Shown: positions 1-64,000 of the stretch, one piece after another
Position numbering within the stretch: position 1 is the stretch's first letter
How the letters are laid out: the number at the start of each line of letters is the position of its first letter
The notes under the pieces: generated by a model
What the model saw: the letters and a program-made list of their open reading frames with translations, nothing else
The model's database searches: none
Told to the model about the DNA's origin: nothing
Made by a program: the position numbers and the translations under genes
Assembly: GCF_001605725.1 (NCBI RefSeq)
Contig: NZ_CP011530.1
Coordinates: forward strand, 1,674,001 to 1,738,000
DNA: 64,000 nt
Reading direction: 5' to 3'
Origin: Mycobacteroides immunogenum
GTDB taxonomy: Bacteria > Actinomycetota > Actinomycetes > Mycobacteriales > Mycobacteriaceae

Positions 1-2
1 TG

Positions 3-953
3 TTGTCACGGGGACCGCGGGTACTGCCCTCCAGTACGATTCAAGCGGCACAGTGCATCCTCGGCGTGTACTTGGTGACACTGGTGCGCCGCGACCAGCT
101 AGTGGACGTATTCCCGCAGTTGCCCTGGATAATCGGGGGCGCTGTACTGACGCTGTTGATATCTGCTGTCGGCGGAGTTGTTTTACATCGTGTGCATCGT
201 GTGGGTAGGCCAACGGCGATTTTGGCGAGCATCGCGGGCGGATCAACCAGCGTGACGACACTGGCCAAGGATGTCGGCGGAGATGCCAGCATCGTGGCGT
301 CGCTGCAGTATCTAAGGGTCATAGTCGTAACCCTCAGTCTTCCTGCGGTTGTTTATGTTCTGTCGTCGGGGACCAGCGCTGATCTTGGCTTGCTGTCGGA
401 CGTCAACGAAACTTCCCTGAACTTCGGCGACTTTGCGCTACTGGCCGGCGTCGCGGGTGCTGGGTATGTGCTGGGCAGGGCAGTCCGTCTACCATCTGCG
501 GCATTGTTAGGGCCGATGATTTTGGGCCTAGCTCTGGAAATCGCAGGTGTGGTTCCAGAGTTCCAGCTTCCCGGATACGTGGCGGTCCTCGCGTTCGTAG
601 TGATCGGTTGGCAAGCAGGGGTCAAATTCACTGTCGATACCGTAAGGAAGATCGCGGCGATGCTGCCGACGGCTACCGTGCTGGTCGGTGTGCTTGTGGT
701 GGTGTCCTGCGTAATCGGTTGGCTATTGGCAAGACTGAACGGCTGGACGATATTGGACGGATACCTGGCGATGTCGCCGGGTGGGATTTATGCCGCCACC
801 GAAACTTCTGCGAACTACCAAGGCGACGTAGCGACAGTCGCGGTCGCGCAGGTCACCCGAATCTTCATGATCACACTGCTCACGCCGCTCGTCGCCGCGC
901 TGCTGCCACGGCTTGGCAACCGCAGGAAATGCGCCCTGGCGGCGCGAGCCTGA
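3..953 (+). CDS. AbrB-family membrane protein, 5' end cut by window
   Basis: Multi-pass membrane protein of the AbrB family (Pfam family formerly called putative ammonia monooxygenase), a poorly characterised permease-like family. The sequence is a chain of hydrophobic segments with two similar halves; family motifs are the glycine/serine/threonine-rich stretches SIAGGSTSVTTLAKDVGGD and AMSPGGIYAATETSANYQGD. Family members are usually around 350 residues and the visible part is about 316, so the true start probably lies upstream of the window; the TTG at base 3 is only the first possible codon. The stop is TGA at 951-953. Substrate is unknown. Family confidence is good, function is not. Confidence 0.75.
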   Translation: MSRGPRVLPSSTIQAAQCILGVYLVTLVRRDQLVDVFPQLPWIIGGAVLTLLISAVGGVVLHRVHRVGRPTAILASIAGGSTSVTTLAKDVGGDASIVASLQYLRVIVVTLSLPAVVYVLSSGTSADLGLLSDVNETSLNFGDFALLAGVAGAGYVLGRAVRLPSAALLGPMILGLALEIAGVVPEFQLPGYVAVLAFVVIGWQAGVKFTVDTVRKIAAMLPTATVLVGVLVVVSCVIGWLLARLNGWTILDGYLAMSPGGIYAATETSANYQGDVATVAVAQVTRIFMITLLTPLVAALLPRLGNRRKCALAARA

Positions 954-1249
954 CGATAGGGGTCAAGCGCTACCCAGTTATCCGGGTATGGGGGCGCATC
1001 GCGTGCTGCGGCACCTCGCGTGATGTATTGCGGGGCTGCAGGTTCGGAACCAGACGGCGTTGTCGTTTTTAGCCACCTGCGGTTGCCGACAGGGGTTCGG
1101 CGATCTGCTGCGCCAGGACCGTCGTGTTGCGCCACGTCGGACATGTGAATCGGGAATCCAGCGATAGTCAAGCAGCATTCGGCTTGCGCCCACCACTGCC
1201 ATACTAAGGATGGGACGTTAACCCTGACGGGTTCCAGGCGGCCAGTGAT

Positions 1250-1436
1250 CGAAGTCGGCTGTGCCGCAGAATTGGTCGTCGTCCGGCGTGTGAAGGGCCG
1301 AAATCGACGTGCCGTGGCACTGTGGCGGAAGGCGGCCGCGAAATCTGGCCGAATCCAGCGCGGTGGTCACCCGAGATATCTCGAAATGTTGCGATCGCAG
1401 CAATCTCCATGCGGGGCTCCTCAGCGTTCTCTCAAC
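1250..1436 (+). repeat. Diverged direct repeat, copy A
   Basis: This segment aligns with 1748-1939 with many substitutions and a few small gaps. Shared landmarks in the same order are CGAAGT-x-G-x-CTGTGC, GGCGTGT, CTGTGGCGGA, CCGCGAAATCTGG, GATATC and CTCAGCGTTCT. The copy ends in a tandem CTCAGC/CTCAAC site. No gene follows it directly. It looks like an old duplication of an upstream regulatory region rather than an insertion sequence, because there are no terminal inverted repeats and no transposase. Confidence 0.7.
1420..1436 (+). promoter_or_regulatory. Tandem 11-bp direct-repeat site, copy A
   Basis: CTCAGC-GTTCT-CTCAAC: two near-identical hexamers one helical turn apart. Such tandem direct repeats with an 11-bp period are typical binding sites of OmpR/PhoB-family response regulators (MprA and PhoP are mycobacterial examples). 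Which regulator binds here is not known. Confidence 0.4.
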
Positions 1437-1747
1437 GTCGACAATCGGTAGAAGTCATCGATCATCTTGCGCGCGAGACAAGTCGAAGTGCTCGGTTCAT
1501 ATGCGCGCACATAGGTGGTGGGTGTGTAGTCATAGCCACGCGATGGGCCTTGGCGCCTGCGTGATCGTCGCCTGGTTCCGGGTTCCTTAACTGGAGGTGA
1601 CTCTGCCTGTTGGATATCGGTCCGCCGATCTGGATGCGACTCAATAACGTTGTTTGCCTGGGTAATTGGACATTCACCCCAAGTCTGCGCATGTGAGGAC
1701 GATGCAGGTTTGGCAGTTCGCGGACAATTCGCAAAGGTTCGGTAGAG

Positions 1748-1939
1748 CGAAGTTGACTGTGCTTCAGGGGTGGTCATTGCGAGGCGTGTAAAGGTCGCCA
1801 AACTCGACCGTCGTTTCGGGGTCTGTGGCGGATGGCGACCGCGAAATCTGGGCGAAGGTGGCGCAGTGGACACGCCAGATATCCTGCGGCGCCGAGATCG
1901 TAGCAATCGGCTAGCGGGTCTTCTCAGCGTTCTTTCAGT
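1748..1939 (+). repeat. Diverged direct repeat, copy B
   Basis: Second copy of the segment at 1250-1436, in the same orientation about 500 bp downstream. It ends about 190 bp before the start codon of the exported-protein gene at 2130, which suggests it is the upstream control region of that gene. Landmarks are listed under copy A. Confidence 0.7.
1923..1939 (+). promoter_or_regulatory. Tandem 11-bp direct-repeat site, copy B
   Basis: CTCAGC-GTTCT-TTCAGT, the counterpart of the site at 1420-1436. The first hexamer and the spacer are identical in both copies. It lies about 190 bp upstream of the ATG at 2130, so it could control the two small exported proteins. Response-regulator binding is inferred from the 11-bp period. 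Confidence 0.4.
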
Positions 1940-2129
1940 GCGGTGAAAGCAATATCAAGGGCATGGAGACGACGCCCGGTTCGGCAGACGCCGAAACGAT
2001 CTCTGATAGCCGAAGGCTTTGTATCAAAACCTTTTCGGTGGTGAGCGTATCCAGCGCGCATCCGGCGGTGAAGAGCATGGCCGCCCGACGGTGCGATGCA
2101 ACCGCAATCACAACATAAGGAGAAACATC

Positions 2130-2438
2130 ATGAAAAGACTGCTTACTGCGATGGTGGCCGGGGTCGGTTGTGCCGCATCCGCGGCCCTACTTGGCGCACC
2201 GATCGCGTTGGCTACGACTCCGGCTCCGCCTCCGCACTGCTACGCCCAGGAGACGAGTGTCAACGAGATCGATCATCGGCCGTGTGTGTCGCCCGGTGGT
2301 TCGGCATACCAACAAGGTGCCCATCAGCCGACTTACGAGGGTGCCAACCCCCTGGTCCCGTTGGGTACCAACCCGCATGTTCCCTACGGCACGAACAAGA
2401 TCAGCCCGACTCTGTCCCCATCGCCGGATAACGCTTAG
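2130..2438 (+). CDS. Small exported protein, unknown function
   Basis: 102-residue protein. The start at 2130 is preferred over upstream codons because AAGGAG lies just before it and a textbook signal peptide follows (MKRLLTAMV... to about residue 28, ending PIALA). The mature part is short, rich in Pro, Gly and Tyr, with two cysteines (HCYAQ and RPCV) that could form a disulfide, and repeats of the type GANPLVPLGTNPHVPYGTN. I do not recognise a family. The next gene, also exported, begins 49 bp downstream on the same strand, so the two are probably co-transcribed under the tandem-repeat site at 1923. Confidence 0.6.
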   Translation: MKRLLTAMVAGVGCAASAALLGAPIALATTPAPPPHCYAQETSVNEIDHRPCVSPGGSAYQQGAHQPTYEGANPLVPLGTNPHVPYGTNKISPTLSPSPDNA

Positions 2439-2487
2439 CCATTCGTCAATCGGCTTCATCTTCAACGGCGTAGAAGGAGTGCCCACA

Positions 2488-2793
2488 ATGAAGAAGATCG
2501 TATCGGCAGCCACCGCAGTGCTTGGTACCGCTGGGCTGTCCATAGTGACGGCGGCCGCCGCGCTCGCAGGACCAGCGGCAGAACCGGATTCGGTCATTGA
2601 CGACCTCAAGTCCAACGGATACCGGGTGATCATCACCAAGGTCGGCTCCGACCATCCGTCGCAGTGCACTGTTCAAGGGGTTAACCAACAGCCAGCCATC
2701 GAGAGTGTCCAGCCTGGCCGCAACATGCGGAATCTGCCGACGATGGTGCCCGCCGTGGGACAGAAGGTTGCGTACGTCACACTAGCCTGCTAG
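2488..2793 (+). CDS. Small exported mycobacterial protein
   Basis: 101-residue protein with a strong start: GAAGGAG lies a few bases before the ATG at 2488, followed by a signal peptide of about 27 residues ending ALA. The mature part (SVIDDLKSNGYRVIITKVGS, then SQCTVQGV, and a C-terminal VTLAC) fits a small, widespread mycobacterial secreted family of unknown function with two cysteines, one near the middle and one at the very end. It probably forms an operon with the exported protein 49 bp upstream. A longer reading from 2170 in this frame would run through the upstream gene and is rejected. Confidence 0.65.
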   Translation: MKKIVSAATAVLGTAGLSIVTAAAALAGPAAEPDSVIDDLKSNGYRVIITKVGSDHPSQCTVQGVNQQPAIESVQPGRNMRNLPTMVPAVGQKVAYVTLAC

Positions 2794-3108
2794 TTGGTGT
2801 CGATGGACAATGGCACTCGGTAATCGTCAGTGCTCCAACGGTTCTGATATCGCTTCGCTCGGCAACAACAGTTCGAGTATGAACCAGCGCGGCCAAGAAC
2901 ACCCGAGAGCGCTGAAACTCCACAACAGATACTTTGGTTCGCGCTGTTCTGCACGTGCGGAGGCTTGGCCATTGGGTTTCTTTTACATCGCTGAATTCGG
3001 TTTGAGCAGTGGATATCTCACCCATGCCTCGAGGAGATCTTTCGAGGGGATCTCCGATTCGTCATCATGCCGAGTATCACGTGAACAGCACTAGGATAAG
3101 GGATTGAT
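2794..3108. other. Intergenic stretch, nothing recognised
   Basis: About 315 bp between the small exported protein and the DUF1275 gene. Short open frames exist on both strands but show no family features. I see no strong hairpin, repeat or recognisable promoter. Confidence 0.5.
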
Positions 3109-4131
3109 TTGACGCGGAATTTGATCCGAGGTTCGCTGATTGATGTGTCCGAGGCCCGTCAGGTCGAGGAGGCCGGTGCGAGGTCGGGGAGGGGTACTCG
3201 GGTGGCAGCCGATGCGGTGATAACGCGTGAGGCTGCCGTGGGTACCGAGGCTCGATTGTCGTGGTTGCTTTCGGGGCTGGCCGGAATGGTTGGGGCCGTT
3301 GCCTTCTTGCATAGCACTGGCTACTTCGTCACGTTTATGACCGGAAATACCGAGCGTGCCGTCTTGACGTGGTTCAAAGTCACCGATAAGCAGCAGGTGG
3401 CGGGTGCGGGTCCGAGCGCCGCCATCTCGATGATCGCGGTCTTCCTGCTCGGGGTCGTCGTCGCCTCTTATTGCCGGCGGAAGTTCTGGAAGAACCAGCC
3501 GCATGGGGCGATGGTTCTCACGACCGTTGGCCTGTTGGCCGCCGCGGCAGTCGACTTCTGTCAGGATCGGGGGTTAAACGCGAATGCCGACGTGCATTTC
3601 ACGCCGATTCTATTGTTGGCGTTCTCTATTGGGGCCTTGAATACATCATTTGTGAAGAAGGGTGAAACGGCCATCCCGTTGAGTTATGTGACGGGCACCG
3701 TCGTCAAACTGGGGCAGGGTATCGAGCGGCATCTGTTCGGCAAGGGCACGGTCTTTGAATGGCTGGGGTACGCGATGTTGTACCTGTCCTTCATTCTGGG
3801 GGCCGCGACCGGCGGAGTGATCGCGTCGCTCTGCAGCGGCTCCGTGATGATCCTCACTGCCGGTCTGATATGTGGTGCGACCACTCTCGTCACGTTCTTC
3901 CACGTCGACTCACGAAACCATTCTCGGCTGAGTCGAGTGTGGATACTCAACCGAATTGAGGAAAGGAGGCGCACCGTGGGGCCGGGATTCCAGATCTCCG
4001 AGCCACCGAAGGTTGAGTCGGGAAGCGTGCTTGAGCACACGAATGACCTGGTTATGGCACTGACAATCGCAGCCCTCTTCATTGCTCTGGGGATGGCCAA
4101 GTTCGCGCCATTCTGGCTCATCCACTACTGA
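3109..4131 (+). CDS. DUF1275 (YoaK-type) membrane protein
   Basis: Integral membrane protein of the DUF1275/YoaK family, function unknown. The family signature is clear near the N-terminus: GLAGMVGAVAFLHSTGYFVT followed by FMTGNT. Further hydrophobic segments include AISMIAVFLLGVVVAS, the motif ALNTSFVKKGETAIPLSYVT and VKLGQGIE. The protein is 340 residues, longer than the usual 220-250. It has an extra N-terminal leader of about 45 residues and a C-terminal tail of about 80 that ends in another hydrophobic helix. The TTG start follows a weak AAGGG; an internal GTG could be the real start. Nearby exported proteins and porins suggest an accessory envelope region. Confidence 0.7.
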   Translation: MTRNLIRGSLIDVSEARQVEEAGARSGRGTRVAADAVITREAAVGTEARLSWLLSGLAGMVGAVAFLHSTGYFVTFMTGNTERAVLTWFKVTDKQQVAGAGPSAAISMIAVFLLGVVVASYCRRKFWKNQPHGAMVLTTVGLLAAAAVDFCQDRGLNANADVHFTPILLLAFSIGALNTSFVKKGETAIPLSYVTGTVVKLGQGIERHLFGKGTVFEWLGYAMLYLSFILGAATGGVIASLCSGSVMILTAGLICGATTLVTFFHVDSRNHSRLSRVWILNRIEERRRTVGPGFQISEPPKVESGSVLEHTNDLVMALTIAALFIALGMAKFAPFWLIHY

Positions 4132-4232
4132 CTGTTGACCGGGTGTCCGATCCGCTCGGGCGCACGCGATCGGTGGAGGCGATATCCCTCGAACAAGGTT
4201 CTTAGAGAGGGCTTTCGACCGACATATGCGCA

Positions 4233-4556
4233 TCACTCGCTGGGGCTGGTGCGGAATTGTTGGTTGAGTTTGCGCCGCATGTAGCGCACGGCGCCGAGCG
4301 TGCGCCCCGTGAGATGAGCGGCTTGTTTGTGGGTCAGGGAGTCATCCAGAGCGATACCGATCTCGGCCACCGTCCAGCGTCGATTTGGCCCGGCGACCGC
4401 CTGATACGTGAATGCCGCTTTGCGCCTATTCGGGGGTGCGCTAGCCATCTGTTCTACTTCGCGCCGAGTTCGACCGGATTCTGTTGTCCGGCAGTGTATG
4501 CATCGGCATCCGTTCTGGTATCCGACGAGTTCGCGCGTTGTCACGGGGATGCCCAA
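4233..4556 (-). CDS. Phage-like DNA-binding protein (Cys-pair + HTH)
   Basis: 107-residue protein with two parts. Residues about 10-25 carry GYQNGCRCIHCR, which resembles the GY-x-x-GCRC-x-x-CR motif common in small actinophage and plasmid proteins and may bind zinc. Residues about 58-98 (RRWTVAEIGIALDDSLTHKQ, then AAHLTGRTLGAVRYMRRKL) look like a Myb/SANT-type or helix-turn-helix domain of the kind many mycobacteriophage genes encode. The protein stands alone between unrelated genes. The start is uncertain: TTG at 4556 or GTG at 4544. I infer a leftover of a phage or plasmid. A DNA-binding regulator is likely, its target unknown. Confidence 0.55.
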   Translation of the reverse strand: MGIPVTTRELVGYQNGCRCIHCRTTESGRTRREVEQMASAPPNRRKAAFTYQAVAGPNRRWTVAEIGIALDDSLTHKQAAHLTGRTLGAVRYMRRKLNQQFRTSPSE

Positions 4557-4625
4557 CCTCGGTGCTGTCTGCGCCGATAAGCGTGCGTTTCCTCTTGAAG
4601 CGGTGACATGTACGTCAGGGCCGGG

Positions 4626-5312
4626 TTAGGCATGCTCTGCGGGTATGGGCGATGCGGTACGGTCCTCAGGCTGATCGGGCGGATTCCAGTGCCACTGTTC
4701 AGGAGTTGGCCCGTGGGAGTCATCGCCCAGGCCGGGTATGCGTGTCCCCTGAGGGGGCGCGGTGTCTGGGATCGGTTGGCTTAACTCCTCCTTGGGTCGG
4801 CGGCCCAATAGCCCTCCTTTGAGGTCACCGTCTTGATATTGATGCCACAGCCGCTTCAGGTAGTCGCCTCCGGTTACGTCGGCGTTTTCGGCTCCAGGCG
4901 CGACCTCGTAGATTTCCCCCTTGCCTGGTACGGCTGGTTTCAGGTTTTGTGGCAGTAGATATTGGTTGTTCAGGGCATTTGTGCCCGGAGTGATGATGGG
5001 GCCGTTGCCCGTTGGTGCGGCTGGTGCGGTGTTCTGGCCGAGTAGCGTTGTGTCACCCGTGACGGACAGGTTGGTCGGAATTCCTCCGGGGCCCTGTTCA
5101 GTGCCTGCTAGCGCGAGTGGATTGCCTATCTGTGACGGTGGAGGCGGTCCTGCAGCGGCGACGGGCTGTTCCGCAGTCGTCGATGACGGGCCAGGTTCCG
5201 CCGGTCCCGGATCCGCGCTGGAGGTGGCTGCGTTGGCGACCAAAGCGGCGGTCGCCAACGCAGAGGCAAGTGCAGTGCTGATGCCTGAGTGGGTGAGAAG
5301 CGTCATTGTCAC
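4626..5312 (-). CDS. Proline-rich exported protein
   Basis: 228-residue protein with a signal peptide of about 34 residues (TALASALATAALVANAATSS, then ADPG). The mature part is low-complexity, rich in Pro, Gly, Ala and Asn, with no cysteines or catalytic motif. It has segments such as GTNALNNQYLLPQNLKPAVP and a C-terminal GDYLKRLWHQYQDGDLKGGLL that could fold. It is the last of three minus-strand genes after two MspA-like porins with gaps of about 50-60 bp, so it is probably transcribed with them and may work in the outer membrane or periplasm. No family name can be given. Confidence 0.6.
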   Translation of the reverse strand: MTMTLLTHSGISTALASALATAALVANAATSSADPGPAEPGPSSTTAEQPVAAAGPPPPSQIGNPLALAGTEQGPGGIPTNLSVTGDTTLLGQNTAPAAPTGNGPIITPGTNALNNQYLLPQNLKPAVPGKGEIYEVAPGAENADVTGGDYLKRLWHQYQDGDLKGGLLGRRPKEELSQPIPDTAPPQGTRIPGLGDDSHGPTPEQWHWNPPDQPEDRTASPIPAEHA

Positions 5313-5373
5313 TCTGGATCTTCCTGTGGTGCTTGGCTCAATGTTGTCGATGATTTCTGGAGTGTCAAAGGGA

Positions 5374-6072
5374 TTAGACGCTTTTGGTCACGCCGTAGTA
5401 GGCAACGATGTCTTCGCTGCCTGAGCCGGAACTAGTCAGGATCGCGTACGAACGAAGAAATGACTGTCCAACACATCCGTCGATCTTTATGTGTATGTCT
5501 TTGATCGTGACACGCGGTTGGGTGCCCTTGAATTTCTTTTTGGTCACCGACACGTTGATGACTTCGCCTGGCTTTGGCCTGATTTCAATGTTGCCCACGA
5601 TGGGAACGCTGATGTTGCCAAGACCGGATGCGCTTATCGAGGAACTGATGCCGATATTGCCGGTCAGGCGGACACCAGACAGTTCGATACCACACCCGAT
5701 CTGATAACCCGCCTCGATGGTTCCGCCCTTGAGAGTTGTGGTCCCGCGGCCCTTCACGCTGCCCATGAATGTGCCGCCGGTTAGGTACTCGCGCGAGGAC
5801 AGAGCAGTCGTCAGTGGCGGAATGGGCAGCTGGGTCTCATCCTCGGCGGCCACTGTCAACTCCCATCCATCGGGAGTCTTGAACCGGGTCGGCGGCTCGG
5901 ACCCGACAATCCCGTTGTCCGGCGGTGGGCCGAGCTCTCCCTCAGCGGGGGGCGGAGGGTTGTTCGCCGCGGCAGGTTCGGGGATCGCGGGGGTGTCGGG
6001 CTCGGCCAACGCCGTCGGAGCCAACCCGGCCAGTACGGCAGCGGCGGTCAGAGCAGCAAAAGCCTTGAACAT
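5374..6072 (-). CDS. MspA-family porin (paralogue 2)
   Basis: 232-residue member of the MspA porin family, which forms octameric water-filled channels in the mycobacterial outer membrane for small polar solutes. There is a signal peptide of 23 residues (ending TALA), a proline-rich spacer to about residue 60, then the family core: LTTALSSREYLTGGTFMG, IEAGYQIGCGI, and a C-terminal GCVGQSFLRSYAILTSS. Unlike M. smegmatis MspA, it has an N-terminal Pro-rich extension and two cysteines that could form a disulfide. GAGAGG lies before the ATG. It follows the other porin gene by 51 bp and precedes the proline-rich exported gene by 61 bp, which suggests one operon. Confidence 0.8.
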   Translation of the reverse strand: MFKAFAALTAAAVLAGLAPTALAEPDTPAIPEPAAANNPPPPAEGELGPPPDNGIVGSEPPTRFKTPDGWELTVAAEDETQLPIPPLTTALSSREYLTGGTFMGSVKGRGTTTLKGGTIEAGYQIGCGIELSGVRLTGNIGISSSISASGLGNISVPIVGNIEIRPKPGEVINVSVTKKKFKGTQPRVTIKDIHIKIDGCVGQSFLRSYAILTSSGSGSEDIVAYYGVTKSV

Positions 6073-6123
6073 CGTTTGACGCCTCTCGAGGTAAGTGGTG
6101 GAGCGACAGAGGATTTGGAGCGC

Positions 6124-6834
6124 TTAGACCGCCTTGGTCATGCCCATGTAGGTGACTACGTCCTGCGTGTCCTCGGTAGCGCTGGTGAATATGGCGTACG
6201 AGCGGATGAAGGATTGCCCCACGCAGCTGTCGATCTTGATGCGGAACCCGGCGATCGTGACTCGCGCGGTAGTTTCCTTGGTAATCGCCATCTTTGAGAT
6301 CGGGATGATGAGCGAGTTGCCCGGCTTGAGGCTCGGACGGACCTGCGCGAAGGCATTGCCTCCGATGCTCGGCACGCCGGCGGGACTGATTTGTGGGGTG
6401 ATACCACCGCCGAATCTCAAATCCACCTCGGCGGCATTGATGCCACAACCGATTTGATATCCGGCCTCAAGAATTCCTTCTGTGAGTTTTGTTGTGCCAG
6501 AACCTTGGACGGTTCCCATGAAGGTGCCGCCAACTATGTACTCGCGGGAGGACAGCGCGGTGGTCAAGGGTGCAACAGGTAGTTGAGTCTCGTCCTTGGC
6601 GGCGACGGCCAGAATCCAGCCCTCCCGAGTCCGCAATGTTCCGGGCTCTGCCGAAGCAACAACGCCGTTGTCCACAGGTGGGGCGGACTCGGGATTGACT
6701 GCAGGTGGGATGGATTCGAGATTGACCGCGGGGTGGTCGGGCAGCGGCTCGCCCCCAGGAGGATCGGCTAGGGCTAGAGGAGTGGCCGCGCCCAGCGTAC
6801 AGGCGGTAGCCAGGGCGACAAGACTTTTCAGCAT
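6124..6834 (-). CDS. MspA-family porin (paralogue 1)
   Basis: 236-residue MspA-type porin, first gene of the minus-strand run. The start is set at 6834, where a clean 23-residue signal peptide begins (MLKSLVALATACTLGAATPL, then ALA) with GAGAGG upstream, the same leader motif as its paralogue. A longer reading to 7200 has no signal peptide and is rejected. Core motifs are LTTALSSREYIVGGTFMG, LEAGYQIGCGI and DSCVGQSFIRSYAIF. An unusual proline-rich segment with repeats (AVNLESIPPAVNPESAPP) separates signal and barrel. The two paralogues look like a tandem duplication. A long inverted repeat at 6906-6933 lies about 70 bp upstream and may control the operon. Confidence 0.82.
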   Translation of the reverse strand: MLKSLVALATACTLGAATPLALADPPGGEPLPDHPAVNLESIPPAVNPESAPPVDNGVVASAEPGTLRTREGWILAVAAKDETQLPVAPLTTALSSREYIVGGTFMGTVQGSGTTKLTEGILEAGYQIGCGINAAEVDLRFGGGITPQISPAGVPSIGGNAFAQVRPSLKPGNSLIIPISKMAITKETTARVTIAGFRIKIDSCVGQSFIRSYAIFTSATEDTQDVVTYMGMTKAV

Positions 6835-6905
6835 GGGCGGCGTTGCCTCTCGTTTGTTGCAGCAAGGATCTACCCCCCGAGATGCGGAACGGTAGGAAAG
6901 CCGGC

Positions 6906-6933
6906 GTATACCCCGTGCGGGTTGGGGGTATAC
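6906..6933. promoter_or_regulatory. Inverted repeat upstream of porin operon
   Basis: GTATACCCC at 6906-6914 and GGGGTATAC at 6925-6933 are perfect 9-bp arms around a 10-base centre. It lies 72-99 bp upstream of the porin start codon on the minus strand, a position suited to an operator. A C-tract and G-tract flanked by TA steps resembles, but does not equal, operators of copper-sensing CsoR/RicR regulators; that link is only an idea. Confidence 0.45.
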
Positions 6934-7343
6934 GTCATATCTAAGAGAGTTAAACGTCTGATAGGTAAACTGGCGGGGGACAAACATTGGATGTTGGGCA
7001 TCTGTTTGATGCGGCGTGGCGTGTCGAGTTCTATTCGGGTAAGGGCAAGGTGTCCGAGGATTCCGTAGCTTGGGGTGTGACGCGGGTGCGCGGTCGCCGC
7101 GATCGGGTGTGTGGTGCCGTCGGATAGCCATCCCAACCACCTTCCGCAGAGCTGCGAAGGCGTCTGTTCCGGCTGCTCGCGGTATCCGAGGGCCATTCAA
7201 AGATCATCGAAAATTGATGTGCTACTGGTGATTAAGGTTCTTCCCATAGCGGACCTCTTGCCTTCTCTGAAATTGTTATCTGAAACCGACGCGCGGTTGG
7301 TTCCGGCCAATGTTCAGGCACGTGCTGACAATGCCCGGTCGGA

Positions 7344-7384
7344 GCTGAGAGCTCGCTGAGACTGGGGGATGAGAACTGGCTGAG
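7344..7384 (-). promoter_or_regulatory. Double tandem CTCAGC-type site
   Basis: Read on the minus strand, 7360-7344 is CTCAGC-GAGCT-CTCAGC (two identical hexamers) and 7384-7368 is CTCAGC-CAGTT-CTCATC. The four half-sites are spaced 11, 13 and 11 bp. The hexamer and period are those of the sites at 1420 and 1923. It lies between the porin operon and the sensor-kinase operon and could serve either. An OmpR-family response regulator is the likely binder. Confidence 0.5.
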
Positions 7385-7609
7385 GACAAGTACCGTGACG
7401 TTCATCGCGCGCGAATCGGAGCCACCCGCGGGTGTGGTCGGGTTTCACTCCTGATCGACTAGATCACGCATTGGTGCGGCGGGTGATCACGGTTGCGCAC
7501 AAGGTCGTGCTGTGGCGTCTCGCCGGCGGTCTGGGGAAGAGGATGTGCGCCAGAGTAAGCGGGCAGAGTTGTTGCCGAAATCGCCTGCAGTCGTGAGAGT
7601 TACGACGAT

Positions 7610-8029
7610 ATGAACCTCGCCCTAGCTCTCTCAACGAAGTCTCAGCATGCGCCAGGCACAGTGTGGGCCGTGCCCAGCGAGAAGCCGAACGATCCCACCC
7701 CACCGTCCACGGAGCCACTGGTCGTATCAGTTCAGGCGCCTACATCAATTCCGGTGACAGACATCCGAGGAACCGTTCCCGCACCATGTGGCGGGAAAGG
7801 CCGCGCCACCCGAGACCGTTTAATGATCGCGGGGGCCACTGCGGCGGCGATCATCGCACCGGGATTGATCTTCGGCGCTGGGGTTTGGGTCGGCACTGAA
7901 CTGGACACAGGGCACGGCCATGTTCAGTCGCGATTCGATGAACGGGTGGACGGCGGCATGCCGGCCGTTGGCGATGCGCCCCTAGTCTGCGGGGACGATG
8001 CCCGCAGTGACGAACATGCTGGCGCATAG
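7610..8029 (+). CDS. Small membrane protein upstream of sensor kinase
   Basis: 139-residue protein I do not recognise. It has a Pro/Thr-rich N-terminal half, one strong membrane helix at about residues 70-96 (MIAGATAAAIIAPGLIFGAG) and a short hydrophilic tail. Its end overlaps the start of the histidine kinase gene by 32 bp in another frame, so the two are translationally linked and the protein may be an accessory to the kinase. The ATG at 7610 has a weak GAG-rich leader; other starts are possible. It occupies the place where a response regulator gene would normally lie. Confidence 0.5.
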   Translation: MNLALALSTKSQHAPGTVWAVPSEKPNDPTPPSTEPLVVSVQAPTSIPVTDIRGTVPAPCGGKGRATRDRLMIAGATAAAIIAPGLIFGAGVWVGTELDTGHGHVQSRFDERVDGGMPAVGDAPLVCGDDARSDEHAGA

Positions 8030-9368
8030 CCGGATTCGCATCGTGTCAGTGGCAGCATGGCGTGCCCTCCGGCGCTGGCGGGGAAGCATCGCTATTCGAT
8101 CGGCGTTCATTTCGGGGATCGCGGTGTTTGCCGGTCTGGTGACCGTCGGTGTGATATCGGTGGCGGCGCTGTACGAGTTGATGATCAAGGATGTCGACCA
8201 CGCTGCCCGGGCGCGGGCGCTGGCCGTGGCTGAGCGCCTGCACAAGGAGCCGCCTGACGAGCTCGAATCAGTTCTGTTGGCAACCGATCAGCGTGTTGTG
8301 GCCGTCCAAGTACTCCGCAGCGATGGCGCGGTGGTGCGCCGTTCGGGATCGGAGGCCAAAGCTCCGCTGACCTCCGACAAAGAGGTACGCGTGAGCACCG
8401 CAACGGTCAGTGGTCGTAGAGGCGGCTACACCGTGCTGGTGGGTGGTGGGATTGAACCTGCCGAGTCGATGGTTTCGTCTGTGGCTGTGATGCTCGCGGT
8501 CACGGCTCCGATCGTGGCCGTGGTGGCTGGCGGGGCTACGTACCTGTTGGTGCGGCGGTCGCTGCGGTCTGTGGATGCGATCCGCTCGCGGGTATCGGCG
8601 ATTAGTGCTTCTGATCTCGCTGAGCGGGTTCCGGTGCCCGGTGGCTCTGACGAGATGGCGGCGTTGGCGGTCACGATGAATGACATGCTGGCGCGGATCC
8701 AGGCCGGCCACACTGCCCAGCAACGCTTTGTCGGCGACGCCTCCCACGAGCTTAGGAGCCCGCTGGCGACTGTGATTTCTGGGTTGGAGATTGCGGCGGC
8801 GCATCCGAAACGCTTCGACACGCAGATGGTGCACTGCACGTTGCTGCCAGAAGCGCGCCGTATGCAGCACTTGGTTGAGGATCTGTTGCTGCTGGCGCGT
8901 GCCGATGAACACGGTTTGCCGATGCGGCGCACGGACGTCGATCTCGATGATTTAGTGTCGGCGGAGGTTCAGCGGCTCAAACAGCACACTGGGCTGAAGG
9001 TTTCGTGCGAGCTAGCCGCTGTGCGGGTGACTGGCGATGCACAGGGTCTTTCGCGGGTGTTGCGTAACCTGGTAGACAATGCGGTCCGACATGCGGCCAA
9101 TGAGGTATTTATCAAGGTGAGTGGCGACGATGCTCACGCCTATCTGCAGGTGCACGACGATGGGCCCGGAATCCCAGAGGCTGACCGCGACAAGGTGTTC
9201 GAACGGTTCGTACGCTTAGACGCCGATCGTTCCCGACACGGCGGCGGCACCGGGCTTGGACTGGCGATCGTTGCTGAGATTGTTGGGGCACATGCTGGAA
9301 CGATCGGTATCGGTGACCGTTGCGGTGGCGGCACAGTCGTCACCGTTCATCTGCCGCATAGCCGGTGA
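7998..9368 (+). CDS. Membrane sensor histidine kinase without adjacent regulator
   Basis: 456-residue two-component sensor kinase. An N-terminal membrane helix (about 36-62), an extracytoplasmic domain (about 63-155) and a second helix (about 158-185) are followed by HAMP and then the kinase core. The H-box DASHELRSPLATV places the phosphorylated His near residue 250. The N-box LVDNAVRHA, G1 DDGPGIP, F-box FERFVRLD and G2 GGGTGLGLAI are all intact, so it should be active. Its architecture suits partners of OmpR-family regulators such as TrcS/PrrB/MprB relatives. No response regulator gene is next to it, which is unusual because mycobacterial kinases normally follow their regulator. Start codons at 7998 and a few codons later are both possible. 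Confidence 0.85.
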   Translation: MPAVTNMLAHSRIRIVSVAAWRALRRWRGSIAIRSAFISGIAVFAGLVTVGVISVAALYELMIKDVDHAARARALAVAERLHKEPPDELESVLLATDQRVVAVQVLRSDGAVVRRSGSEAKAPLTSDKEVRVSTATVSGRRGGYTVLVGGGIEPAESMVSSVAVMLAVTAPIVAVVAGGATYLLVRRSLRSVDAIRSRVSAISASDLAERVPVPGGSDEMAALAVTMNDMLARIQAGHTAQQRFVGDASHELRSPLATVISGLEIAAAHPKRFDTQMVHCTLLPEARRMQHLVEDLLLLARADEHGLPMRRTDVDLDDLVSAEVQRLKQHTGLKVSCELAAVRVTGDAQGLSRVLRNLVDNAVRHAANEVFIKVSGDDAHAYLQVHDDGPGIPEADRDKVFERFVRLDADRSRHGGGTGLGLAIVAEIVGAHAGTIGIGDRCGGGTVVTVHLPHSR

Positions 9369-9486
9369 CTCGGCTCTCGGGAAAGTCGCGAAGCGGAGCG
9401 GCTCGCGGCAACGTCGGGTTCTCGGCAATTGGGCCCGGCGCGGGTCGAGACGGCCCACGCCGCGCTGTTGGACTTGCGGGGCGAGG

Positions 9487-10290
9487 TTAGTCGCCGAGCT
9501 TCTTGTAAAAACTGCCGACGATCGGGGCGACGATGGCGCGCGGTGCATAGCCCGCCGCCACCGACATGGCCTTGGATGTGATGCCGGGGACGACGCGCAT
9601 CTTGTTGCGGTCCAACGCATCCAGTGAGACGCGTGCGGTGTACTCGCCGTTGATCCACAGGAAGTCCGGCACCACCTTGTCCACGATCGATGCCTCGGCG
9701 GGATCGGGTTCGACGGTGCGCACCGGCCCGGGGGCCAACAATGTGACATGCACACCCGTGCCCTTGAGTTCGCCCCGCAGCGACTCGGAGAAGGTGTTCG
9801 CGAAGGCCTTGGTGGCCGCGTAGGTGGCGTTGTTTGGGATCGGGGAGTTGCCGGCCGCCGAACCGGAGATCAGGATGCCGCCGGCGCCGCGTTCCAGCAT
9901 GCCGGGCAGGACCGCAAGCGTAAGGTCATGCACTGCAACGGCATTGAGCTGAACCTGCTTGCGCTCTTCGGCGGGGTCCAGGCCGCGGATCGGCCCGAAT
10001 GTCGCGGTTCCGGCGTTGTTGCACAGGATCGAGATGTTGCGCTCGGAGAGCTCTTTGCACAGCGTGTCGCGCGCACCCGGGTCGGCCAGGTCAACGGCAC
10101 GTACCTCGACGATCACGCCTGTCTTCTCGGTCAGGCTGTTGGCGAGATCGTTGAGAATTTCGCCGCGCCGGGCGGTGATGATGAGGTTGTGTCCGCGGGC
10201 GGCAAGCTCTTCGGCGAGCGACGCCCCGATCCCCTGGGAGGCTCCGGTGACGACGGCGCGGGCATCGGGACTTGGTGCGGGTATCGGCAT
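9487..10290 (-). CDS. cmrA: Mycolate 3-oxo reductase, SDR family
   Basis: 267-residue short-chain dehydrogenase/reductase resembling M. tuberculosis Rv2509 and M. smegmatis MSMEG_4722, which reduce the 3-oxo intermediate in the last step of mycolic acid synthesis before transfer to the cell wall. It shows the cofactor motif TGASQGIG near the N-terminus, CNNAGT, the catalytic Ser (GSAAGNSP) and YAATK. The C-terminal extension NKMRVVPGITSKAMSVAAGY is typical of this subgroup. The neighbouring divergent MFS gene and the membrane protein beyond keep the Rv2509-Rv2508c-Rv2507 order. A minus-strand TACGAT box ends 7 bases before the ATG, so the mRNA is probably leaderless. Confidence 0.8.
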   Translation of the reverse strand: MPIPAPSPDARAVVTGASQGIGASLAEELAARGHNLIITARRGEILNDLANSLTEKTGVIVEVRAVDLADPGARDTLCKELSERNISILCNNAGTATFGPIRGLDPAEERKQVQLNAVAVHDLTLAVLPGMLERGAGGILISGSAAGNSPIPNNATYAATKAFANTFSESLRGELKGTGVHVTLLAPGPVRTVEPDPAEASIVDKVVPDFLWINGEYTARVSLDALDRNKMRVVPGITSKAMSVAAGYAPRAIVAPIVGSFYKKLGD

Positions 10291-10297
10291 GAGGCCA

Positions 10298-10333
10298 ATC
10301 GTAAAGGTTGCCGATTTGGGGCCAGGCTACGCT
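10298..10333. promoter_or_regulatory. Divergent near-leaderless promoters
   Basis: In the 51 bp between cmrA and the MFS gene, a TACGAT -10 box on the minus strand (10303-10298) ends 7 bases from the cmrA ATG. A TACGCT -10 box on the plus strand (10328-10333) ends 8 bases from the MFS ATG. Both match the mycobacterial TANNNT consensus and predict transcripts starting at or next to the start codon. Confidence 0.5.
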
Positions 10334-10341
10334 GGTCGGCA

Positions 10342-11721
10342 ATGAGTATGCCTGGGGTCGAAGAGCCTATGGGGCGTCAAGACCCGGGACCCGGTCGACG
10401 AGTAGACACCCCCACCTCGCGTGGCCGGATAGCCGCGTGGGCGGCGTTCGACTGGGGTTCTGCGGCCTTCAACACCGTCATCGTGATGTTCATCTTCACG
10501 CCATACCTGACCGGCCGCGTCGGTGCGGGCATGCCCGACGGTGTGCCGCAGGGTCTGCTGGGCTGGATGATGGGTCTGGGCGGTGTTCTCGTCTTCCTGT
10601 TGGCGCCGGTGATCGGAGTCTGGGCCGACACTCCGCAGCGGCGCCGCGTTGCGCTGGGCACCCTCACCACGCTGGTGGTGTTGATCGCCACCGCCATGAG
10701 CATGGTTCGTGAGGACAATCGATACCTCTGGTTGGGTCTCGGATTGTATTGCGCGGGTTCGGTGTTCAACGAGCTGGCCCAGGTGCCCTACAACGCGATG
10801 CTCCACGGACTGACCACACCGGCCAACGCTTCCCGGGTTTCGGGGCTGGGCCTGGCGGCCGCGTACATCGGTGGTGTCCTGGTTCTGTTGGTCTGCTACT
10901 TGGGTTTCATCTCCGGCGATGGGCCGACTCGCGGTCTGTTCCATGTGCCCGCCTCCGACGGGTACGACGTGCGGGTGTCGGCCTTGCTGGCGGCCGCCTG
11001 GTTCGCCGTCTTCGCTTTGCCGCTGGTGCTCACCCGGCCGCGGGCAGATCCCGGGGCGCCGCCAGCCAGTTCGCCCGGTGTACTCGGGGTATATCGGGAG
11101 CTGTGGCGGGATCTGGTCGAGCAGTGGCACCTGGATCGACGCATCATCTATTTCCTGGCCGCCAGCGCGATCTTCCGCGACGGAATGGTCGCGATGTTCG
11201 CACTTACCCCCGTGATCGCCAATGGGGTGTTCCACCTGTCCGGCGCCGACATCACGTTGTTCGGCGTGGCCGGGAACGTGATGGCGGCGGTCGGCGCGAT
11301 CGTGGGGGGCCTGTTCGACACCCGGTTGGGTTCCAAGGGAATCATCGTCGGATCACTGGCCGTGATCGTTAGCCTCGGCATCCTGATGATGTTCCTCACG
11401 GGTCAGCCCGCGTTCTGGGTCTGCGGGCTCGCCATCGCGGCCTTCGTCGGTCCGCCGCAGTCGGCGGCGCGCACACTGGTGCTGCGGATGGCGCCGGCGG
11501 GACGAGAGGCCTTCGTCTTCGGCCTCTACACGATGACTGGACGCGCGGTCTCCTTCGTCGGCCCATGGCTGTTCGCCACGTTTGCACTGCTGTTTCATGC
11601 CACCAGGGCGGGCATCGCCGGTCCCGTATTGATGATTGGGCTGGGCATGGTGGCGGTGATCCTTGTCAAGGTTCCGCGCTATGACCCTGCCCGCGCTGGA
11701 ATCGTCAGCGACGCGGGCTAG
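10342..11721 (+). CDS. UMF1/Atg22-like MFS transporter (Rv2508c-like)
   Basis: 459-residue major-facilitator protein with about 12 membrane segments. The opening motif AAWAAFDWGSAAFNTVIVMF is characteristic of the UMF1 group related to Atg22 vacuolar effluxers. The start is placed at 10342, just after a TACGCT promoter box; a reading from 9748 would run backwards through the divergent cmrA gene and is a frame artefact. Substrate is unknown; Atg22 relatives export amino acids, but transfer to this protein is not secure. Its TAG stop overlaps the stop of the convergent membrane protein gene. Gene order matches Rv2508c beside Rv2509. Confidence 0.8.
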   Translation: MSMPGVEEPMGRQDPGPGRRVDTPTSRGRIAAWAAFDWGSAAFNTVIVMFIFTPYLTGRVGAGMPDGVPQGLLGWMMGLGGVLVFLLAPVIGVWADTPQRRRVALGTLTTLVVLIATAMSMVREDNRYLWLGLGLYCAGSVFNELAQVPYNAMLHGLTTPANASRVSGLGLAAAYIGGVLVLLVCYLGFISGDGPTRGLFHVPASDGYDVRVSALLAAAWFAVFALPLVLTRPRADPGAPPASSPGVLGVYRELWRDLVEQWHLDRRIIYFLAASAIFRDGMVAMFALTPVIANGVFHLSGADITLFGVAGNVMAAVGAIVGGLFDTRLGSKGIIVGSLAVIVSLGILMMFLTGQPAFWVCGLAIAAFVGPPQSAARTLVLRMAPAGREAFVFGLYTMTGRAVSFVGPWLFATFALLFHATRAGIAGPVLMIGLGMVAVILVKVPRYDPARAGIVSDAG

Positions 11722-12461
11722 CCCAGGGTGCTGCAGGTCGCCATCTTCCCGGAGGTGGCGCTCTTCTGCGCCCCGTTGACCAGCAGCGTGCAGGACACGT
11801 CGTGCGAGAAATCGGCGGCGATCACCACCGCGTTGGTCACCTGTTCGGTGTTCAGCTTGACCTCTTTGCGCCAGGGCAGCTTGACGTTGAACTCCATTTG
11901 CAGCGAACCGCTGGCATCGAAGTAGGTGACGTTGAGGGCGGGCCCGTGGCCGCCCACCTCATAGACAACGCTCTCCGTCGCGGCCTGGCCGCGTTGCGTG
12001 GGTGGGTTCACCGGGATCGGGGGAATGGTGAAGCTCGGAATCGGCGGGATGGTTGGCCGGCTGGGCGCGGTGGTCGTCGAGGTGCGGGTGGGCGGCGTGG
12101 AAACGACAGTGGGCGGCCGCTCGTCCTCGCGCCGAATCAATACGACCAAGGTGATGATCAGCGCGACGATGACCACCAGCGCGCCGATTCCCACTACCCA
12201 CAACCAGAAGGTGTTCGACCGGCGTGGCGGCTCGGGATCTTTGGGTGGGGGGCCGTACGACGCGTACTGCTGCCCGTACTGCTGCGGCAGCACCGCCGTT
12301 TGGTTCGGCTGGGCGGTGCCGGAGAGCGCGGGATATTCAAATGCCTGTGACGCGTAGGCAGGGTCTTCGGGGTAGTCCAACGGCTGGCTGGACTGCGACC
12401 ACGAACCGTATGACGTGGAGCCGCCCGGGGCGGCCGCGTCGTCGCGGCGGTTGCTGTCCAT
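11718..12461 (-). CDS. Proline-rich membrane protein with MmpS-like domain
   Basis: 247-residue protein, the positional equivalent of Rv2507. Residues 1-80 are cytoplasmic, rich in Pro, Ser, Gln and Tyr; one membrane helix (TFWLWVVGIGALVVIVALII) lies at about 85-105. A Thr/Pro-rich linker follows, and the last 90 residues (ALNVTYFDASGSLQMEF to SGKMATCSTL) resemble the MmpS extracytoplasmic beta-sandwich with two cysteines. MmpS proteins assist MmpL lipid exporters, but there is no mmpL here. The start ATG at 12461 is chosen because the acidic/Arg-rich N-terminus MDSNRRDD is typical; a reading to 12536 adds 25 residues without support. Confidence 0.72.
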   Translation of the reverse strand: MDSNRRDDAAAPGGSTSYGSWSQSSQPLDYPEDPAYASQAFEYPALSGTAQPNQTAVLPQQYGQQYASYGPPPKDPEPPRRSNTFWLWVVGIGALVVIVALIITLVVLIRREDERPPTVVSTPPTRTSTTTAPSRPTIPPIPSFTIPPIPVNPPTQRGQAATESVVYEVGGHGPALNVTYFDASGSLQMEFNVKLPWRKEVKLNTEQVTNAVVIAADFSHDVSCTLLVNGAQKSATSGKMATCSTLG

Positions 12462-12596
12462 GGCCGTCAGGGTACCCGTCAAGCTATCAATGCAGGTGAA
12501 AGCACGTCGGCCGTGTTTTCGGTGGTAAGTCGCCACGCGCGGGTGAATGGTGTCGTTGGGCTGTGATCCCGGTCACCGTACGGCACGATAGGGGCC

Positions 12597-13976
12597 ATGA
12601 CAGTGACCGAATCACCGGCCTCCGAGAGCACACCACCCAAGAAGCACAAGGATCGCACGCATTGGCTGTATATCGCGGTCATTGTCGCGGTGGTGCTCGG
12701 CGTGGCCGTCGGGATGCTGTGGCCCGGGTTCGGAAAGTCGGTGGGAGTGCTGGGCGAGATATTCGTCAGCCTTATCAAGATGATGATCAGCCCGGTCATC
12801 TTCTGCACGATCGTGCTGGGTATCGGATCGGTGCGTAAGGCAGCAAGCGTGGGGCGCGTCGGCGGACTGGCGTTCGTTTATTTCCTGGCAATGTCGACCG
12901 TCGCGTTGGCGATCGGGCTCGTCGTCGGCAATCTGCTCGCCCCCGGCACGGGATTGCACCTTTCCGGGGCGAACCAGGGCGCGGGAGCCAAATATGCGGA
13001 CCAGGCGCACGCTGCCGGCGGAACCTGGCATTTCATCAAATCGATTGTGCCGGAAACCATGTTCTCGGCACTGACATCCGGCAGCGTGCTGCAGACGCTG
13101 TTCATCGCGTTGTTGGTCGGCTTCGCGGTGCAGGCGCTCGGATCGACCGGCGAATCCATCGTCCGCGGTGTCGGGATGCTGCAGAAGTTGGTCTTCAAGG
13201 TCCTCATCATGGTGCTCTGGCTGGCGCCCATCGGCGCCTTCGGCGCTATCGCGAATGTGGTGGGCCAAACCGGGTGGGACGCCGTCAAGGAGCTGGGCAC
13301 CCTGATGCTCGGTTTCTACGTGACCTGTGTGATCTTCATTTTCGGTGTGTTGGGCGCGTTGTTGTGGGCGGTATCGCGGGTGTCTATCTTCAAGCTGGTG
13401 CGCTATCTGGCGCGTGAATACCTGCTGATCGTGTCGACCTCGTCCTCCGAATCGGCGCTGCCACGGCTGATCGCAAAGATGACTCATCTGGGCGTCGACA
13501 AGTCCACGGTGGGAATCGTTGTCCCGACGGGATATTCGTTCAACCTGGACGGCACCGCGATCTATCTGACGATGGCCGCCTTGTTTGTCGCAGATGCCAT
13601 GGGTGCGCCGCTGTCGGTGGGGCAGCAGATTTCACTGTTGGCGTTCATGATGATCGCCTCCAAGGGTGCGGCAGGCGTGACCGGTGCCGGGATGGCCACG
13701 CTGGCGGGCGGATTGCAAAGTCATCGCCCGGATCTGGTTGACGGTGTCGGCATGATCGTCGGCATCGACCGATTCATGTCCGAGGCGCGGGCGCTGACCA
13801 ACTTCTCCGGCAACGCGGTGGCCACGCTCCTCATCGCGACATGGACCAAGACCCTGAATCGCGATCAGATCAAGGCAGTGCTCTCAGGTGCCGATCCGTT
13901 CGATGAAACCACCATGCTCGACGACCACGCCGGTGACACCGCCGAGGAGAAGGTGCCCGCGCAAACGGCCGGTTGA
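12597..13976 (+). CDS. dctA: C4-dicarboxylate:cation symporter
   Basis: 459-residue secondary transporter of the DAACS (glutamate/dicarboxylate) family, taking up succinate, malate, fumarate or related acids with protons or sodium. Hydrophobic segments are spread over the whole length. Family motifs are intact: the serine-rich loop STSSSESALPRL, the transport motif PTGYSFNLDGTAIYLTMAAL, and the C-terminal GIDRFMSEARALTNFSGNAVAT. The N-terminal 22 residues are hydrophilic and start at the ATG at 12597. It stands alone between a divergent membrane protein and a convergent permease. Distinction between DctA and a GltP-like glutamate carrier rests on overall resemblance to actinobacterial DctA. 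Confidence 0.82.
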   Translation: MTVTESPASESTPPKKHKDRTHWLYIAVIVAVVLGVAVGMLWPGFGKSVGVLGEIFVSLIKMMISPVIFCTIVLGIGSVRKAASVGRVGGLAFVYFLAMSTVALAIGLVVGNLLAPGTGLHLSGANQGAGAKYADQAHAAGGTWHFIKSIVPETMFSALTSGSVLQTLFIALLVGFAVQALGSTGESIVRGVGMLQKLVFKVLIMVLWLAPIGAFGAIANVVGQTGWDAVKELGTLMLGFYVTCVIFIFGVLGALLWAVSRVSIFKLVRYLAREYLLIVSTSSSESALPRLIAKMTHLGVDKSTVGIVVPTGYSFNLDGTAIYLTMAALFVADAMGAPLSVGQQISLLAFMMIASKGAAGVTGAGMATLAGGLQSHRPDLVDGVGMIVGIDRFMSEARALTNFSGNAVATLLIATWTKTLNRDQIKAVLSGADPFDETTMLDDHAGDTAEEKVPAQTAG

Positions 13977-13990
13977 TGCCTGCGCGGAAG

Positions 13991-15925
13991 TCAGTTCATC
14001 CGATAGGGGTAGTTCGCGACGATCGCATCGGTGCGGTCAATGAGATTGGCCGTCAACACGATTCCGGTCTGATTGTGCAGGATCTGGTGCCAGCGCCGCT
14101 TGGTCTTGATCTCCGTGATCAGCACGGTCACCTGGCGCCCGTCGCACTGGCGCTTCTTGACGTATTCGACGAGCGGAGTGACCAGCGACCTGTGCTTGGT
14201 GGGCAGCACGATGAGTTCTAGTCCCGGGTTCCATTCGGCCCAGCGCTTGGTTATCGCTTCGGCCTTTTGGTCCGTGCGGCTGATGATGACCGGCACCACC
14301 TCGCCCCCGAGATGCAGCGCCGCCTCCAAGAGCTGGACGGTGCGCTTGTTGATGTCGTCGATCGGCACGATCACCAGTGGCGTCTGATCGGGTGGGTTGG
14401 GGGTGAGGGCAGGCAATTCGTCTAGGGCCAGTTCCCGTTTGACGCCCTGATAGTAGTTCTCGGTGCGTCCGAACAGCAGGATCAACGAGGGGATGATGAG
14501 CAGGAGAACCCAGGCGCCCTCGGTGAACTTGCTGACGAAGAACACCACCATCGCGATGGCCGATAGCGTCGCGCCGAACCCGTTGAGCGCGGCTTTCCAC
14601 TGCCAGCCGGGGGTACGGCAGCCAAACCAGTGCTTGACCAATCCGGTTTGGCTGATGGTGAATCCGATGAAGACGCCGATGGCGAAGAGCGGGAGCAGTC
14701 GATGGGTGTCCGCGTCACTGACGATGAGGATGATCGCGGAGAACAGCGCCAGAGCGACCACACCGTAGCGATAGACCGGCTTCTCGGCCCGCAGACCGAA
14801 CAGATGCGGCATGCGGTCGTCCTTGGCCAGCAGGCTCATCAGCACGGGCAGTCCGCCGAAGCTGGTGTTGGCGGCGAACCCGAGGATCAGGGCCACCGTC
14901 ACGTTGGTGACATAGAACGGCCATCCGGTGCCGAACGCCGCGGCGGACAGCTGCGCGAGAATGGTGACGTCGCCGCGGGGAACCACATGGTGCGCCTTGA
15001 TGAGGACGCTGAGCCCGATCAGCATGACGCCCAGGAGGATTCCGAGGGCCACCTCGGTGTTTTGCGCACGTTTGATGGCGGGGGTTTTGAACGCGGGAAC
15101 GCCGTTGGCGATGGCCTCGACTCCCGTCAGGGACGAGCAGCCGGCCGCGAAGGCCTTGAGAACCAAGATGATTCCCAGCGCGCTCACCGGCTCGACCGGG
15201 CCGAGGTCCTTACCGATGACGGCGACCGGCGTGGAGTGCATCAGCCCGAAGACGATCACCGCGATGATGCAGACGATGAACAAGAGTGTCGGCAGCATCA
15301 ACACCTTGGCGGACTCGCTGATGCCGATCAGGTTGATCACTGTCAGGATCGCCAGCCCTATCAACGTGATGGACAGTAGATGCGGCGCCAGCGAGGGAAA
15401 GGCGCTCGCCAGGCTCGCCGCACCGGCGGCAAGGCTGACCGCGACGGTCAACACGTAGTCGACGACCAAGCTCGCGGCCGCCACCAGGCTGGCGCCCCGG
15501 CCCAGGTCCTTCTTGGCGACCGCGTATGAACCCCCGCCCTCGGGGTGTACCGCGATCACCTGGCGGTAGGAGAACACCAAGACGATCAACAGCACCGTGA
15601 TCGCGATAGCCACCGGGAGGGTGAACGTGATGGCGCCGACGCCGCCCGCGATCAGTGCCAGCACGATGGCCTCGGGGCCGTAGGCGACGGAGGACAGGGC
15701 GTCGAGGGACAGCGCGGCCAGCCCGCCGACAGCGGTCAGCTTGTGCGCGTCGTCCTTGAGAACGCGGCGCAGCCGAGGGTCGGCGACGCGCTGCGGTTTG
15801 GGCTTGACGGGAGGGGCGGACACCACCGGGGGAGGATAGGCACAGATATGGCTGTTTTCGTGGTTCTTTACGGAATCTTGAGGCGCCCCAGAGGGCAGTG
15901 CCGGAGTGGGCGATAGTGGTGTCAA
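13991..15925 (-). CDS. APC-superfamily permease, KimA-like
   Basis: Large APC transporter of up to 644 residues with about 12 membrane segments and a cytoplasmic C-terminal domain of about 130 residues. The opening motif GGLAALSLDALSSVAYGPEA is very like Bacillus KimA (YdaO), a potassium importer, and unlike classical amino-acid permeases. The soluble tail (PLVIVPIDDINKRTVQLLEA, then VLITEIKTKRRWHQILHN) also fits that group, so potassium or a cation is the more likely substrate. The start is uncertain: TTG at 15925, or GTG at 15826 or 15823 in a Pro-rich leader, none with a good ribosome site. I looked for a c-di-AMP riboswitch upstream and saw none. Confidence 0.72.
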   Translation of the reverse strand: MTPLSPTPALPSGAPQDSVKNHENSHICAYPPPVVSAPPVKPKPQRVADPRLRRVLKDDAHKLTAVGGLAALSLDALSSVAYGPEAIVLALIAGGVGAITFTLPVAIAITVLLIVLVFSYRQVIAVHPEGGGSYAVAKKDLGRGASLVAAASLVVDYVLTVAVSLAAGAASLASAFPSLAPHLLSITLIGLAILTVINLIGISESAKVLMLPTLLFIVCIIAVIVFGLMHSTPVAVIGKDLGPVEPVSALGIILVLKAFAAGCSSLTGVEAIANGVPAFKTPAIKRAQNTEVALGILLGVMLIGLSVLIKAHHVVPRGDVTILAQLSAAAFGTGWPFYVTNVTVALILGFAANTSFGGLPVLMSLLAKDDRMPHLFGLRAEKPVYRYGVVALALFSAIILIVSDADTHRLLPLFAIGVFIGFTISQTGLVKHWFGCRTPGWQWKAALNGFGATLSAIAMVVFFVSKFTEGAWVLLLIIPSLILLFGRTENYYQGVKRELALDELPALTPNPPDQTPLVIVPIDDINKRTVQLLEAALHLGGEVVPVIISRTDQKAEAITKRWAEWNPGLELIVLPTKHRSLVTPLVEYVKKRQCDGRQVTVLITEIKTKRRWHQILHNQTGIVLTANLIDRTDAIVANYPYRMN

Positions 15926-15983
15926 TCACGATGACATTCGTGAACCTATGTCCCGTGAGGTCAACGGATGTAGACTCACCCGC

Positions 15984-16325
15984 ATGAAGGGACTCAGCCT
16001 TACTGCGATGATCGCGATGGGTGCGGGTGCTGCGGCGATCGCCATGGCCTCCCCGGCACACGCCGACGATGTCAGCTTCAACCAGACGTTGCACTCCTAC
16101 GGCATCTACGCGCCGCCGGACAAGACTGCCTACCTCGGCAAGATCGCGTGCCATCGCCTGGACACGGGCCTGGACAAGGACGCCTACCAGTCCACCGAGT
16201 TCCTAGCCAAGAATCTCGACCGGCACAGCTCAACCGAGCAGAAGTGGCAGTTCCTGTCCGCTTCGATCGATGAGTACTGCCCGGAGCAGCGCCCCGTTCT
16301 GGAGCGCGCAGCCAGCCACACCTAA
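15984..16325 (+). CDS. DUF732 secreted protein
   Basis: 113-residue exported protein of the mycobacterial DUF732 family, function unknown. There is a 27-residue signal peptide ending PAHA, then the family core FNQTLHSYGIYAPPDKTAYL, ACHRLDTGLDKD and a C-terminal DEYCPEQ; the two cysteines are the conserved pair. The start at 15984 is fixed by the signal peptide and by a TAGACT box (15971-15976) ending 7 bases earlier, which predicts a leaderless mRNA. A second DUF732 gene lies at 28600. A perfect hairpin follows the stop codon. Confidence 0.8.
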   Translation: MKGLSLTAMIAMGAGAAAIAMASPAHADDVSFNQTLHSYGIYAPPDKTAYLGKIACHRLDTGLDKDAYQSTEFLAKNLDRHSSTEQKWQFLSASIDEYCPEQRPVLERAASHT

Positions 16326-16333
16326 ATCCGGTG

Positions 16334-16370
16334 CGTTCTTAACCGCGCTCAGCGAGCGCGGTTAAGAACG
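16334..16370. terminator. Perfect 17-bp stem, shared terminator
   Basis: CGTTCTTAACCGCGCTC (16334-16350) and its exact complement (16354-16370) form a 17-bp stem with a 3-base AGC loop. It lies between the convergent DUF732 gene and cysNC and covers the last codons and stop of cysNC, so it can stop transcription from both sides. Confidence 0.75.
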
Positions 16371-18226
16371 TCGAGTACCTGAGCGACCAGCTCGTCGATA
16401 TCCGCCCCGGTGGTATCCAGGACGAGCTCAGGATTTTCCGGGGCTTCGTAGGGTGCTTCTACACCCGTCAAACCCTTCAGCTCACCCGCGCGGGCACGGG
16501 CATACAGACCCTTGGGGTCGCGTTTTTCGCATTCGGCCAGCGGCGTGGAGATATAGACCTCGATGAACGGCAACTTGGCCGCCGCGTTGATGCTGCGCGC
16601 GGTCTCGCGGTCGGAGCGCAGCGGTGACACCAATGACGCCAGCGCCACCACGCCGGAATCGGCGAACAGCCGCGTCAGATGTGACACCCGGCGGATGTTC
16701 TCGGCACGGTCGCCGGGGGAGAACCCCAGGTCATCGGATAGCCCATGGCGCAGGTTGTCGCCGTCGAGCAGATACGCGACCTGACCCGACTCCACGAGTG
16801 CGCGTTCCACCGCCACCGCGATGGTCGACTTCCCGGAGGCCGGCAGGCCGGTGAACCAGATGATCGCACCGCGCTGCGCGGTGCTGTCCCAACGGTATTC
16901 GCGGTCCAGCGCCGACGGGTGCCAGCGGATGTCGGTGCGCGAGTGGGTCTCCGGTTTGACCTCGCGCGCTTCGGTGATGGTGCCGGCGCCGACGGTGTCG
17001 TTGGAGGCCTCATCGATCAGGATGAAGGCCCCGCTGTCGCGGCTGTCGGCATAGGAATCAGCCACCACCACCGAACTGGTGCGCAGAGTCACCGCACCGA
17101 TGTCGTTGAGCGCCAATTCAACCGGACCATCGAGCTCATCCAGCGTCTCCGGGTCCAGCCGGGTGTGCAGAGCCTGAACTGTGGCGCGCACGGTCCGGGT
17201 GCCCTGCTTGAGCGCCAGCCGATCACCCGCGCGCAGCGGCCCGTTGGTGAACCAGCAGACCGTGGCATCGATCTCGCGTGCCAGCACCGGTAACACCGCG
17301 TCTTCGGCACCGCTCACCAGCACATCGCCACGGCCCACGTCGATGTCGTCGGCCAATTCGATCGACACCGACAGCGGAGCCACACCGGTGGAACGGTTTT
17401 CGTCCAGGGTGTCCACCACCGTGACAGTGGAGCGCGTGCCCGACGGCAGATTCACCACCGAATCGCCGACGCTGAGCGTGCCCGCTGCCAGGCGGCCGGT
17501 ATACCGGCGACGTTGATCGGCGGTGGGCCGCGAGACCCACTGCACGGGCAGGCGCAGCTTGGCGGCTTCCGGCTGTGGAGGTGAAAGCTCAACGTTTTCG
17601 AGGTATTCGAGCAGGGTGGGACCGGAGTACCACGATGTGTTCTCCGAGCGGTGCACCACGTTGTCGCCATGCTTGGCGGCGAGCGGAATGACGGTGATGT
17701 CGACCTTGCCCAGCCGGTCGGCCAGCAGATGTAGTTCGCGCTCGACTTCGGCGAACCGCTGCGCGTCGAAATCGACCAAGTCGATCTTGTTGACGGCGGC
17801 CACGAAGTGTTTGATGCCCAACAGCTTTGCGATGCGGGCGTGGCGGCGGGTCTGCCGCAATACCCCGGCGCGCGCGTCGACCAGCAGGATCGCCACATGC
17901 GCGTTGGAGGCGCCGGTGAACATGTTGCGGGTGTAGCGCTCATGCCCGGGAGTGTCGGCCAGGATGTAGCTGCGGCTCTCGGTGGAGAAGAACCGGTAGG
18001 CCACGTCGATGGTGATGCCCTGTTCGCGTTCGGCGCGCAGGCCGTCCGAAAGCGCGGCCAGGTCGGCTACGCCCTCTTCATCGGTGACTGCTTCCAGGTG
18101 ATCGACCGGCAGGCTGTCGGTGTCGTGCAGCAGCCGCCCGATGAGCGTGCTCTTGCCGTCGTCCACCGAGCCGGCGGTGGCGATACGCAGCAGTTGGCGG
18201 GTGTCCACCGCGGTCTGGGTGCTCAT
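16349..18226 (-). CDS. cysNC: Sulfate adenylyltransferase subunit 1 / APS kinase fusion
   Basis: 625-residue bifunctional enzyme of sulfate activation. The N-terminal part is the CysN GTPase that drives ATP sulfurylase (with CysD) to make APS; it has the GTP motifs GSVDDGKSTLIGRL, DTPGHERY and NKID. The C-terminal part (from about residue 440) is the CysC kinase that phosphorylates APS to PAPS, with P-loop GLPASGKST and DGDNLRHGLS. The fusion is normal in mycobacteria. The start ATG shares one base with the cysD stop, so the two are translationally coupled. PAPS is the donor for the sulfotransferase encoded just upstream in the same operon. A reading to 18412 overlaps cysD and is rejected. 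Confidence 0.93.
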   Translation of the reverse strand: MSTQTAVDTRQLLRIATAGSVDDGKSTLIGRLLHDTDSLPVDHLEAVTDEEGVADLAALSDGLRAEREQGITIDVAYRFFSTESRSYILADTPGHERYTRNMFTGASNAHVAILLVDARAGVLRQTRRHARIAKLLGIKHFVAAVNKIDLVDFDAQRFAEVERELHLLADRLGKVDITVIPLAAKHGDNVVHRSENTSWYSGPTLLEYLENVELSPPQPEAAKLRLPVQWVSRPTADQRRRYTGRLAAGTLSVGDSVVNLPSGTRSTVTVVDTLDENRSTGVAPLSVSIELADDIDVGRGDVLVSGAEDAVLPVLAREIDATVCWFTNGPLRAGDRLALKQGTRTVRATVQALHTRLDPETLDELDGPVELALNDIGAVTLRTSSVVVADSYADSRDSGAFILIDEASNDTVGAGTITEAREVKPETHSRTDIRWHPSALDREYRWDSTAQRGAIIWFTGLPASGKSTIAVAVERALVESGQVAYLLDGDNLRHGLSDDLGFSPGDRAENIRRVSHLTRLFADSGVVALASLVSPLRSDRETARSINAAAKLPFIEVYISTPLAECEKRDPKGLYARARAGELKGLTGVEAPYEAPENPELVLDTTGADIDELVAQVLDVLNRAR

Positions 18227-19143
18227 CAGAAGTAGCCCTCTCGTTTCCGGTCTTCCATGGCGGCCACGGATGTGCGGTCGTCGGCACGGGTCTCGCCACG
18301 TTCGGAGACGGTGGCCACGGAAATCTCCGCGATCACCCCTTCGATCTCGGTGGCCTGCGAGCGGACGGCGCCGGTGATGGTCATGTCGCCGACGGTGCGG
18401 TAGCGCACCCATTCGGTGGCGGCCCTCTCCAGGCCCGTCGGGGTGGCGTACTCGGAGGTGGCCAGCAGAATGCCGTCCCGTTCGAAGACCTCGCGTTGGT
18501 GTGCGTAGTAGATCGACGGCAGCTCAAGGTTTTCCAGCTGGATGTAGCGCCAGATATCCAGCTCGGTCCAGTTGCTCAACGGAAACACGCGGACCTGTTC
18601 ACCCTTGCGGATGCGTCCGTTGTACAGCGACCACGGTTCGGGCCGCTGCGCCCTCGGGTCCCACTGGCCGAATTCGTCGCGGAAGCTCAGGATGCGCTCC
18701 TTGGCGCGGGCGCGTTCTTCATCGCGCCGGGCGCCACCGAACGCCGCGTCGAAACCTCCGGCTTCCAAGGCGTCCAGCAGGGTGCGGGTCTGCTGTCGGT
18801 TGCGCGAGGCGCCCGGGCCCGGGTCGGGCACCCGGCCGGCGTCGATGGTGTCCTGTACCGAGGCGACGATGAGTTTGTGTCCGTGTCCGGTGGTGCGCCG
18901 GTCGCGGAACTCGATGACCTCGGGGAAGTTATGCCCGGTGTCGACGTGCAGCACCGGGAAGGGCAGGGGGGCCGGCCGGAAGGCCTTCTCTGCCAACCTC
19001 AGCAGCACGATCGAGTCCTTGCCCGCTGAGAAGAGCAGCACCGGGCGCTGCAACTCGGCGACCACTTCACGAATGATGTGCACCGCCTCGGCCTCCAACA
19101 ACCGAAGCTCGTTGACCTGCAATGGGTTTTCTATGGTCGTCAT
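18226..19143 (-). CDS. cysD: Sulfate adenylyltransferase subunit 2
   Basis: 305-residue catalytic subunit of ATP sulfurylase, which with CysN makes APS from ATP and sulfate. The PP-loop motif is [15 protein letters not shown] near residue 40, followed by [31 protein letters not shown] and the C-terminal arginine-rich end KREGYF. Length is normal. It overlaps the sulfotransferase gene upstream by 4 bp (ATGA) and cysNC downstream by 1 bp, so the three form a tightly coupled operon. A cysteine-responsive regulator may act upstream, but no site was recognised. Confidence 0.93.
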
Positions 19144-19943
19144 AGCGGTAGCCCCTCCTTTTCAGCGTCGGCGCGGTATCGGTCCACCCAGTCGTCCGAC
19201 CGCTGATCTGCCTGCCGTTCCAGTACCGGCGGCGGCGCGAGCCGTGGATCTTGGCCCAGTGCTTCCAGCACCGTGCCGACCACCTCGGTCAGGTTGCGCC
19301 ATAGGTACGGGTAGGAGACGTCGATGGGCTGGATGTTCTCCTCGGTGAACCAGCGGCGCCAGCCGGCCTCCTGTGCCTGCAGCATGGTGATGACGTGCGC
19401 GATGGCGCCGGCGTGGTACTCGGCCCGTGCGTCCCGCACCGGGTCGGGGCGTCCGCGCCACACCCGCGTCTGCACCGCGCGCCAAAACGAAACTGCCTGC
19501 GACACAACGTCCGGTCGGTACACGTGCACCAGCACGGGGTCGCTGCCGACAACGTCGCGTATCGCGGAGAGCAGGCCTTGGCCGGAACGGTCGGGGAGTC
19601 CCTCGGCCCGGTTCAACAGCAGCGGGGTCTGATTCCACATGAGCTTGCCGCCCCAGACGCCGTTGGGGGTGCGCCCGACGGTGCGGATGTAATCGCGCCA
19701 GATGGTGGCGGGCGCCAAATCGGGCTTGCCCGCGTCCAGTGGATCCAACAGCCGCAGGATCGACTCGTCCTGGACGTCGGCGAACCATTCTCGCGGCTGC
19801 GGCGACTGGCTCGTGGTGGGCAGGTACTGGAAGAACTCTTGCGGTTCACCGGCTACGCCGGTCGCACGCAGGGATTCGACCAGCAGGGTGCTGCCACTGC
19901 GTTGGGACGCGAGCACCAGATATGCGGTGGGGTGGTCGGGCAT
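19140..19943 (-). CDS. stf0: Stf0-type trehalose sulfotransferase
   Basis: 267-residue PAPS-dependent sulfotransferase of the Stf0 family, which adds sulfate to the 2-position of trehalose as the first step to sulfated trehalose lipids in M. tuberculosis and was first described in M. smegmatis. The PAPS-binding loop is [15 protein letters not shown] near the N-terminus, followed by GEPQEFFQY and [11 protein letters not shown]. The start at 19943 gives the family length; the longer reading to 20129 has no support. It is the first gene of the stf0-cysD-cysNC operon, which makes its own donor PAPS. The exact acceptor in this organism is inferred. Confidence 0.83.
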
Positions 19944-20019
19944 GCGCAGTAGCCTAACCGCAATTGTTTCGTATTCGACTAATTGGGTTCGCCGTGAATT
20001 GCAATCACCGCGAACAAAA

Positions 20020-21381
20020 CTATTGTTCGATACCGCGCTCGTCCGCGATTGCGGACCGGTTAGCTCCGGGCCTGCCGTGGATGCGCAGGAATGTCTCGGT
20101 GTACCGCTCGGAAATACGCGTGCCCGCAAAATCAGACGGGATCACGTCGAGGGTCTTCTCCCGCCAGTCGTTCAGGCGCAGTGCGAGGTCATTGGCGACC
20201 GCTTCGGACTCTGCGTCGGCGTCGAGTCCGAGCAGGTTATGTGCCTCTTCCGGGTCGGTCTGGAGGTTGTAGAGCTCGCGGTGGGGCCGGGGCCCGGTGA
20301 TGTGCGTGGCGACAGCGCGGCCCGGCGGGCTGTCGGCAATGTCCCAGGGGAGGTCCAGAACCGGCCGGGGTGCGTAATTCTCGATGTAACTGTAATTCTT
20401 TGTTCTGATAGCTCGAATAGGATCGAAAGAATCGTGATAAGTCTTGGTGGTGAATACCTCGGAACGGACTGTTTGGAGTTCGCCTGATTGTTTCTGGATA
20501 TTCTCGGCATGAGAAACTCCCTGCACCTCTTCGGGAATTTCGACACCCAATAGCCCCAATAGGGTGGGCAGCAGGTCGACCCCGCTGAAGAGTTCGTCAT
20601 AGCGAAGCGGTGAGGATGTGCGGCCGCGGGGCGGACGCACGATCAAGGCGATACCGGTGCCGGCGTCATACAGGGTGGATTTGGCGCGCGGCAGCGCCGG
20701 ACCGTGGTCGGTCATGAAGACCACCCAGGTGTTCTGGTCCAGGCCCGTCTCGGTCAAGACCTGCAGTAGCTCGCCGACTTTGGCGTCGGCCACCGTGATG
20801 GAGCCGTAGAACTCGGCAAGGTCATCGCGTACCTCGGGAGTGTCGGGCAGGTAGCCGGGAACGTCGACGGCTTCCGCGTCGGACGGTTCATAGCGCTCAC
20901 GCGGAAAAGGACGATGCGTCTCGAAAAATCCGGCCGTGAGGAGAAACGGTGCGCTGGGGGAATTGCGCAACCAGGCGGAGGCGTGCTCCACCACGTATTC
21001 GCAATACGAGTTTGATACGTCGTACTCGTCGAATCCCAGCGTGGCCGGATACGCCGTTTCGTGCTGCATTCCGAACAGTGCTGTGTGCCAGCCCGATCCA
21101 GACAAGATGTGGGGGAGCGTGCGCACCCCGGCGCGGTATTCCCAGCCGTGGTGGGCCAACCCGATAAGGCCATTGCTCTGCGGGTATCGCCCGGTGAAAA
21201 GAGAACCGCGGGACGGCGAACACAGCGGTGCGGTCGCATGTGCGCGGGTGAACAGGACGCCCTCGGCGGCCAATCGGTCCAGATGCGGGCTGGATACATC
21301 GGCGTGCCCATAGACGCCCAGGTAGCGACCGAGGTCATGCCAATGGACGATCAGAACGTTGTCCCGTGACGCTTCGGTCAC
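20020..21381 (-). CDS. Sulfatase-family hydrolase
   Basis: 453-residue member of the sulfatase/alkaline phosphatase superfamily. The motif [12 protein letters not shown] puts the residue converted to formylglycine at about Cys54, with C-x-P-x-R intact. The metal site has HWHDLG, where classical sulfatases have DDxG, and [10 protein letters not shown] later. There is no signal peptide, so it acts in the cytoplasm. The start is GTG 21381 because GGAAGGGAG lies just upstream; a reading to 21453 adds 24 residues without support. It follows the sulfotransferase operon by 76 bp on the same strand and could recover sulfate from sulfated metabolites. The substrate is unknown; no formylglycine-generating enzyme is in the window. 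Confidence 0.8.
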
Positions 21382-21469
21382 TGTGCTCCCTTCCGCAGGT
21401 TCGACGGTCCAGCCAACAGTGTGCCTTGCGTTTCTGGCAACCCTTCGGCTCATGGCGAACGGCTACGCG

Positions 21470-22669
21470 TCAGCGCGATCTCCAATGCCAGGGTGGTGCC
21501 CTGAGCGGGTCCAGTCCCACGATCTGCGTCTCACCCCAATCTTTGACGAGCTCGAGCCGCAGCGCAGGCCCGGTGTCGTCGATCAGGTCGTCCTCGTCCG
21601 CAAGGACGTCGCGCAATGATCGGGCGGCAAGGTGATCCACCAGGGCGCTCGCGTGAGTGATCACCACCACCTGGGTCTTGGTGGCCGCGGCCCGGATGAG
21701 CGTTGCGAGCGGAGCGATGAGGTCGGGGTGCAAGGATGTCTCGGGTTCGTTGAGCACCATCAGCGGCGGTGGCTCGGGACTGAGCAGCGCGGCGGCCCAT
21801 AGCAGGAAGCGCAGGGTGCCATCGGACAATTCCGCCGCACGCAGCGGGCGCAGCATGCCGGGCTGTTGTACCTGAAGATCGAATATCCCGTCACTGACGG
21901 CCACCGCAACCGACGCGCCATCGAAGGCGGCGGCGACGGCCTTGTCCAAGGTGTCGCTACGGGTCTCGATGATGGTCTGGATGGCTGCCGCCACGTCGCT
22001 ACCGTCGTTCGACAACACCGTTGTTCGCGTTCCGATCTGAGGCTGACGCGCCGGTGCGAGCATGTCGACACGAAATCCGTCGTAGAACCGCCAGCCGCGC
22101 AGCGTGTCCCGCACAGCGCCCAATTCCGGTAGTTTTCCGGGGAATTCGGAAAGCATGCTGCGATACGTCGGTAGCGAGCGACTGAATCCCTCGAATCGGT
22201 GCCCCGAATCCGACCGAGCTTCTACTACGGGACGAGTCCTTTGCACCAGGGTGGCGCTGGGGCGCAGGGTCCGGCCGGTGAAGACGATCTCACGCTTGAT
22301 CTCCGGATCGCGGCCGAAGGCGGAGTCGCTGGGAATCGGCAGGCCGAGATCCACGAGATATCCGAAATTGGTTGATGCATAACCTAACTCAATTGATACC
22401 GGGCGGGTGCGCCCTGCGCCCTGGATTACCCCCGTGCGTCGCGCGGCCTTGAGGTTCTCCGGACCGGCCCACATGGCCGATCGCAGGCCGCCTTGGCGTG
22501 CCAGTGAGCCGATGATCTCGCCGCGGCCGCAATCGGCCAGTAGCTGCAGGGCCCGGTAGAGCGAGGACTTTCCGGTGCCGTTGGCGCCGGTGACAACGGT
22601 CAGTCGCGCAAGCGGCAGCACAAGATCGCGCAGCGATCGGTATCCGCGAACGGCGACGGTCGTCAACAC
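21470..22669 (-). CDS. AAA ATPase, RecF/OLD-like
   Basis: 399-residue SMC-like AAA ATPase of the AAA_21 group. Walker A is VVTGANGTGKSSLYRAL at about residues 24-40, the ABC-like signature LRAAELSDGTLRFLLWAA lies near 280, and Walker B is LMVLNEPETSLHPDL (Asn-Glu-Pro-Glu, common in this group), followed by VVVITHAS. The coiled-coil insertion is short. Relatives occur alone in genomes and in some defence systems paired with a nuclease; none is adjacent here. GTG at 22669 is the likely start. Function unknown. Confidence 0.72.
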   Translation of the reverse strand: MLTTVAVRGYRSLRDLVLPLARLTVVTGANGTGKSSLYRALQLLADCGRGEIIGSLARQGGLRSAMWAGPENLKAARRTGVIQGAGRTRPVSIELGYASTNFGYLVDLGLPIPSDSAFGRDPEIKREIVFTGRTLRPSATLVQRTRPVVEARSDSGHRFEGFSRSLPTYRSMLSEFPGKLPELGAVRDTLRGWRFYDGFRVDMLAPARQPQIGTRTTVLSNDGSDVAAAIQTIIETRSDTLDKAVAAAFDGASVAVAVSDGIFDLQVQQPGMLRPLRAAELSDGTLRFLLWAAALLSPEPPPLMVLNEPETSLHPDLIAPLATLIRAAATKTQVVVITHASALVDHLAARSLRDVLADEDDLIDDTGPALRLELVKDWGETQIVGLDPLRAPPWHWRSR

Positions 22670-22757
22670 GGGGCCAGGTTAGCCAGGGGTGCCGACACGG
22701 TGCTGGATCGGCCGGTTCTATGGCCGGACGGTGTGCGGCTCGGTACGATCACGCGGC

Positions 22758-23342
22758 ATGGGGATCAAGGGGATGCGCAAGCTAGCCGTTGCGACGGCTG
22801 TGGTGATTAACCTGATGGGATCGCTTTGTTCCGTTGCGCCGGCGAACGCGGACCCCGCGTTCCCGGACATCGACTCGCTGCCCATGGCCTCGATCAAATA
22901 TCCCGCGGGCTTCGACCCGACCGACGGGAAACAGTGGCCGATCGAGAACATCTTCTCGCCCGCCGACGGGGTGTACTGCCGGTTACGTCTGCAGGCATGG
23001 GGGACCTTCCAAATGCCACCCGCGGATGTCGCCTGCGCGGGCGAGCTGCCGGGAATGCCGAACGGCGAGAACATCGCCCGTATTGATATCGGTACCTCCG
23101 GCGCCCCGTACGCAAGATTCCTCAAAGGATCCAACTCCTTGGGGGACCTCAATACGTACCCGCACTTTTCTGCCGGGAAACAATTGCAAGTGTTTCTCAA
23201 CATTCCGAGCATTCTGATGGCGTGCGGTAGCGGCACGGGAGGCGATTTCATTCTCGCCTGCCATGCCTACAAGAGCCTTGGCCAGGCGGATTTCCCTCCG
23301 CATGGCTTTGTGCTGGCCGCTTCTGGCAGCTGGGTGTTCTGA
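22758..23342 (+). CDS. Exported mycobacterial protein, unknown function
   Basis: 194-residue protein with a basic N-terminus and signal peptide of about 33 residues ending NADP (cleavage after PANA). The mature part carries several cysteines (CRL, VACAG, MACGSG, ACHAY) and a C-terminal FVLAASGSWVF. It resembles conserved secreted mycobacterial proteins of unknown function. A TACGAT box at 22744-22749 ends 8 bases before the ATG, which supports this start and a nearly leaderless mRNA. It converges on tex. Confidence 0.65.
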   Translation: MGIKGMRKLAVATAVVINLMGSLCSVAPANADPAFPDIDSLPMASIKYPAGFDPTDGKQWPIENIFSPADGVYCRLRLQAWGTFQMPPADVACAGELPGMPNGENIARIDIGTSGAPYARFLKGSNSLGDLNTYPHFSAGKQLQVFLNIPSILMACGSGTGGDFILACHAYKSLGQADFPPHGFVLAASGSWVF

Positions 23343-23400
23343 GGGGCGTGATCCCCGTAGGCCTCGTGATCGGGAGGCCAGACGAGGATCCCCCGAGCTC

Positions 23401-25764
23401 CTACCGCCCGAAACCGGCGTTGCGCAGCGCGTCCGCCATCGAACCGGTCGGGCGAGACTCTTCCCGCTGGCGGGAATTCTTGTCGCGGTTCTGGTTTCGC
23501 CGACCCTGATTCCGGTCGTCGCGGTTCTTGTCGTCACGACGGGGAGCGCCGGAACGCTCAGGACGCTTGCCCTGTTGCGGATCGTCGTTGAGGCGCAGGG
23601 TCAGGCCGATGCGCTGACGCGGAATGTCGACCTCGGTGACCTTGACCCGAACCACTTGGCCGGACTTGACCACCTCGTGAGGGTCGGAGACATACCGATC
23701 CGACATCGCCGACACGTGCACAAGGCCGTCCTGGTGCACGCCGACGTCAACAAACGCGCCGAAGGCGGCCACATTTGTCACGACCCCTTCCAGCACCATG
23801 CCGACCTTCAGGTCCGACACCTTTTCGACACCGGCAGCGAACGTTGCCGTGGTGAATGCGGGGCGTGGGTCGCGCCCCGGCTTCTCCAATTCGCCGAGAA
23901 TGTCTGTGACAGTGGGAATTCCGAACCGTTCGTCGGCGAAGTCGGCGGGCTTGAGCGAGCGTAATGACCGCTCGTTGCCGATCAGCTCGGCCAGGGTCAC
24001 ACCCGAACGGTCCAGAATCTTGCGCACCACCGGGTATGACTCGGGGTGCACTCCCGACGCGTCTAGCGGGTCGTCGCCGCCCTGGATACGGAGGAATCCG
24101 GCGCATTGTTCAAAGGCCTTGGGCCCCAGCCGGGGAACCTCAAGTAGCCCCTTGCGGCTGCGGAACGCACCCGCCTTCTCGCGATGGGCGACGATGGATT
24201 CGGCCAACGATTCGGTGACCCCGGATACGCGTGCGAGTAGTGGGACCGAGGCCGTGTTCAGGTCGACGCCGACAGCGTTCACGGCATCTTCGACGACGGC
24301 ATTGAGGCTGCGGGCGAGGGTGCCCGGCGTGACGTCGTGCTGATACTGGCCAACGCCGATTGACTTGGGTTCGATTTTCACCAACTCGGCCAACGGATCT
24401 TGCAGACGCCGGGCGATGGACACCGCTCCGCGCAGGGTGACGTCGAGGTCGGGAAGTTCATGGGCGGCGTAGGCCGAGGCTGAGTAGACGGACGCGCCGG
24501 CTTCGCTGACCATCGCCTTGGTGGGCGCCTTGGCGCCCGCAGCCTTGATATCGGCGATGAGTTCTGCTGCCAGTGCGTCGGTTTCGCGGGAAGCGGTCCC
24601 GTTACCCACGGCGATCAGTTCGACATTGTGGCGGGCGACGAACGCCGCAAGAGTGGCTTTGGCCTCATTCCATTTCTGCTGAGGCTGATGTGGGTAGATC
24701 GCGCAGGTGTCCACGACTTTGCCGGTGCCGTCCACGACAGCCACCTTGACGCCGGTGCGGAAGCCGGGGTCAAGGCCCAGGGTTGCGCGAGTGCCCGCAG
24801 GCGCGGCCAGCAGCAGATCCTTGAGGTTGCGAGCGAACACCCCGACGGCGTCCTCCTCGGCGCGCTGGCGCAGCTTCAGGCGGGCGTCGACGGATGCGGA
24901 GAACATGAGCTTGGCGCGCCAGGCGACCCGAACGGTACCGGCCAGCCACGGCGTGGCCGGGGTCTTGGCTGTCAGATTCACCCCAAGCGACTGCGCGACC
25001 ATGTGCTCGTACGGCGCGTCCTCACCGCCGTCGAAGTTCAGGGCCAAAACCTGCTCCTTCTCGCCGCGCATGACGGCGAGCACCCGGTGCGAGGGCATGG
25101 TTTCCAGAGATTCGGAGAATTCGAAGTAGTCGCGATACTTCTGTGCGGCTTCGGTTTTCGCGGCGTCTTCGGACCATGGGCCGGTCTGTAGTGCACCTTC
25201 TGCCCAGAATTTGGTACGGGTGGCGCCGACGAGTTCCGCGTCTTCGGCGACACGCTCGATGAGGATGTGACGGGCGCCGTCCAGGGCGGCGCTGGCGTCT
25301 GCGACGTTCTCGGTGAGGAACTCGGCGGCCGCCTCGTCGGGAACGAGGGTCGGGTCCGCCAGCAGCCGGTCGGCCAGCGGCTCCAGGCCGGCCTCGCGCG
25401 CGATCTGTGCCTTGGTACGCCGCTTGGGCTTGTAGGGCAGATAGATGTCCTCGACACGGGCCTTGGTGTCGGCGGAGAGCAGCGCGGCCTTCAGCTCGTC
25501 GGTGAGCTTGCCCTGGTCCTCGATGGAGGACAGCACCGCGGCCCGCCGCTCATCGAGTTCCCGCAGGTACCGCAGCCGCTCTTCCAGGTCACGCAGCTGG
25601 CCGTCGTCCAGGCTGCCGGTGACCTCTTTGCGATAACGCGCGATGAACGGGACCGTCGCACCCTCGTCGAGCAGCCGCACAGCGGCCGCGACCTGGGCCT
25701 CAGCGACCTCCAGTTCAGCAGCGAGGCGGGCATTTACAGATTTCACGGTCACGCTCTGAGTCAC
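23401..25764 (-). CDS. tex: Tex transcription accessory protein
   Basis: 787-residue Tex/YhgF protein, a nucleic-acid-binding factor linked to transcription and RNA turnover. The N-terminal helical region (VPFIARYRKEVTGSLDDGQL) is followed by the YqgF-like RNase H fold (TLGLDPGFRTGVKVAVVDGT), tandem helix-hairpin-helix motifs (SLAESIVAHREKAGAFRSRK) and an S1 domain (VLEGVVTNVAAFGAFVDVGV). A basic Arg/Asp/Asn-rich tail of about 60 residues is typical of actinobacteria. The start is GTG 25764, where homology begins; a TAGGGT box ends 8 bases upstream. The reading to 25869 crosses the divergent lipoprotein start and is rejected. Confidence 0.9.
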   Translation of the reverse strand: MTQSVTVKSVNARLAAELEVAEAQVAAAVRLLDEGATVPFIARYRKEVTGSLDDGQLRDLEERLRYLRELDERRAAVLSSIEDQGKLTDELKAALLSADTKARVEDIYLPYKPKRRTKAQIAREAGLEPLADRLLADPTLVPDEAAAEFLTENVADASAALDGARHILIERVAEDAELVGATRTKFWAEGALQTGPWSEDAAKTEAAQKYRDYFEFSESLETMPSHRVLAVMRGEKEQVLALNFDGGEDAPYEHMVAQSLGVNLTAKTPATPWLAGTVRVAWRAKLMFSASVDARLKLRQRAEEDAVGVFARNLKDLLLAAPAGTRATLGLDPGFRTGVKVAVVDGTGKVVDTCAIYPHQPQQKWNEAKATLAAFVARHNVELIAVGNGTASRETDALAAELIADIKAAGAKAPTKAMVSEAGASVYSASAYAAHELPDLDVTLRGAVSIARRLQDPLAELVKIEPKSIGVGQYQHDVTPGTLARSLNAVVEDAVNAVGVDLNTASVPLLARVSGVTESLAESIVAHREKAGAFRSRKGLLEVPRLGPKAFEQCAGFLRIQGGDDPLDASGVHPESYPVVRKILDRSGVTLAELIGNERSLRSLKPADFADERFGIPTVTDILGELEKPGRDPRPAFTTATFAAGVEKVSDLKVGMVLEGVVTNVAAFGAFVDVGVHQDGLVHVSAMSDRYVSDPHEVVKSGQVVRVKVTEVDIPRQRIGLTLRLNDDPQQGKRPERSGAPRRDDKNRDDRNQGRRNQNRDKNSRQREESRPTGSMADALRNAGFGR

Positions 25765-25797
25765 GCCGAGGGACCCTACCCAATATTGGGGACAAGC

Positions 25798-25803
25798 TAG
25801 GCT
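25798..25803 (+). promoter_or_regulatory. Leaderless -10 box of lipoprotein gene
   Basis: TAGGCT followed by exactly six bases and then the GTG start at 25810. This is the classic geometry of a leaderless mycobacterial promoter. The divergent tex -10 box lies about 20 bp away on the other strand. Confidence 0.55.
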
Positions 25804-25809
25804 CACCGG

Positions 25810-26508
25810 GTGCGTGTCTGGAGCGTGTTGGCCCTGATCCTGCTGGTCGCGGGATGCGCGCCGCATCACGAGCAGGCGCCGCCGGCCTCGACCTCCGCGG
25901 TGTCCACCAGCACTTCCTCAAGCGTGGCCGCCACAGCCCCGACCACGACAACATCGCGGGCCGCCGCGCCGGGACCGCAGGCGTCGGTGACGGCGGTGAC
26001 CCGTTGGATCGAGGCGGGCGATCCTGTCGACCCCGAGAAATTCCGGGCGGTCGATCAAGACGGCACGCCGGGCCAGCTGCCCGAAGGCGACGTAGCTTTT
26101 CGCCCACCCCGTGAGCTGGGTCCGCGGACCGTCGGCGGATGCATCACGGAGATGAAGTACCAGGAGCCGCTGTCCTGCCTGCCGGGGCTTCGCAACGCGC
26201 CACCGCGTCCACCGGATTTGCCGGGCCAGTGGATCGGAGGCTGGGTGAGCTTTGACGGAGCGACGGTCACCGTTGGCAGTCGTCACGGAGACCCCGGGCC
26301 GTTCATCCAGGGCGTGGGGCTTCCGCTTGAGTACGGCAAGCGCCTCAAATTCGGTGACTACCAATGCAGATCGGACCAGAAAGGTCTGTATTGCGTGAAC
26401 TACCCGCATCACTCGGCCATCCGGATGGGCGACGAGCTTGAGGTGTACGGGTGCACCAAGCGGGCGACTCCGCCGCGCGGAATTGGTGTGCAGTACGACT
26501 GCGGGTGA
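25810..26508 (+). CDS. Putative lipoprotein
   Basis: 232-residue protein with a lipoprotein signal peptide: MRVWSVLALILLVAGC, where Cys16 would be lipidated and anchored in the membrane. A Ser/Thr/Ala-rich linker follows to about residue 55, then a folded domain with six cysteines (GGCITEM, SCLPG, QCRSD, YCVNY, GCTK, DCG), probably disulfide-bonded outside the cell. The domain ends ATPPRGIGVQYDCG. No named family is recognised. The start is supported by the leaderless promoter. A strong hairpin follows the gene. Confidence 0.72.
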   Translation: MRVWSVLALILLVAGCAPHHEQAPPASTSAVSTSTSSSVAATAPTTTTSRAAAPGPQASVTAVTRWIEAGDPVDPEKFRAVDQDGTPGQLPEGDVAFRPPRELGPRTVGGCITEMKYQEPLSCLPGLRNAPPRPPDLPGQWIGGWVSFDGATVTVGSRHGDPGPFIQGVGLPLEYGKRLKFGDYQCRSDQKGLYCVNYPHHSAIRMGDELEVYGCTKRATPPRGIGVQYDCG

Positions 26509-26519
26509 GGCCCATTGCC

Positions 26520-26554
26520 GTCCTGCCCCCGGGCTGTCGGCCCGGGAACAGGAC
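26520..26554. terminator. Bidirectional stem-loop terminator
   Basis: GTCCTG-CC-CCCGGGC pairs with GCCCGGG-AA-CAGGAC around a 5-base loop, so the stem has 13 base pairs and one small internal loop. It lies between the convergent lipoprotein gene and the small exported protein gene and can serve both. Confidence 0.65.
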
Positions 26555-26566
26555 TGGCGACGGGAT

Positions 26567-26800
26567 TTACTTCTTGGCCCAGCGGTCCTTGCCGTCGTCG
26601 CCCTTGGTGCAGGTCAGGACGGTGCCGTCGCTGGCCTTGCCGGTCTTGTCTTCCAGGTCCTTAGAACAGAACTTGCCCGCGCTCGGGGTGGCGGTACTTG
26701 GCGCCGGGCTGGGGGTGCTGGGATCCGCGATCGCAGTGGGTGCGTAGCAACCGAACATCATGGCCGCGCTCACTGCTGCAACAGTCGCCAATCTTTTCAT
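26567..26800 (-). CDS. Tiny exported protein
   Basis: 77-residue protein: a 25-residue signal peptide (MKRLATVAAVSAAMMFGCYA, then PTAIA), a Pro/Ser/Thr linker and a 35-residue lysine-rich domain with two cysteines (KFCSKDL and VLTCTKGDDG). AAAGGA lies upstream of the ATG at 26800; the GTG one codon earlier is less likely. It resembles small secreted mycobacterial proteins with no known function. Confidence 0.65.
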   Translation of the reverse strand: MKRLATVAAVSAAMMFGCYAPTAIADPSTPSPAPSTATPSAGKFCSKDLEDKTGKASDGTVLTCTKGDDGKDRWAKK

Positions 26801-26989
26801 CACGCTGTCCTTTGGTCGTTGACGAATCGGGTGAGTCGAACGCCGACAACCTACCTGGCTACCAGGACGTGTTGGCTATCAATCGGGTGAATATCGGCGG
26901 GTGGATTTCGGTGACGCCGGCGCACGTGAACTCCATCGGCTAAATACCCTGTTCAGCCATTGTCAGCTACTTCGCAGCAAATCATCAGA

Positions 26990-27889
26990 CTAGGGATTTC
27001 CTTGGTTGAGCAAGACCGCTGAAAAGCGGTAAAGGGCGAGCAGTGAGATGAAGCCGAACATAAAGAGGATGACGCTGCCGACGGATTCGTTGACCGGGTT
27101 GAGGAACAAGCCGAACGCATACGCGCCGATGACCACGACGGGTGCGGCATCGACCCAGCTCAGCCGGCGCTGCTCGGATTGTGTGAGCGCGTCCTTGCCC
27201 AGGAGCGGCAGAAGCACGTACGAGATGATGAGCGTGATCAGGAATCCCCAGATTGCCCACCCGATGGGTAGGGCCGGATCGCCGAAGAACGAGTCTTCCG
27301 GGGCCAGCGCCCTGGACTTCCCGACCCATTCGTAGATGCCGAATTTCGTGCAAAAACCGTTGGCCAAGAACGCGATCCAGGCATGCAGCATGCCGTACAA
27401 CACGCAGTGCCACACGACCTGCCACGGCCGCAGGGTATGTGGGTTCACCACGATCCTGCCGTCGAGTATCACGTTGATAATCACGTAGATCGGCCACAAC
27501 AACGCGACCATTCCGACGGGGACAAGCAGGGGCACGCTGCCGATATGCGGGCCCATCATGGGTGTGTCGCCGTAGCGCAGATCGCCCCACACGAACCCGC
27601 CGAAACTGATGTTCGCCTGCTCGAAGGCCCACTCCACGATGGATGCGATGACGAAGTAGGCCGAAGCCATTTTGACGCCTAGATGTTTGAGCATGTGGCC
27701 GAACACCGCCACCACCAGTGCCAGCGAGGTGACCGTCTGTGCGATCACCGGAAGTCCGGCGCCGCCGGTGGAAATGCCCGACCAAAGTGTCATGACCACC
27801 CACACCACACAGGCGAGGCCAAGGGCCACATCCATTGGACTGGCCCGTCGCGCTTCATTTTTCGTGCGGTTCTCGCTGTCCGCGCGCAT
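26990..27889 (-). CDS. Carotenoid-biosynthesis-type membrane protein
   Basis: 299-residue membrane protein of the Caroten_synth family (DUF422), whose known members (CruF) hydrate carotenoid end groups. It has about seven membrane segments with the conserved stretch IASIVEWAFEQANISFGGFV, LRYGDTPMMG and VPVGMVALLWP. No other carotenoid gene is in the window, so the substrate is uncertain. GGAAGGAC lies before the ATG at 27889. It is divergent from a TetR regulator, and a palindrome in the 95-bp gap probably controls both. Confidence 0.72.
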   Translation of the reverse strand: MRADSENRTKNEARRASPMDVALGLACVVWVVMTLWSGISTGGAGLPVIAQTVTSLALVVAVFGHMLKHLGVKMASAYFVIASIVEWAFEQANISFGGFVWGDLRYGDTPMMGPHIGSVPLLVPVGMVALLWPIYVIINVILDGRIVVNPHTLRPWQVVWHCVLYGMLHAWIAFLANGFCTKFGIYEWVGKSRALAPEDSFFGDPALPIGWAIWGFLITLIISYVLLPLLGKDALTQSEQRRLSWVDAAPVVVIGAYAFGLFLNPVNESVGSVILFMFGFISLLALYRFSAVLLNQGNP

Positions 27890-27939
27890 CTGCCGCAGTC
27901 CTTCCCGCCGTGAAATTCGTCATCGGATCGAAAGTTATT

Positions 27940-27956
27940 CTAGAAAAATTCTCTAG
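27940..27956. promoter_or_regulatory. Candidate TetR operator
   Basis: CTAGAAAAATTCTCTAG is a 17-bp palindrome with an odd centre and one mismatched pair. It lies between the divergent membrane protein (start 27889) and TetR gene (start 27985), and overlaps where the -35 of the TetR promoter (TATTGT at 27973-27978) would be. Autorepression and control of the neighbour are inferred. Confidence 0.55.
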
Positions 27957-27984
27957 TCAAGGGGTGGTTCAGTATTGTTCGGTG

Positions 27985-28578
27985 GTGCCCACTGCCTCGA
28001 ATGCCGGCGTCGCTCGTCGGCGCGCCATCCTCGACGCAGCGCTCACGTCCTTCCTGAAAAGTGGGGTGGCGGGGGCCACGGTCGAGGCGCTGCATCGCGA
28101 ATCCGGGGCCAGTGTGGGCAGCATCTACCACTTCTTTGGGAGCAAGGAAGGCGTGGCTGCCGAGCTGTACCTGGAAACGCTGCGCGATTACTACGATGCG
28201 TATCTTGCTGCACTGCAAGCGAGTTCAGGCGCCCGTGGTGGAGTTGTGGCCGCGGTGCGTTTCCATCTGGAGTGGGTTGCCGCCAACGAGATGCGGGCCC
28301 GTTTTCTGTTTCATTGTCGCGAGTTCGAGGTGATCGAGGAATCGCGCTCGACGATTACCGCGCTGCACGAGGACTTCTATGGCAAGGCCAGTGCGTGGCT
28401 GCAACCGCACGTCGAGAAAGGGCGCATCAAGCCGCTGCCGCCCAGGTTGTGTCAGGCATTGTGGATGGGGCCCTGCGTCGAATATGCCCGGCTGTGGCTG
28501 GCCAGGTCGGCCGACTTCGACGTGCTTGCGGCGGCGCCGGTTCTCGGGCAGGCAGCGTGGGACGCCGTCAAGGCGTAA
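27985..28578 (+). CDS. TetR-family regulator
   Basis: 197-residue TetR repressor. The N-terminal DNA-binding domain has RRRAILDAALTSFLKSGVAG, then VEALHRESGASVGSIYHFFG as the helix-turn-helix. The C-terminal part is a helical ligand-binding domain (VRFHLEWVAANEMRARFLFH). GTG 27985 is chosen because TATTGT ends exactly six bases upstream (leaderless). The operator-like palindrome just upstream and the divergent carotenoid-type gene suggest it represses both. A reading from 27835 would overlap the neighbour. The ligand is unknown. Confidence 0.82.
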   Translation: MPTASNAGVARRRAILDAALTSFLKSGVAGATVEALHRESGASVGSIYHFFGSKEGVAAELYLETLRDYYDAYLAALQASSGARGGVVAAVRFHLEWVAANEMRARFLFHCREFEVIEESRSTITALHEDFYGKASAWLQPHVEKGRIKPLPPRLCQALWMGPCVEYARLWLARSADFDVLAAAPVLGQAAWDAVKA

Positions 28579-28599
28579 TCAGTACTGGCGCTTGGCCGT

Positions 28600-28944
28600 T
28601 TACGCAGGTGGCGGTGGTGCAGGATTGAGCGCATTCGGGCACAACTCGCTTTGCAGAATGTCCAGGTACACCTGTGGGGCAGGAGCGGGCGCGACGCCAT
28701 TGCCCCAGGGGAAGGAATTGCCCACCTCTTCGGGCGGCACTCCGTTGTGCAGATCGCGGCACGCCTGATGCCCCGCCTGGATCACGTACGGCTCGGCATC
28801 CTTGTGGATGTAGACCCCCGCGGCGCGCAGACTGTCCAGGAATGTGTGGTCGTTCGCCTGTGCGATCCCGGTGCCGAAGGGGCCGCCAACCGAAGCGCCA
28901 ACGGCAGCGATCCCGACGACGATCCTGGTGCGGAGCTTGTACAT
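28600..28944 (-). CDS. DUF732 secreted protein
   Basis: 114-residue exported DUF732 protein: a 30-residue signal peptide ending GIAQA, then the family core FLDSLRAAGVYIHKDAEPYV, HQACRDLHNG and ELCPNAL with the conserved cysteine pair, and a Pro-rich tail. GGAAGGAAT upstream of the ATG at 28944 fixes the start. It converges on the TetR gene with a 21-bp gap. Paralogue of the gene at 15984. Confidence 0.8.
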   Translation of the reverse strand: MYKLRTRIVVGIAAVGASVGGPFGTGIAQANDHTFLDSLRAAGVYIHKDAEPYVIQAGHQACRDLHNGVPPEEVGNSFPWGNGVAPAPAPQVYLDILQSELCPNALNPAPPPPA

Positions 28945-29032
28945 CCTTGTATTCCTTCCGGTCACCAGCATTATTGCCATCAGGGCGGGCCCGGCAGTGC
29001 CGAATTGCGAAGACAGCCGCTCCCAGGGCGCC

Positions 29033-29782
29033 TTAGTTCAGGCCACCGCCGATGACCAGGATCTCTCCGGTGATCCACGAGGCAAGGTCCGAGGCCAGGA
29101 ATGTCACTGCCGGTGCGATGTCCTCGGGGACGCCGATCCGGCCAAGGGGGGTTATGTTCTCAATTTCGGTGCGGAACTCACGGCTCGAGAAGGCACTCGA
29201 CTGCATGCCGTCGGTCACGGTCAACCCGGGATTGACCGAGTTCACCCTGATGCCCCGCGGGCCGAGCTCTTTGGAGAGTGTGCCGGTAATCGTGTCCACC
29301 GCCCCCTTCGACGCGGTGTACACCAGCGAGTTGGCCGGCGTGAAGCTGGTGACACTCGACCCGATGTTGACGATGCTCGCGCCGGGACCGAGGGCGCTGC
29401 CGAGTGCTTCGGTGATCGTGGTCGCCAGGCCGAAGACGTTCAGGCTGAACTGGCGCTGAAGTTCCTCTGGGGTGACCGATTCAACCGTACCCATCTCGTA
29501 CACCCCGGCGTTGTTGACGAGGATGTCGAGCTTGTCGATCCGAGTTCTGAGTTGAATGAAGAGTTCTCTGACGCTGGACGGGTCGGAGATATCAGCCTGG
29601 ATGGCGAAGGCCTGGCCTCCGGCATCCAAGATTGACTTCACCACGTGGTCGGCTCCGCTCTTGCTTGACGAGTAGTGGACTGCCACATGTGCTCCCGCGG
29701 AAGCCAGGTCGCGCGCGATAGCCGCGCCGATTCCCTTCGACGCGCCCGTAACAAGTGCCGTCTTGCCTGTCAGAATGCTCAT
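29033..29782 (-). CDS. SDR-family oxidoreductase (FabG-like)
   Basis: 249-residue classical short-chain dehydrogenase. The cofactor motif is TGASKGIGAAIA, followed by NNAG, catalytic Ser (NIGSSVTS), YTASK and a C-terminal ASWITGEILVIGGGL. It resembles 3-oxoacyl-ACP reductase-like or glucose dehydrogenase-like enzymes of secondary metabolism; substrate unknown. GACGGAG lies before the ATG at 29782; a longer reading to 29812 is unlikely. It is divergent from an XRE/MmyB regulator, which usually controls the neighbouring oxidoreductase. Confidence 0.82.
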   Translation of the reverse strand: MSILTGKTALVTGASKGIGAAIARDLASAGAHVAVHYSSSKSGADHVVKSILDAGGQAFAIQADISDPSSVRELFIQLRTRIDKLDILVNNAGVYEMGTVESVTPEELQRQFSLNVFGLATTITEALGSALGPGASIVNIGSSVTSFTPANSLVYTASKGAVDTITGTLSKELGPRGIRVNSVNPGLTVTDGMQSSAFSSREFRTEIENITPLGRIGVPEDIAPAVTFLASDLASWITGEILVIGGGLN

Positions 29783-29924
29783 TGATCTCCGTCTTTCACT
29801 TGACCGCAACATATTTCATTTACATCCGGTTGCTTCCTCAGCGTAAATTCGTGGACTCAGTCCTGGAAGGGTGCGCTACTCCTACCTGGGCATCCGGTGC
29901 GGCTGAAGTGACGCGCCGCTGGGT

Positions 29925-29939
29925 GGGTGTATTACACCC
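29925..29939. promoter_or_regulatory. Candidate MmyB-type operator
   Basis: GGGTGT-ATT-ACACCC is a perfect 6-bp inverted repeat with a 3-base centre, 36 bp before the regulator's start codon in the 192-bp gap between the SDR gene and the XRE/MmyB regulator. Its place suggests it is the operator for both divergent genes. Confidence 0.5.
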
Positions 29940-29974
29940 TGGTTGGCGCGAGTCGCCGTGAGTATGTTGAGGAC

Positions 29975-30805
29975 ATGGATCGGCGAAATGAGTTGGGCGA
30001 CTTTCTGAAGGCGCGCCGTGCTCTGGTTTCGCCGCGACAAGTAGGGCTGCCGGAGGACGAGCCGCGCCGCGTCTTGGGCCTGCGCCGGGAAGAGGTTGCC
30101 GCGCTGGCCGGGGTGAGTGCCGACTACTACAGCAGGCTTGAGCAGGGGCGTGAGCGACATCCCTCTGAGCAAGTGCTGCGGGCGATTTCCCGGGCGCTGC
30201 AGCTGGATACGCATGCGACTGAACATCTCGCCGGCCTTGCCCGGCCGTCTGGGGCAGCAGCCGATGTAGGCGGCCAGCGCGACGCCAGCGAGGGGACCAT
30301 GAGAATCGTCAACAATGTGGTGCACGCCCCAGCGTTGGTCATCAGCCCGGCACTGGACATTCTGGCTATGAACGCTCGCGCGCAGGCGCTTTACGGTGAC
30401 TTCTCGCGGGCCGACAACCTCGCGTACATGGTGTTTCTTGACCCCGTGGCCAACGAGTTCTACACCGAATGGGACGACATCGCGCGGGATACCGCCCGAA
30501 ATCTGCGTGCTATGTCGGTGTCGTTTCGCGATGACCCTCGTGTGGCAGAAGTCGTGGGTGAGTTGACGATTCAGAGCGACGTTTTCACGTTCGTGTGGAT
30601 GCAGCACGATGTTCGGCCGCGAACAAGCGGGACCAAACGATTCCGCCACAGCCAGGTCGGTGAGATCAGCCTTCAGTACGACAGCTTCGCGGTCGGTGGA
30701 GCACCCGGGCAGCAGCTGCTCATCTACTCGGCTGACCCCGGTAGTGCCGATGCCGATGGACTTGAGCTACTGGCCCGACTTGCGGCAGACCAGCAGCACG
30801 AGTAG
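29975..30805 (+). CDS. XRE/MmyB-type transcriptional regulator
   Basis: 276-residue regulator. An N-terminal XRE helix-turn-helix (LGLRREEVAALAGVSADYYS, then RLEQGRERHPS) is followed by the MmyB-like ligand-binding domain from about residue 105 (PALVISPALDILAMNARAQA, PVANEFYTEWDDIARDTARN, TFVWMQHDVRP). Such proteins are frequent in actinobacteria, may bind a fatty acid-like ligand and usually control an adjacent SDR or other oxidoreductase, as here. The start at 29975 begins at the conserved RRNELGDFLKARR; the longer reading from 29927 runs through the operator. The aldo/keto reductase and LLM genes downstream could be in the same regulon. Confidence 0.85.
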   Translation: MDRRNELGDFLKARRALVSPRQVGLPEDEPRRVLGLRREEVAALAGVSADYYSRLEQGRERHPSEQVLRAISRALQLDTHATEHLAGLARPSGAAADVGGQRDASEGTMRIVNNVVHAPALVISPALDILAMNARAQALYGDFSRADNLAYMVFLDPVANEFYTEWDDIARDTARNLRAMSVSFRDDPRVAEVVGELTIQSDVFTFVWMQHDVRPRTSGTKRFRHSQVGEISLQYDSFAVGGAPGQQLLIYSADPGSADADGLELLARLAADQQHE

Positions 30806-30881
30806 TAGGAACCACATCCAAATCCCTTTGAGACAAGCGATATTCGCAGTCTCTTGAGTTCAGATTGCGCAGGATCGAATC

Positions 30882-31772
30882 GTGACATCAACACAGCCCG
30901 TTGGAGCAGGAACTCTTACCCTCGGCGGTGACATCACCGTCAATCGGCTCGGCTACGGCACGATGCAGTTGACCGGCCCAGGGGTATGGGGGCTGCCGCG
31001 AGATCCGGTATCCGCGGTGCGGTTGCTCATACGGGTGATCGAGTTGGGAGTGAACTTCCTGGACACCGCGGATGCGTACGGCCCGCAGATCGTCGAGGAC
31101 CTGATCCGTGAAGCGCTGCACCCGTATCCTAGTGATCTCACGATCGCCACAAAAGTCGGTCTCGCGCGCACTGGCCCGGCGGAGTGGGGATGGATTCCGT
31201 TGGGGCGGCCCGAATACTTGCGCCAACAGACGGAAATGGGCCTACGGCGCCTGAAGCTGGAGCGCATCGACCTGCTCCAGCTGCATCGAGTCGACCCCAC
31301 CGTTCCATTCGAAGACCAGATCGGCGAACTCAAGCTGCTGCGAGACGAAGGCAAAATCCGGCACGTCGGGCTCTCCGAGGTCTCGGTGGATCAGTTGCAC
31401 GCGGCACGGCAGATCGTGCCCATCGCCTCCGTGCAAAACCTGTTCAACCTCACCAACAGGTCAGCATCTGATGTGGTGGACTACGCCACCGCCCACGACA
31501 TCGCATTCATCCCGTACTTCCCGCTCGCTACCGCAGGTTTGGATGGCGCCGGCAGCGCTCTGGATGTCATCGCGCACGCACACGGCCGTACCCCGGCGCA
31601 GATTGCCTTGGCATGGCTGCTTCGCCGCTCCCCGATGGTGCTTCCGATCCCGGGAACATCGTCGGAAGCGCACCTCGCCCAGAACGTTGCCGCTGCGGAC
31701 ATCGCACTGAGTGATGCCGAGTTCGAGGCCCTTTCCGCGGCGGTGCCGCTGCCCGACGGCCGAAACGAATAG
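30882..31772 (+). CDS. Aldo/keto reductase
   Basis: 296-residue AKR family oxidoreductase that reduces aldehydes or ketones with NADPH. Features are RLGYGTMQLTG, the catalytic Asp/Tyr region NFLDTADAYGPQIVED, the Lys in TIATKVGLAR, the His in LQLHRVD and the C-terminal cofactor segment LPIPGTSSEAHLAQNVAA. GTG at 30882 is the likely start. It follows the regulator by 76 bp on the same strand and precedes the LLM oxidoreductase by 12 bp, so the latter two are probably co-transcribed. Confidence 0.85.
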   Translation: MTSTQPVGAGTLTLGGDITVNRLGYGTMQLTGPGVWGLPRDPVSAVRLLIRVIELGVNFLDTADAYGPQIVEDLIREALHPYPSDLTIATKVGLARTGPAEWGWIPLGRPEYLRQQTEMGLRRLKLERIDLLQLHRVDPTVPFEDQIGELKLLRDEGKIRHVGLSEVSVDQLHAARQIVPIASVQNLFNLTNRSASDVVDYATAHDIAFIPYFPLATAGLDGAGSALDVIAHAHGRTPAQIALAWLLRRSPMVLPIPGTSSEAHLAQNVAAADIALSDAEFEALSAAVPLPDGRNE

Positions 31773-31784
31773 CCGGAGAGTTCC

Positions 31785-32621
31785 ATGCGGATAGGCATTT
31801 TCACCGCGATCACCGACGAAGGCATGGCGCCCGGCGAGCTGGCGGTCGAGATCGAGGAACGCGGGTTCGAATCCCTCTTTGTGCCCGAGCACACGCACAT
31901 ACCGGTGACGATCGAAGCCATCCACGCCGGATGGGATGAAATACCCCGGGACTATTGCCGCAGCCTTGATCCGTTCGTCGCGTTGTCGTTCGCGGCGGCT
32001 GCGACTCGAGACCTCCGTATCGGTACCGCGGTGGCGCTGCTTGTGCAGCGAGACCCGATCACGTTCGCCAAAGAGACCGCCAGTTTGGACCGGGCATCGG
32101 GCGGGCGGCTGGAACTGGGAATCGGTGTCGGATGGCTGCGCGAGGAGATACGAAATCACGGCACAGACCCGCGCACGCGGGTGGCATTACAAAGCGAGCG
32201 CATCCACGCGGTCAAGAAGATCTGGACGCAAGAGCAGGCCGAGGTCCACGGTAAGTATGTGGCGTTCGACCCGATTCTCTCTTGGCCCAAGCCTGCTCAA
32301 CAACCACACCCACCGGTGTGGTTGGGGGGCTGGGGCCCGTCTACCCATGAGCGAGTACTCGATCATGCCGACGGCTGGATGGCGCCGACAATGCTTGGGG
32401 TGGAAGAGCTTCGGAAGGGAATCGACGAGCTCAATGTGCTGGCAGCGAAACAGGGCAGGCCGCGCGTTCCCGTTACCGCGACCATCTTGGAGCCGCAGCC
32501 CGGAGATATCGAACGCCGCGCCGACCTTGGCGTGCATCGTGTGCTGTTAGGCCTGCTGCCGGTGGCGTCCCGCGACACCACGTTGCGCAAGCTGGACCGG
32601 TTGGCCGCACTGGGGGTGTGA
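31785..32621 (+). CDS. LLM-class F420-dependent oxidoreductase
   Basis: 278-residue luciferase-like TIM-barrel enzyme. Motifs typical of mycobacterial F420-dependent members are GFESLFVPEHTHIPV, LRIGTAVALLVQRDPITFAK, GRLELGIGVGWLREEI and PPVWLGGWGP. It would transfer hydride to or from coenzyme F420; flavin cannot be excluded. Substrate unknown. It lies 12 bp after the aldo/keto reductase. Confidence 0.83.
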   Translation: MRIGIFTAITDEGMAPGELAVEIEERGFESLFVPEHTHIPVTIEAIHAGWDEIPRDYCRSLDPFVALSFAAAATRDLRIGTAVALLVQRDPITFAKETASLDRASGGRLELGIGVGWLREEIRNHGTDPRTRVALQSERIHAVKKIWTQEQAEVHGKYVAFDPILSWPKPAQQPHPPVWLGGWGPSTHERVLDHADGWMAPTMLGVEELRKGIDELNVLAAKQGRPRVPVTATILEPQPGDIERRADLGVHRVLLGLLPVASRDTTLRKLDRLAALGV

Positions 32622-32676
32622 GGACATGTGAGCCTCGACTGAATGCGCGTGTGGTTCCGTGAATAGCTGATCGGAC

Positions 32677-33738
32677 GTGACGGTAGTGATTACCATCCGA
32701 ACTGACTCAGCTAGACGGGCTAGGGCGGTGCATATCGTGGACGGAGCGTGGCCCGGATCTGTTGGTGTCGATCCCGCCGAGCTCGCGCACATGCATTTCT
32801 TCGCCGACAATTCGGCCGGGTCGCTTGCTCCGCTGGCCGAATTGCTGTCACCTCTGGAGGCAGCTGCCGGGCAGGTACTGATGCGCCAGCGCGAGCCAGC
32901 CGACTGGTTCCTGCTCCTCGGCTCTGGGGGCGGCGAGATCCTTCACGCCGGAGAGGGTGGGGATTCCGTTGTCGCGCATCTGGTGCCCGGCACGGTTGTC
33001 GGTGAGATCGCCCTCCTGCGAGGGACCGCCCGGACGGCGACCGTCGTGGCGACCGAATCGGTGCGGGGCTGGGCCGGTGGTCGCGACGCATTCGCTGCGA
33101 TGCTCGAAATCCCGGGTGTGTCAGAGGCATTGGTGTGGACCGCGCGTCAGCGGTTAGCCACCTTCGTCACGCCCATTGCGGTGCGGCTGCGTGACGGCGC
33201 CGAGTTCTACCTGCGGCCCATCCTTCCCGGCGACAGTCACCGTCTGGCGAGGCTTTCCCCGCGCACCGTGTACCGCCGCTTTATGGGGGTCCCCAGTAAG
33301 CGGATGATCACCTACCTGTTCGAGGTCGACTACCTCGAACATTTCGCGTGGGCCCTCACCGACGGGCCAGGCGGTGTGGACGGTCTCGTTGTCGCTGACG
33401 CTCGATTTATCCGGCACGCCGACGAACCCGACAGTGCCGAGTTGGCATTCACGGTCGGCGATGACTACCAGGGGCGCGGAATCGGCACACTGTTGATGGA
33501 AGCGCTCTCGGTGTCGGCGCATGCCGGCGGTGTACGCCGATTCACGGCCTCGGTGCTCTCCGAGAACTACGCGATGCGCACCATTCTGAATCGATACGGT
33601 GCACGCTGGGAATCGGACGGCCCGGGCGTGGTCACCACGGTCTTCGATGTGCCTCTGGTGGGGGAGTTGAGTCTTTCCCCGCGGGTATCCATACAGGTCG
33701 ACGTTGCCACCCGCCAGATGGTGCAGGCGTTGTGTTGA
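32677..33738 (+). CDS. pat: cAMP-binding protein acetyltransferase
   Basis: Up to 353 residues: an N-terminal cyclic-nucleotide-binding domain (about 40-155, with phosphate-binding motif GEIALLRGTARTATVVATES) joined to a C-terminal GNAT acetyltransferase (about 175-335, with acetyl-CoA loop DDYQGRGIGTLLMEAL). This is the architecture of mycobacterial Pat (Rv0998 / MSMEG_5458), which acetylates lysines of acyl-CoA synthetases and other proteins when cAMP is bound. The GTG start at 32677 is uncertain within about 15 codons. The last 28 codons lie inside the left repeat of the integrated element and are duplicated at 36538-36621. Confidence 0.87.
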   Translation: MTVVITIRTDSARRARAVHIVDGAWPGSVGVDPAELAHMHFFADNSAGSLAPLAELLSPLEAAAGQVLMRQREPADWFLLLGSGGGEILHAGEGGDSVVAHLVPGTVVGEIALLRGTARTATVVATESVRGWAGGRDAFAAMLEIPGVSEALVWTARQRLATFVTPIAVRLRDGAEFYLRPILPGDSHRLARLSPRTVYRRFMGVPSKRMITYLFEVDYLEHFAWALTDGPGGVDGLVVADARFIRHADEPDSAELAFTVGDDYQGRGIGTLLMEALSVSAHAGGVRRFTASVLSENYAMRTILNRYGARWESDGPGVVTTVFDVPLVGELSLSPRVSIQVDVATRQMVQALC

Positions 33739-33789
33739 CGGTCGAAGCAGCGCCCCCGGCAGGAATCGAACCTGCGACCTAGGGATTAG
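33655..33789. repeat. Left 135-bp direct repeat (attL)
   Basis: Identical to 36538-36672 except T at 33705 versus C at 36588. It contains the last 28 codons and stop of pat, a short spacer and the 3'-terminal 39 bases of a tRNA-Arg gene (complement). Identity stops at 33789, which corresponds to the anticodon loop, a usual crossover place for tyrosine integrases. Confidence 0.88.
33751..33789 (-). pseudogene. tRNA-Arg 3' fragment
   Basis: Complement of 33751-33789 equals the 3' half of the tRNA-Arg at 36634-36707 (T arm, variable region, 3' side of the anticodon stem, acceptor 3' strand). The 5' half is missing, so it cannot make a tRNA. It is the footprint of integration. Confidence 0.88.
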
Positions 33790-33938
33790 GTCAAGAAGAT
33801 CCACGCCGTGGCGACTACCTTCCGCTGGCGCTCCCGTGCGCCACCACGGACCGAATAATTCCTGCCGAATTGGGCCTGTGAGAACTTTCTCTACTGTTAT
33901 GGAGGTTGGTCCTTCCGGCGGCGGCGACGCTTTGCAGT

Positions 33939-36068
33939 TCAGGAGTCGACCAAACCAGGGGCAGTCCCATCAGTGTCGCTGTTCGAGTCGGTCGGAGCGG
34001 GTTCCACAATCAAGAAGCCCTCGGAGCCCTCAACGGGCGCATCGACGTTGATTTTGACGGGCAGCATCCCTGCAACGATGAAACCGCGTTGTGCCTGAGC
34101 AAGATGTTTACGCGCTGTGCGACCCGTCACCATTGCCGGGTTCACGGCGAGCGCAAGCCGTCGGTTGAATATCCGCCATTCGGACGGGTGAATGCTGAAG
34201 CCTTGTTCGGTGCGTTTGACCCACTCGGGGTCGTTGCGATTTAGCAGTCGCCCAAGGGCGCCGAGTATCTCTAGCGGAACGCCGGACTGTGGTCGTGGGA
34301 CATCCTCATCTGCGATGTAATCGGGCGGTATGGTGAAGTAATCGTTGATGAGATCCGATGTTTTGTCGATCAGCGTGAATCCGCCGGGAATGACGGGCTT
34401 CGACGAGTTGAAGCGATCTTGGCACCAGGCGCCGAGAGCATCAGCTTCCACGATCACTCGGTGGCTGTCGGCTCTCACCATCTCCACCCGCCGTCGGATG
34501 TATGCAAAGAACTCGCTGGGATCTGGGAGTACGTCCGCGATTAGCAAAAGGTCTGCGAGTGTCACTGTCCAAGAGCGATCTTTGAGACTGTCGTTCTGGG
34601 GATGCCCAAGATAAGTATTGAATGGGTCAATCCGATCGAATGTGCAGATGACGGCGAGGTTCAAATCGTCTGTCTGCACAGGTAGTACTCGGCCCTTGCT
34701 GTCATTCAGCGTGGCGCCGGCTCTGATCGCTGCTGCGGTCCGCAGGTTCTGGTCGGCTGCCTTCGTAATCATTTCTTCGGCGTGCTTCTCGACACGCTTA
34801 GGCGCCCCGCGGCGCGCGGCGGCGGTTATGCGCCCGCCTTTGCACTCGACGATGAGATTGGCTCCGGGTAGGCAAACCACGATGTCGGCTTCTGCGTCCG
34901 ACTCCTTGTCGGGGTAGGTCACGTTGACGTGGAGTCGATCCTCACCGAAGACTTCGGCGAGGACGTCAGCAGGGAGCCGCTCAGCTGTTGATTGACGAGC
35001 CTTATCGAACTTCTGGAGGAGCCGCGGGTGTCGCTGACAGGTCTCAAATGCCCAGTCGAATATGCAGTGCACGAAATCGACTGGCCGACACCACATCCAG
35101 TCGCCGCTGGACGTTTGGAGGATGGGATGGTTGCGAACGGAGTTGTCGCTGTGTAGGTCCTGTATCTGCTGCGACCCCAGTGGCGTTGCGAGCGCAGAAA
35201 TGAGGTTCTCGAACGATGCGCTGCCTAGCCCTAGGGCTTCGGCTATGGGGCCGTTGTGATCGGGCGTCACTAGTGGTGCGGCTGCGTCGAGCACAAACAT
35301 CAGGATGTCGGTGAAGAGCCATTGCATCCTTTCGGCGTCGTCGGCTTCACGACTCAGTGGTGCGTGTGATTCCGCGATGTCATGGGACACTGACTCCCAT
35401 ATCGATTGCAGTGCTTGGCTATGCAGATCGGCGAAGCGCACCGCGTCGCTGAGTTGGAAACCTAGAACTTCGTTTGCGGCGATATCGACAAGATCGAATA
35501 CCTGATCGGCGATCCTGCGTAGATGACGTTCGAAACCTGCCATCCGATCAAAGTGTCGCTCAAGTGCGAGAAGATTCATCACACTCTCGACTGGTGATTT
35601 TGGCGGAGTATTGAAGGCATCGCCGAAGTCGATGGAGGCCTGCAGCTCGCCGATCTTGCGCAACTGATTCTCAGCGTCGAGGACGATCTGTGGGTCGAAT
35701 TGAGTTCGTAGCCTTGCGGTAACGTCGGCCTCGGGTTCGCTTGTGATTACTCCGGCGAAGAATTCGAGCAGCGCGTCCGATCCGTGCAGCTGCGCGCCGC
35801 TGAGCACACTGCGGGCGCGGACATCCCACATGTGGAGCGCCCCGTAGAGATGAAGCGGGTCACTCCGCTCGACCATCGATCGCAGTGTGTCGATCTCCGT
35901 ATTTATACGCTTTTTCGCCGATAGTCCCTCTTTGACAATCGAGGTGCGGACAACCTCGATTGAATGCGGGTTCGGAGACTGGCGGAGCTTTTGGAGGGCC
36001 TTGATGGCAGGAGGGGATAAGTACGGCCCGGGCTGCTCGGCGCGTGTTTGGCGCGGACTACTGGGCAT
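33939..36068 (-). CDS. Unnamed 709-aa protein with PD-(D/E)xK nuclease-like core
   Basis: I do not recognise a named family. Residues 1-300 are mostly helical with no motif. Residues about 313-345 hold HPILQTSSGDWMWCRPVDFV and FDWAFE. Residues about 360-445 look like a PD-(D/E)xK nuclease core: a helix with Glu363, then AEADIVVCLPGANLIVECKG with Asp395, Glu408 and Lys410 in the expected D...ExK spacing, and a basic helix (ARRGAPKRVEKHAEEM, then ITKAADQ). The ECK-x-ARRGAP pattern recurs in uncharacterised restriction-like proteins. About 270 residues follow. There is no signal peptide and no membrane helix. Base composition looks less GC-rich than the flanks. As the only intact cargo of an integrated element it is a good candidate for a single-protein defence nuclease. 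The ATG at 36068 lacks a clear ribosome site. Confidence 0.6.
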   Translation of the reverse strand: MPSSPRQTRAEQPGPYLSPPAIKALQKLRQSPNPHSIEVVRTSIVKEGLSAKKRINTEIDTLRSMVERSDPLHLYGALHMWDVRARSVLSGAQLHGSDALLEFFAGVITSEPEADVTARLRTQFDPQIVLDAENQLRKIGELQASIDFGDAFNTPPKSPVESVMNLLALERHFDRMAGFERHLRRIADQVFDLVDIAANEVLGFQLSDAVRFADLHSQALQSIWESVSHDIAESHAPLSREADDAERMQWLFTDILMFVLDAAAPLVTPDHNGPIAEALGLGSASFENLISALATPLGSQQIQDLHSDNSVRNHPILQTSSGDWMWCRPVDFVHCIFDWAFETCQRHPRLLQKFDKARQSTAERLPADVLAEVFGEDRLHVNVTYPDKESDAEADIVVCLPGANLIVECKGGRITAAARRGAPKRVEKHAEEMITKAADQNLRTAAAIRAGATLNDSKGRVLPVQTDDLNLAVICTFDRIDPFNTYLGHPQNDSLKDRSWTVTLADLLLIADVLPDPSEFFAYIRRRVEMVRADSHRVIVEADALGAWCQDRFNSSKPVIPGGFTLIDKTSDLINDYFTIPPDYIADEDVPRPQSGVPLEILGALGRLLNRNDPEWVKRTEQGFSIHPSEWRIFNRRLALAVNPAMVTGRTARKHLAQAQRGFIVAGMLPVKINVDAPVEGSEGFLIVEPAPTDSNSDTDGTAPGLVDS

Positions 36069-36444
36069 GGTCTAGCAGCGTGGTTTTCGTGCAGTCTCTG
36101 CCCGCATCGTTTCTCCCTTGACGCCGGAACCTGTCATCCCGATATTAAGCGGTCACAGCCAACGAAACGCGCGGCGGAGGCCAGTGCCGGGAGGCTCAGG
36201 CGCGGTCCACTAAGTGGTTCTGCAATACCACCCCCCGCCAGGGGCGCCGCCGCCGCGTCGCGTGCCATCCCTCCATTTCCGAAGCGTCTGGTCCGTCGGT
36301 CGGCCGAGTAAAGAGCCCCTCCGGCGTGACTCCGTCATAGCTTCCCCACCCTTGACACAACCGACCGCAGGACCGGACCGCCGCATGTGGAACGGCCATG
36401 AGTGGCACCGCTTACGCGGGGCGAGTGACCCTTCGCCAAGGTAG
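36069..36444. other. Element-internal sequence without a gene
   Basis: About 375 bp between the nuclease-like gene and the integrase relic. Several overlapping short frames exist but none looks like a known protein. It probably contains the promoter of the nuclease-like gene and debris of deleted element genes. Confidence 0.45.
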
Positions 36445-36621
36445 TTGCTGTCCGCGCGTATCGGCGTCGACCACCTGCGGCACGCCAAAGTGTCGATGAC
36501 CCAGGACCGCTACATGCGCCGTGGCCGGGTCCACAACCTGGTGGGGGAGTTGAGTCTTTCCCCGCGGGTATCCATACAGGTCGACGTCGCCACCCGCCAG
36601 ATGGTGCAGGCGTTGTGTTGA
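36445..36621 (+). pseudogene. Tyrosine integrase C-terminal relic fused to pat tail copy
   Basis: Reading from just after a TAG at 36442, the frame gives VDHLRHAKVSMTQDRYMRRG then RVHNL. This matches the C-terminal end of actinobacterial phage-type tyrosine recombinases, whose pattern is LGHA-x-x-S-x-T-x-x-RY-x-x-RGRVH with the catalytic Tyr. The N-terminal part and the Arg-His-Arg residues are gone. At 36538 the frame runs without a break into the duplicated pat tail (LVGELSLSPRV...) and stops at 36619-36621. It cannot be a working integrase. Confidence 0.72.
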
Positions 36622-36672
36622 CGGTCGAAGCAGCGCCCCCGGCAGGAATCGAACCTGCGACCTAGGGATTAG
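36538..36672. repeat. Right 135-bp direct repeat (attR)
   Basis: Copy of 33655-33789 with one substitution. It carries a duplicate of the last 28 codons of pat (here in frame with the integrase relic) and the 3' half of the intact tRNA-Arg gene. The repeat is longer than a usual tRNA att core because it runs about 95 bp past the tRNA end into protein-coding sequence. Confidence 0.88.
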
Positions 36673-36707
36673 AAGGCCCTTGCTCTATCCGACTGAGCTA
36701 CGGAGGC
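36634..36707 (-). tRNA. tRNA-Arg (TCT)
   Basis: 74-base cloverleaf on the minus strand: acceptor GCCTCCG/CGGGGGC with one G-T pair, D arm GCTCAGTCGGATAGAGC, anticodon loop CTTCTAA (anticodon TCT) and T arm GCAGGTTCGAATCCTGC. CCA is not encoded. The anticodon stem AGGGC/TCCCT leaves a C31-T39 mismatch next to the loop; the integration junction falls between positions 34 and 35. It is the intact target gene of the integrated element. Confidence 0.9.
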
Positions 36708-36768
36708 ATGTGGCGCTAGCCGGATGGGAGTCTATCGAACCGGTGGCGGTGTGGATCGCATCTCGCCA

Positions 36769-36774
36769 TACCCT
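36769..36774 (+). promoter_or_regulatory. Leaderless -10 box of CopD-CtaG gene
   Basis: TACCCT followed by exactly six bases and the GTG at 36781. It matches the TANNNT consensus and supports both this start codon and a leaderless transcript. Confidence 0.5.
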
Positions 36775-36780
36775 TGACTG

Positions 36781-38790
36781 GTGACGACCACTCCCACCGC
36801 CAGGAAGACCGATTCGCCGATATGGACGATCGTCGTCGGTCTTGCGGTACTGGCGGGCCTGGTCGCAGCCACTATCGGTGCTCTGTCATTGACCGATGCG
36901 CTGATCGCGACCGGTCTGCCCAACCCCGGCCCCGTCACCTCCTACGGTTTGCCGTTCGTGCGAGCGGCCGCCGAAATCGCCGCCGTTGTCGCCGTCGGCG
37001 CGTTCCTGCTCGCGGCCTTCCTCGTCCCCCCGCAATCCAGTGGAGTGCTCGATGTCGACGGGTACCGCTCGCTGCGCGTTGGTACGGCGGCATCGGTCGC
37101 ACTGGCGGTGCTCTCGGCGGCCATGGTGCCGCTGTCGGTGTCCGATGTGTCTGGTCAGCCGGTGAGCGATTTCGGTCCCGGAGAGCTGTGGACACTGGCA
37201 GGCGAGATCGAAACGGTGAATGCCTGGCGCTGGATGGCCTTCATCGCGGCGGGCGTTGCGATCGCCAGCCGGGTGGTGCTGCGCTGGTCGTGGACGCCGG
37301 TGCTGGTGCTCGGATCGATCGCCACGTTGATGCCGCTGGCCTTGGTGGGGCATTCGGCCACGGGTGGCGCGCACGACCTGGGTACCAACAGCCTCATCAT
37401 CCATTTGGTGTCCGCGGCGCTGTGGGCGGGCGGGCTGGTCTCGCTGCTCATACATGCGCTGCGCGGTGGCGGCCACCTCGACGTGGCCGCGCGTCGGTTC
37501 TCCACCGTGGCGCTGTGGTGCTACATCGCGATCGGCCTCAGCGGAATCATCAACGCCCTTATCCGAGTGCAGCTTTCCGACCTGTTCACCACCCGCTACG
37601 GCTGGCTGCTGGTGGGCAAGGCCACCGCGCTGCTGCTCTTGGGCGTGCTGGGCTATCTGCAACGACGTTCGGCGATAACGGCATTGAACAAGGACCCGGA
37701 TAACCGCCGACCGCTGATTCGGCTGGCCGGGGTGGAAGCCGTCATCTTCGCGATCACCTTCGGCATCGCCGTCGGACTGGGCCGTACTCCGCCTCCGCCG
37801 CCGGTCAACCTCAACCCGTCTCCAGTCGAGGTCGCCATCGGCTACAACCTGGACGGTCCGCCGACTCCGGGGCGGCTGATGTTCGATTGGCGCTTCGATC
37901 TGATCTTCGGAACGGCCGCCATTGTTTTCGCTGTCGCCTACGTGGTCGGTGTCCGCAGGCTCAAGCAGCGCGGCGACGAATGGCCGGTCGGCCGCACCAT
38001 CTCTTGGTTGTCCGGCTGCGGATTCTTGCTGATCGCTACGTCATCGGGCGTCGGACGGTACATGCCCGCGATGTTCAGCATGCACATGGTCGCGCACATG
38101 ATGCTCTCGATGCTGGTACCCGTGCTGCTGGTGCTGGGTGGTCCCGTCACCCTGCTGCTGCGGGTGCTGCCCGCGGCGGGTAAGGGCGATCCGCCTGGCC
38201 TGCGTGAATGGGTCCAATTGGCGTTGCACAGCAAGTTCTCTCGCTTCCTGACGCATCCGCTGGTGGCGACGTCGCTGTTCATCGGCGGCTTCTATGGCCT
38301 GTACCTGAGCGGGCTCTACGACGCCGCCGTCGACGTGCACGCCGCGCACCTGGCGATGAATCTGCATTTCTTGCTCAGCGGGTACCTCTTCTACTGGGTG
38401 GTCATAGGCATCGATCCCTCTCCACGGCGCCTACCGCCCGTCGCGAAATTGGGCATCGTGCTGGTCTCGCTGCCGCTGCACGCCTTCTTCGGAGTCATCC
38501 TGATGGGGACGAAATCGATTCTCGGCGAGAAGTTTTACAGCAACCTCGCGTTGCCGTGGCGGATAGATCTGGCCGCCGATCAACACATGGGTGGCGCCAT
38601 CACCTGGGCGACGGGAGAGCTGCCACTGATGGTGGTGATGATCGCCCTGGTCGTGCAGTGGTCACGCTCAGACGAAAGGCTGGCTCGCCGGCAGGACCGC
38701 GCCGCCGACCGCGATGACGACGCAGACCTGGCCGCCTACAACGCCATGCTTGCGAAAATGGCCCAGCACGACGAGAAAACCCGCGGTTAG
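36781..38790 (+). CDS. CopD-CtaG fusion membrane protein
   Basis: 669-residue integral membrane protein with two fused halves, like Rv0102. The N-terminal half (to about residue 340) is CopD-like, a copper-resistance or copper-import membrane domain with HSATGGAHDLGTNSLIIHLV. The C-terminal half is a caa3-type CtaG domain (cytochrome oxidase copper assembly) with FSMHMVAHMMLSMLVPVLLV and the His-rich VHAAHLAMNLHFLLSGYLFY. Conserved His and Met residues in the membrane suit Cu(I) handling for cytochrome c oxidase. The tail is charged. The stop overlaps the stop of the convergent amidase by 4 bp. Confidence 0.85.
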   Translation: MTTTPTARKTDSPIWTIVVGLAVLAGLVAATIGALSLTDALIATGLPNPGPVTSYGLPFVRAAAEIAAVVAVGAFLLAAFLVPPQSSGVLDVDGYRSLRVGTAASVALAVLSAAMVPLSVSDVSGQPVSDFGPGELWTLAGEIETVNAWRWMAFIAAGVAIASRVVLRWSWTPVLVLGSIATLMPLALVGHSATGGAHDLGTNSLIIHLVSAALWAGGLVSLLIHALRGGGHLDVAARRFSTVALWCYIAIGLSGIINALIRVQLSDLFTTRYGWLLVGKATALLLLGVLGYLQRRSAITALNKDPDNRRPLIRLAGVEAVIFAITFGIAVGLGRTPPPPPVNLNPSPVEVAIGYNLDGPPTPGRLMFDWRFDLIFGTAAIVFAVAYVVGVRRLKQRGDEWPVGRTISWLSGCGFLLIATSSGVGRYMPAMFSMHMVAHMMLSMLVPVLLVLGGPVTLLLRVLPAAGKGDPPGLREWVQLALHSKFSRFLTHPLVATSLFIGGFYGLYLSGLYDAAVDVHAAHLAMNLHFLLSGYLFYWVVIGIDPSPRRLPPVAKLGIVLVSLPLHAFFGVILMGTKSILGEKFYSNLALPWRIDLAADQHMGGAITWATGELPLMVVMIALVVQWSRSDERLARRQDRAADRDDDADLAAYNAMLAKMAQHDEKTRG

Positions 38791-40397
38791 ACCGCGCCGG
38801 CGGCGATGGCCGCAGGCCAGCTGCCGTGCTCGCTGATATCGACACCGGCCTGCGCGGCGGCGCCGTCGCACCCGAAACCGGTGCGCCACAAGCCGTCATC
38901 GCATTCGACCTTGCCCAGCAGCATCGGTTCGGGCAACTGCGCCAGGAAGGTGCCCAGCGCGGCGGGGGACAGACGCCAGATTTCGCCACCGATGCTCACG
39001 CCGTCTTCTTCGGATCGGGTAAGGCCTGGCTTGGGCGGTGTGGTCCGCAGCGCCGCCATCCGGTATTTCGTGGCGGTCCGGATCGGTCCGATCCAGCGCG
39101 CACCCAGATCGGTCAGCTGGAACTCCAACGGGCCGCCCTTGAGGTGCGCGCCGAACACCGCCAGCTCATGGGACAGGGCGATCGCCGCAGGCCAAACATC
39201 TTGTCCGGCAGGTTCTCCGGCGACGAGCGTGGCGATGTCGAAGGCCACCGCGTCATCGAACGCGCGTGCCAGAACCGTCACGCCGAACTGCGCGTCGCCC
39301 GCGGTTCCGGCGGGCACCGATACCGCGCATAGGTCAAACAAGTTGCAGAAATTTGTGTATGTGCCCATGGTCGCGTTGACGCCGATCGGATCGGCGTTTA
39401 CCTGTTCGATCGTCGGATGCAGCGGTGCCGTTGGAACCAGCAGTGCGTCGGCACCGGCCAGCGAGGTCATGGCCCGATCGCGCAGACCCTGCACCTCGGC
39501 GCGATCGCGGACCAGACGGTGCGCGGGAATGTCGCGTGCGCCGGAAATGATCCGCGCGACAGTGGGATCCAATGAGGCTTCGGGGTGCGCATCGATGAAT
39601 TCGCCCACCGCCGCGTAGCGTTCACTGACGAGTGCGCCTTCGTACAGTAGTTTCGCCGCTGCCAGGAAGGGCGTCAGATCTATCTCGACGATGGTCGCGC
39701 CGGCGGCGCGCAGGTCCGCGACGACCGCATGAAACGCGTTACGCCACACCTCGTCCAGGGCGGGCAGCTCGCGCGGGACAGCGATCGTGGGTTGTGGGGG
39801 AGCGGCCAGGCGGGTGTTGGTGGGCCAGAGTCGTGGCCCGGCCGCTGCCCCCATTGCCGCCATCGCCGCGTTGGCTGTGGCCAGTGTGGAGGCGAAAATA
39901 GTGACGCAGTCGTAAGATTCGCACGCCGGAACCACGCCCTCGGTGGCGATGACGCCCACGGTGGGTTTGATGCCGACGATGCCCTGCAACCCGGCGGGAA
40001 CTCGCCCGGATCCAGCGGTGTCGGTGCCGATCGCGATATCGGCCTCGCCGGTGGCGACGGCCACCGCCGATCCCGAACTGGAACCGCCGCTGATGTATTC
40101 GGGGCGCCGTGAGTCCGGCACCGCGCCATAGGGAGAACGCGTGCCCACCAGCCCCGTCGCGAACTGATCGAGGTTGGTCTTGCCCACCACGACGGCGCCT
40201 GCCGCGCGTAGTGCCGCCACGGCGGGTGCGTCGCGTTCGGGGACGTACGCGTACTCGGGGCAGGCGGCGGTGGTAGGCACCCCGCCGACATCGACGTTGT
40301 CCTTGACCGCGAGGCGCATACCGGTCAATGGCCCTGATGAGGCCTCCAATTCGGCCGCGATGTCGTCCTCGGGGCGGAGCATGATCCAAACCGTCAT
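38787..40397 (-). CDS. atzF: Allophanate hydrolase
   Basis: 536-residue amidase-signature enzyme that splits allophanate into ammonia and carbon dioxide, the second step of urea carboxylase-dependent urea use. The amidase fold carries the Ser-Ser-Lys triad: Lys in LAVKDNVDVGG, serines in YISGGSSSGSAVAVA and GTDTAGSGRVPAGL. The last 130 residues (PLEFQLTDLGARWIGPIRTA to GSWPAAI) form the C-terminal domain that distinguishes AtzF/DUR1,2 from simple amidases. No urea carboxylase gene is in the window. ATG 40397 is chosen; MLRPEDD five codons later is also possible. The reading to 40595 is not supported. Confidence 0.83.
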   Translation of the reverse strand: MTVWIMLRPEDDIAAELEASSGPLTGMRLAVKDNVDVGGVPTTAACPEYAYVPERDAPAVAALRAAGAVVVGKTNLDQFATGLVGTRSPYGAVPDSRRPEYISGGSSSGSAVAVATGEADIAIGTDTAGSGRVPAGLQGIVGIKPTVGVIATEGVVPACESYDCVTIFASTLATANAAMAAMGAAAGPRLWPTNTRLAAPPQPTIAVPRELPALDEVWRNAFHAVVADLRAAGATIVEIDLTPFLAAAKLLYEGALVSERYAAVGEFIDAHPEASLDPTVARIISGARDIPAHRLVRDRAEVQGLRDRAMTSLAGADALLVPTAPLHPTIEQVNADPIGVNATMGTYTNFCNLFDLCAVSVPAGTAGDAQFGVTVLARAFDDAVAFDIATLVAGEPAGQDVWPAAIALSHELAVFGAHLKGGPLEFQLTDLGARWIGPIRTATKYRMAALRTTPPKPGLTRSEEDGVSIGGEIWRLSPAALGTFLAQLPEPMLLGKVECDDGLWRTGFGCDGAAAQAGVDISEHGSWPAAIAAGAV

Positions 40398-40582
40398 GTC
40401 AAGCAAGGTACGGGTGGACGGAGTCATCGGCCACTTATCCCCAACCTGACGTTCATCCACAACGGCCGCCGCAACATGCCCGATGCCGGGCGGCGGCGTC
40501 GGTACCGGCCGGGTTACTGGAGTCGGCAAGGGCACCGGTTCGGCGGTGCGTAGCAGAGATACAGAAACAGGAAAGGCATGAC

Positions 40583-41065
40583 ATGTTCGAGACACCCGTG
40601 ACCGTTATCGGTTCCATCGTGGGAGATTTGAAGCGGCGCCAAGTCGGCTCCGACGAGATGATCAGGTTCCGCGTCGTCAGTAACGCACGCCGCCGGCGAG
40701 AAGACGGAAGTTGGGTGAATTCGAACTCCCTCTTCATCAATGTCAGCTGTTGGGGCCGATTGGTGACCGGTGTCGGTGCCGCACTGGGCAAGGGGGCGCC
40801 GGTGATCGTGCACGGTCATCTGCACACCAGCGAGTTCGAGGACAAGGAAGGTAACCGTCGTCAGGTCACGGAGATGAAAGCGATCGCCGTCGGACCGGAT
40901 CTGTCGCGGACCATCGCCCGGATAGAGAAGGTCGGTTACACCGGCAGACACAATGACGCCGAAGCGCCCGAGCAACCCGATTCCGGCGCCGGGCAATCAA
41001 CGGCCGGGCTCCTGGAAATGGACGAGAGCAGCGAAGAGTCGGTGAACCTGCCCCTAAGCGCCTGA
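40583..41065 (+). CDS. ssbB: Single-stranded DNA-binding protein paralogue
   Basis: 160-residue OB-fold SSB paralogue matching Rv2478c in sequence type and place. The OB fold covers about residues 1-105 (TPVTVIGSIVGDLKRRQVGS, FRVVSNARRRREDGSWVNSN, VSCWGRLVTGVGAAL, RRQVTEMKAIAVGPDLSR). The C-terminal tail is acidic but lacks the usual D-D-D-I-P-F tip, ending VNLPLSA, so it would not recruit partners as classical SSB does. GGAAAGG precedes the ATG at 40583. A palindrome separates it from ettA. Confidence 0.82.
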   Translation: MFETPVTVIGSIVGDLKRRQVGSDEMIRFRVVSNARRRREDGSWVNSNSLFINVSCWGRLVTGVGAALGKGAPVIVHGHLHTSEFEDKEGNRRQVTEMKAIAVGPDLSRTIARIEKVGYTGRHNDAEAPEQPDSGAGQSTAGLLEMDESSEESVNLPLSA

Positions 41066-41080
41066 CCCAGGGCCGACACC

Positions 41081-41098
41081 GGCGACCGCGCGGTCGCC
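41081..41098. terminator. Palindrome after ssbB
   Basis: GGCGACCGCGCGGTCGCC is a perfect 18-base palindrome that can form a GC-rich hairpin 15 bp after the ssbB stop and about 80 bp before ettA. There is no T-run, as is common in mycobacteria. Confidence 0.5.
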
Positions 41099-41181
41099 TC
41101 TCACCTAGGATGGTTCGGGCAGCCCACCAGAATGGTCGTGAGCTGCGATGAAAGAACTTAGAGGAGAGGCGACAGCGCGGC

Positions 41182-42855
41182 ATGGCTGAGTACATCTACA
41201 CGATGATGAAAGTCCGCAAGGCGCATGGCGACAAGGTCATCCTCGACGATGTCACCCTGAACTTCCTGCCCGGCGCCAAGATTGGTGTGGTCGGTCCAAA
41301 CGGTGCCGGTAAATCCAGCGTCCTGAAGATCATGGCCGGGCTGGACAAGCCCAACAACGGCGAAGCATTCCTGGCGAACGGCGCCAGCGTCGGAATCCTG
41401 ATGCAGGAGCCGGAGCTGGACGAAACGAAGACGGTGCGCGAGAACGTCGAGGCCGGCGTCGCGCTCAAGGGCAAGCTCAACCGGTACAACGAAGTCGCCG
41501 AGCTGATGGCCACCGACTATTCCGATGAGCTCATGGAAGAGATGGGCAAGCTCCAGGAAGAGCTGGACGCCGCCGACGCCTGGGACATCGACTCGCAGCT
41601 GGAGCAGGCCATGGACGCGCTGCGCTGCCCGCCGCCCGACGAGCCGGTAACGCACCTGTCCGGTGGTGAGCGCCGACGCGTGGCGCTGTGCAAGCTGCTG
41701 CTGTCGAAGCCTGATCTACTGCTGCTCGACGAGCCCACTAACCACTTGGACGCTGAGAGCGTGCTGTGGCTTGAACAGCACTTGGCCAGCTACCCGGGTG
41801 CCATCCTGGCTGTCACCCACGACCGGTATTTCCTGGACAACGTGGCCGAGTGGATCCTTGAGCTGGACCGCGGCCGCGCGTACCCCTACGAGGGCAACTA
41901 CTCCACCTACCTGGAGAAGAAGGCCGAGCGCATCGCCGTGCAGGGGCGCAAGGACGCCAAGCTGCACAAGCGCCTGCAGGAAGAGCTCGCATGGGTGCGT
42001 TCAGGCGCCAAGGCCCGTCAAGCCAAGAACAAGGCACGGCTCGGGCGCTACGAGGAGATGGCCGCCGAGGCGGAGAAGACGCGGAAGCTCGACTTCGAGG
42101 AAATTCAGATTCCCACCGGCCCGCGCCTGGGCAATGTGGTGGTCGAGGTGAGTCATCTCGACAAGGGATTCGAGGAACGCGCCCTCATCAAAGATCTCTC
42201 GTTCACGCTGCCTCGTAACGGCATCGTCGGCGTCATCGGTCCCAACGGCGTCGGCAAGACCACCCTGTTCAAGACCATCGTCGGGCTCGAGAACCCCGAC
42301 GGCGGTGAGGTCAAGGTGGGTGAGACCGTCAAGCTGAGTTACGTCGACCAGAGCCGTGCCGGTATCGACCCCAAGAAGAATGTCTGGGAGGTCGTGTCCG
42401 ACGGTCTCGACCACATTGTGGTCGGCCAGAATGAAATGCCTTCGCGGGCTTACGTTTCAGCTTTCGGATTCAAAGGACCCGACCAGCAGAAGCCGGCCGG
42501 TGTGCTCTCCGGTGGTGAACGCAACCGTCTCAACCTGGCACTCACCCTCAAGCAGGGCGGCAACCTGATCCTGCTGGACGAGCCCACCAACGACCTGGAC
42601 GTCGAGACCCTGGGCTCGCTGGAAAACGCACTCGAGCAGTTCCCGGGCTGTGCGGTCGTCATCTCGCACGACCGGTGGTTCCTGGACCGCACCTGCACGC
42701 ACATCCTGGCGTGGGAGGGAAGCGACGATAACCCCGCTTCCTGGTTCTGGTTCGAAGGCAACTTCCAGGCGTACGAAGAGAACAAAGTCGAACGTTTGGG
42801 TATCGATGCGGCCAGACCTCACAGAGTTACCCACCGCCGCCTGACGCGCGACTAG
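41182..42855 (+). CDS. ettA: Energy-dependent translational throttle protein
   Basis: 557-residue ABC-F ATPase that binds the ribosomal E site and tunes the first steps of elongation to the ATP/ADP ratio. Two ABC domains are complete: Walker A GPNGAGKSS and GPNGVGKTT, signatures LSGGERRRVALCKLL and LSGGERNRLNLALTL, and Walker B LLLLDEPTNHLD and LILLDEPTNDLD. The interdomain linker with basic helix (RSGAKARQAKNKARLGRYEE) and the PEL...TVRENVEAG arm are typical. There is no membrane segment. It is the positional match of Rv2477c. AGGAGAGG lies upstream of the ATG. Confidence 0.95.
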   Translation: MAEYIYTMMKVRKAHGDKVILDDVTLNFLPGAKIGVVGPNGAGKSSVLKIMAGLDKPNNGEAFLANGASVGILMQEPELDETKTVRENVEAGVALKGKLNRYNEVAELMATDYSDELMEEMGKLQEELDAADAWDIDSQLEQAMDALRCPPPDEPVTHLSGGERRRVALCKLLLSKPDLLLLDEPTNHLDAESVLWLEQHLASYPGAILAVTHDRYFLDNVAEWILELDRGRAYPYEGNYSTYLEKKAERIAVQGRKDAKLHKRLQEELAWVRSGAKARQAKNKARLGRYEEMAAEAEKTRKLDFEEIQIPTGPRLGNVVVEVSHLDKGFEERALIKDLSFTLPRNGIVGVIGPNGVGKTTLFKTIVGLENPDGGEVKVGETVKLSYVDQSRAGIDPKKNVWEVVSDGLDHIVVGQNEMPSRAYVSAFGFKGPDQQKPAGVLSGGERNRLNLALTLKQGGNLILLDEPTNDLDVETLGSLENALEQFPGCAVVISHDRWFLDRTCTHILAWEGSDDNPASWFWFEGNFQAYEENKVERLGIDAARPHRVTHRRLTRD

Positions 42856-42858
42856 GGT
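42853..42858 (+). promoter_or_regulatory. -10 box of gdh overlapping ettA stop
   Basis: TAGGGT begins with the TAG stop of ettA. It would start a transcript near 42865, which gives gdh its own promoter in addition to readthrough from ettA. It lies 8 bases before a GTG at 42867 and about 50 before the preferred GTG at 42909. Confidence 0.4.
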
Positions 42859-42908
42859 GAAGTTGCGTGCCGAAACCCGGTACGCAACCTCAGCCAGGAG
42901 CGTTCTGC

Positions 42909-45900
42909 GTGACTGTTAATACAGGGACCACCACTTCCGAAAACACGCCGTCTACCAACGGATCTGGCGTGCCGACCATCGAGGCGCTGGCAGCTGCTTT
43001 CAGCCGCGCCCGGTACATGGGGGAGATGGATTGGGACGAGCCGCTGGACTCTGACGGGCATGCGCCACCCGCGGCCCCGCCGGTGCGAGAGGCGCTCATG
43101 CGTGCGCTGCTGCGGTTGGCCGCGCGGCGTCAGCCACACGAGATCGCGATGGCCACCTACCGCAATGGCGACGACGCGGGATTGGGCACCGCCGTGCAGT
43201 TGGTCACCGACTACACGCCGTTGCTGACCGAGTCCATCACGGTGCTGCTGCGGCGCCAGGGCGTGGCCATCGTCGACTTGATGGACCCCGTTTTCTCGGT
43301 GGATCGGGCCACCGACGGCGCGCTGCTTTCGGCGATCCCGGTGGAGCACCCGCAAAGCGACACGGCGCCCAATGCCGAGAGCTGGATTCACCTGCAGCTG
43401 CCGCCGTCCATCGACGCCGAGCGTTTGGCGTTCATCGAGACCCAGCTGCCGCACACGCTGGAGGACGGCAGCCATGTCGCCGCCGACTCCGACGCCATGC
43501 GTGACGCGGTCATCGAACTGGCCGGCGATCTGGACGCGTCGCCGGGCAACGCGCGGTTCTCATCGGCCGAACTGACCGAGGTCGCCAACCTGTTGCGCTG
43601 GCTGGTCGATGGGAACTTCACGCTGCTGGGCTACCAGCGCTGCACTGTCGAGAACGGCCGCGCCACCGTCGATGAGTCCAGTCGGCTCGGTCTGCTCAAA
43701 CGCCGCGAGGATGTCCTTCCACAACTCACCCACACCGATCAGCTACTGGTGCTGGCGCAGGCGACCACGCCCACCTATCTGCGGTATGCCATCTACCCGA
43801 ACATCGTGGTGATCCGGCAAGAGAACGGCGCGGGGCCGGCCATCGAGCACCGGTTGGTCGGTGTCTTCACCGTCGCGGCGATGAACGCCGATGTGCTCGC
43901 CATCCCGGTGATCTCCGACCGGGTGCACCAAGTTCTCGGTCGCTCGGACGCGACCCAGGATTCGCTGGCCGGCCACATGCTGATCGAGTTCATGCAGAAT
44001 CTGCCCCGCGCCGAGCTGTTCGCTTCCAGCGTCGACAGGCTCTACGACATCGTCACCGCGTCGAGAAATATTGGTGCGCACCCGGGTTCGCTGCTGTTTC
44101 TGCGAGCCGATGAATTGGGTAACTTTGTGACGGCGCTGGTGTATCTGCCCCGTGACCGCTACACCACCACGGTGCGGCTCGCCATGCAGGACACCCTGGT
44201 GCGAGAGCTCGGCGGCACGGGAATCGACTACACCGCACGCGTCAGCGAATCTCCCTGGGCTTTGGTCCATTTCACCGTGCGCCTGCCGGAGCACAGCCCA
44301 CACGCCAGCATCGACACCTCGGAAGCCAATCGGGTCCGCATTCAGGGCCTGCTCACCCAGACCACTCGTACGTGGAGCGACCGCCTGGTCCGGGCGGTGC
44401 ACCCCGACTCGCCGATCGACAGGGCCTGCGCAGAGCGGTACTCGGTCATCCTGCCGGAGGTCTTCAAGGAGAATGTGCCGCCCGCCGAGGCTATCGCGGA
44501 TATCGCGAGAATCGAAGGGCTGCAAGAGAACTCCATCGATCTTGCCTACGACGCCGACGAGTTGGGCACCGGCGTGCTCAGCATGTACCTGGGCGGGCGC
44601 TCGGCTTCCCTGAGCCAGGTGCTCCCGGTACTGCACAGCATGGGCGTCGATGTCCTTGAGGAACGTCCGTATCACTTCACCCGGCCCGATGGCCTGGCCG
44701 TGTCGCTGTACGCCTTCCGCATCGTGGTGCACCCGGCGATAGCGCGTACTTTCGACGCCGAGGGCACCGCGCGTCGCGCCGACCTCCTGACCCGCGCCAT
44801 CGACGCGGTATGGCACGGCCGTGTCGAAACCGACAGGTTCAACGAGCTGGTACTGCGGGCCGGGCTCACCGCCGGTCAGGTCACCATCCTGCGCGGATAT
44901 GCCAAGTACCTGCGGCAGGCCGGCTTCCCCTACAGCCAGGCGCATATCGAAACGGTGCTGGCCGACAACTCCCAGACCGCCCGCGATTTCGTGGAACTGT
45001 TCGAGGCTCGTTTCAACCCTGATGTCACCGATGACGCCGCGGCCGATGCCAAGGCCGCACAGGTGCTGGCGGAGATCGACAAGGTGGTCAGCCTCGATAC
45101 CGACAGGGTGCTACGCGCCTTCTTCGGCCTGATCCAGGCCACCTTGCGCACCAACTACTTTGTGAATAAAGAGGATTCGGCGCGCGCCAAGGGTGTGCTG
45201 TCCTTCAAGCTCAATCCGCGCGAGATCAACGAGCTGCCCGAGCCCCGGCCTCGCTTTGAGATCTTCGTGTACTCGCCGCGAGTGGAAGGCGTGCACCTGC
45301 GCTTCGGCCCGGTCGCGCGCGGCGGCCTGCGCTGGTCCGATCGCCGCGAGGACTTCCGCACCGAGATCCTGGGCCTGGTCAAGGCGCAGGCGGTCAAGAA
45401 CGCCGTCATCGTGCCGGTCGGTGCCAAGGGTGGCTTCGTCGTCAAGAATCCACCCGCCGCTACCGGCGACGCCGCCGCCGATCGTGACGCGTTCCGGGCC
45501 GAGGGTGTCGAGTGCTACCGGCGTTTCATCAGCGGCCTGCTCGACATCACCGATAACCGCGACCGCGCCACCAATGCGGTAGTGCCGCCCGAAGGAGTGC
45601 GCCGCCGGGACGGTGACGATCCCTACCTGGTTGTGGCGGCCGACAAGGGCACCGCGACCTTCTCCGATATCGCCAACGACGTCGCGCTGTCCTACGGATT
45701 CTGGCTCGGCGACGCCTTCGCATCCGGTGGCTCCGTCGGCTATGACCACAAGGCGATGGGTATCACCGCGCGGGGCGCCTGGGAGAGCGTCAAACGGCAC
45801 TTCCTGGAGATGGGAATCGACACCCAGACGGAGGATTTCACCGTCGTCGGAGTCGGCGACATGAGTGGGGACGTGTTCGGCAACGGCATGCTGTTGTCCC

Positions 45901-47753
45901 AGCACATCAAGCTGGTGGCCGCCTTCGACCACCGGCACATCTTCCTGGACCCCAACCCTGATCCGGCGTCCTCGTGGGCTGAACGCAAGAGGATGTTCGC
46001 GCTGGAGCGCTCCAGCTGGGCCGACTACAACTCCGCACTCATCAGTGCCGGTGGCGGCGTGTACAGCAAGGAACAGAAGTCGATACCGATCAGCCCCGAG
46101 GTTCGGGAGGCGCTGGGGCTCGACAGTGGCGTCGCGGAGATGACCCCGCCGCAGCTGGTTCGTGCCATCCTGCTGGCGCCGGTGGACCTGTTCTTCAACG
46201 GTGGCATCGGCACCTACGTCAAGGCGGAGAGCGAATCGCAGGCCGATGTGGGCGATAAGGCCAACGACGCCGTCCGGGTCAACGGAAACCAGGTGCGCGC
46301 CAGGGTGATCGGCGAAGGAGGCAACCTGGGACTCACCTCGCGGGGCCGTATCGAGTTCGAGCTCAACGGTGGCCGGGTGAACACCGACGCGCTGGACAAC
46401 TCCGCCGGAGTGGACTGCTCGGACCACGAGGTCAACATCAAGATCCTGATCGACTCGCTGGTCAGTGCCGGCAAGATCGCGGCATCCGAGCGGACCGCGC
46501 TGTTGGAGTCGATGACCGACGACGTGGCCACGCTTGTGTTGGCCGACAATGAATCCCAGAACAATCTGATGGGCACCAGCCGCGCCAACGCGGCTTCACT
46601 GCTGAGCGTGCACGCGCGCCAGATCGGCTACCTGGTCAATGAGCGCGGCCTGGACCGCGAATTGGAAGCACTGCCCTCCGAGAAGGAGATCGACCGGCGT
46701 GCCGCGCTCGGAATCGGTTTGACTTCACCCGAACTGGCGACTTTGATGGCGCACGTCAAGTTGGGGCTCAAGGATGATCTGCTGGCCAGTGACGCACCGG
46801 ACCAAGAGGTGACGCTGCGACGCATGGTGCACTACTTCCCGGACGTGCTGCGCGAGCGGTTCGACGCGGAGATCCGCCAGCATCCGCTGCGCAAGGAGAT
46901 CTACGCCACCATGCTGGTCAACTCGGTGGTCGACTGCGGTGGAATCACCTATGTGTACCGGCTCCTCGAGGATGCCGGAACGGGTTCGGTGGACGGGCTC
47001 AAGACGTACGTCGCCGTCGAAGCCATCTTTGGACTGCGCTCGTTGTGGGATCGCATCCGGCATGCGGACGTGCCGGTGGCGGTCTCGGACCGGCTGACGC
47101 TGGACATGCGCCGCCTGCTGGATCGGGCCTCGCGCTGGCTCCTCAGCTACCGGCCCCAACCTCTGGCGGTTGGCGCCGAGATCAATCGTTTCGCCGAGGG
47201 CATCGCCGAGCTGAGCCCTCAGCTCACCACCTGGCTGCGTGGCCACGATCTGGAGATCGTCACCAAGCAGACCGAAGACTTGGTGGCACTGGGTGTTCCG
47301 TTCGACCTCGCCAGTGACGTCGCCAGCTGCCTGTACGGATTCAGCCTGCTGGACATCATCGATATCGCCGATATCGCCGATCGTGACGGGGCCGAGGTCG
47401 CCGACCTGTACTTCACCCTGATGGATGATCTGCGGGTGGACGACCTGCTGACCGCCGTCTCTCAGCTGGAGCGCAACGACCGGTGGCATTCGTTGGCCCG
47501 GTTGGCGATCCGCGACGACATCTACTCGTCGCTGCGGGCCCTCACCATGGACGTGCTGTCCGTGGGTGAACCGGACGAGACCGGTGAGCAGAAGATCGCG
47601 GAGTGGGAATTCACCAACGCGTCGCGGCTGGAACGGGCCCGCGGCACGCTCGCGGAGATCTTCGCCTCGGGCGAGCCGGACCTGGCGACGTTATCGGTGG
47701 CAGCACGCCAGATCAGAGGGATGATCAGGAGCAGCATCACCGGTCCTGCATGA
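42909..47753 (+). CDS. gdh: NAD-specific glutamate dehydrogenase, large type
   Basis: About 1614-residue NAD-glutamate dehydrogenase of the 180-kDa class (Rv2476c-like), which converts glutamate to 2-oxoglutarate and ammonia and is inhibited by GarA. There is a long N-terminal ACT-like regulatory region (1-700), then the catalytic core: [34 protein letters not shown] (active-site Lys) and [21 protein letters not shown] Rossmann domain ([20 protein letters not shown]) and a long helical C-terminal domain follow. GTG 42909 has AGGAG 8 bases upstream; GTG 42867 would add 14 residues. The next gene begins 7 bp after the stop. Confidence 0.93.
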
Positions 47754-47760
47754 TGGAGCC

Positions 47761-48186
47761 ATGAGTTCTGAGAAGCCCGGGTACGTCGCGGCGGTGCCGG
47801 TCCGCTGGTCCGATATCGACATGTACCAGCACGTCAACCACGCGACGATGGTGACGATCTTGGAAGAGGCGCGAGTGCCCTTCCTGCGGGACGTCTTTGG
47901 CGCCGAGATCACCACCACCGGTCTGCTGATCGCCGACGTGCATGTCAAGTACAAGGGGCAGGTTCGGCTGTCGGATTCGCCGCTGCAGGTGACCATGTGG
48001 GTGTCCAAGATCCGCGCGGTGGACTTCACCATCAACTACGAGGTGCGCTCGGTGAACGCGGCGCCCGACTCCAAACCCGCGGTGATCGCGGACACCCAGT
48101 TGGTCACCTTTCACCTCGACAGCCAGACCCTGTTGCGTCTCACCGACACCCATCGCGAGTACTTGCAGCGCTGGACACGGCCGTGA
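47761..48186 (+). CDS. Acyl-CoA thioesterase, hotdog fold
   Basis: 141-residue 4HBT-type thioesterase of the YbgC/FadM group (Rv2475c position). It shows VPVRWSDIDMYQHVNHATMV with the catalytic Asp, then LEEARVPFLRDVFG and VHVKYKGQVRLSDSPLQV. It hydrolyses acyl-CoA or acyl-ACP thioesters; chain length is unknown. It starts 7 bp after gdh and overlaps the next gene by 4 bp (GTGA), so the three genes are one operon. Confidence 0.85.
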   Translation: MSSEKPGYVAAVPVRWSDIDMYQHVNHATMVTILEEARVPFLRDVFGAEITTTGLLIADVHVKYKGQVRLSDSPLQVTMWVSKIRAVDFTINYEVRSVNAAPDSKPAVIADTQLVTFHLDSQTLLRLTDTHREYLQRWTRP

Positions 48187-48830
48187 CAGAGGCCGCGCTG
48201 CGGGTGCCTGACGCCTACGACCGCAAGGACTTGGCGACCTTCCTGTCCCGTGTTTCGCAGCTCGATGAGTCGGCGGTGGTGCGACTGCGTGTGCGCGATG
48301 GTGGTCACGTAGTTGTTTGGGCCGCGACGCAGTTCGATGTGTTGGCCTGCCGTGCGGTGCGGGGCGAGCTGCGCACCCCCGATATCAGCGCGGCCGTCGA
48401 TGAAGTGCTGCGCGGCCTACAAGCCCCCGACCCAGACGGGTACGTGCACACCGGATTTCCCATGGACTCGGTGTGGCGCGGTGCGCTGCCCGCCGACAGT
48501 GGATTTGAGTACCTCGACGATATTCCCGCACAGTCGGTGCTGGAACTGGCGCAGCGCGGGGGAGAGCTGGCCCGTGAGCACGGCAGTGCCCATGGACCGC
48601 CCGTATCGCTGCTGGATCAGTCGGTCGTCACAGTCAACGGAGCTGGGGGGCAGCAGGTCGATGTGCCGATGCGGTGCGTCTTCGCTTTGACCGCAATGGG
48701 TTTCATCCCAACTAACCCCGCGGCCGATGAGCCGGTGCGGGTGCGTGCTTTACCGTCATGGTTGCGGCTGGATGCCCGGTTCGGATCGGTGTACCGCAGC
48801 CGAACCGATCTATCACTGCTGGTGCGCTAG
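48183..48830 (+). CDS. Conserved mycobacterial protein (Rv2474c-like)
   Basis: 215-residue protein of unknown function, placed like Rv2474c after the thioesterase. No catalytic motif or membrane segment is visible. Conserved-looking stretches are VVRLRVRDGGHVVVWAATQF, GYVHTGFPMDSVWRGALP and a C-terminal PSWLRLDARFGSVYRSRTDL. GTG 48183 overlaps the thioesterase stop by 4 bp, which fixes the start and shows translational coupling. The reading from 47997 is an out-of-frame shadow of the thioesterase. Confidence 0.72.
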   Translation: MTEAALRVPDAYDRKDLATFLSRVSQLDESAVVRLRVRDGGHVVVWAATQFDVLACRAVRGELRTPDISAAVDEVLRGLQAPDPDGYVHTGFPMDSVWRGALPADSGFEYLDDIPAQSVLELAQRGGELAREHGSAHGPPVSLLDQSVVTVNGAGGQQVDVPMRCVFALTAMGFIPTNPAADEPVRVRALPSWLRLDARFGSVYRSRTDLSLLVR

Positions 48831-48842
48831 TTACCTTCTGGT

Positions 48843-49598
48843 TCAGACATTTATCGCCGTACCGTGCATCTCCCACACGAGTAGTTCCGCACCTTCGCCG
48901 GTGGCGACAGCGCGGTGTCCTCCCGACCGGGTGAGACGCACCGCGTCACCCTGCTGAAGTAGACCGTGGCCCTCGAAGTCGACCTGTCCCCGCGCTACGA
49001 AGACGTGGCCGTACAGGGCATCGGGGATGTTGGCTGAATGCCCGGGGTCCAGGACGGCGACATGCAGCGTGGCATAGCGGTTCCCGATTGAGATAGCGGC
49101 GTCATTGCTATACCTGGGCATTCCAGATGCTATGGGTACCAGAGTATTTCGATCAAGGTCGGCAGTAAGGTCCGATTCTTGGTAGCTCGGCTCTCTATTT
49201 ATCTCATCTGGTGGGATCCACATCTGGATCACATGAAGCTGCTGGCGTTCAAGCCGTCCCGCACCATTTCGCTCCGAATGTGTGATCCCGGTTCCAGCGC
49301 TCATCCTTTGCACGATTCCCGGACGGATTTCTCCGAGGTTGCCCAGGGAATCTTTGTGCACCACAGTGCCTTCGAGTACCCATGTGATGATTTCGGTATT
49401 GCGATGAGTGTGCGCGTCAAAGCCTTCGCCCGGGTCGACGGTGTCCTCATTGTGGACCATCAGAAGGCCATGGGCGTTCCCGGCCAAATCGAAATTTCCC
49501 GTCACGGGGAACGACTGCCATGACTCAAGCCACTCGTTGCGCCAGTGCCACCGATCGGAGCTTCGGATTACTCGTACGGCGGAGTCATCCTTGGCCAC
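48843..49598 (-). CDS. Pirin-family cupin protein
   Basis: 251-residue bicupin of the pirin family (YhhW-like), some of which are metal-dependent quercetin dioxygenases. The N-terminal cupin has the metal motif FDAHTHRNTEIITWVLEGTV, with His, His and Glu ligands and a following HSERN. The C-terminal cupin lacks metal residues. GTG 49598 is the start because GGAAGGA lies upstream; the reading to 49628 is less likely. It overlaps the methyltransferase gene by 14 bp, so they are co-transcribed. The pair lies between genes that match Rv2474c and Rv2471 and looks less GC-rich than its surroundings. Confidence 0.82.
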   Translation of the reverse strand: MAKDDSAVRVIRSSDRWHWRNEWLESWQSFPVTGNFDLAGNAHGLLMVHNEDTVDPGEGFDAHTHRNTEIITWVLEGTVVHKDSLGNLGEIRPGIVQRMSAGTGITHSERNGAGRLERQQLHVIQMWIPPDEINREPSYQESDLTADLDRNTLVPIASGMPRYSNDAAISIGNRYATLHVAVLDPGHSANIPDALYGHVFVARGQVDFEGHGLLQQGDAVRLTRSGGHRAVATGEGAELLVWEMHGTAINV

Positions 49599-50325
49599 GG
49601 CGCATCCTTCCGTTCGTTCCTCTGTCAATTAATGCTTGAAAACCCGAAAATTTGCCACCATTTTCAGTGACAGGTTTGCGGGCGATAACAAGGTAGGCGG
49701 GAAGTCTAACGGCTCGATCCGCATCGAGAACTATGTCTGGTGCCGCCGATCCATCCGGTAGCTGTGCGTTTCTGGCATGGATGACTGCCGGCCGGATGGA
49801 ATGAATGTTCCAGTGGGCGGACACAAGTTGGTGAAGGGAATCTCTGGTGAACTGCGTCGGCAGTGTTCCGGTATGACCGGGGAACGCGCCAGAGGCAAAG
49901 GCCAAGATGTAGAGGCGTGCGTCTGCCCTTGCCATATGCAGTATCGAGCGAAGGTATGTGGCGTGCAGCTTCGGCGGCACCACATCGAGAAGTCCGCTGT
50001 CGAATATCGTCGAGAAACGATTGGCGTATCGCTTGAGGTTCATGATGTCGGCATGGATGAATTTGGCGCTGGGCAGCCGTCGCATCGCGGCAGTCAAGAT
50101 TGCCGATGCGATCGGTGCGGCCGCGATGTCGACGCCGACGACTGAGTGACCCCGTGCGGCTAGTGCCAAAGAAAGTTCGGCGTACCCGCAACCGGCGTCG
50201 AGGACCTCGCCTTTGACTATGCCTTCTTGGTTGATCAGCCCTTCATATTCGGGCTGCGGTCTACCGATGTTCCATCCGGGTGTATGGCCCACTCGGTAGA
50301 CCTGATCCCAGTCGATCATCTCCAC
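49585..50325 (-). CDS. SAM-dependent methyltransferase
   Basis: 246-residue class I methyltransferase. Motif I is VLDAGCGYAELSLALAARG, motif II GVDIAAAP, then FIHADIMNL and FDSGLLDVVPP. The N-terminal pattern DWDQVYRVGHTPGWNIGRPQ is shared with mycobacterial small-molecule methyltransferases such as Rv0560c, which modify heterocyclic or quinone toxins, so a detoxification role with the adjacent pirin is possible. GTG 50325 has GGAG 7 bases upstream. Base composition suggests acquisition. Exact substrate unknown. Confidence 0.78.
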   Translation of the reverse strand: MEMIDWDQVYRVGHTPGWNIGRPQPEYEGLINQEGIVKGEVLDAGCGYAELSLALAARGHSVVGVDIAAAPIASAILTAAMRRLPSAKFIHADIMNLKRYANRFSTIFDSGLLDVVPPKLHATYLRSILHMARADARLYILAFASGAFPGHTGTLPTQFTRDSLHQLVSAHWNIHSIRPAVIHARNAQLPDGSAAPDIVLDADRAVRLPAYLVIARKPVTENGGKFSGFQALIDRGTNGRMRRGQG

Positions 50326-50570
50326 TGTGTATCTCCGCGCTTCGTCTGTCGAAAGAAATCGTGCGCCGACTATTCATGCCAGAATTGATGCGGCGGTAAA
50401 GATTTCGGGTCAACTTATCGGGGACTTGCTAGCGAGTAGCTATCCCAGAAGCGGGTGTCTACGGTTCTGGATCGGCTGTGCCCATGCGTATCGGTACTCC
50501 TGGTTCCCGGCAGTCAGTTCCGGCGCACAACAATGCGCCACATGAAGTCTTGACCACCGGAGATCAATCG

Positions 50571-50598
50571 CACATCAGTCAAATGACTGACTGATGTG
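50571..50598. terminator. Perfect 11-bp stem-loop after aglA
   Basis: CACATCAGTCA (50571-50581) and TGACTGATGTG (50588-50598) pair perfectly around a 6-base loop, 15 bp beyond the aglA stop on the minus strand. The remaining bases 50326-50570 contain no gene or other structure I can support. Confidence 0.6.
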
Positions 50599-50612
50599 GC
50601 GGAGCGTGAGAG

Positions 50613-52202
50613 CTAGACGATCCAGGCAGCGGTATTACGCGGCAGCTTGCCGTTGACCAGCGGCCCGCTGGTCAGGATGACTTCGCCCGCGGGCAGATCC
50701 ACCAGATCGCTGCTGACGTTCAAGGCGCACGTCAGGCCGCCGCCCTTGACGCGAAATGCCAGTGCTCCCGAAGGGCTGCCGTACCACTCCAGGCTGGTGC
50801 CCGTGAATTCCTCGCGGTTCTTGCGTAATTCGATGGCACGCCGATACAGCGACAGTGTGGAGTCGGTGCGCTCCAGCTGGCGCTCCACGGTGAAGTCTGC
50901 CCAGCCGTGCGGCATGGGCAGCCAGGTCTGGTCGTTGCTCGAGAAGCCGTAAGGGGGTTCGGTGCCCTCCCAGGGGATCGGCACGCGGCAGCCGTCGCGA
51001 CCCCGCTCGGTGTGGCCGGAGCGCTCCCACACCGGGTCCTGCAAGGCCTCGTCGGGCAGTTCGACATTCGGCAGGCCGAGTTCGGAACCGTTGTAGATGA
51101 ACACGGTTCCCGGCAGCGCCAGCATCACCAGGGCCATGGCCCGGGCTCGCCACTGGCCGATCTGGCCGTCGCCGTAACGGGTCACCTCACGCTCCACGTC
51201 GTGGTTGGACAACGTCCAGGTGGGTGTCGCGCCCACTGAATCCACCGCGGCAAGCGAGTTTTCGATGGCGGCACGAATCTGGTCGGCGTCGAACTCAGCC
51301 TCGACCAGTTTGAAGTTGAATCCGAGGTGCAGCTCGTCGGGCCGGACATACTCGGCGAAGCGAGTGTTGTCGTTCACCCAGATCTCGCCGACCGCAACCA
51401 CATCGCGATACTGGTCGAGCACCTTGCGAATCTTGCGGTGGTACTCGTGCACACCTTCGTTGTTGAAGCGCGGGTCCTCATCGGCGATATGCAGCATCGA
51501 GGTTTCGGTGTCCTCGATGTCGGGCAAGCCCGGCGGCTTGGCCATGCCGTGGGCGACGTCCAGACGGAATCCGTCGATGCCCCGGTCCAGCCAGAAACGC
51601 AGGGTATCGGCGAAATCGTCGAACACCTCGGGGTTGTCCCAGTTGACGTCGGGCTGCTCGGGGGCGAACAGGTGCAGGTACCACTGGCCGGGGGTGCCGT
51701 CCGGTTCGGTGATCCGCGTCCAGGCCGGACCGCCGAACACTGACGGCCAATTATTCGGCGGCAGTTCACCGTTGGCGCCCTTGCCGTCCCGGAATATGTA
51801 ACGCGCGCGGGCGTCACTGCCGGGCTCGGCGGCGAGTGCCTCGATGAACCAGCGGTGTTCGGAACTGGTGTGGTTGGGCACCAAGTCCATGATGACCTTG
51901 ATGTTGTGCCGATGTGCCGAGGCGATCAGCCGGTGCATGGCGGTGAGCCCGCCGAACAACGGGTCGATCTCGCGGGGATTGGACACGTCATACCCGTGAT
52001 CGGCCATCGGCGATTTGGTAACGGGATTTAGCCAGATCCCCTGGATCCCGAGTAGGTCAAGGTAGCCAAGCTTTGCTGAAATGCCGTCCAGGTCACCGAC
52101 ACCGTCGCCGTCGCTGTCGCCGAACGAGCGCGGGTAGATCTGATAGAAGACGGCCCGCGACCACCAGGGGTCGTCATGTCGGCCCAAGTAGGCGGCGGTC
52201 AC
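50613..52202 (-). CDS. aglA: Alpha-glucosidase, GH13
   Basis: 529-residue GH13 enzyme of the oligo-1,6-glucosidase/alpha-glucosidase group (Rv2471 position). The conserved regions are complete: DLVPNHTS, GFRLDVAHG (nucleophile Asp), VAVGEIWV (acid/base Glu) and TLSNHD. The N-terminus has WWSRAVFYQIYPRSFGDSDG. It releases glucose from malto- or isomalto-oligosaccharides in the cytoplasm and could act on glycogen or trehalose-linked glucans. GTG 52202 is the start, 51 bp after glbO, so the two may share a transcript. Confidence 0.88.
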   Translation of the reverse strand: MTAAYLGRHDDPWWSRAVFYQIYPRSFGDSDGDGVGDLDGISAKLGYLDLLGIQGIWLNPVTKSPMADHGYDVSNPREIDPLFGGLTAMHRLIASAHRHNIKVIMDLVPNHTSSEHRWFIEALAAEPGSDARARYIFRDGKGANGELPPNNWPSVFGGPAWTRITEPDGTPGQWYLHLFAPEQPDVNWDNPEVFDDFADTLRFWLDRGIDGFRLDVAHGMAKPPGLPDIEDTETSMLHIADEDPRFNNEGVHEYHRKIRKVLDQYRDVVAVGEIWVNDNTRFAEYVRPDELHLGFNFKLVEAEFDADQIRAAIENSLAAVDSVGATPTWTLSNHDVEREVTRYGDGQIGQWRARAMALVMLALPGTVFIYNGSELGLPNVELPDEALQDPVWERSGHTERGRDGCRVPIPWEGTEPPYGFSSNDQTWLPMPHGWADFTVERQLERTDSTLSLYRRAIELRKNREEFTGTSLEWYGSPSGALAFRVKGGGLTCALNVSSDLVDLPAGEVILTSGPLVNGKLPRNTAAWIV

Positions 52203-52253
52203 GGTTCATCATTCTGCACCACGGCGGCGCTGGCCTCGAATCGTGATCGACTG

Positions 52254-52661
52254 TCAGAACGGCGAGTTGACCATTGACTGCGCCGCCATTTCCAGGTAGC
52301 TCCACAACTGGGCGCGATGATCGTCGTCAAGGGTGTTTCGGTCGATGGAATCGACGGCGGTACGCATGCAGCGCAACCAGGCGTCGCGTTCGATGGGCCC
52401 GATCCGAAACGGCGCGTGCCGCATCCGCAACCGTGGGTGTCCACGCTGGTCCGAGTAGGTGCGCGGGCCGCCCCAGTACTGCTCGAGAAACATCCGCAAG
52501 CGATCTTCCGCGCCGGTGAGGTCCTCCTCGGGATAGAGCGGTCGGAGCACCTCGTCGTCGGCAACAAGCTCGTAGAAGCGGGCCACAATCGCGTGGAAGG
52601 TGGCGGCGCCACCGACGGCGTCGTAGAAGTTTTCAGGGGTAGGGGCTGCCACGTTGTCCAT
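52254..52661 (-). CDS. glbO: Truncated haemoglobin O
   Basis: 135-residue group II truncated globin (trHbO), which binds oxygen and may support respiration or remove reactive species. The proximal His lies in [12 protein letters not shown], the B10 Tyr in [20 protein letters not shown], and the group II CD1/G8 features include Trp in [16 protein letters not shown]. Length is close to M. tuberculosis GlbO, and the position beside aglA is the same. The overlapping longer frame 52199-53077 is a shadow. Confidence 0.9.
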
Positions 52662-52781
52662 TGTGCTGGTACCTGTGCCGACCGCGTCGCCGGGCTGGTT
52701 ACGTGATGTTCATTGGATTGACCTGCGAACACTGGCCAAATTGTCATGCGAAGACCGCGGAATCGTGGTGCACTGGTGGTA

Positions 52782-53459
52782 ATGGCGCAACACAAGAAGA
52801 GCCGCGGGCACCGGCATAACAGTGCCAGCGCTGGGCCGACCCAAAACGGGACGGCCCGAATACTGCACAGCGTCCCAGGAGTCCTTGAGAGCAGGATTCC
52901 CGGGGCGATGCCCCCACAGCAGTCCAACGACGCCGGTTCCCTTTGGGGCCGGCGTCGTGTGTTATTGCTGAACTCCACGTATGAACCGCTGACCGCGCTA
53001 CCCATGCGCCGGGCAGTGATCATGCTGCTGTGCGGTAAGGCCGATGTGGTGCATGACGACCCTGCTGCCCCCATCATTCATTCCGCCACAAAGTCGGTGG
53101 CGGTCCCTTCGGTGATCAGGCTGCGGACCTTTGTGCGGGTGCCCTACCGCGCGCGGGTGCCCATGACGCGCGCCGCGCTGATGCATCGCGACCGCTTCCG
53201 CTGCGCGTATTGCGGCGGACGGGCCGACACCATCGATCACGTGATTCCGCGCAGCAAGGGAGGCGGTCACTCCTGGGAGAACTGTGTGGCCTGCTGTTCG
53301 TCCTGTAATCACCGCAAGGCCGACCGGCTGTTGGCGGAGCTGGGCTGGTCGCTGCACACCACGCCGATGCCGCCCAAGGGGCAACATTGGCGGCTGTTGT
53401 CCTCGGTGAAGGAACTGGACCCGGCCTGGGTGCGATATCTAGGGGAGGGCGCGGCATGA
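52782..53459 (+). CDS. HNH endonuclease-domain protein (Rv2469c-like)
   Basis: 225-residue protein with a C-terminal HNH nuclease domain: FRCAYCGGRADTIDHVIPRS, then KGGGHSWENCVACCSSCNHR with two zinc-binding Cys pairs and the H-N-H residues. The middle (VLLLNSTYEPLTALPMRRAV) is typical of the widespread HNH family next to core genes in actinobacteria; its role may be in DNA repair or defence. The basic N-terminus is not conserved. The start is uncertain: ATG 52782 or ATG 52746. Syntenic with Rv2469c. Confidence 0.85.
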   Translation: MAQHKKSRGHRHNSASAGPTQNGTARILHSVPGVLESRIPGAMPPQQSNDAGSLWGRRRVLLLNSTYEPLTALPMRRAVIMLLCGKADVVHDDPAAPIIHSATKSVAVPSVIRLRTFVRVPYRARVPMTRAALMHRDRFRCAYCGGRADTIDHVIPRSKGGGHSWENCVACCSSCNHRKADRLLAELGWSLHTTPMPPKGQHWRLLSSVKELDPAWVRYLGEGAA

Positions 53460-53477
53460 GTTCGTGGTGCGGTCAGC

Positions 53478-53483
53478 TACGGT
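53478..53483 (+). promoter_or_regulatory. Leaderless -10 box of His-rich protein gene
   Basis: TACGGT ends 7 bases before the GTG at 53491, which supports this start and a leaderless mRNA. Confidence 0.45.
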
Positions 53484-53490
53484 TTGCATC

Positions 53491-53760
53491 GTGAGCTTCC
53501 TCAACAGCCCCACATACATCGGGATGCCGGTCTGGGTAGCCCTGATCACCCCGGTCGCCTTTGTGCTCATCGGACTGTGGACCATGCGCAAGAAGGGCGT
53601 GCACCCCGCGACCTACAACATGAACGACGGTTGGACACATGGCCCGATCCTGTGGGCTGCCGTCGACGAGAACATCGGTGATGCCCACGGGCACCACGGG
53701 CATGGTGATGCGCACGGCGCGGCGCACGCGATTGGAGGGTCCGCAAGTGGCAAGTGGTGA
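53491..53760 (+). CDS. Small membrane protein with His-rich tail
   Basis: 89-residue protein: one membrane helix ([20 protein letters not shown]), a conserved middle ([20 protein letters not shown]) and a tail with eight histidines ([15 protein letters not shown]) that could bind metal ions. The same short family occurs beside Rv2468c in mycobacteria. Its role is unknown; the middle and tail sit next to cell-envelope genes. It overlaps the following gene by 14 bp, so the two are co-translated. A reading from 53464 adds nine residues and ignores the promoter. Confidence 0.7.
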
Positions 53761-54214
53761 TGTCGCAGTCAAGCCCGTCGGAGAGCTTCCGCGCGGCTGG
53801 GCCGAGACCGTCAGTGGGCGCCTCTCGGGTGTTACCGAGCCGGGCGAGCTGTCGGTTCACTACCCGTTCCCCAACTACGAGCTGGCGGAGCTTGACGACG
53901 CGCTGACCTACGGGTCACGTCAGTCCAAGGCCCGCTTCTCGGTATACATCGGCGATCTGGGCAACGACACCAACGCCGGCGCGCGCGAGGTCTTCCTCAA
54001 GGTGCCTACCCCTGATGAGGCCGTGCTGATCGCCGTTTCTCCCGACCAGCACGTCGTGGAGGTCGTCTACGGCGAGGCGCTGAAGGGACGCGGCGCCGAA
54101 TCGGCCGCTGATCTCGGTGTCGCCGCCGCGCTGGCCGCCTTCAAGGAAGGCAACCTGCTCGACGGGATTCTCAGCGCGGTGCGTGTGATGAGCGCCGCCA
54201 TCGCCCGTCCGTAG
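53747..54214 (+). CDS. DUF5130 protein (Rv2468c-like)
   Basis: 155-residue conserved protein of unknown function. There is no signal peptide; a possible TPM-like alpha/beta fold shows [40 protein letters not shown] and [23 protein letters not shown] 53747 has GGAGGG 7 bases upstream and overlaps the end of the His-rich protein gene. The reading from 53639 is out of frame with that gene and rejected. Confidence 0.72.
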
Positions 54215-54248
54215 TTCTTCGCGCGGGTTTCCGCGCACACCGCTTTAC

Positions 54249-54306
54249 GCCGAGCGTGAAGTTATTGCGAGGATTTCGAGTTTTTCCCGCAATAGCTTCA
54301 CGCTCG
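54249..54306. repeat. Palindromic repeat, left of DUF559 pseudogene
   Basis: CGAGCGTGAAGTTATTGCG (54251-54269) and its complement (54288-54306) form a 19-bp stem with one G-T pair and an 18-base loop. The outer sequence GCCGAGCGTGAAG is the same as in the hairpin at 55015-55074. It lies after the DUF5130 gene and may act as a terminator, but the shared sequence with the second hairpin suggests a repeated element. Confidence 0.7.
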
Positions 54307-54340
54307 TTGCATGTCAGGGGTTGAGCGCACACTGCCCGCA

Positions 54341-55025
54341 TGGGGGAACCGTTCGTCGGCAGTGAGGCAGTCAGATCCGGCAGGCTGACGGCGCACGCTG
54401 GGTCGATGCCGCACGTAATGCGGAGGCGATTCATGACAACCGTCATCGACAGCGGGGGATTACCGTCTGGTCTGGAGAGATCGCGCCGGACGAGAGCTGC
54501 GTGATCCACGGCATGCGGGTCACTACGGCGGCGCGTACGGCTCTCGACCTGGCCTGCCGGTATCCGCGAGGGCAGGCCGTGGCCGCGATCGACGCGCTGT
54601 GCCGCGCGACCGAGCTCAAGACCTCCGAGATATTCGATCTGGCTTCGCGACATGGCGGGATGCGTGGCATCCGTAAGGCGCGTGCAGCTTTCGATCTTGT
54701 GGATAGCGGTGCGCAGTCGCCCAGGGAGACCTGGCTGCGGCTGCTGCTTCGTGATGCCGGACTTCCACCCGTGACCACCCAGATCCTGGTGCACAACGGA
54801 GACTTCGTGGCACTCGCCTACATCGACATGGGCTGGGAGGACTTCATGGTCGGCCTCGAATACGACGGTGACCAGCATCGCAGCGACCGCAGGCAGTATC
54901 GCAAGGACATCACGCGCTTAGAAATGCTTGAGGGCATGGGTTGGCTGATCATCAGGGTGGTGGCCGAGGATCATCCCGACGACATCCTCCGCCGGGTACG
55001 AGAGGCACTAGCCCGCCGAGCGTGA
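54341..55025 (+). pseudogene. Broken DUF559/AbiEi-like endonuclease gene
   Basis: The ATG at 54341 opens MGEPFVGSEAVRSGRLT, the usual N-terminus of a mycobacterial DUF559 (Vsr-like endonuclease) family, but that frame soon diverges and stops. The rest of the protein is in another frame: WVDAARNAEAIHDNRHRQRG, then VTTAARTALDLAC and the nuclease core GLEYDGDQHRSDRRQYRKDI, ending at 55025. About 60 residues of the N-terminal wing seem deleted at the junction near 54390. The 174-codon frame from 54501 could still be translated as a truncated nuclease. The catalytic region (EYDGDQHR) is intact. Confidence 0.72.
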
Positions 55026-55074
55026 AGGTACTGCGGGATAAGTGCGATAAACCCGCAATGGCTTCACGCTCGGC
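55015..55074. repeat. Palindromic repeat, right of DUF559 pseudogene
   Basis: GCCGAGCGTGAAGGTACTGC-GGG (55015-55037) pairs with 55052-55074 at 20 of 23 positions around a 14-base loop. It includes the stop codon of the nuclease frame. The arm GCCGAGCGTGAAG and the TGCGGG/CCCGCA inner part match the hairpin on the left side, so the broken gene is framed by two copies of one palindrome family. Confidence 0.72.
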
Positions 55075-55082
55075 GTGGTGGA

Positions 55083-57647
55083 CTAAGCGCCTGCGTCGAA
55101 CTCGCGGGCCCGCAGCGACCGGACGATGCCCGCGCGCCCCTCAGAAACCAGACGGCGCAGCGCCGACGGGATCTCCTTGGCCAAGAAGCCGTCTGCTGAC
55201 TCCACCGCGCGCTGCGAAATGTCCCAGGACGGGTACAGGCCGATCACCACGGTCTGGGCGACCTCGCTGGAACGGCGCGCCCACACACCCTCGATGGCAT
55301 CGAAGTAGCGGCCCGAGAACGGTTCCAGCAGCTCGGCCTGGCCCGGTTGCACGATGCCCGCGATCACCGAACGTGCGGTGATGTTGGGCAGTGAGTCATC
55401 CTCGATGACCTGCTTCCACGCCGCTTCCTTCACCTCGGCCACCGGGCGCGCGGCGCGGGCCTGGGCCGCCTGGCGCTTACCCGCCGCGGTCTGGTCGCGC
55501 TCCAGTTCGGCATCGATGAACACCGACGCGTCCGGCTCCAGCGCGCCGGATGCCGCCAGCGCGTTCACGATTCGCCAGCGCAGGTCGGTGTCGACGGTCA
55601 GGCCCGGCAGATCCAGCGCGGCCGGATCTGAGTCCAGCAGTGCCTGCAGCACCACCGTGTGCCCGGCCGACAACACCGAGTTGGTGAGGGCGTTGACGAA
55701 GGCCAGCTGATGGTCCGAACCCGGCTCGGCCGCGCGCGCCAGCTCCAGCAGGCGATCGGCGAAGGCGGGCCAGCCGTGCTCGCGTGCCCACTGCGGCTCC
55801 ACATAGGAGCTCAGCGCGGTCTGTGCCTGCAGCAGCAGACGCTGTGCCACACCGACTTCCGATTCGGCGTGCACCCCGGAGGAGACCAGCGCCACGAAGT
55901 CGCGAGCCCGCAGCTCGGCCTCGCGGGTCATCTCCCAGGCCGCCGACCAGGCCAGCGTGCGCGGCAGCGGCTCGGCGATATCGGCGATCCGGGACAGCAG
56001 TGTCTCTAGGGACTCGTCATCGAGTCGCAGCGAGCAGTACGTCAGATCATCGTCATTGACCAAGACCAGCTTGCCGCGGGAAACACCAACCAGCGCAGGC
56101 ACATCAGTCGAAGAACCCTCGACGTCCAGCTCTTCGCGATGAGTCCGCACCAGCTTGCCGTCGACGTCGTCGTAGATCCCGACAGCCAGGCGATGCACGC
56201 GGGTCTCACCGGCACCCGGCGCCGCGCCGGACTGTTTGACGGCGAACCGCGTGAACTTGCCTTCGTCGTCGACCTCGAAATCGGGGGAGAGGGTGTTCAG
56301 TCCGGTGGTCTTGAGCCACTGCGTGCCCCAGTCCGACAGGTCGCGTCCGGACGCCTCCTCCAGTGCGCCTAGCAGGTCGTCGAACGTCGCGTTGCCGAAA
56401 GCGTGCGCCGCGAAGTAGGCGCGCAGACCAGATAGGAAGTTCTCCAAACCGACATACGCCACAAGCTGTTTGAGCACGCTGGCGCCCTTGGCGTAGGTGA
56501 TGCCGTCGAAGTTCACCTCGACGGCGGCCAGGTCCGGGATGTCCGCGGCCACCGGATGCGTCGACGGCAGCTGGTCCTGGCGGTATGCCCACGACTTCTC
56601 GACATTGGCGAAGGTGGTCCACGCCTCGGTGTACTCGGTGGCCTCCGCCTGGCACAGCACCGACGCGAATGTCGCGAAGGACTCGTTGAGCCACAGGTCA
56701 TCCCACCAGCGCATGGTCACCAGATCGCCGAACCACATGTGCGCCATCTCATGCAGCACGGTCTCGGCGCGGCGCTCGTAGGAATACTTGGTGACCTTGG
56801 ACCGGAAGACGTAATCCTCCAGGAACGTCACCGCGCCGGCGTTCTCCATCGCGCCCGCGTTGAACTCCGGCACGAACAGCTGGTCGTACTTGCCGAACGC
56901 GTACGGGGTGCCGAAGTTCTTGTGGTAGAAGCCGAATCCCTGCTTGGTTTCGGTGAACAGCCGGTCGGCGTCCATGAATTCCGACAGCGAGGCGCGGCAG
57001 TAGATGCCCAGATCGATGGTGCCGTGATCATCGGAGTATTGATCGTTCCACCGCGCGTACGGTCCGGCGATCAATGCCACCAGGTAAGTGCTCATCTTCG
57101 GGGTGGTCGCGAAGGTGTGTACGCCGTCGGCGACCGAGAGCGCCGCACCGTTGGAGATCACCTGCCAGTGGGCCGGGGCGGTCACGGTGACATCGAAGGC
57201 GGCCTTGAGGTCAGGTTGATCGAAGCACGCGAACATCCGCTTGGCGTCGGCGGTTTCGAACTGGGAGTAGAGGTACACCTCGTCATCGACGGGGTCGACA
57301 AAACGGTGCAATCCCTCACCGGTGTGCGAGTACTCGCAATCGGCCTCGACCACCACGGTGTTGGTGGCGGCCAGCCCCGGCAGCGTGATGCCCTGTTCCT
57401 CGTCGTAGCCACTGACGTCCAACTCGACCCCGTTGAGCTCGACGCGGCGCACCGTACGGGCGGCGATGTCGATGACCGTCGACGTACCCGGTTGCGCGGT
57501 GAAGGTGACGGTGGTCGACGAGTGGAAGGTCTCTTCGCTCGGACCGCCGGTGTCATTGGTGAGGTCGAGAGTGATCGCGTAATGCTCGACGTCGATCGCA
57601 GCGGCGCGGGCCGCGGCCTGGTCACGGGTGAGGTTGGGAAGTGCCAC
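55083..57647 (-). CDS. pepN: Aminopeptidase N
   Basis: 854-residue M1 zinc aminopeptidase that removes N-terminal residues from peptides. The substrate motif is GAMENAGAVTF, the zinc site HEMAHMWFGDLVTMRWWDDL followed by WLNESFATF, and the C-terminal ERAP-like helical domain is complete. GTG 57647 is the start: TACGTT ends exactly six bases upstream (57659-57654, minus strand), a leaderless promoter, and homology begins with ALPNLTRDQAAARA. The reading to 57938 crosses the divergent gene's promoter. Positional match of Rv2467. Confidence 0.93.
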   Translation of the reverse strand: MALPNLTRDQAAARAAAIDVEHYAITLDLTNDTGGPSEETFHSSTTVTFTAQPGTSTVIDIAARTVRRVELNGVELDVSGYDEEQGITLPGLAATNTVVVEADCEYSHTGEGLHRFVDPVDDEVYLYSQFETADAKRMFACFDQPDLKAAFDVTVTAPAHWQVISNGAALSVADGVHTFATTPKMSTYLVALIAGPYARWNDQYSDDHGTIDLGIYCRASLSEFMDADRLFTETKQGFGFYHKNFGTPYAFGKYDQLFVPEFNAGAMENAGAVTFLEDYVFRSKVTKYSYERRAETVLHEMAHMWFGDLVTMRWWDDLWLNESFATFASVLCQAEATEYTEAWTTFANVEKSWAYRQDQLPSTHPVAADIPDLAAVEVNFDGITYAKGASVLKQLVAYVGLENFLSGLRAYFAAHAFGNATFDDLLGALEEASGRDLSDWGTQWLKTTGLNTLSPDFEVDDEGKFTRFAVKQSGAAPGAGETRVHRLAVGIYDDVDGKLVRTHREELDVEGSSTDVPALVGVSRGKLVLVNDDDLTYCSLRLDDESLETLLSRIADIAEPLPRTLAWSAAWEMTREAELRARDFVALVSSGVHAESEVGVAQRLLLQAQTALSSYVEPQWAREHGWPAFADRLLELARAAEPGSDHQLAFVNALTNSVLSAGHTVVLQALLDSDPAALDLPGLTVDTDLRWRIVNALAASGALEPDASVFIDAELERDQTAAGKRQAAQARAARPVAEVKEAAWKQVIEDDSLPNITARSVIAGIVQPGQAELLEPFSGRYFDAIEGVWARRSSEVAQTVVIGLYPSWDISQRAVESADGFLAKEIPSALRRLVSEGRAGIVRSLRAREFDAGA

Positions 57648-57653
57648 GTACCT

Positions 57654-57659
57654 AACGTA
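57654..57659 (-). promoter_or_regulatory. Leaderless -10 box of pepN
   Basis: TACGTT on the minus strand, six bases before the pepN GTG. It fits the TANNNT consensus of SigA promoters. Confidence 0.55.
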
Positions 57660-57712
57660 GCGGTTGCGGGGCGGAAGGGGCGGGAGCAAGCGCGGGGCAT
57701 TCGTGCGGCATG

Positions 57713-57738
57713 GGAACAGGACGGCACCATGGGGAGTT
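57713..57738 (+). promoter_or_regulatory. SigH-like promoter
   Basis: GGAAC (57713-57717), 18 bases, then GTT (57736-57738). This agrees with the GGAA(C)...GTT pattern of mycobacterial SigH, the heat and oxidative stress sigma factor. The M. tuberculosis homologue Rv2466c is a known SigH target. The predicted start lies about 35 bases before the ATG, leaving room for GGAAAGG. Confidence 0.55.
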
Positions 57739-57777
57739 GCGATACGTGTTGGCCAACTCACATCGGAAAGGCGCGCT

Positions 57778-58395
57778 ATGTCTGCAGGCAAGAAGGATCT
57801 CGCGGAGTTTTGGTTTGACCCGCTATGTCCGTGGTGCTGGATCACCTCGCGATGGATCCTGGAGGTCCAGAAGGTTCGCGATATCGAGGTGAAGTTCCGG
57901 GTGATGAGCCTGGCGGTTCTCAACGAGGGGCGCGACAACCTGCCGGAGCGCTATCAGGAACTCATGAAGACGGCCTGGGGCCCGGTGCGGGTGGCCATCG
58001 CCGCCGAGCAGGCCAAGGGGCAGGAAATCTTGGAGCCGCTGTACACCGCGCTGGGAACCCGGATCCACAATCAGGACAACAAGGATCTACCCGCCGTCAT
58101 CGCCGAATCCCTGGCAGAGGTAGGTCTGCCCGCAGAGCTGGCCGACGCGGCCGAGTCCACCGAGTACGACGAGGCGCTGCGTGCCAGCCACCACGCCGGA
58201 ATGGACAAGGTGGGCCCGGATGTCGGAACCCCGACCATCCACGTCAACGGAGTGGCCTTCTTTGGCCCGGTGATCTCCAAGATTCCGCGCGGCGAAGAAG
58301 CCGGAAAGCTGTGGGACGCGTCGGTGATCTTCGCCTCATACCCGCACTTCTACGAGCTCAAGCGCACGCGCACGGAGGCGCCGACCTTCGACTAG
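57778..58395 (+). CDS. Mycothiol-dependent nitroreductase (DsbA fold)
   Basis: 205-residue DsbA-family protein matching Rv2466c, which uses mycothiol to reduce nitro compounds and activates some thienopyrimidine prodrugs. The active site is [11 protein letters not shown] (CPWC), and the conserved cis-Pro loop is [10 protein letters not shown]. There is no signal peptide, so it acts in the cytoplasm. GGAAAGG lies before the ATG at 57778 and a SigH-type promoter upstream, so thiol stress should induce it. It converges on the M48 protease gene with overlapping stops. Confidence 0.88.
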
Positions 58396-59345
58396 TAGCG
58401 CGGCGGATTGTCGTACGTGTACGCCTGAACAGGCGGAACGTAGCCGTGCGGCATGGGTGGCGGTGCCGGCGGAAGTAACGGCGGTACCGGAGGAATGGGA
58501 GTCGGCGGCAGCAGCTTGGGTCGGAAGAACAACGACCCGGCCTGCTGCCGATTCCGTAGTGCGGCGGCCCGCCAGGTGTGCACGGGGTGGCTGGAGAGCA
58601 TGTTGACCAGCCAGACGAAGAAGCCTGTCTCGAACGTCGCCCTGTTGGCCAACGTGTCGAATTCGACCCGCTTGAGCAGGTACTTGCCGGCCGCCATCAC
58701 GCCGATTGCCCCCTGAATCCCGGTGGGGCGCATGGCGTAGCCGTGATTGTCGGCGGTGTACTCCATGGACCGGGACAGCGAGGTGCCCAGGAACGGAACG
58801 AAATTCATCGCGGTTTGGGCGAACTGGCGCCAATACGAGGCGTGGCCGGCAGCGATGTGGCCGACCTCGTGGCCGATGATGAAGGCCAGTGCCTCGGGGT
58901 CGCGAGCCTCACCACCGATCTCGAACAGGTCGCTGTAGACGACGACGAACCTGCGGAACCCATGGCCGCTGGCGAAGGCGTTGATCTGTCCATTGCCCAG
59001 CACGACATAGGCGTCGGGAACCTCGTGCAGGCCGAAGCGTTGCGCCGCCTCGACCACCATGGCGTACCCCTCGGGGAACTGGGTGGGAGACATTTTGACA
59101 CCGTTCACGCGCTGCTGCCCGTACAGGATGCCTCGACCGAGGAACAGGGTCAGCGGCGTGGCCGCCAGCGCGATGATGATGATGTTCAGCTGGACGTGCT
59201 CGGGGTCCGCCAGGAAACCGATGATCCCGGCCACTGCGCCGATGTACAGCAGCACTGTGAACAGGATGACGACGACGAGCAACCCGATCTCCCACGGATG
59301 GCGCCGCGGGGGATAGGTGTACTGGGGCAGTCCGACCGGGTACAT
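58392..59345 (-). CDS. HtpX-like M48 zinc metalloprotease
   Basis: 317-residue membrane protease of peptidase family M48. Two membrane helices lie at about 20-75 ([36 protein letters not shown]), followed by the zinc site [13 protein letters not shown] and third ligand Glu in [10 protein letters not shown]; a Pro-rich tail of about 50 residues ends the protein. It probably degrades damaged membrane proteins. The start is ATG 59345, since TACCGT ends 7 bases upstream (leaderless); GTG 59354 would add three residues. The very long reading to 60536 is antisense to rpiB and nei2 and rejected. Confidence 0.85.
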
Positions 59346-59405
59346 GCGCGCCACGGTAACCGACCGCGGGGCAACCTGGCACAACGCGACTGTCACAATT
59401 AGGGC

Positions 59406-59885
59406 ATGCGCGTCTATGTGGGAGCCGATCACGCCGGTTACGAGTTGAAGCAGAAGATCATCGAGCATCTGCGTGGCCGCGGCCACGAGACGGTGGATTG
59501 CGGTGCCTTTGAACTGGACCCGCAGGATGATTACCCCGCGTTCTGTATCGACGCGGCCCGGCGTACCGTCGCCGACCCGGGCAGCCTGGGCATTGTGCTG
59601 GGCGGTTCGGGTAATGGTGAGCAGATTGCCGCCAACAAAGTTCCGGGGGCGCGTTGTGCGCTCGCGTGGAGCCTGGAGACCGCGGTGCTGGCCCGTGAGC
59701 ACAACAACGCGCAGCTGATCGGGATCGGTGGCCGCATGCACACCGTGCCCGAGGCCCTTGCCATTGTCGACGCGTTCCTGGCGGCCAAGTGGTCCGAGGA
59801 ACCGCGGCATCAGCGCCGCATCGACATCCTGGCCGAGTACGAGGCCACCCACCAGGCGCCGCCGGTACCTGGCGCCAGCGCGTAA
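59406..59885 (+). CDS. rpiB: Ribose-5-phosphate isomerase B
   Basis: 159-residue RpiB/LacB enzyme that interconverts ribose-5-phosphate and ribulose-5-phosphate in the pentose phosphate pathway. Motifs are VYVGADHAGYELKQKI, LGIVLGGSGNGEQIAANK with the mycobacterial-type catalytic Glu, and AREHNNAQLIGIGGR. Length and position match Rv2465c. It precedes nei2 by 6 bp, so they are co-transcribed. Confidence 0.93.
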   Translation: MRVYVGADHAGYELKQKIIEHLRGRGHETVDCGAFELDPQDDYPAFCIDAARRTVADPGSLGIVLGGSGNGEQIAANKVPGARCALAWSLETAVLAREHNNAQLIGIGGRMHTVPEALAIVDAFLAAKWSEEPRHQRRIDILAEYEATHQAPPVPGASA

Positions 59886-59891
59886 AAGCCT

Positions 59892-60689
59892 GTGCCGGAG
59901 GGGCATACCCTGCACCGGCTGGCCCGGTTGCATCAGCGCCGGTTCGCCGGCGCACGGGTGTCGGTGAGCAGTCCGCAGGGGCGGTTCACCGAAGGAGCGG
60001 CCGCGGTCAACGGGCGCACCTTCGTCAGGGCGCACGCCTGGGGTAAGCACCTGTTCCACGACTACGGCCCCGTCGGCGTCGTGCATGTGCATCTGGGGTT
60101 GTACGGAGCCTTCACCGAACTGCCGGTGCCGATGGGCCTGCCCGTCGGTCAGGTACGGATGCGTATCGAAGGGGCCGAGTTCGGTACCGACCTGCGCGGC
60201 GCGACGGCGTGCGAGCTCATCGACGGCCCTCAGGTCGAGGCCATCCTGGCGCGTCTGGGTCCCGACCCGCTGCGCCCGCGAGCCGACCCGGCGTCCGCGT
60301 TCGAGCGAATCGCCAAGTCGCGCAGGCCAATCGGCGCACTGCTGATGGACCAGAAGGTGATCGCCGGTGTCGGTAACGTGTACCGCAGCGAGGTGCTGTT
60401 CCGCCAGCGGATCGACCCGTACCGCGAGGGAAACCGCTTGGATCCGGAGCAGCTCACCGCGCTCTGGGTCGATCTGGTGGAACGGATGCGCGTCGGGTTG
60501 CGGGTGGGCAAGATCGTCACCGTCGACTCCGAGCACGATTGCGGCGACCCGTCCTACGCCCCGGACCGGCCGCGCACCTATGTGTATCGGCGCGCCGGCT
60601 CACCCTGCCGGGTCTGCGGAACTCCGATTCTCACCGCGGAAATGGACGCCCGCAACCTGTTCTGGTGCCCCTCCTGCCAAATTCGCTGA
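59892..60689 (+). CDS. nei2: Endonuclease VIII-type DNA glycosylase
   Basis: 265-residue Fpg/Nei-family glycosylase that removes oxidised pyrimidines and cuts at abasic sites (Rv2464c, Nei2). After Met removal the N-terminus is PEGHTLHRLA, with catalytic Pro and Glu. The helix-two-turn-helix is LLMDQKVIAGVGNVYRSEVL, and the C-terminal zinc finger is CRVCGTPI followed by FWCPSCQ. All four Cys ligands are present. The GTG start at 59892 is required to give the N-terminal Pro. Confidence 0.92.
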   Translation: MPEGHTLHRLARLHQRRFAGARVSVSSPQGRFTEGAAAVNGRTFVRAHAWGKHLFHDYGPVGVVHVHLGLYGAFTELPVPMGLPVGQVRMRIEGAEFGTDLRGATACELIDGPQVEAILARLGPDPLRPRADPASAFERIAKSRRPIGALLMDQKVIAGVGNVYRSEVLFRQRIDPYREGNRLDPEQLTALWVDLVERMRVGLRVGKIVTVDSEHDCGDPSYAPDRPRTYVYRRAGSPCRVCGTPILTAEMDARNLFWCPSCQIR

Positions 60690-60767
60690 TGACCGCCGCG
60701 ATGACGCCCGCGGTTGTAAGCTGCGCTGAATGGGACGCCGAGTACCAATAACCCGAGAGGTGGGCTC

Positions 60768-61430
60768 ATGACGCGACCGGGTGCACCACTGGGAAAACTG
60801 ATGGCGCGCGCGGTCCGCGGGCTTGGCTCGCACCCCGAACCGGACGATATCGAAACCCGGTTGCTGGACGCCGCCATCGAAGTACTGGCCGAGCGGGGCA
60901 CCCAAACGGCCACCATCGACGAGGTGGCGCGGCGTGCAAAAGTGGGCCGCGCCACAGTATTTCGGCGCTTCTCCAGTAAAGACCAGTTGTTCGAACGGGC
61001 CCTGGCTCAAGAAATGCGCAAGTTCCTCGACGAGCTACAGGAACGTGCGGGTGGTTTTGACGACATCGGTGAGCGCGTGGCCGAGGGGTTCGCGGTCTGC
61101 ATAGAAATCGTGAATCATCCTCTACTGCGCGGTGATTCGCTCGTGGCCAGGATGACCGCGGTGGAGGCGATCACCCAGGGCGATCCGGCACCCATCGAAC
61201 TGGCGCGCGATTATCTTGCCGCCCAGATCGATCAGATGCGCGAGGAAGGGCGCATCCCGCCGGGCGACTCGCGTCGGCAGGTCGACGTCCTCATTCACCT
61301 GGTGCTCGGATATCTTGCCGCGCCGGTGACAACCATCGACCTGGGCAACACCGAAGAGGTGCGGGCGCTGGCGCGAGAAACCTTCGCGCCCATTCTGTTG
61401 ACGCCCAATGTGCCGCTGACGGCACCGTAG
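60768..61430 (+). CDS. TetR-family regulator
   Basis: 220-residue TetR repressor with a helix-turn-helix in the N-terminal part (TQTATIDEVARRAKVGRATV, FRRFSSKDQLFERAL) after an unusual leader of about 25 residues (basic, Gly/Pro). The ligand domain is helical. GAGAGGTGGG precedes the ATG. It is followed after 6 bp by a convergent gene and preceded by nei2. No palindromic operator was found upstream. Target unknown. Confidence 0.82.
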   Translation: MTRPGAPLGKLMARAVRGLGSHPEPDDIETRLLDAAIEVLAERGTQTATIDEVARRAKVGRATVFRRFSSKDQLFERALAQEMRKFLDELQERAGGFDDIGERVAEGFAVCIEIVNHPLLRGDSLVARMTAVEAITQGDPAPIELARDYLAAQIDQMREEGRIPPGDSRRQVDVLIHLVLGYLAAPVTTIDLGNTEEVRALARETFAPILLTPNVPLTAP

Positions 61431-61436
61431 CGGGCT

Positions 61437-62306
61437 CTAGAAGTCTCCGAAGTCTCCGCCGAAGTCGCCGCCGCCACCATCCCAGCCTCCGCCGTCCCAG
61501 CCGCTGCCACCGCTGTCCCAACCGGAGCCCTGGTCCCAGCTGGAGCCGCCCTGATCCCAGCCGCCACCTTGGTCGGCGCCTGCGCTCTGATCCCAGCCGG
61601 CCTGGTCCGCCCCGCCGTCCTGCCCGGCATTCAAGCCGGCATCGTAGCCGTCCGAATAACCTTGGCCGAAGCCACTTTCGAAGCCTTGCGCACCGTATCC
61701 CACGCCGTGCATGCCGGAGAATAGCGAGTTGAACAGCAGCGCCGAACCCACGCCCCAGGCGCCCGCGACAAGGGCGGGCTTCCACCAGGGCTCGGAGTAC
61801 CAACCGGCCGGAACCGGGCGTCCCGCGACCGTGCCGCCGGGGTAGTAGTTGGGTGTGCGGCCCGACGGCTCCGGGGAGGCTTCGATCTCGCGGCCTTCGA
61901 AGTTGATGCGACGTTCCTCGCTGACCGCGCCGGCCCGGCTCTGGCCCGTGGTCGAGGGCAGTTCGGGTCCGGGGTCCATGCCCATGGCAAGCCGGGCGGC
62001 GCGCACGTAGTAGAGCCCCTCGATGGCGCTTTCTTTGGCCAGCGCCGCCTGCGAGGGGGTGCGGGCCTGCTCGATGGCCGAGGATGCCGCGGTGTAGCGC
62101 TCGGAGGCGTCGGCCAGCGCTTGCCGAGAGGCGTCATCGGTGCCGCTCAACCCGAGAACCTGTCCACCGAGACGTTCGGTGAGGCGACGGGCCTCTGCCT
62201 TGGCGTCTTCGAGCTGCTCGCCGCGCCGGCGGTTCGACCCCTGTGTGTAGATGATCGCGCCGCCGACGATCACGCCGACGAGAAGCAGGCCCAGGATGAT
62301 TTCCAT
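61437..62306 (-). CDS. Membrane protein with Trp-Asp-Gly repeat tail
   Basis: 289-residue protein. One N-terminal membrane helix (ILGLLLVGVIVGGAIIY) is followed by a helical, charged region to about residue 130 (EQLEDAKAEARRLTERLGGQ) that may coil, then a hydrophobic turn (KPALVAGAWGVGSALLFNSL). The last 80 residues are low complexity: GQGYSDGYDAGLNAGQDGG, then repeats of W-D-x-G-G/S (WDQGG, WDSGG, WDGGG) ending GGDFGDF. I do not know the family; it resembles actinobacterial DUF1542-like proteins. The tail could mediate self-association. Confidence 0.7.
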   Translation of the reverse strand: MEIILGLLLVGVIVGGAIIYTQGSNRRRGEQLEDAKAEARRLTERLGGQVLGLSGTDDASRQALADASERYTAASSAIEQARTPSQAALAKESAIEGLYYVRAARLAMGMDPGPELPSTTGQSRAGAVSEERRINFEGREIEASPEPSGRTPNYYPGGTVAGRPVPAGWYSEPWWKPALVAGAWGVGSALLFNSLFSGMHGVGYGAQGFESGFGQGYSDGYDAGLNAGQDGGADQAGWDQSAGADQGGGWDQGGSSWDQGSGWDSGGSGWDGGGWDGGGGDFGGDFGDF

Positions 62307-62330
62307 GGCACCTACGGTACTGACTGCTGG

Positions 62331-62401
62331 AGCGGGTGACGGGAATCGAACCCGCGTAGCTAGTTTGGAAGACTAGGGCTCTACCATTGAGCTACACCCG
62401 C
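62331..62401 (-). tRNA. tRNA-Gly (TCC)
   Basis: 71-base cloverleaf on the minus strand: acceptor GCGGGTG/CACCCGC, D arm GCTCAATGGTAGAGC, anticodon loop CTTCCAA (TCC) and T arm GCGGGTTCGATTCCCGT. CCA is not encoded. Confidence 0.93.
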
Positions 62402-62544
62402 ATGCGTGCGAGGTTGTCCCGTACGCGCTGATGAATGTACAGCGCCGGGGCGGATCAAATCCAATTCATACCGTTGCATGTTGAGGCCGTAGGATCACCA
62501 GGTCTTGCACGGAGTCTTGGACGAAGTGATGGACGCAGGTCCAA

Positions 62545-62618
62545 CGGGGTGTAGCGCAGCTTGGTAGCGCATCCGCTTTGGGAGCGGAGGGTCGCAGGTT
62601 CAAATCCTGTCACCCCGA
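62545..62618 (+). tRNA. tRNA-Pro (TGG)
   Basis: 74-base cloverleaf: acceptor CGGGGTG/CACCCCG, D arm GCGCAGCTTGGTAGCGC, anticodon loop TTTGGGA (TGG) and T arm GCAGGTTCAAATCCTGT. CCA is not encoded. A small hairpin follows before tig. Confidence 0.94.
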
Positions 62619-62640
62619 CAGCACGACAGCACGAAGAACT

Positions 62641-62659
62641 GCAGGTCAGGACGACCTGC
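62641..62659 (+). terminator. Hairpin between tRNA-Pro and tig
   Basis: GCAGGTC-AGGAC-GACCTGC is a perfect 7-bp stem with a 5-base loop, 22 bases after tRNA-Pro and just before the tig ribosome site. It may end or process the tRNA transcript, or lie in the tig leader. Confidence 0.45.
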
Positions 62660-62684
62660 CGCGAACTATGAAGGAGCACTGCAC

Positions 62685-64000
62685 GTGAAGAGCACCGTCG
62701 AAAAGCTGAGCCCGACCCGGGTTCGCATCAACGTCGAGGTTCCCTTCGCAGAGCTCGAACCAGATTTCTCCAAGGCCTACAAGGAGCTGGCCCAGCAGGT
62801 TCGTCTGCCCGGTTTCCGTCCCGGTAAGGCCCCCGCGAAGCTGCTCGAGGCCCGCGTCGGCCGCGCCGCGGTACTGGAGCAGGTCGTCAACTCGGCCCTG
62901 CCAGCTCGCTACAGCGAGGCCGTCACCGCCTCCGACGTCAAGCCCCTTGGCCAGCCGGAGATCGAGGTCACCAAGATCGAGGACGGCCAGGAGCTGACCT
63001 TCACCGCCGAGGTGGATGTGCGTCCCGAGATCGAGCTGCCCGACCTGAGCACCGTGGCCGTGACCGTCGAGCCCGTCACCGTCGAGGACTCCGAGGTCGA
63101 GGCCGAGCTGGACGCGCTGCGCGCCCGGTTCGGAACCCTCAAGGGCGTCGAGCGCGCCGCCGAGAACGGCGACTTCGTCTCGATCGACCTGTCGGCCACC
63201 GTGGACGGCAAGGAGGTCGAGGAAGCCGCGACCACCGGGCTGTCTCACGAGATCGGCTCCGGACAGCTGATCGACGGTCTGGATGAGGCCATCATCGGCC
63301 TGAAGGCCGGCGAGGAGAAGGTGTTCACCACCAAGCTGGCCGCCGGTGAGTTCGCCGGGCAGGACGCCGAGGTCACCGTCAAGGTCGGCTCCATCAAGGA
63401 GCGCGAGCTTCCCGCCGCTGACGACGACTTCGCCCAGCTGGCAAGCGAATTCGACACCATCGGCGAGCTCAAGGAGAGCCTCACCGAGCAGGTGAAGGGC
63501 CGCAAGCGCATCGCGCAGGCCGACGAGATCCGCGACGAGACCATCACCGCGCTGCTCGACAAGATCGAGATCCCCGTGCCGGAGAAGATCCTCGAGGAGC
63601 AGATCGGCAACAGCCTGCACGAGGCCGTTCATGGTCTGGACCACAACGAGGAGCGCCTCAACGAGCTGCTCGAAGAGCAGGGCACCTCGCGCGAGGAGTT
63701 CGACAAGGACATGCGCGAGTCTGCGACCAAGTCCATCAAGACCGAGCTGCTGCTCGACGTGATCGCCGACAAGTTCGACATCAACGTCGACCAGCAGGAC
63801 CTCACCGAGCGTCTGGTCCTCATGTCGCGCCAGTACGGCATCGAGCCGCAGCAGCTGATCCAGTACCTGACCCAGCAGCAGCAGCTGCCCGGCCTGTACG
63901 TCGACGTGCGCCGCGGTAAGGCCATCGCCGAGGTCATCCGCCAGGCCAAGGTGACCGACTCCACCGGCGCGAACGTGGACGTCGACGCCGTGCTGGGGCC
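62685..64000 (+). CDS. tig: Trigger factor, 3' end cut by window
   Basis: Ribosome-associated chaperone and prolyl isomerase. AAGGAG at 62670-62675 precedes the GTG at 62685. The N-terminal ribosome-binding domain has the signature region [18 protein letters not shown], the FKBP-type PPIase domain is [20 protein letters not shown] to [15 protein letters not shown], and the C-terminal helical chaperone arms follow ([20 protein letters not shown]). The open frame continues through the last base, so the end is missing; about 439 residues are visible of a usual 460-480. The long open frame on the other strand is a codon-bias shadow. Confidence 0.96.

Follow-up and report, generated by a model that had tools for sequence, protein, structure and literature searches.

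The open reading frame at positions 33939..36068 (minus strand) of the window, i.e. the whole stretch of 64,000 nucleotides of Mycobacteroides immunogenum that was analysed (contig NZ_CP011530.1), is predicted to encode a compact, single-chain nuclease that probably serves in defence and works like Upx. A small antiviral defence of one gene, so far uncatalogued, was considered the probable reading because the modelled shape is closest to that of Upx, which is listed among defences against viruses. A single-gene defence system had already been proposed in the preliminary description of this DNA. The fold, the position as cargo of a mobile element, the lack of a recurring partner and the defence genes beside some relatives are all in line with that proposal; the N-terminal part, however, proved recognisable as Upx-like, so that the protein is not an isolated unknown.

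The frame is open and intact over 709 codons, and the gene is single-copy in its own genome (5.57 Mb, single contig). The encoded protein was divided by open reading frame and alignment into a helical N-terminal part, a PD-(D/E)xK nuclease domain and a C-terminal part. The GC content of the gene is 58.3% and its GC3 0.66, compared with a GC3 of 0.82–0.84 in three neighbouring genes, and it therefore looks imported. When the gene was compared with the relative from Mycobacterium colombiense (694 codons; 61% protein identity), the differences were 0.288, 0.219, and 0.650 at codon positions 1, 2, and 3, respectively. The third-position excess points to purifying constraint, which was judged from codon-position differences alone because dS was saturated.

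The nuclease core and its flanking parts

The PD-(D/E)xK core was assigned to residues 348–476 (34641..35027; all features of the gene are on the minus strand). In the AlphaFold model of the 709-residue protein (mean pLDDT 82.3, pTM 0.82), this segment consists of a helix (348–374), three strands (379–385, 392–400, and 403–410), a second helix (423–449), and a further strand (469–476). By alignment, model and fold search, it thus carries the D...(D/E)xK residues on neighbouring strands of an alpha-beta-beta-beta-alpha-beta core, and nuclease structures were matched. Asp395 (34884..34886), Glu408 (34845..34847), Lys410 (34839..34841), and Glu363 in the preceding helix (34980..34982) show no variation in an alignment of the window protein with 14 relatives (15 sequences). 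The alignment has 37 invariant columns, which also include Arg358, Gly411, Gly412, Arg419, Arg420, Ala422, Gln440, and Arg443. Five of these, Gly411, Gly412, Arg419, Arg420, and Ala422, lie in the GGRITAAARRGAP loop after the catalytic strand (residues 411–423; 34800..34838), in which model confidence was low at residues 417–423. The preliminary description had named the same three catalytic residues and a preceding Glu helix as signs of this nuclease fold; its positions were correct, and structure prediction and fold search recovered the fold.

The D-x(10-15)-E-x-K motif alone was rejected as nuclease evidence. It occurs once in the protein, which is chance level: 2000 shuffled versions had a mean of 0.60 occurrences, and it was present in 40% of them, so the nuclease case rests on conservation and fold. 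At E ≤ 1, Pfam NERD (PF08378) matched 11 of the 15 sequences, with a best E of 1.5e-4; one of the 11 is the window protein itself, at E 0.032 and 15.2 bits, i.e. below the curated cut-off of 22.1 bits. The Pfam-type domain search of the window protein returned no domain besides NERD, and no CARF or other sensor. Searches of PDB sequences with the window protein and with its family groups A1, A2, and A3 (described below) gave nothing better than E 0.04, and the viral fold library held no match to the model at E ≤ 0.001. The nuclease domain superposes best on BspD6I-type cleavage domains. That the window protein has a PD-(D/E)xK fold with intact catalytic residues is a well supported prediction.

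Both flanking parts had been described as unrecognisable. This no longer applies to the helical N-terminal part (residues 20–345; 35034..36011), for which, together with the nuclease, the best fold match is Upx (PDB 9wuf), with 14–15% identity in the structural alignment; for the N-terminal part, the match is subject to the warning that applies to helical models. The alignments begin at Upx residue 525 or 735. The whole-model alignment ends at model residue 504 and Upx residue 1266, that of the N-terminal part alone at Upx residue 1107, and the domain order relative to 9wuf was judged from these end points only. The protein is accordingly described, with moderate confidence in the modelled structure, as Upx-like in fold; it was not classed as an Upx member, because the long earlier part is absent and no sequence-profile match was obtained. 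Among the PADLOC profiles, the family had no match except CARF_PDDEXK in one A2 member, and which PADLOC model, if any, corresponds to Upx was not established. For the C-terminal part (residues 480–709; 33942..34631), which was delimited by the alignment and by A2 and A3 profile comparisons and has a conserved EADALGAW...TS...NDYF pattern, no known fold was assigned, residues 530–709 being barely covered by the fold search.

The mobile element at the tRNA-Arg gene

The gene lies in an insertion of 2883 bp at a tRNA-Arg gene and is its only open reading frame over 115 codons. The insertion is bounded by a 135-bp direct repeat, detected by repeat comparison, with the left copy at 33655..33789 and the right copy, which has one mismatch, at 36538..36672 (both plus strand). 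The last 40 bp of the left copy are identical to the 3' portion of the tRNA-Arg gene, and the right copy overlaps the gene itself (anticodon TCT; 36633..36707, minus strand; ARAGORN), which is the integration site. The repeat takes in the end of the gene upstream as well, and the tRNA core common to other elements is only 40–45 bp. At 36448..36552 (plus strand), a C-terminal remnant of a tyrosine integrase with its QDRYM tyrosine was found: 35 residues match, at 68.6% identity and E 1.4e-11, a 389-residue integrase at the same tRNA in a related genome (G088). The match extends 15 bp into the right repeat copy, and the remainder of the integrase is missing.

An empty site was found in one (G620) of the eight relatives fetched (L061–L068), where window positions 32655–33789 and 36540–37197 match a single unbroken stretch of L061, overlapping in the repeat. 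The direct repeats, the tRNA target and the empty site in a relative are those of an integrative element. From the repeats, the empty site and the integrase remnant, it follows that the gene is the only open reading frame over 115 codons in a decayed element whose tRNA site is contested, and the earlier claim that it is the only intact cargo of a mobile element was thereby confirmed.

Among the other relatives fetched, the sequence of G671 was only 845 bases long, and the left flank was not found in about 7 kb of G555, G572, G092, G088, and G681. In G050, the left-flank gene and the tRNA are about 3.1 kb apart. The tRNA of G092 borders a different element, whose 42-bp repeat copies are spaced by 3645 bp, and in G572 and G088 an element with the 389-residue tyrosine integrase ends at the tRNA-Arg gene. 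As a site of integration, the tRNA-Arg(TCT) gene is a hotspot that holds different elements in relatives. In G555, other genes, one of them resolvase-like, were observed beside the tRNA-Arg gene.

Relatives and their neighbourhoods

The protein search (7996 candidates scored) matched 15 database proteins of 645–726 residues; it took only lengths of 0.55–1.75 times the query (about 390–1240 residues), so a relative of Upx length could not appear. One match (P0002), with 100% identity over 91%, seems to be the window protein itself with a later start, and the best-matching named relatives were from Mycolicibacterium fortuitum and Mycobacterium colombiense. Two further groups align with the group of the window protein (A1) in hhalign: A2 (17 sequences) at E 3.3e-80 over 608 columns, and A3 (six sequences of 758–829 residues) at E 3.4e-28 over 556 columns. 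The signature E-(C/A)-K-x-G...ARRGA beside the active site is present in A1 and A2, the A2 consensus reading EAKAG...ARRGA, and in a weaker form in A3, where the corresponding stretch is less conserved.

The distribution is sporadic. With A1 as the query and E ≤ 0.001, weak matches included, 8 of the 98 genomes searched in the genus and 10 of the 401 in the family gave a match; at E ≤ 1e-20, 6 of the 396 genomes from the phylum did. The own genome is counted in all three figures. Among genome contigs, seven loci were confirmed out of 124 pattern matches. Plasmids had matches in 11 of 72,556 records, four of which cover 80% of the query or more. The 50,697 phage records contained no relative, and viral contigs scanned with A1 and A3 patterns gave none either. 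Four of the plasmid matches (H6, H7, H9, and H10, from Streptomyces) are annotated as 'preprotein translocase subunit SecA', probably a misannotation. In two genomes, the relative is split over two frames (G045, L028 8313–10341; G251, L031 8460–10516), and these are possible pseudogenes.

The preliminary description had seen no partner gene, and none emerged from the relatives: across 16 loci (826 open reading frames), no neighbour family recurred in more than three, and the one found in three reads as a chromosomal monooxygenase. A type I methylase recurs near two of the 16 loci. Defence-related genes were found beside several relatives. AbiEii and AbiEi adjoin the relative in G083 and a type I methylase that in L008; in G395, the adjoining gene encodes a NACHT-domain protein without a PADLOC match. 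Of the split relatives, the one in G045 lies near a type I methylase and other genes of defence type, with weak matches to PD-T4-5 and PDC-M41A, and the one in G251 near a type II methylase and an integrase-like gene. The M. colombiense relative (L002) is adjoined by a phage integrase and an AAA protein.

For the comparison with PADLOC models, neighbouring open reading frames were called by a simple GC rule rather than by a gene finder, and control regions were placed at arbitrary positions on the same contigs. The scan covered 135 of 140 neighbour frames and 130 of 170 control frames, leaving out L040/G010, its pair L094, controls L092 and L093, and six control frames at region ends. The 135 neighbour frames of 13 loci (5 A1-like, 8 more distant) matched 172 models at E ≤ 1e-10 and the 130 control frames of 11 regions of the same genomes matched 45, figures that do not amount to a test because one protein can match many models. 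Among the matches listed for the neighbours were HmaA, HmaB, HmaC, type I and II restriction-modification, AbiEii, PDC-M, and helicase models of other systems. Those listed for the controls included PD-T4-6, mad6, mad3, C3a189, and MkoA (three proteins each), which read as ordinary protein kinases. Compared with the control regions, some relatives stand near methylase, AbiE or Hma genes, but several, e.g. at plasmid loci, have no evident defence gene nearby.

Two more distant loci are described separately. In G449, a distant relative (L039 8002–10500) is flanked by a helicase on one side and a DUF1156-type methylase piece on the other; the locus reads as Hma, and the Hma matches of the neighbour scan were read as belonging to it. 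The match in G010 (L040, E 7.8e-6) was rejected as a full relative, as it reads as a NERD-helicase protein; it is one of a group of large proteins (L040 4634–15795) whose arrangement looks DISARM-like.

Proposed function and comparison with known systems

In the proposed mechanism, the helical N-terminal region would detect a feature of invading DNA or of the infection, and the nuclease domain would then cut DNA, with Asp395, Glu408, and Lys410 holding the metal ions and Glu363 and Gln440 presumably assisting. The conserved ARRGAP loop beside the active site may contact the substrate or gate the site. The outcome would be loss of the invader DNA, or of the host DNA with abortive infection, and the evidence fits either.

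A nuclease that is the only sizeable frame of its element might serve the element instead, by cutting competing plasmids or elements at the same tRNA site or by aiding its persistence. The different elements at the tRNA-Arg gene in relatives, as well as the relatives on plasmids, agree with such a role, yet the gene is intact where the integrase is reduced to a 35-residue remnant, and relatives also adjoin host-type defence genes; this explanation was considered unlikely. PD-(D/E)xK domains have many non-defence roles, and some relatives lie among ordinary genes (L034 as read, H1 as annotated), as might be expected if the protein were a passenger that repairs or processes nucleic acids. The sporadic distribution given above, the mobile context and the defence neighbours of relatives speak against a passenger, which was held to be distinctly improbable. 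A truncated but otherwise strict Upx family member is very improbable, too. Upx is the best fold match over the N-terminal part and nuclease, but the lengths of the 15 database proteins make the short form look normal, within the length limits of that search, and PADLOC gave no match to a named Upx model, with the reservation on Upx models made above.

With the single-chain defence nuclease as the preferred reading, a wider one can tentatively be put forward, for which confidence falls somewhat short of even. Groups A1, A2, and A3 (mostly about 645–850 residues) may together form a large class of single-protein defence nucleases, so far uncatalogued, with a helical sensor and a nuclease core in common with Upx; the window gene would be a compact form, and one group would be built into other systems, e.g. 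the apparent Hma locus of G449. If the preferred reading is true, Upx would be connected with a family of compact proteins that occurs sporadically, in this analysis mainly in actinobacteria, and that PADLOC profiles miss, and the 709-residue protein would allow sensing and cutting to be tested apart. The position of the gene at a contested tRNA site in mycobacteria, a group in which phage therapy is being tried, would then have a bearing on phage susceptibility.

Of the known systems, restriction-modification differs in its cognate methyltransferase, since the 2883-bp insertion has no other open reading frame over 115 codons. Nt.BspD6I/R.BspD6I2 and FokI show about 6–11% identity to the window protein, in which no site-recognition domain was identified, and the element is without a methylase. 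The defence nucleases Card1, Can2, Cdn1, and SduA are set apart by the window protein's lack of a matched CARF or other sensor domain. The NERD matches indicate the same nuclease-related domain in the family, and NERD is listed for Mokosh type I and Nhi-like systems in PMC10952713. The window protein differs from both in falling below the Pfam NERD cut-off, in having no other matched domain and in lacking a recurring second gene.

The closest likeness is to Upx. Upx is reportedly the 'uncharacterized PD-(D/E)-XK' defence protein of Gao et al. 2020. It is listed among nucleic-acid-degrading systems (PMC10855318) and reported to occur, with few exceptions, in a single hotspot of a Pseudomonas island (PMC12629846). 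The 'upx' of PMC12691588 denotes capsule loci and was discarded as unrelated to the defence protein; no paper on the 9wuf structure was among the literature matches listed. The Upx chain is numbered to at least 1266, and the window protein, at 709 residues, has no counterpart of its early part. In the model, the region before the nuclease has a fold like that in Upx and, judging from the alignment end points, is followed by the PD-(D/E)xK domain in the same order.
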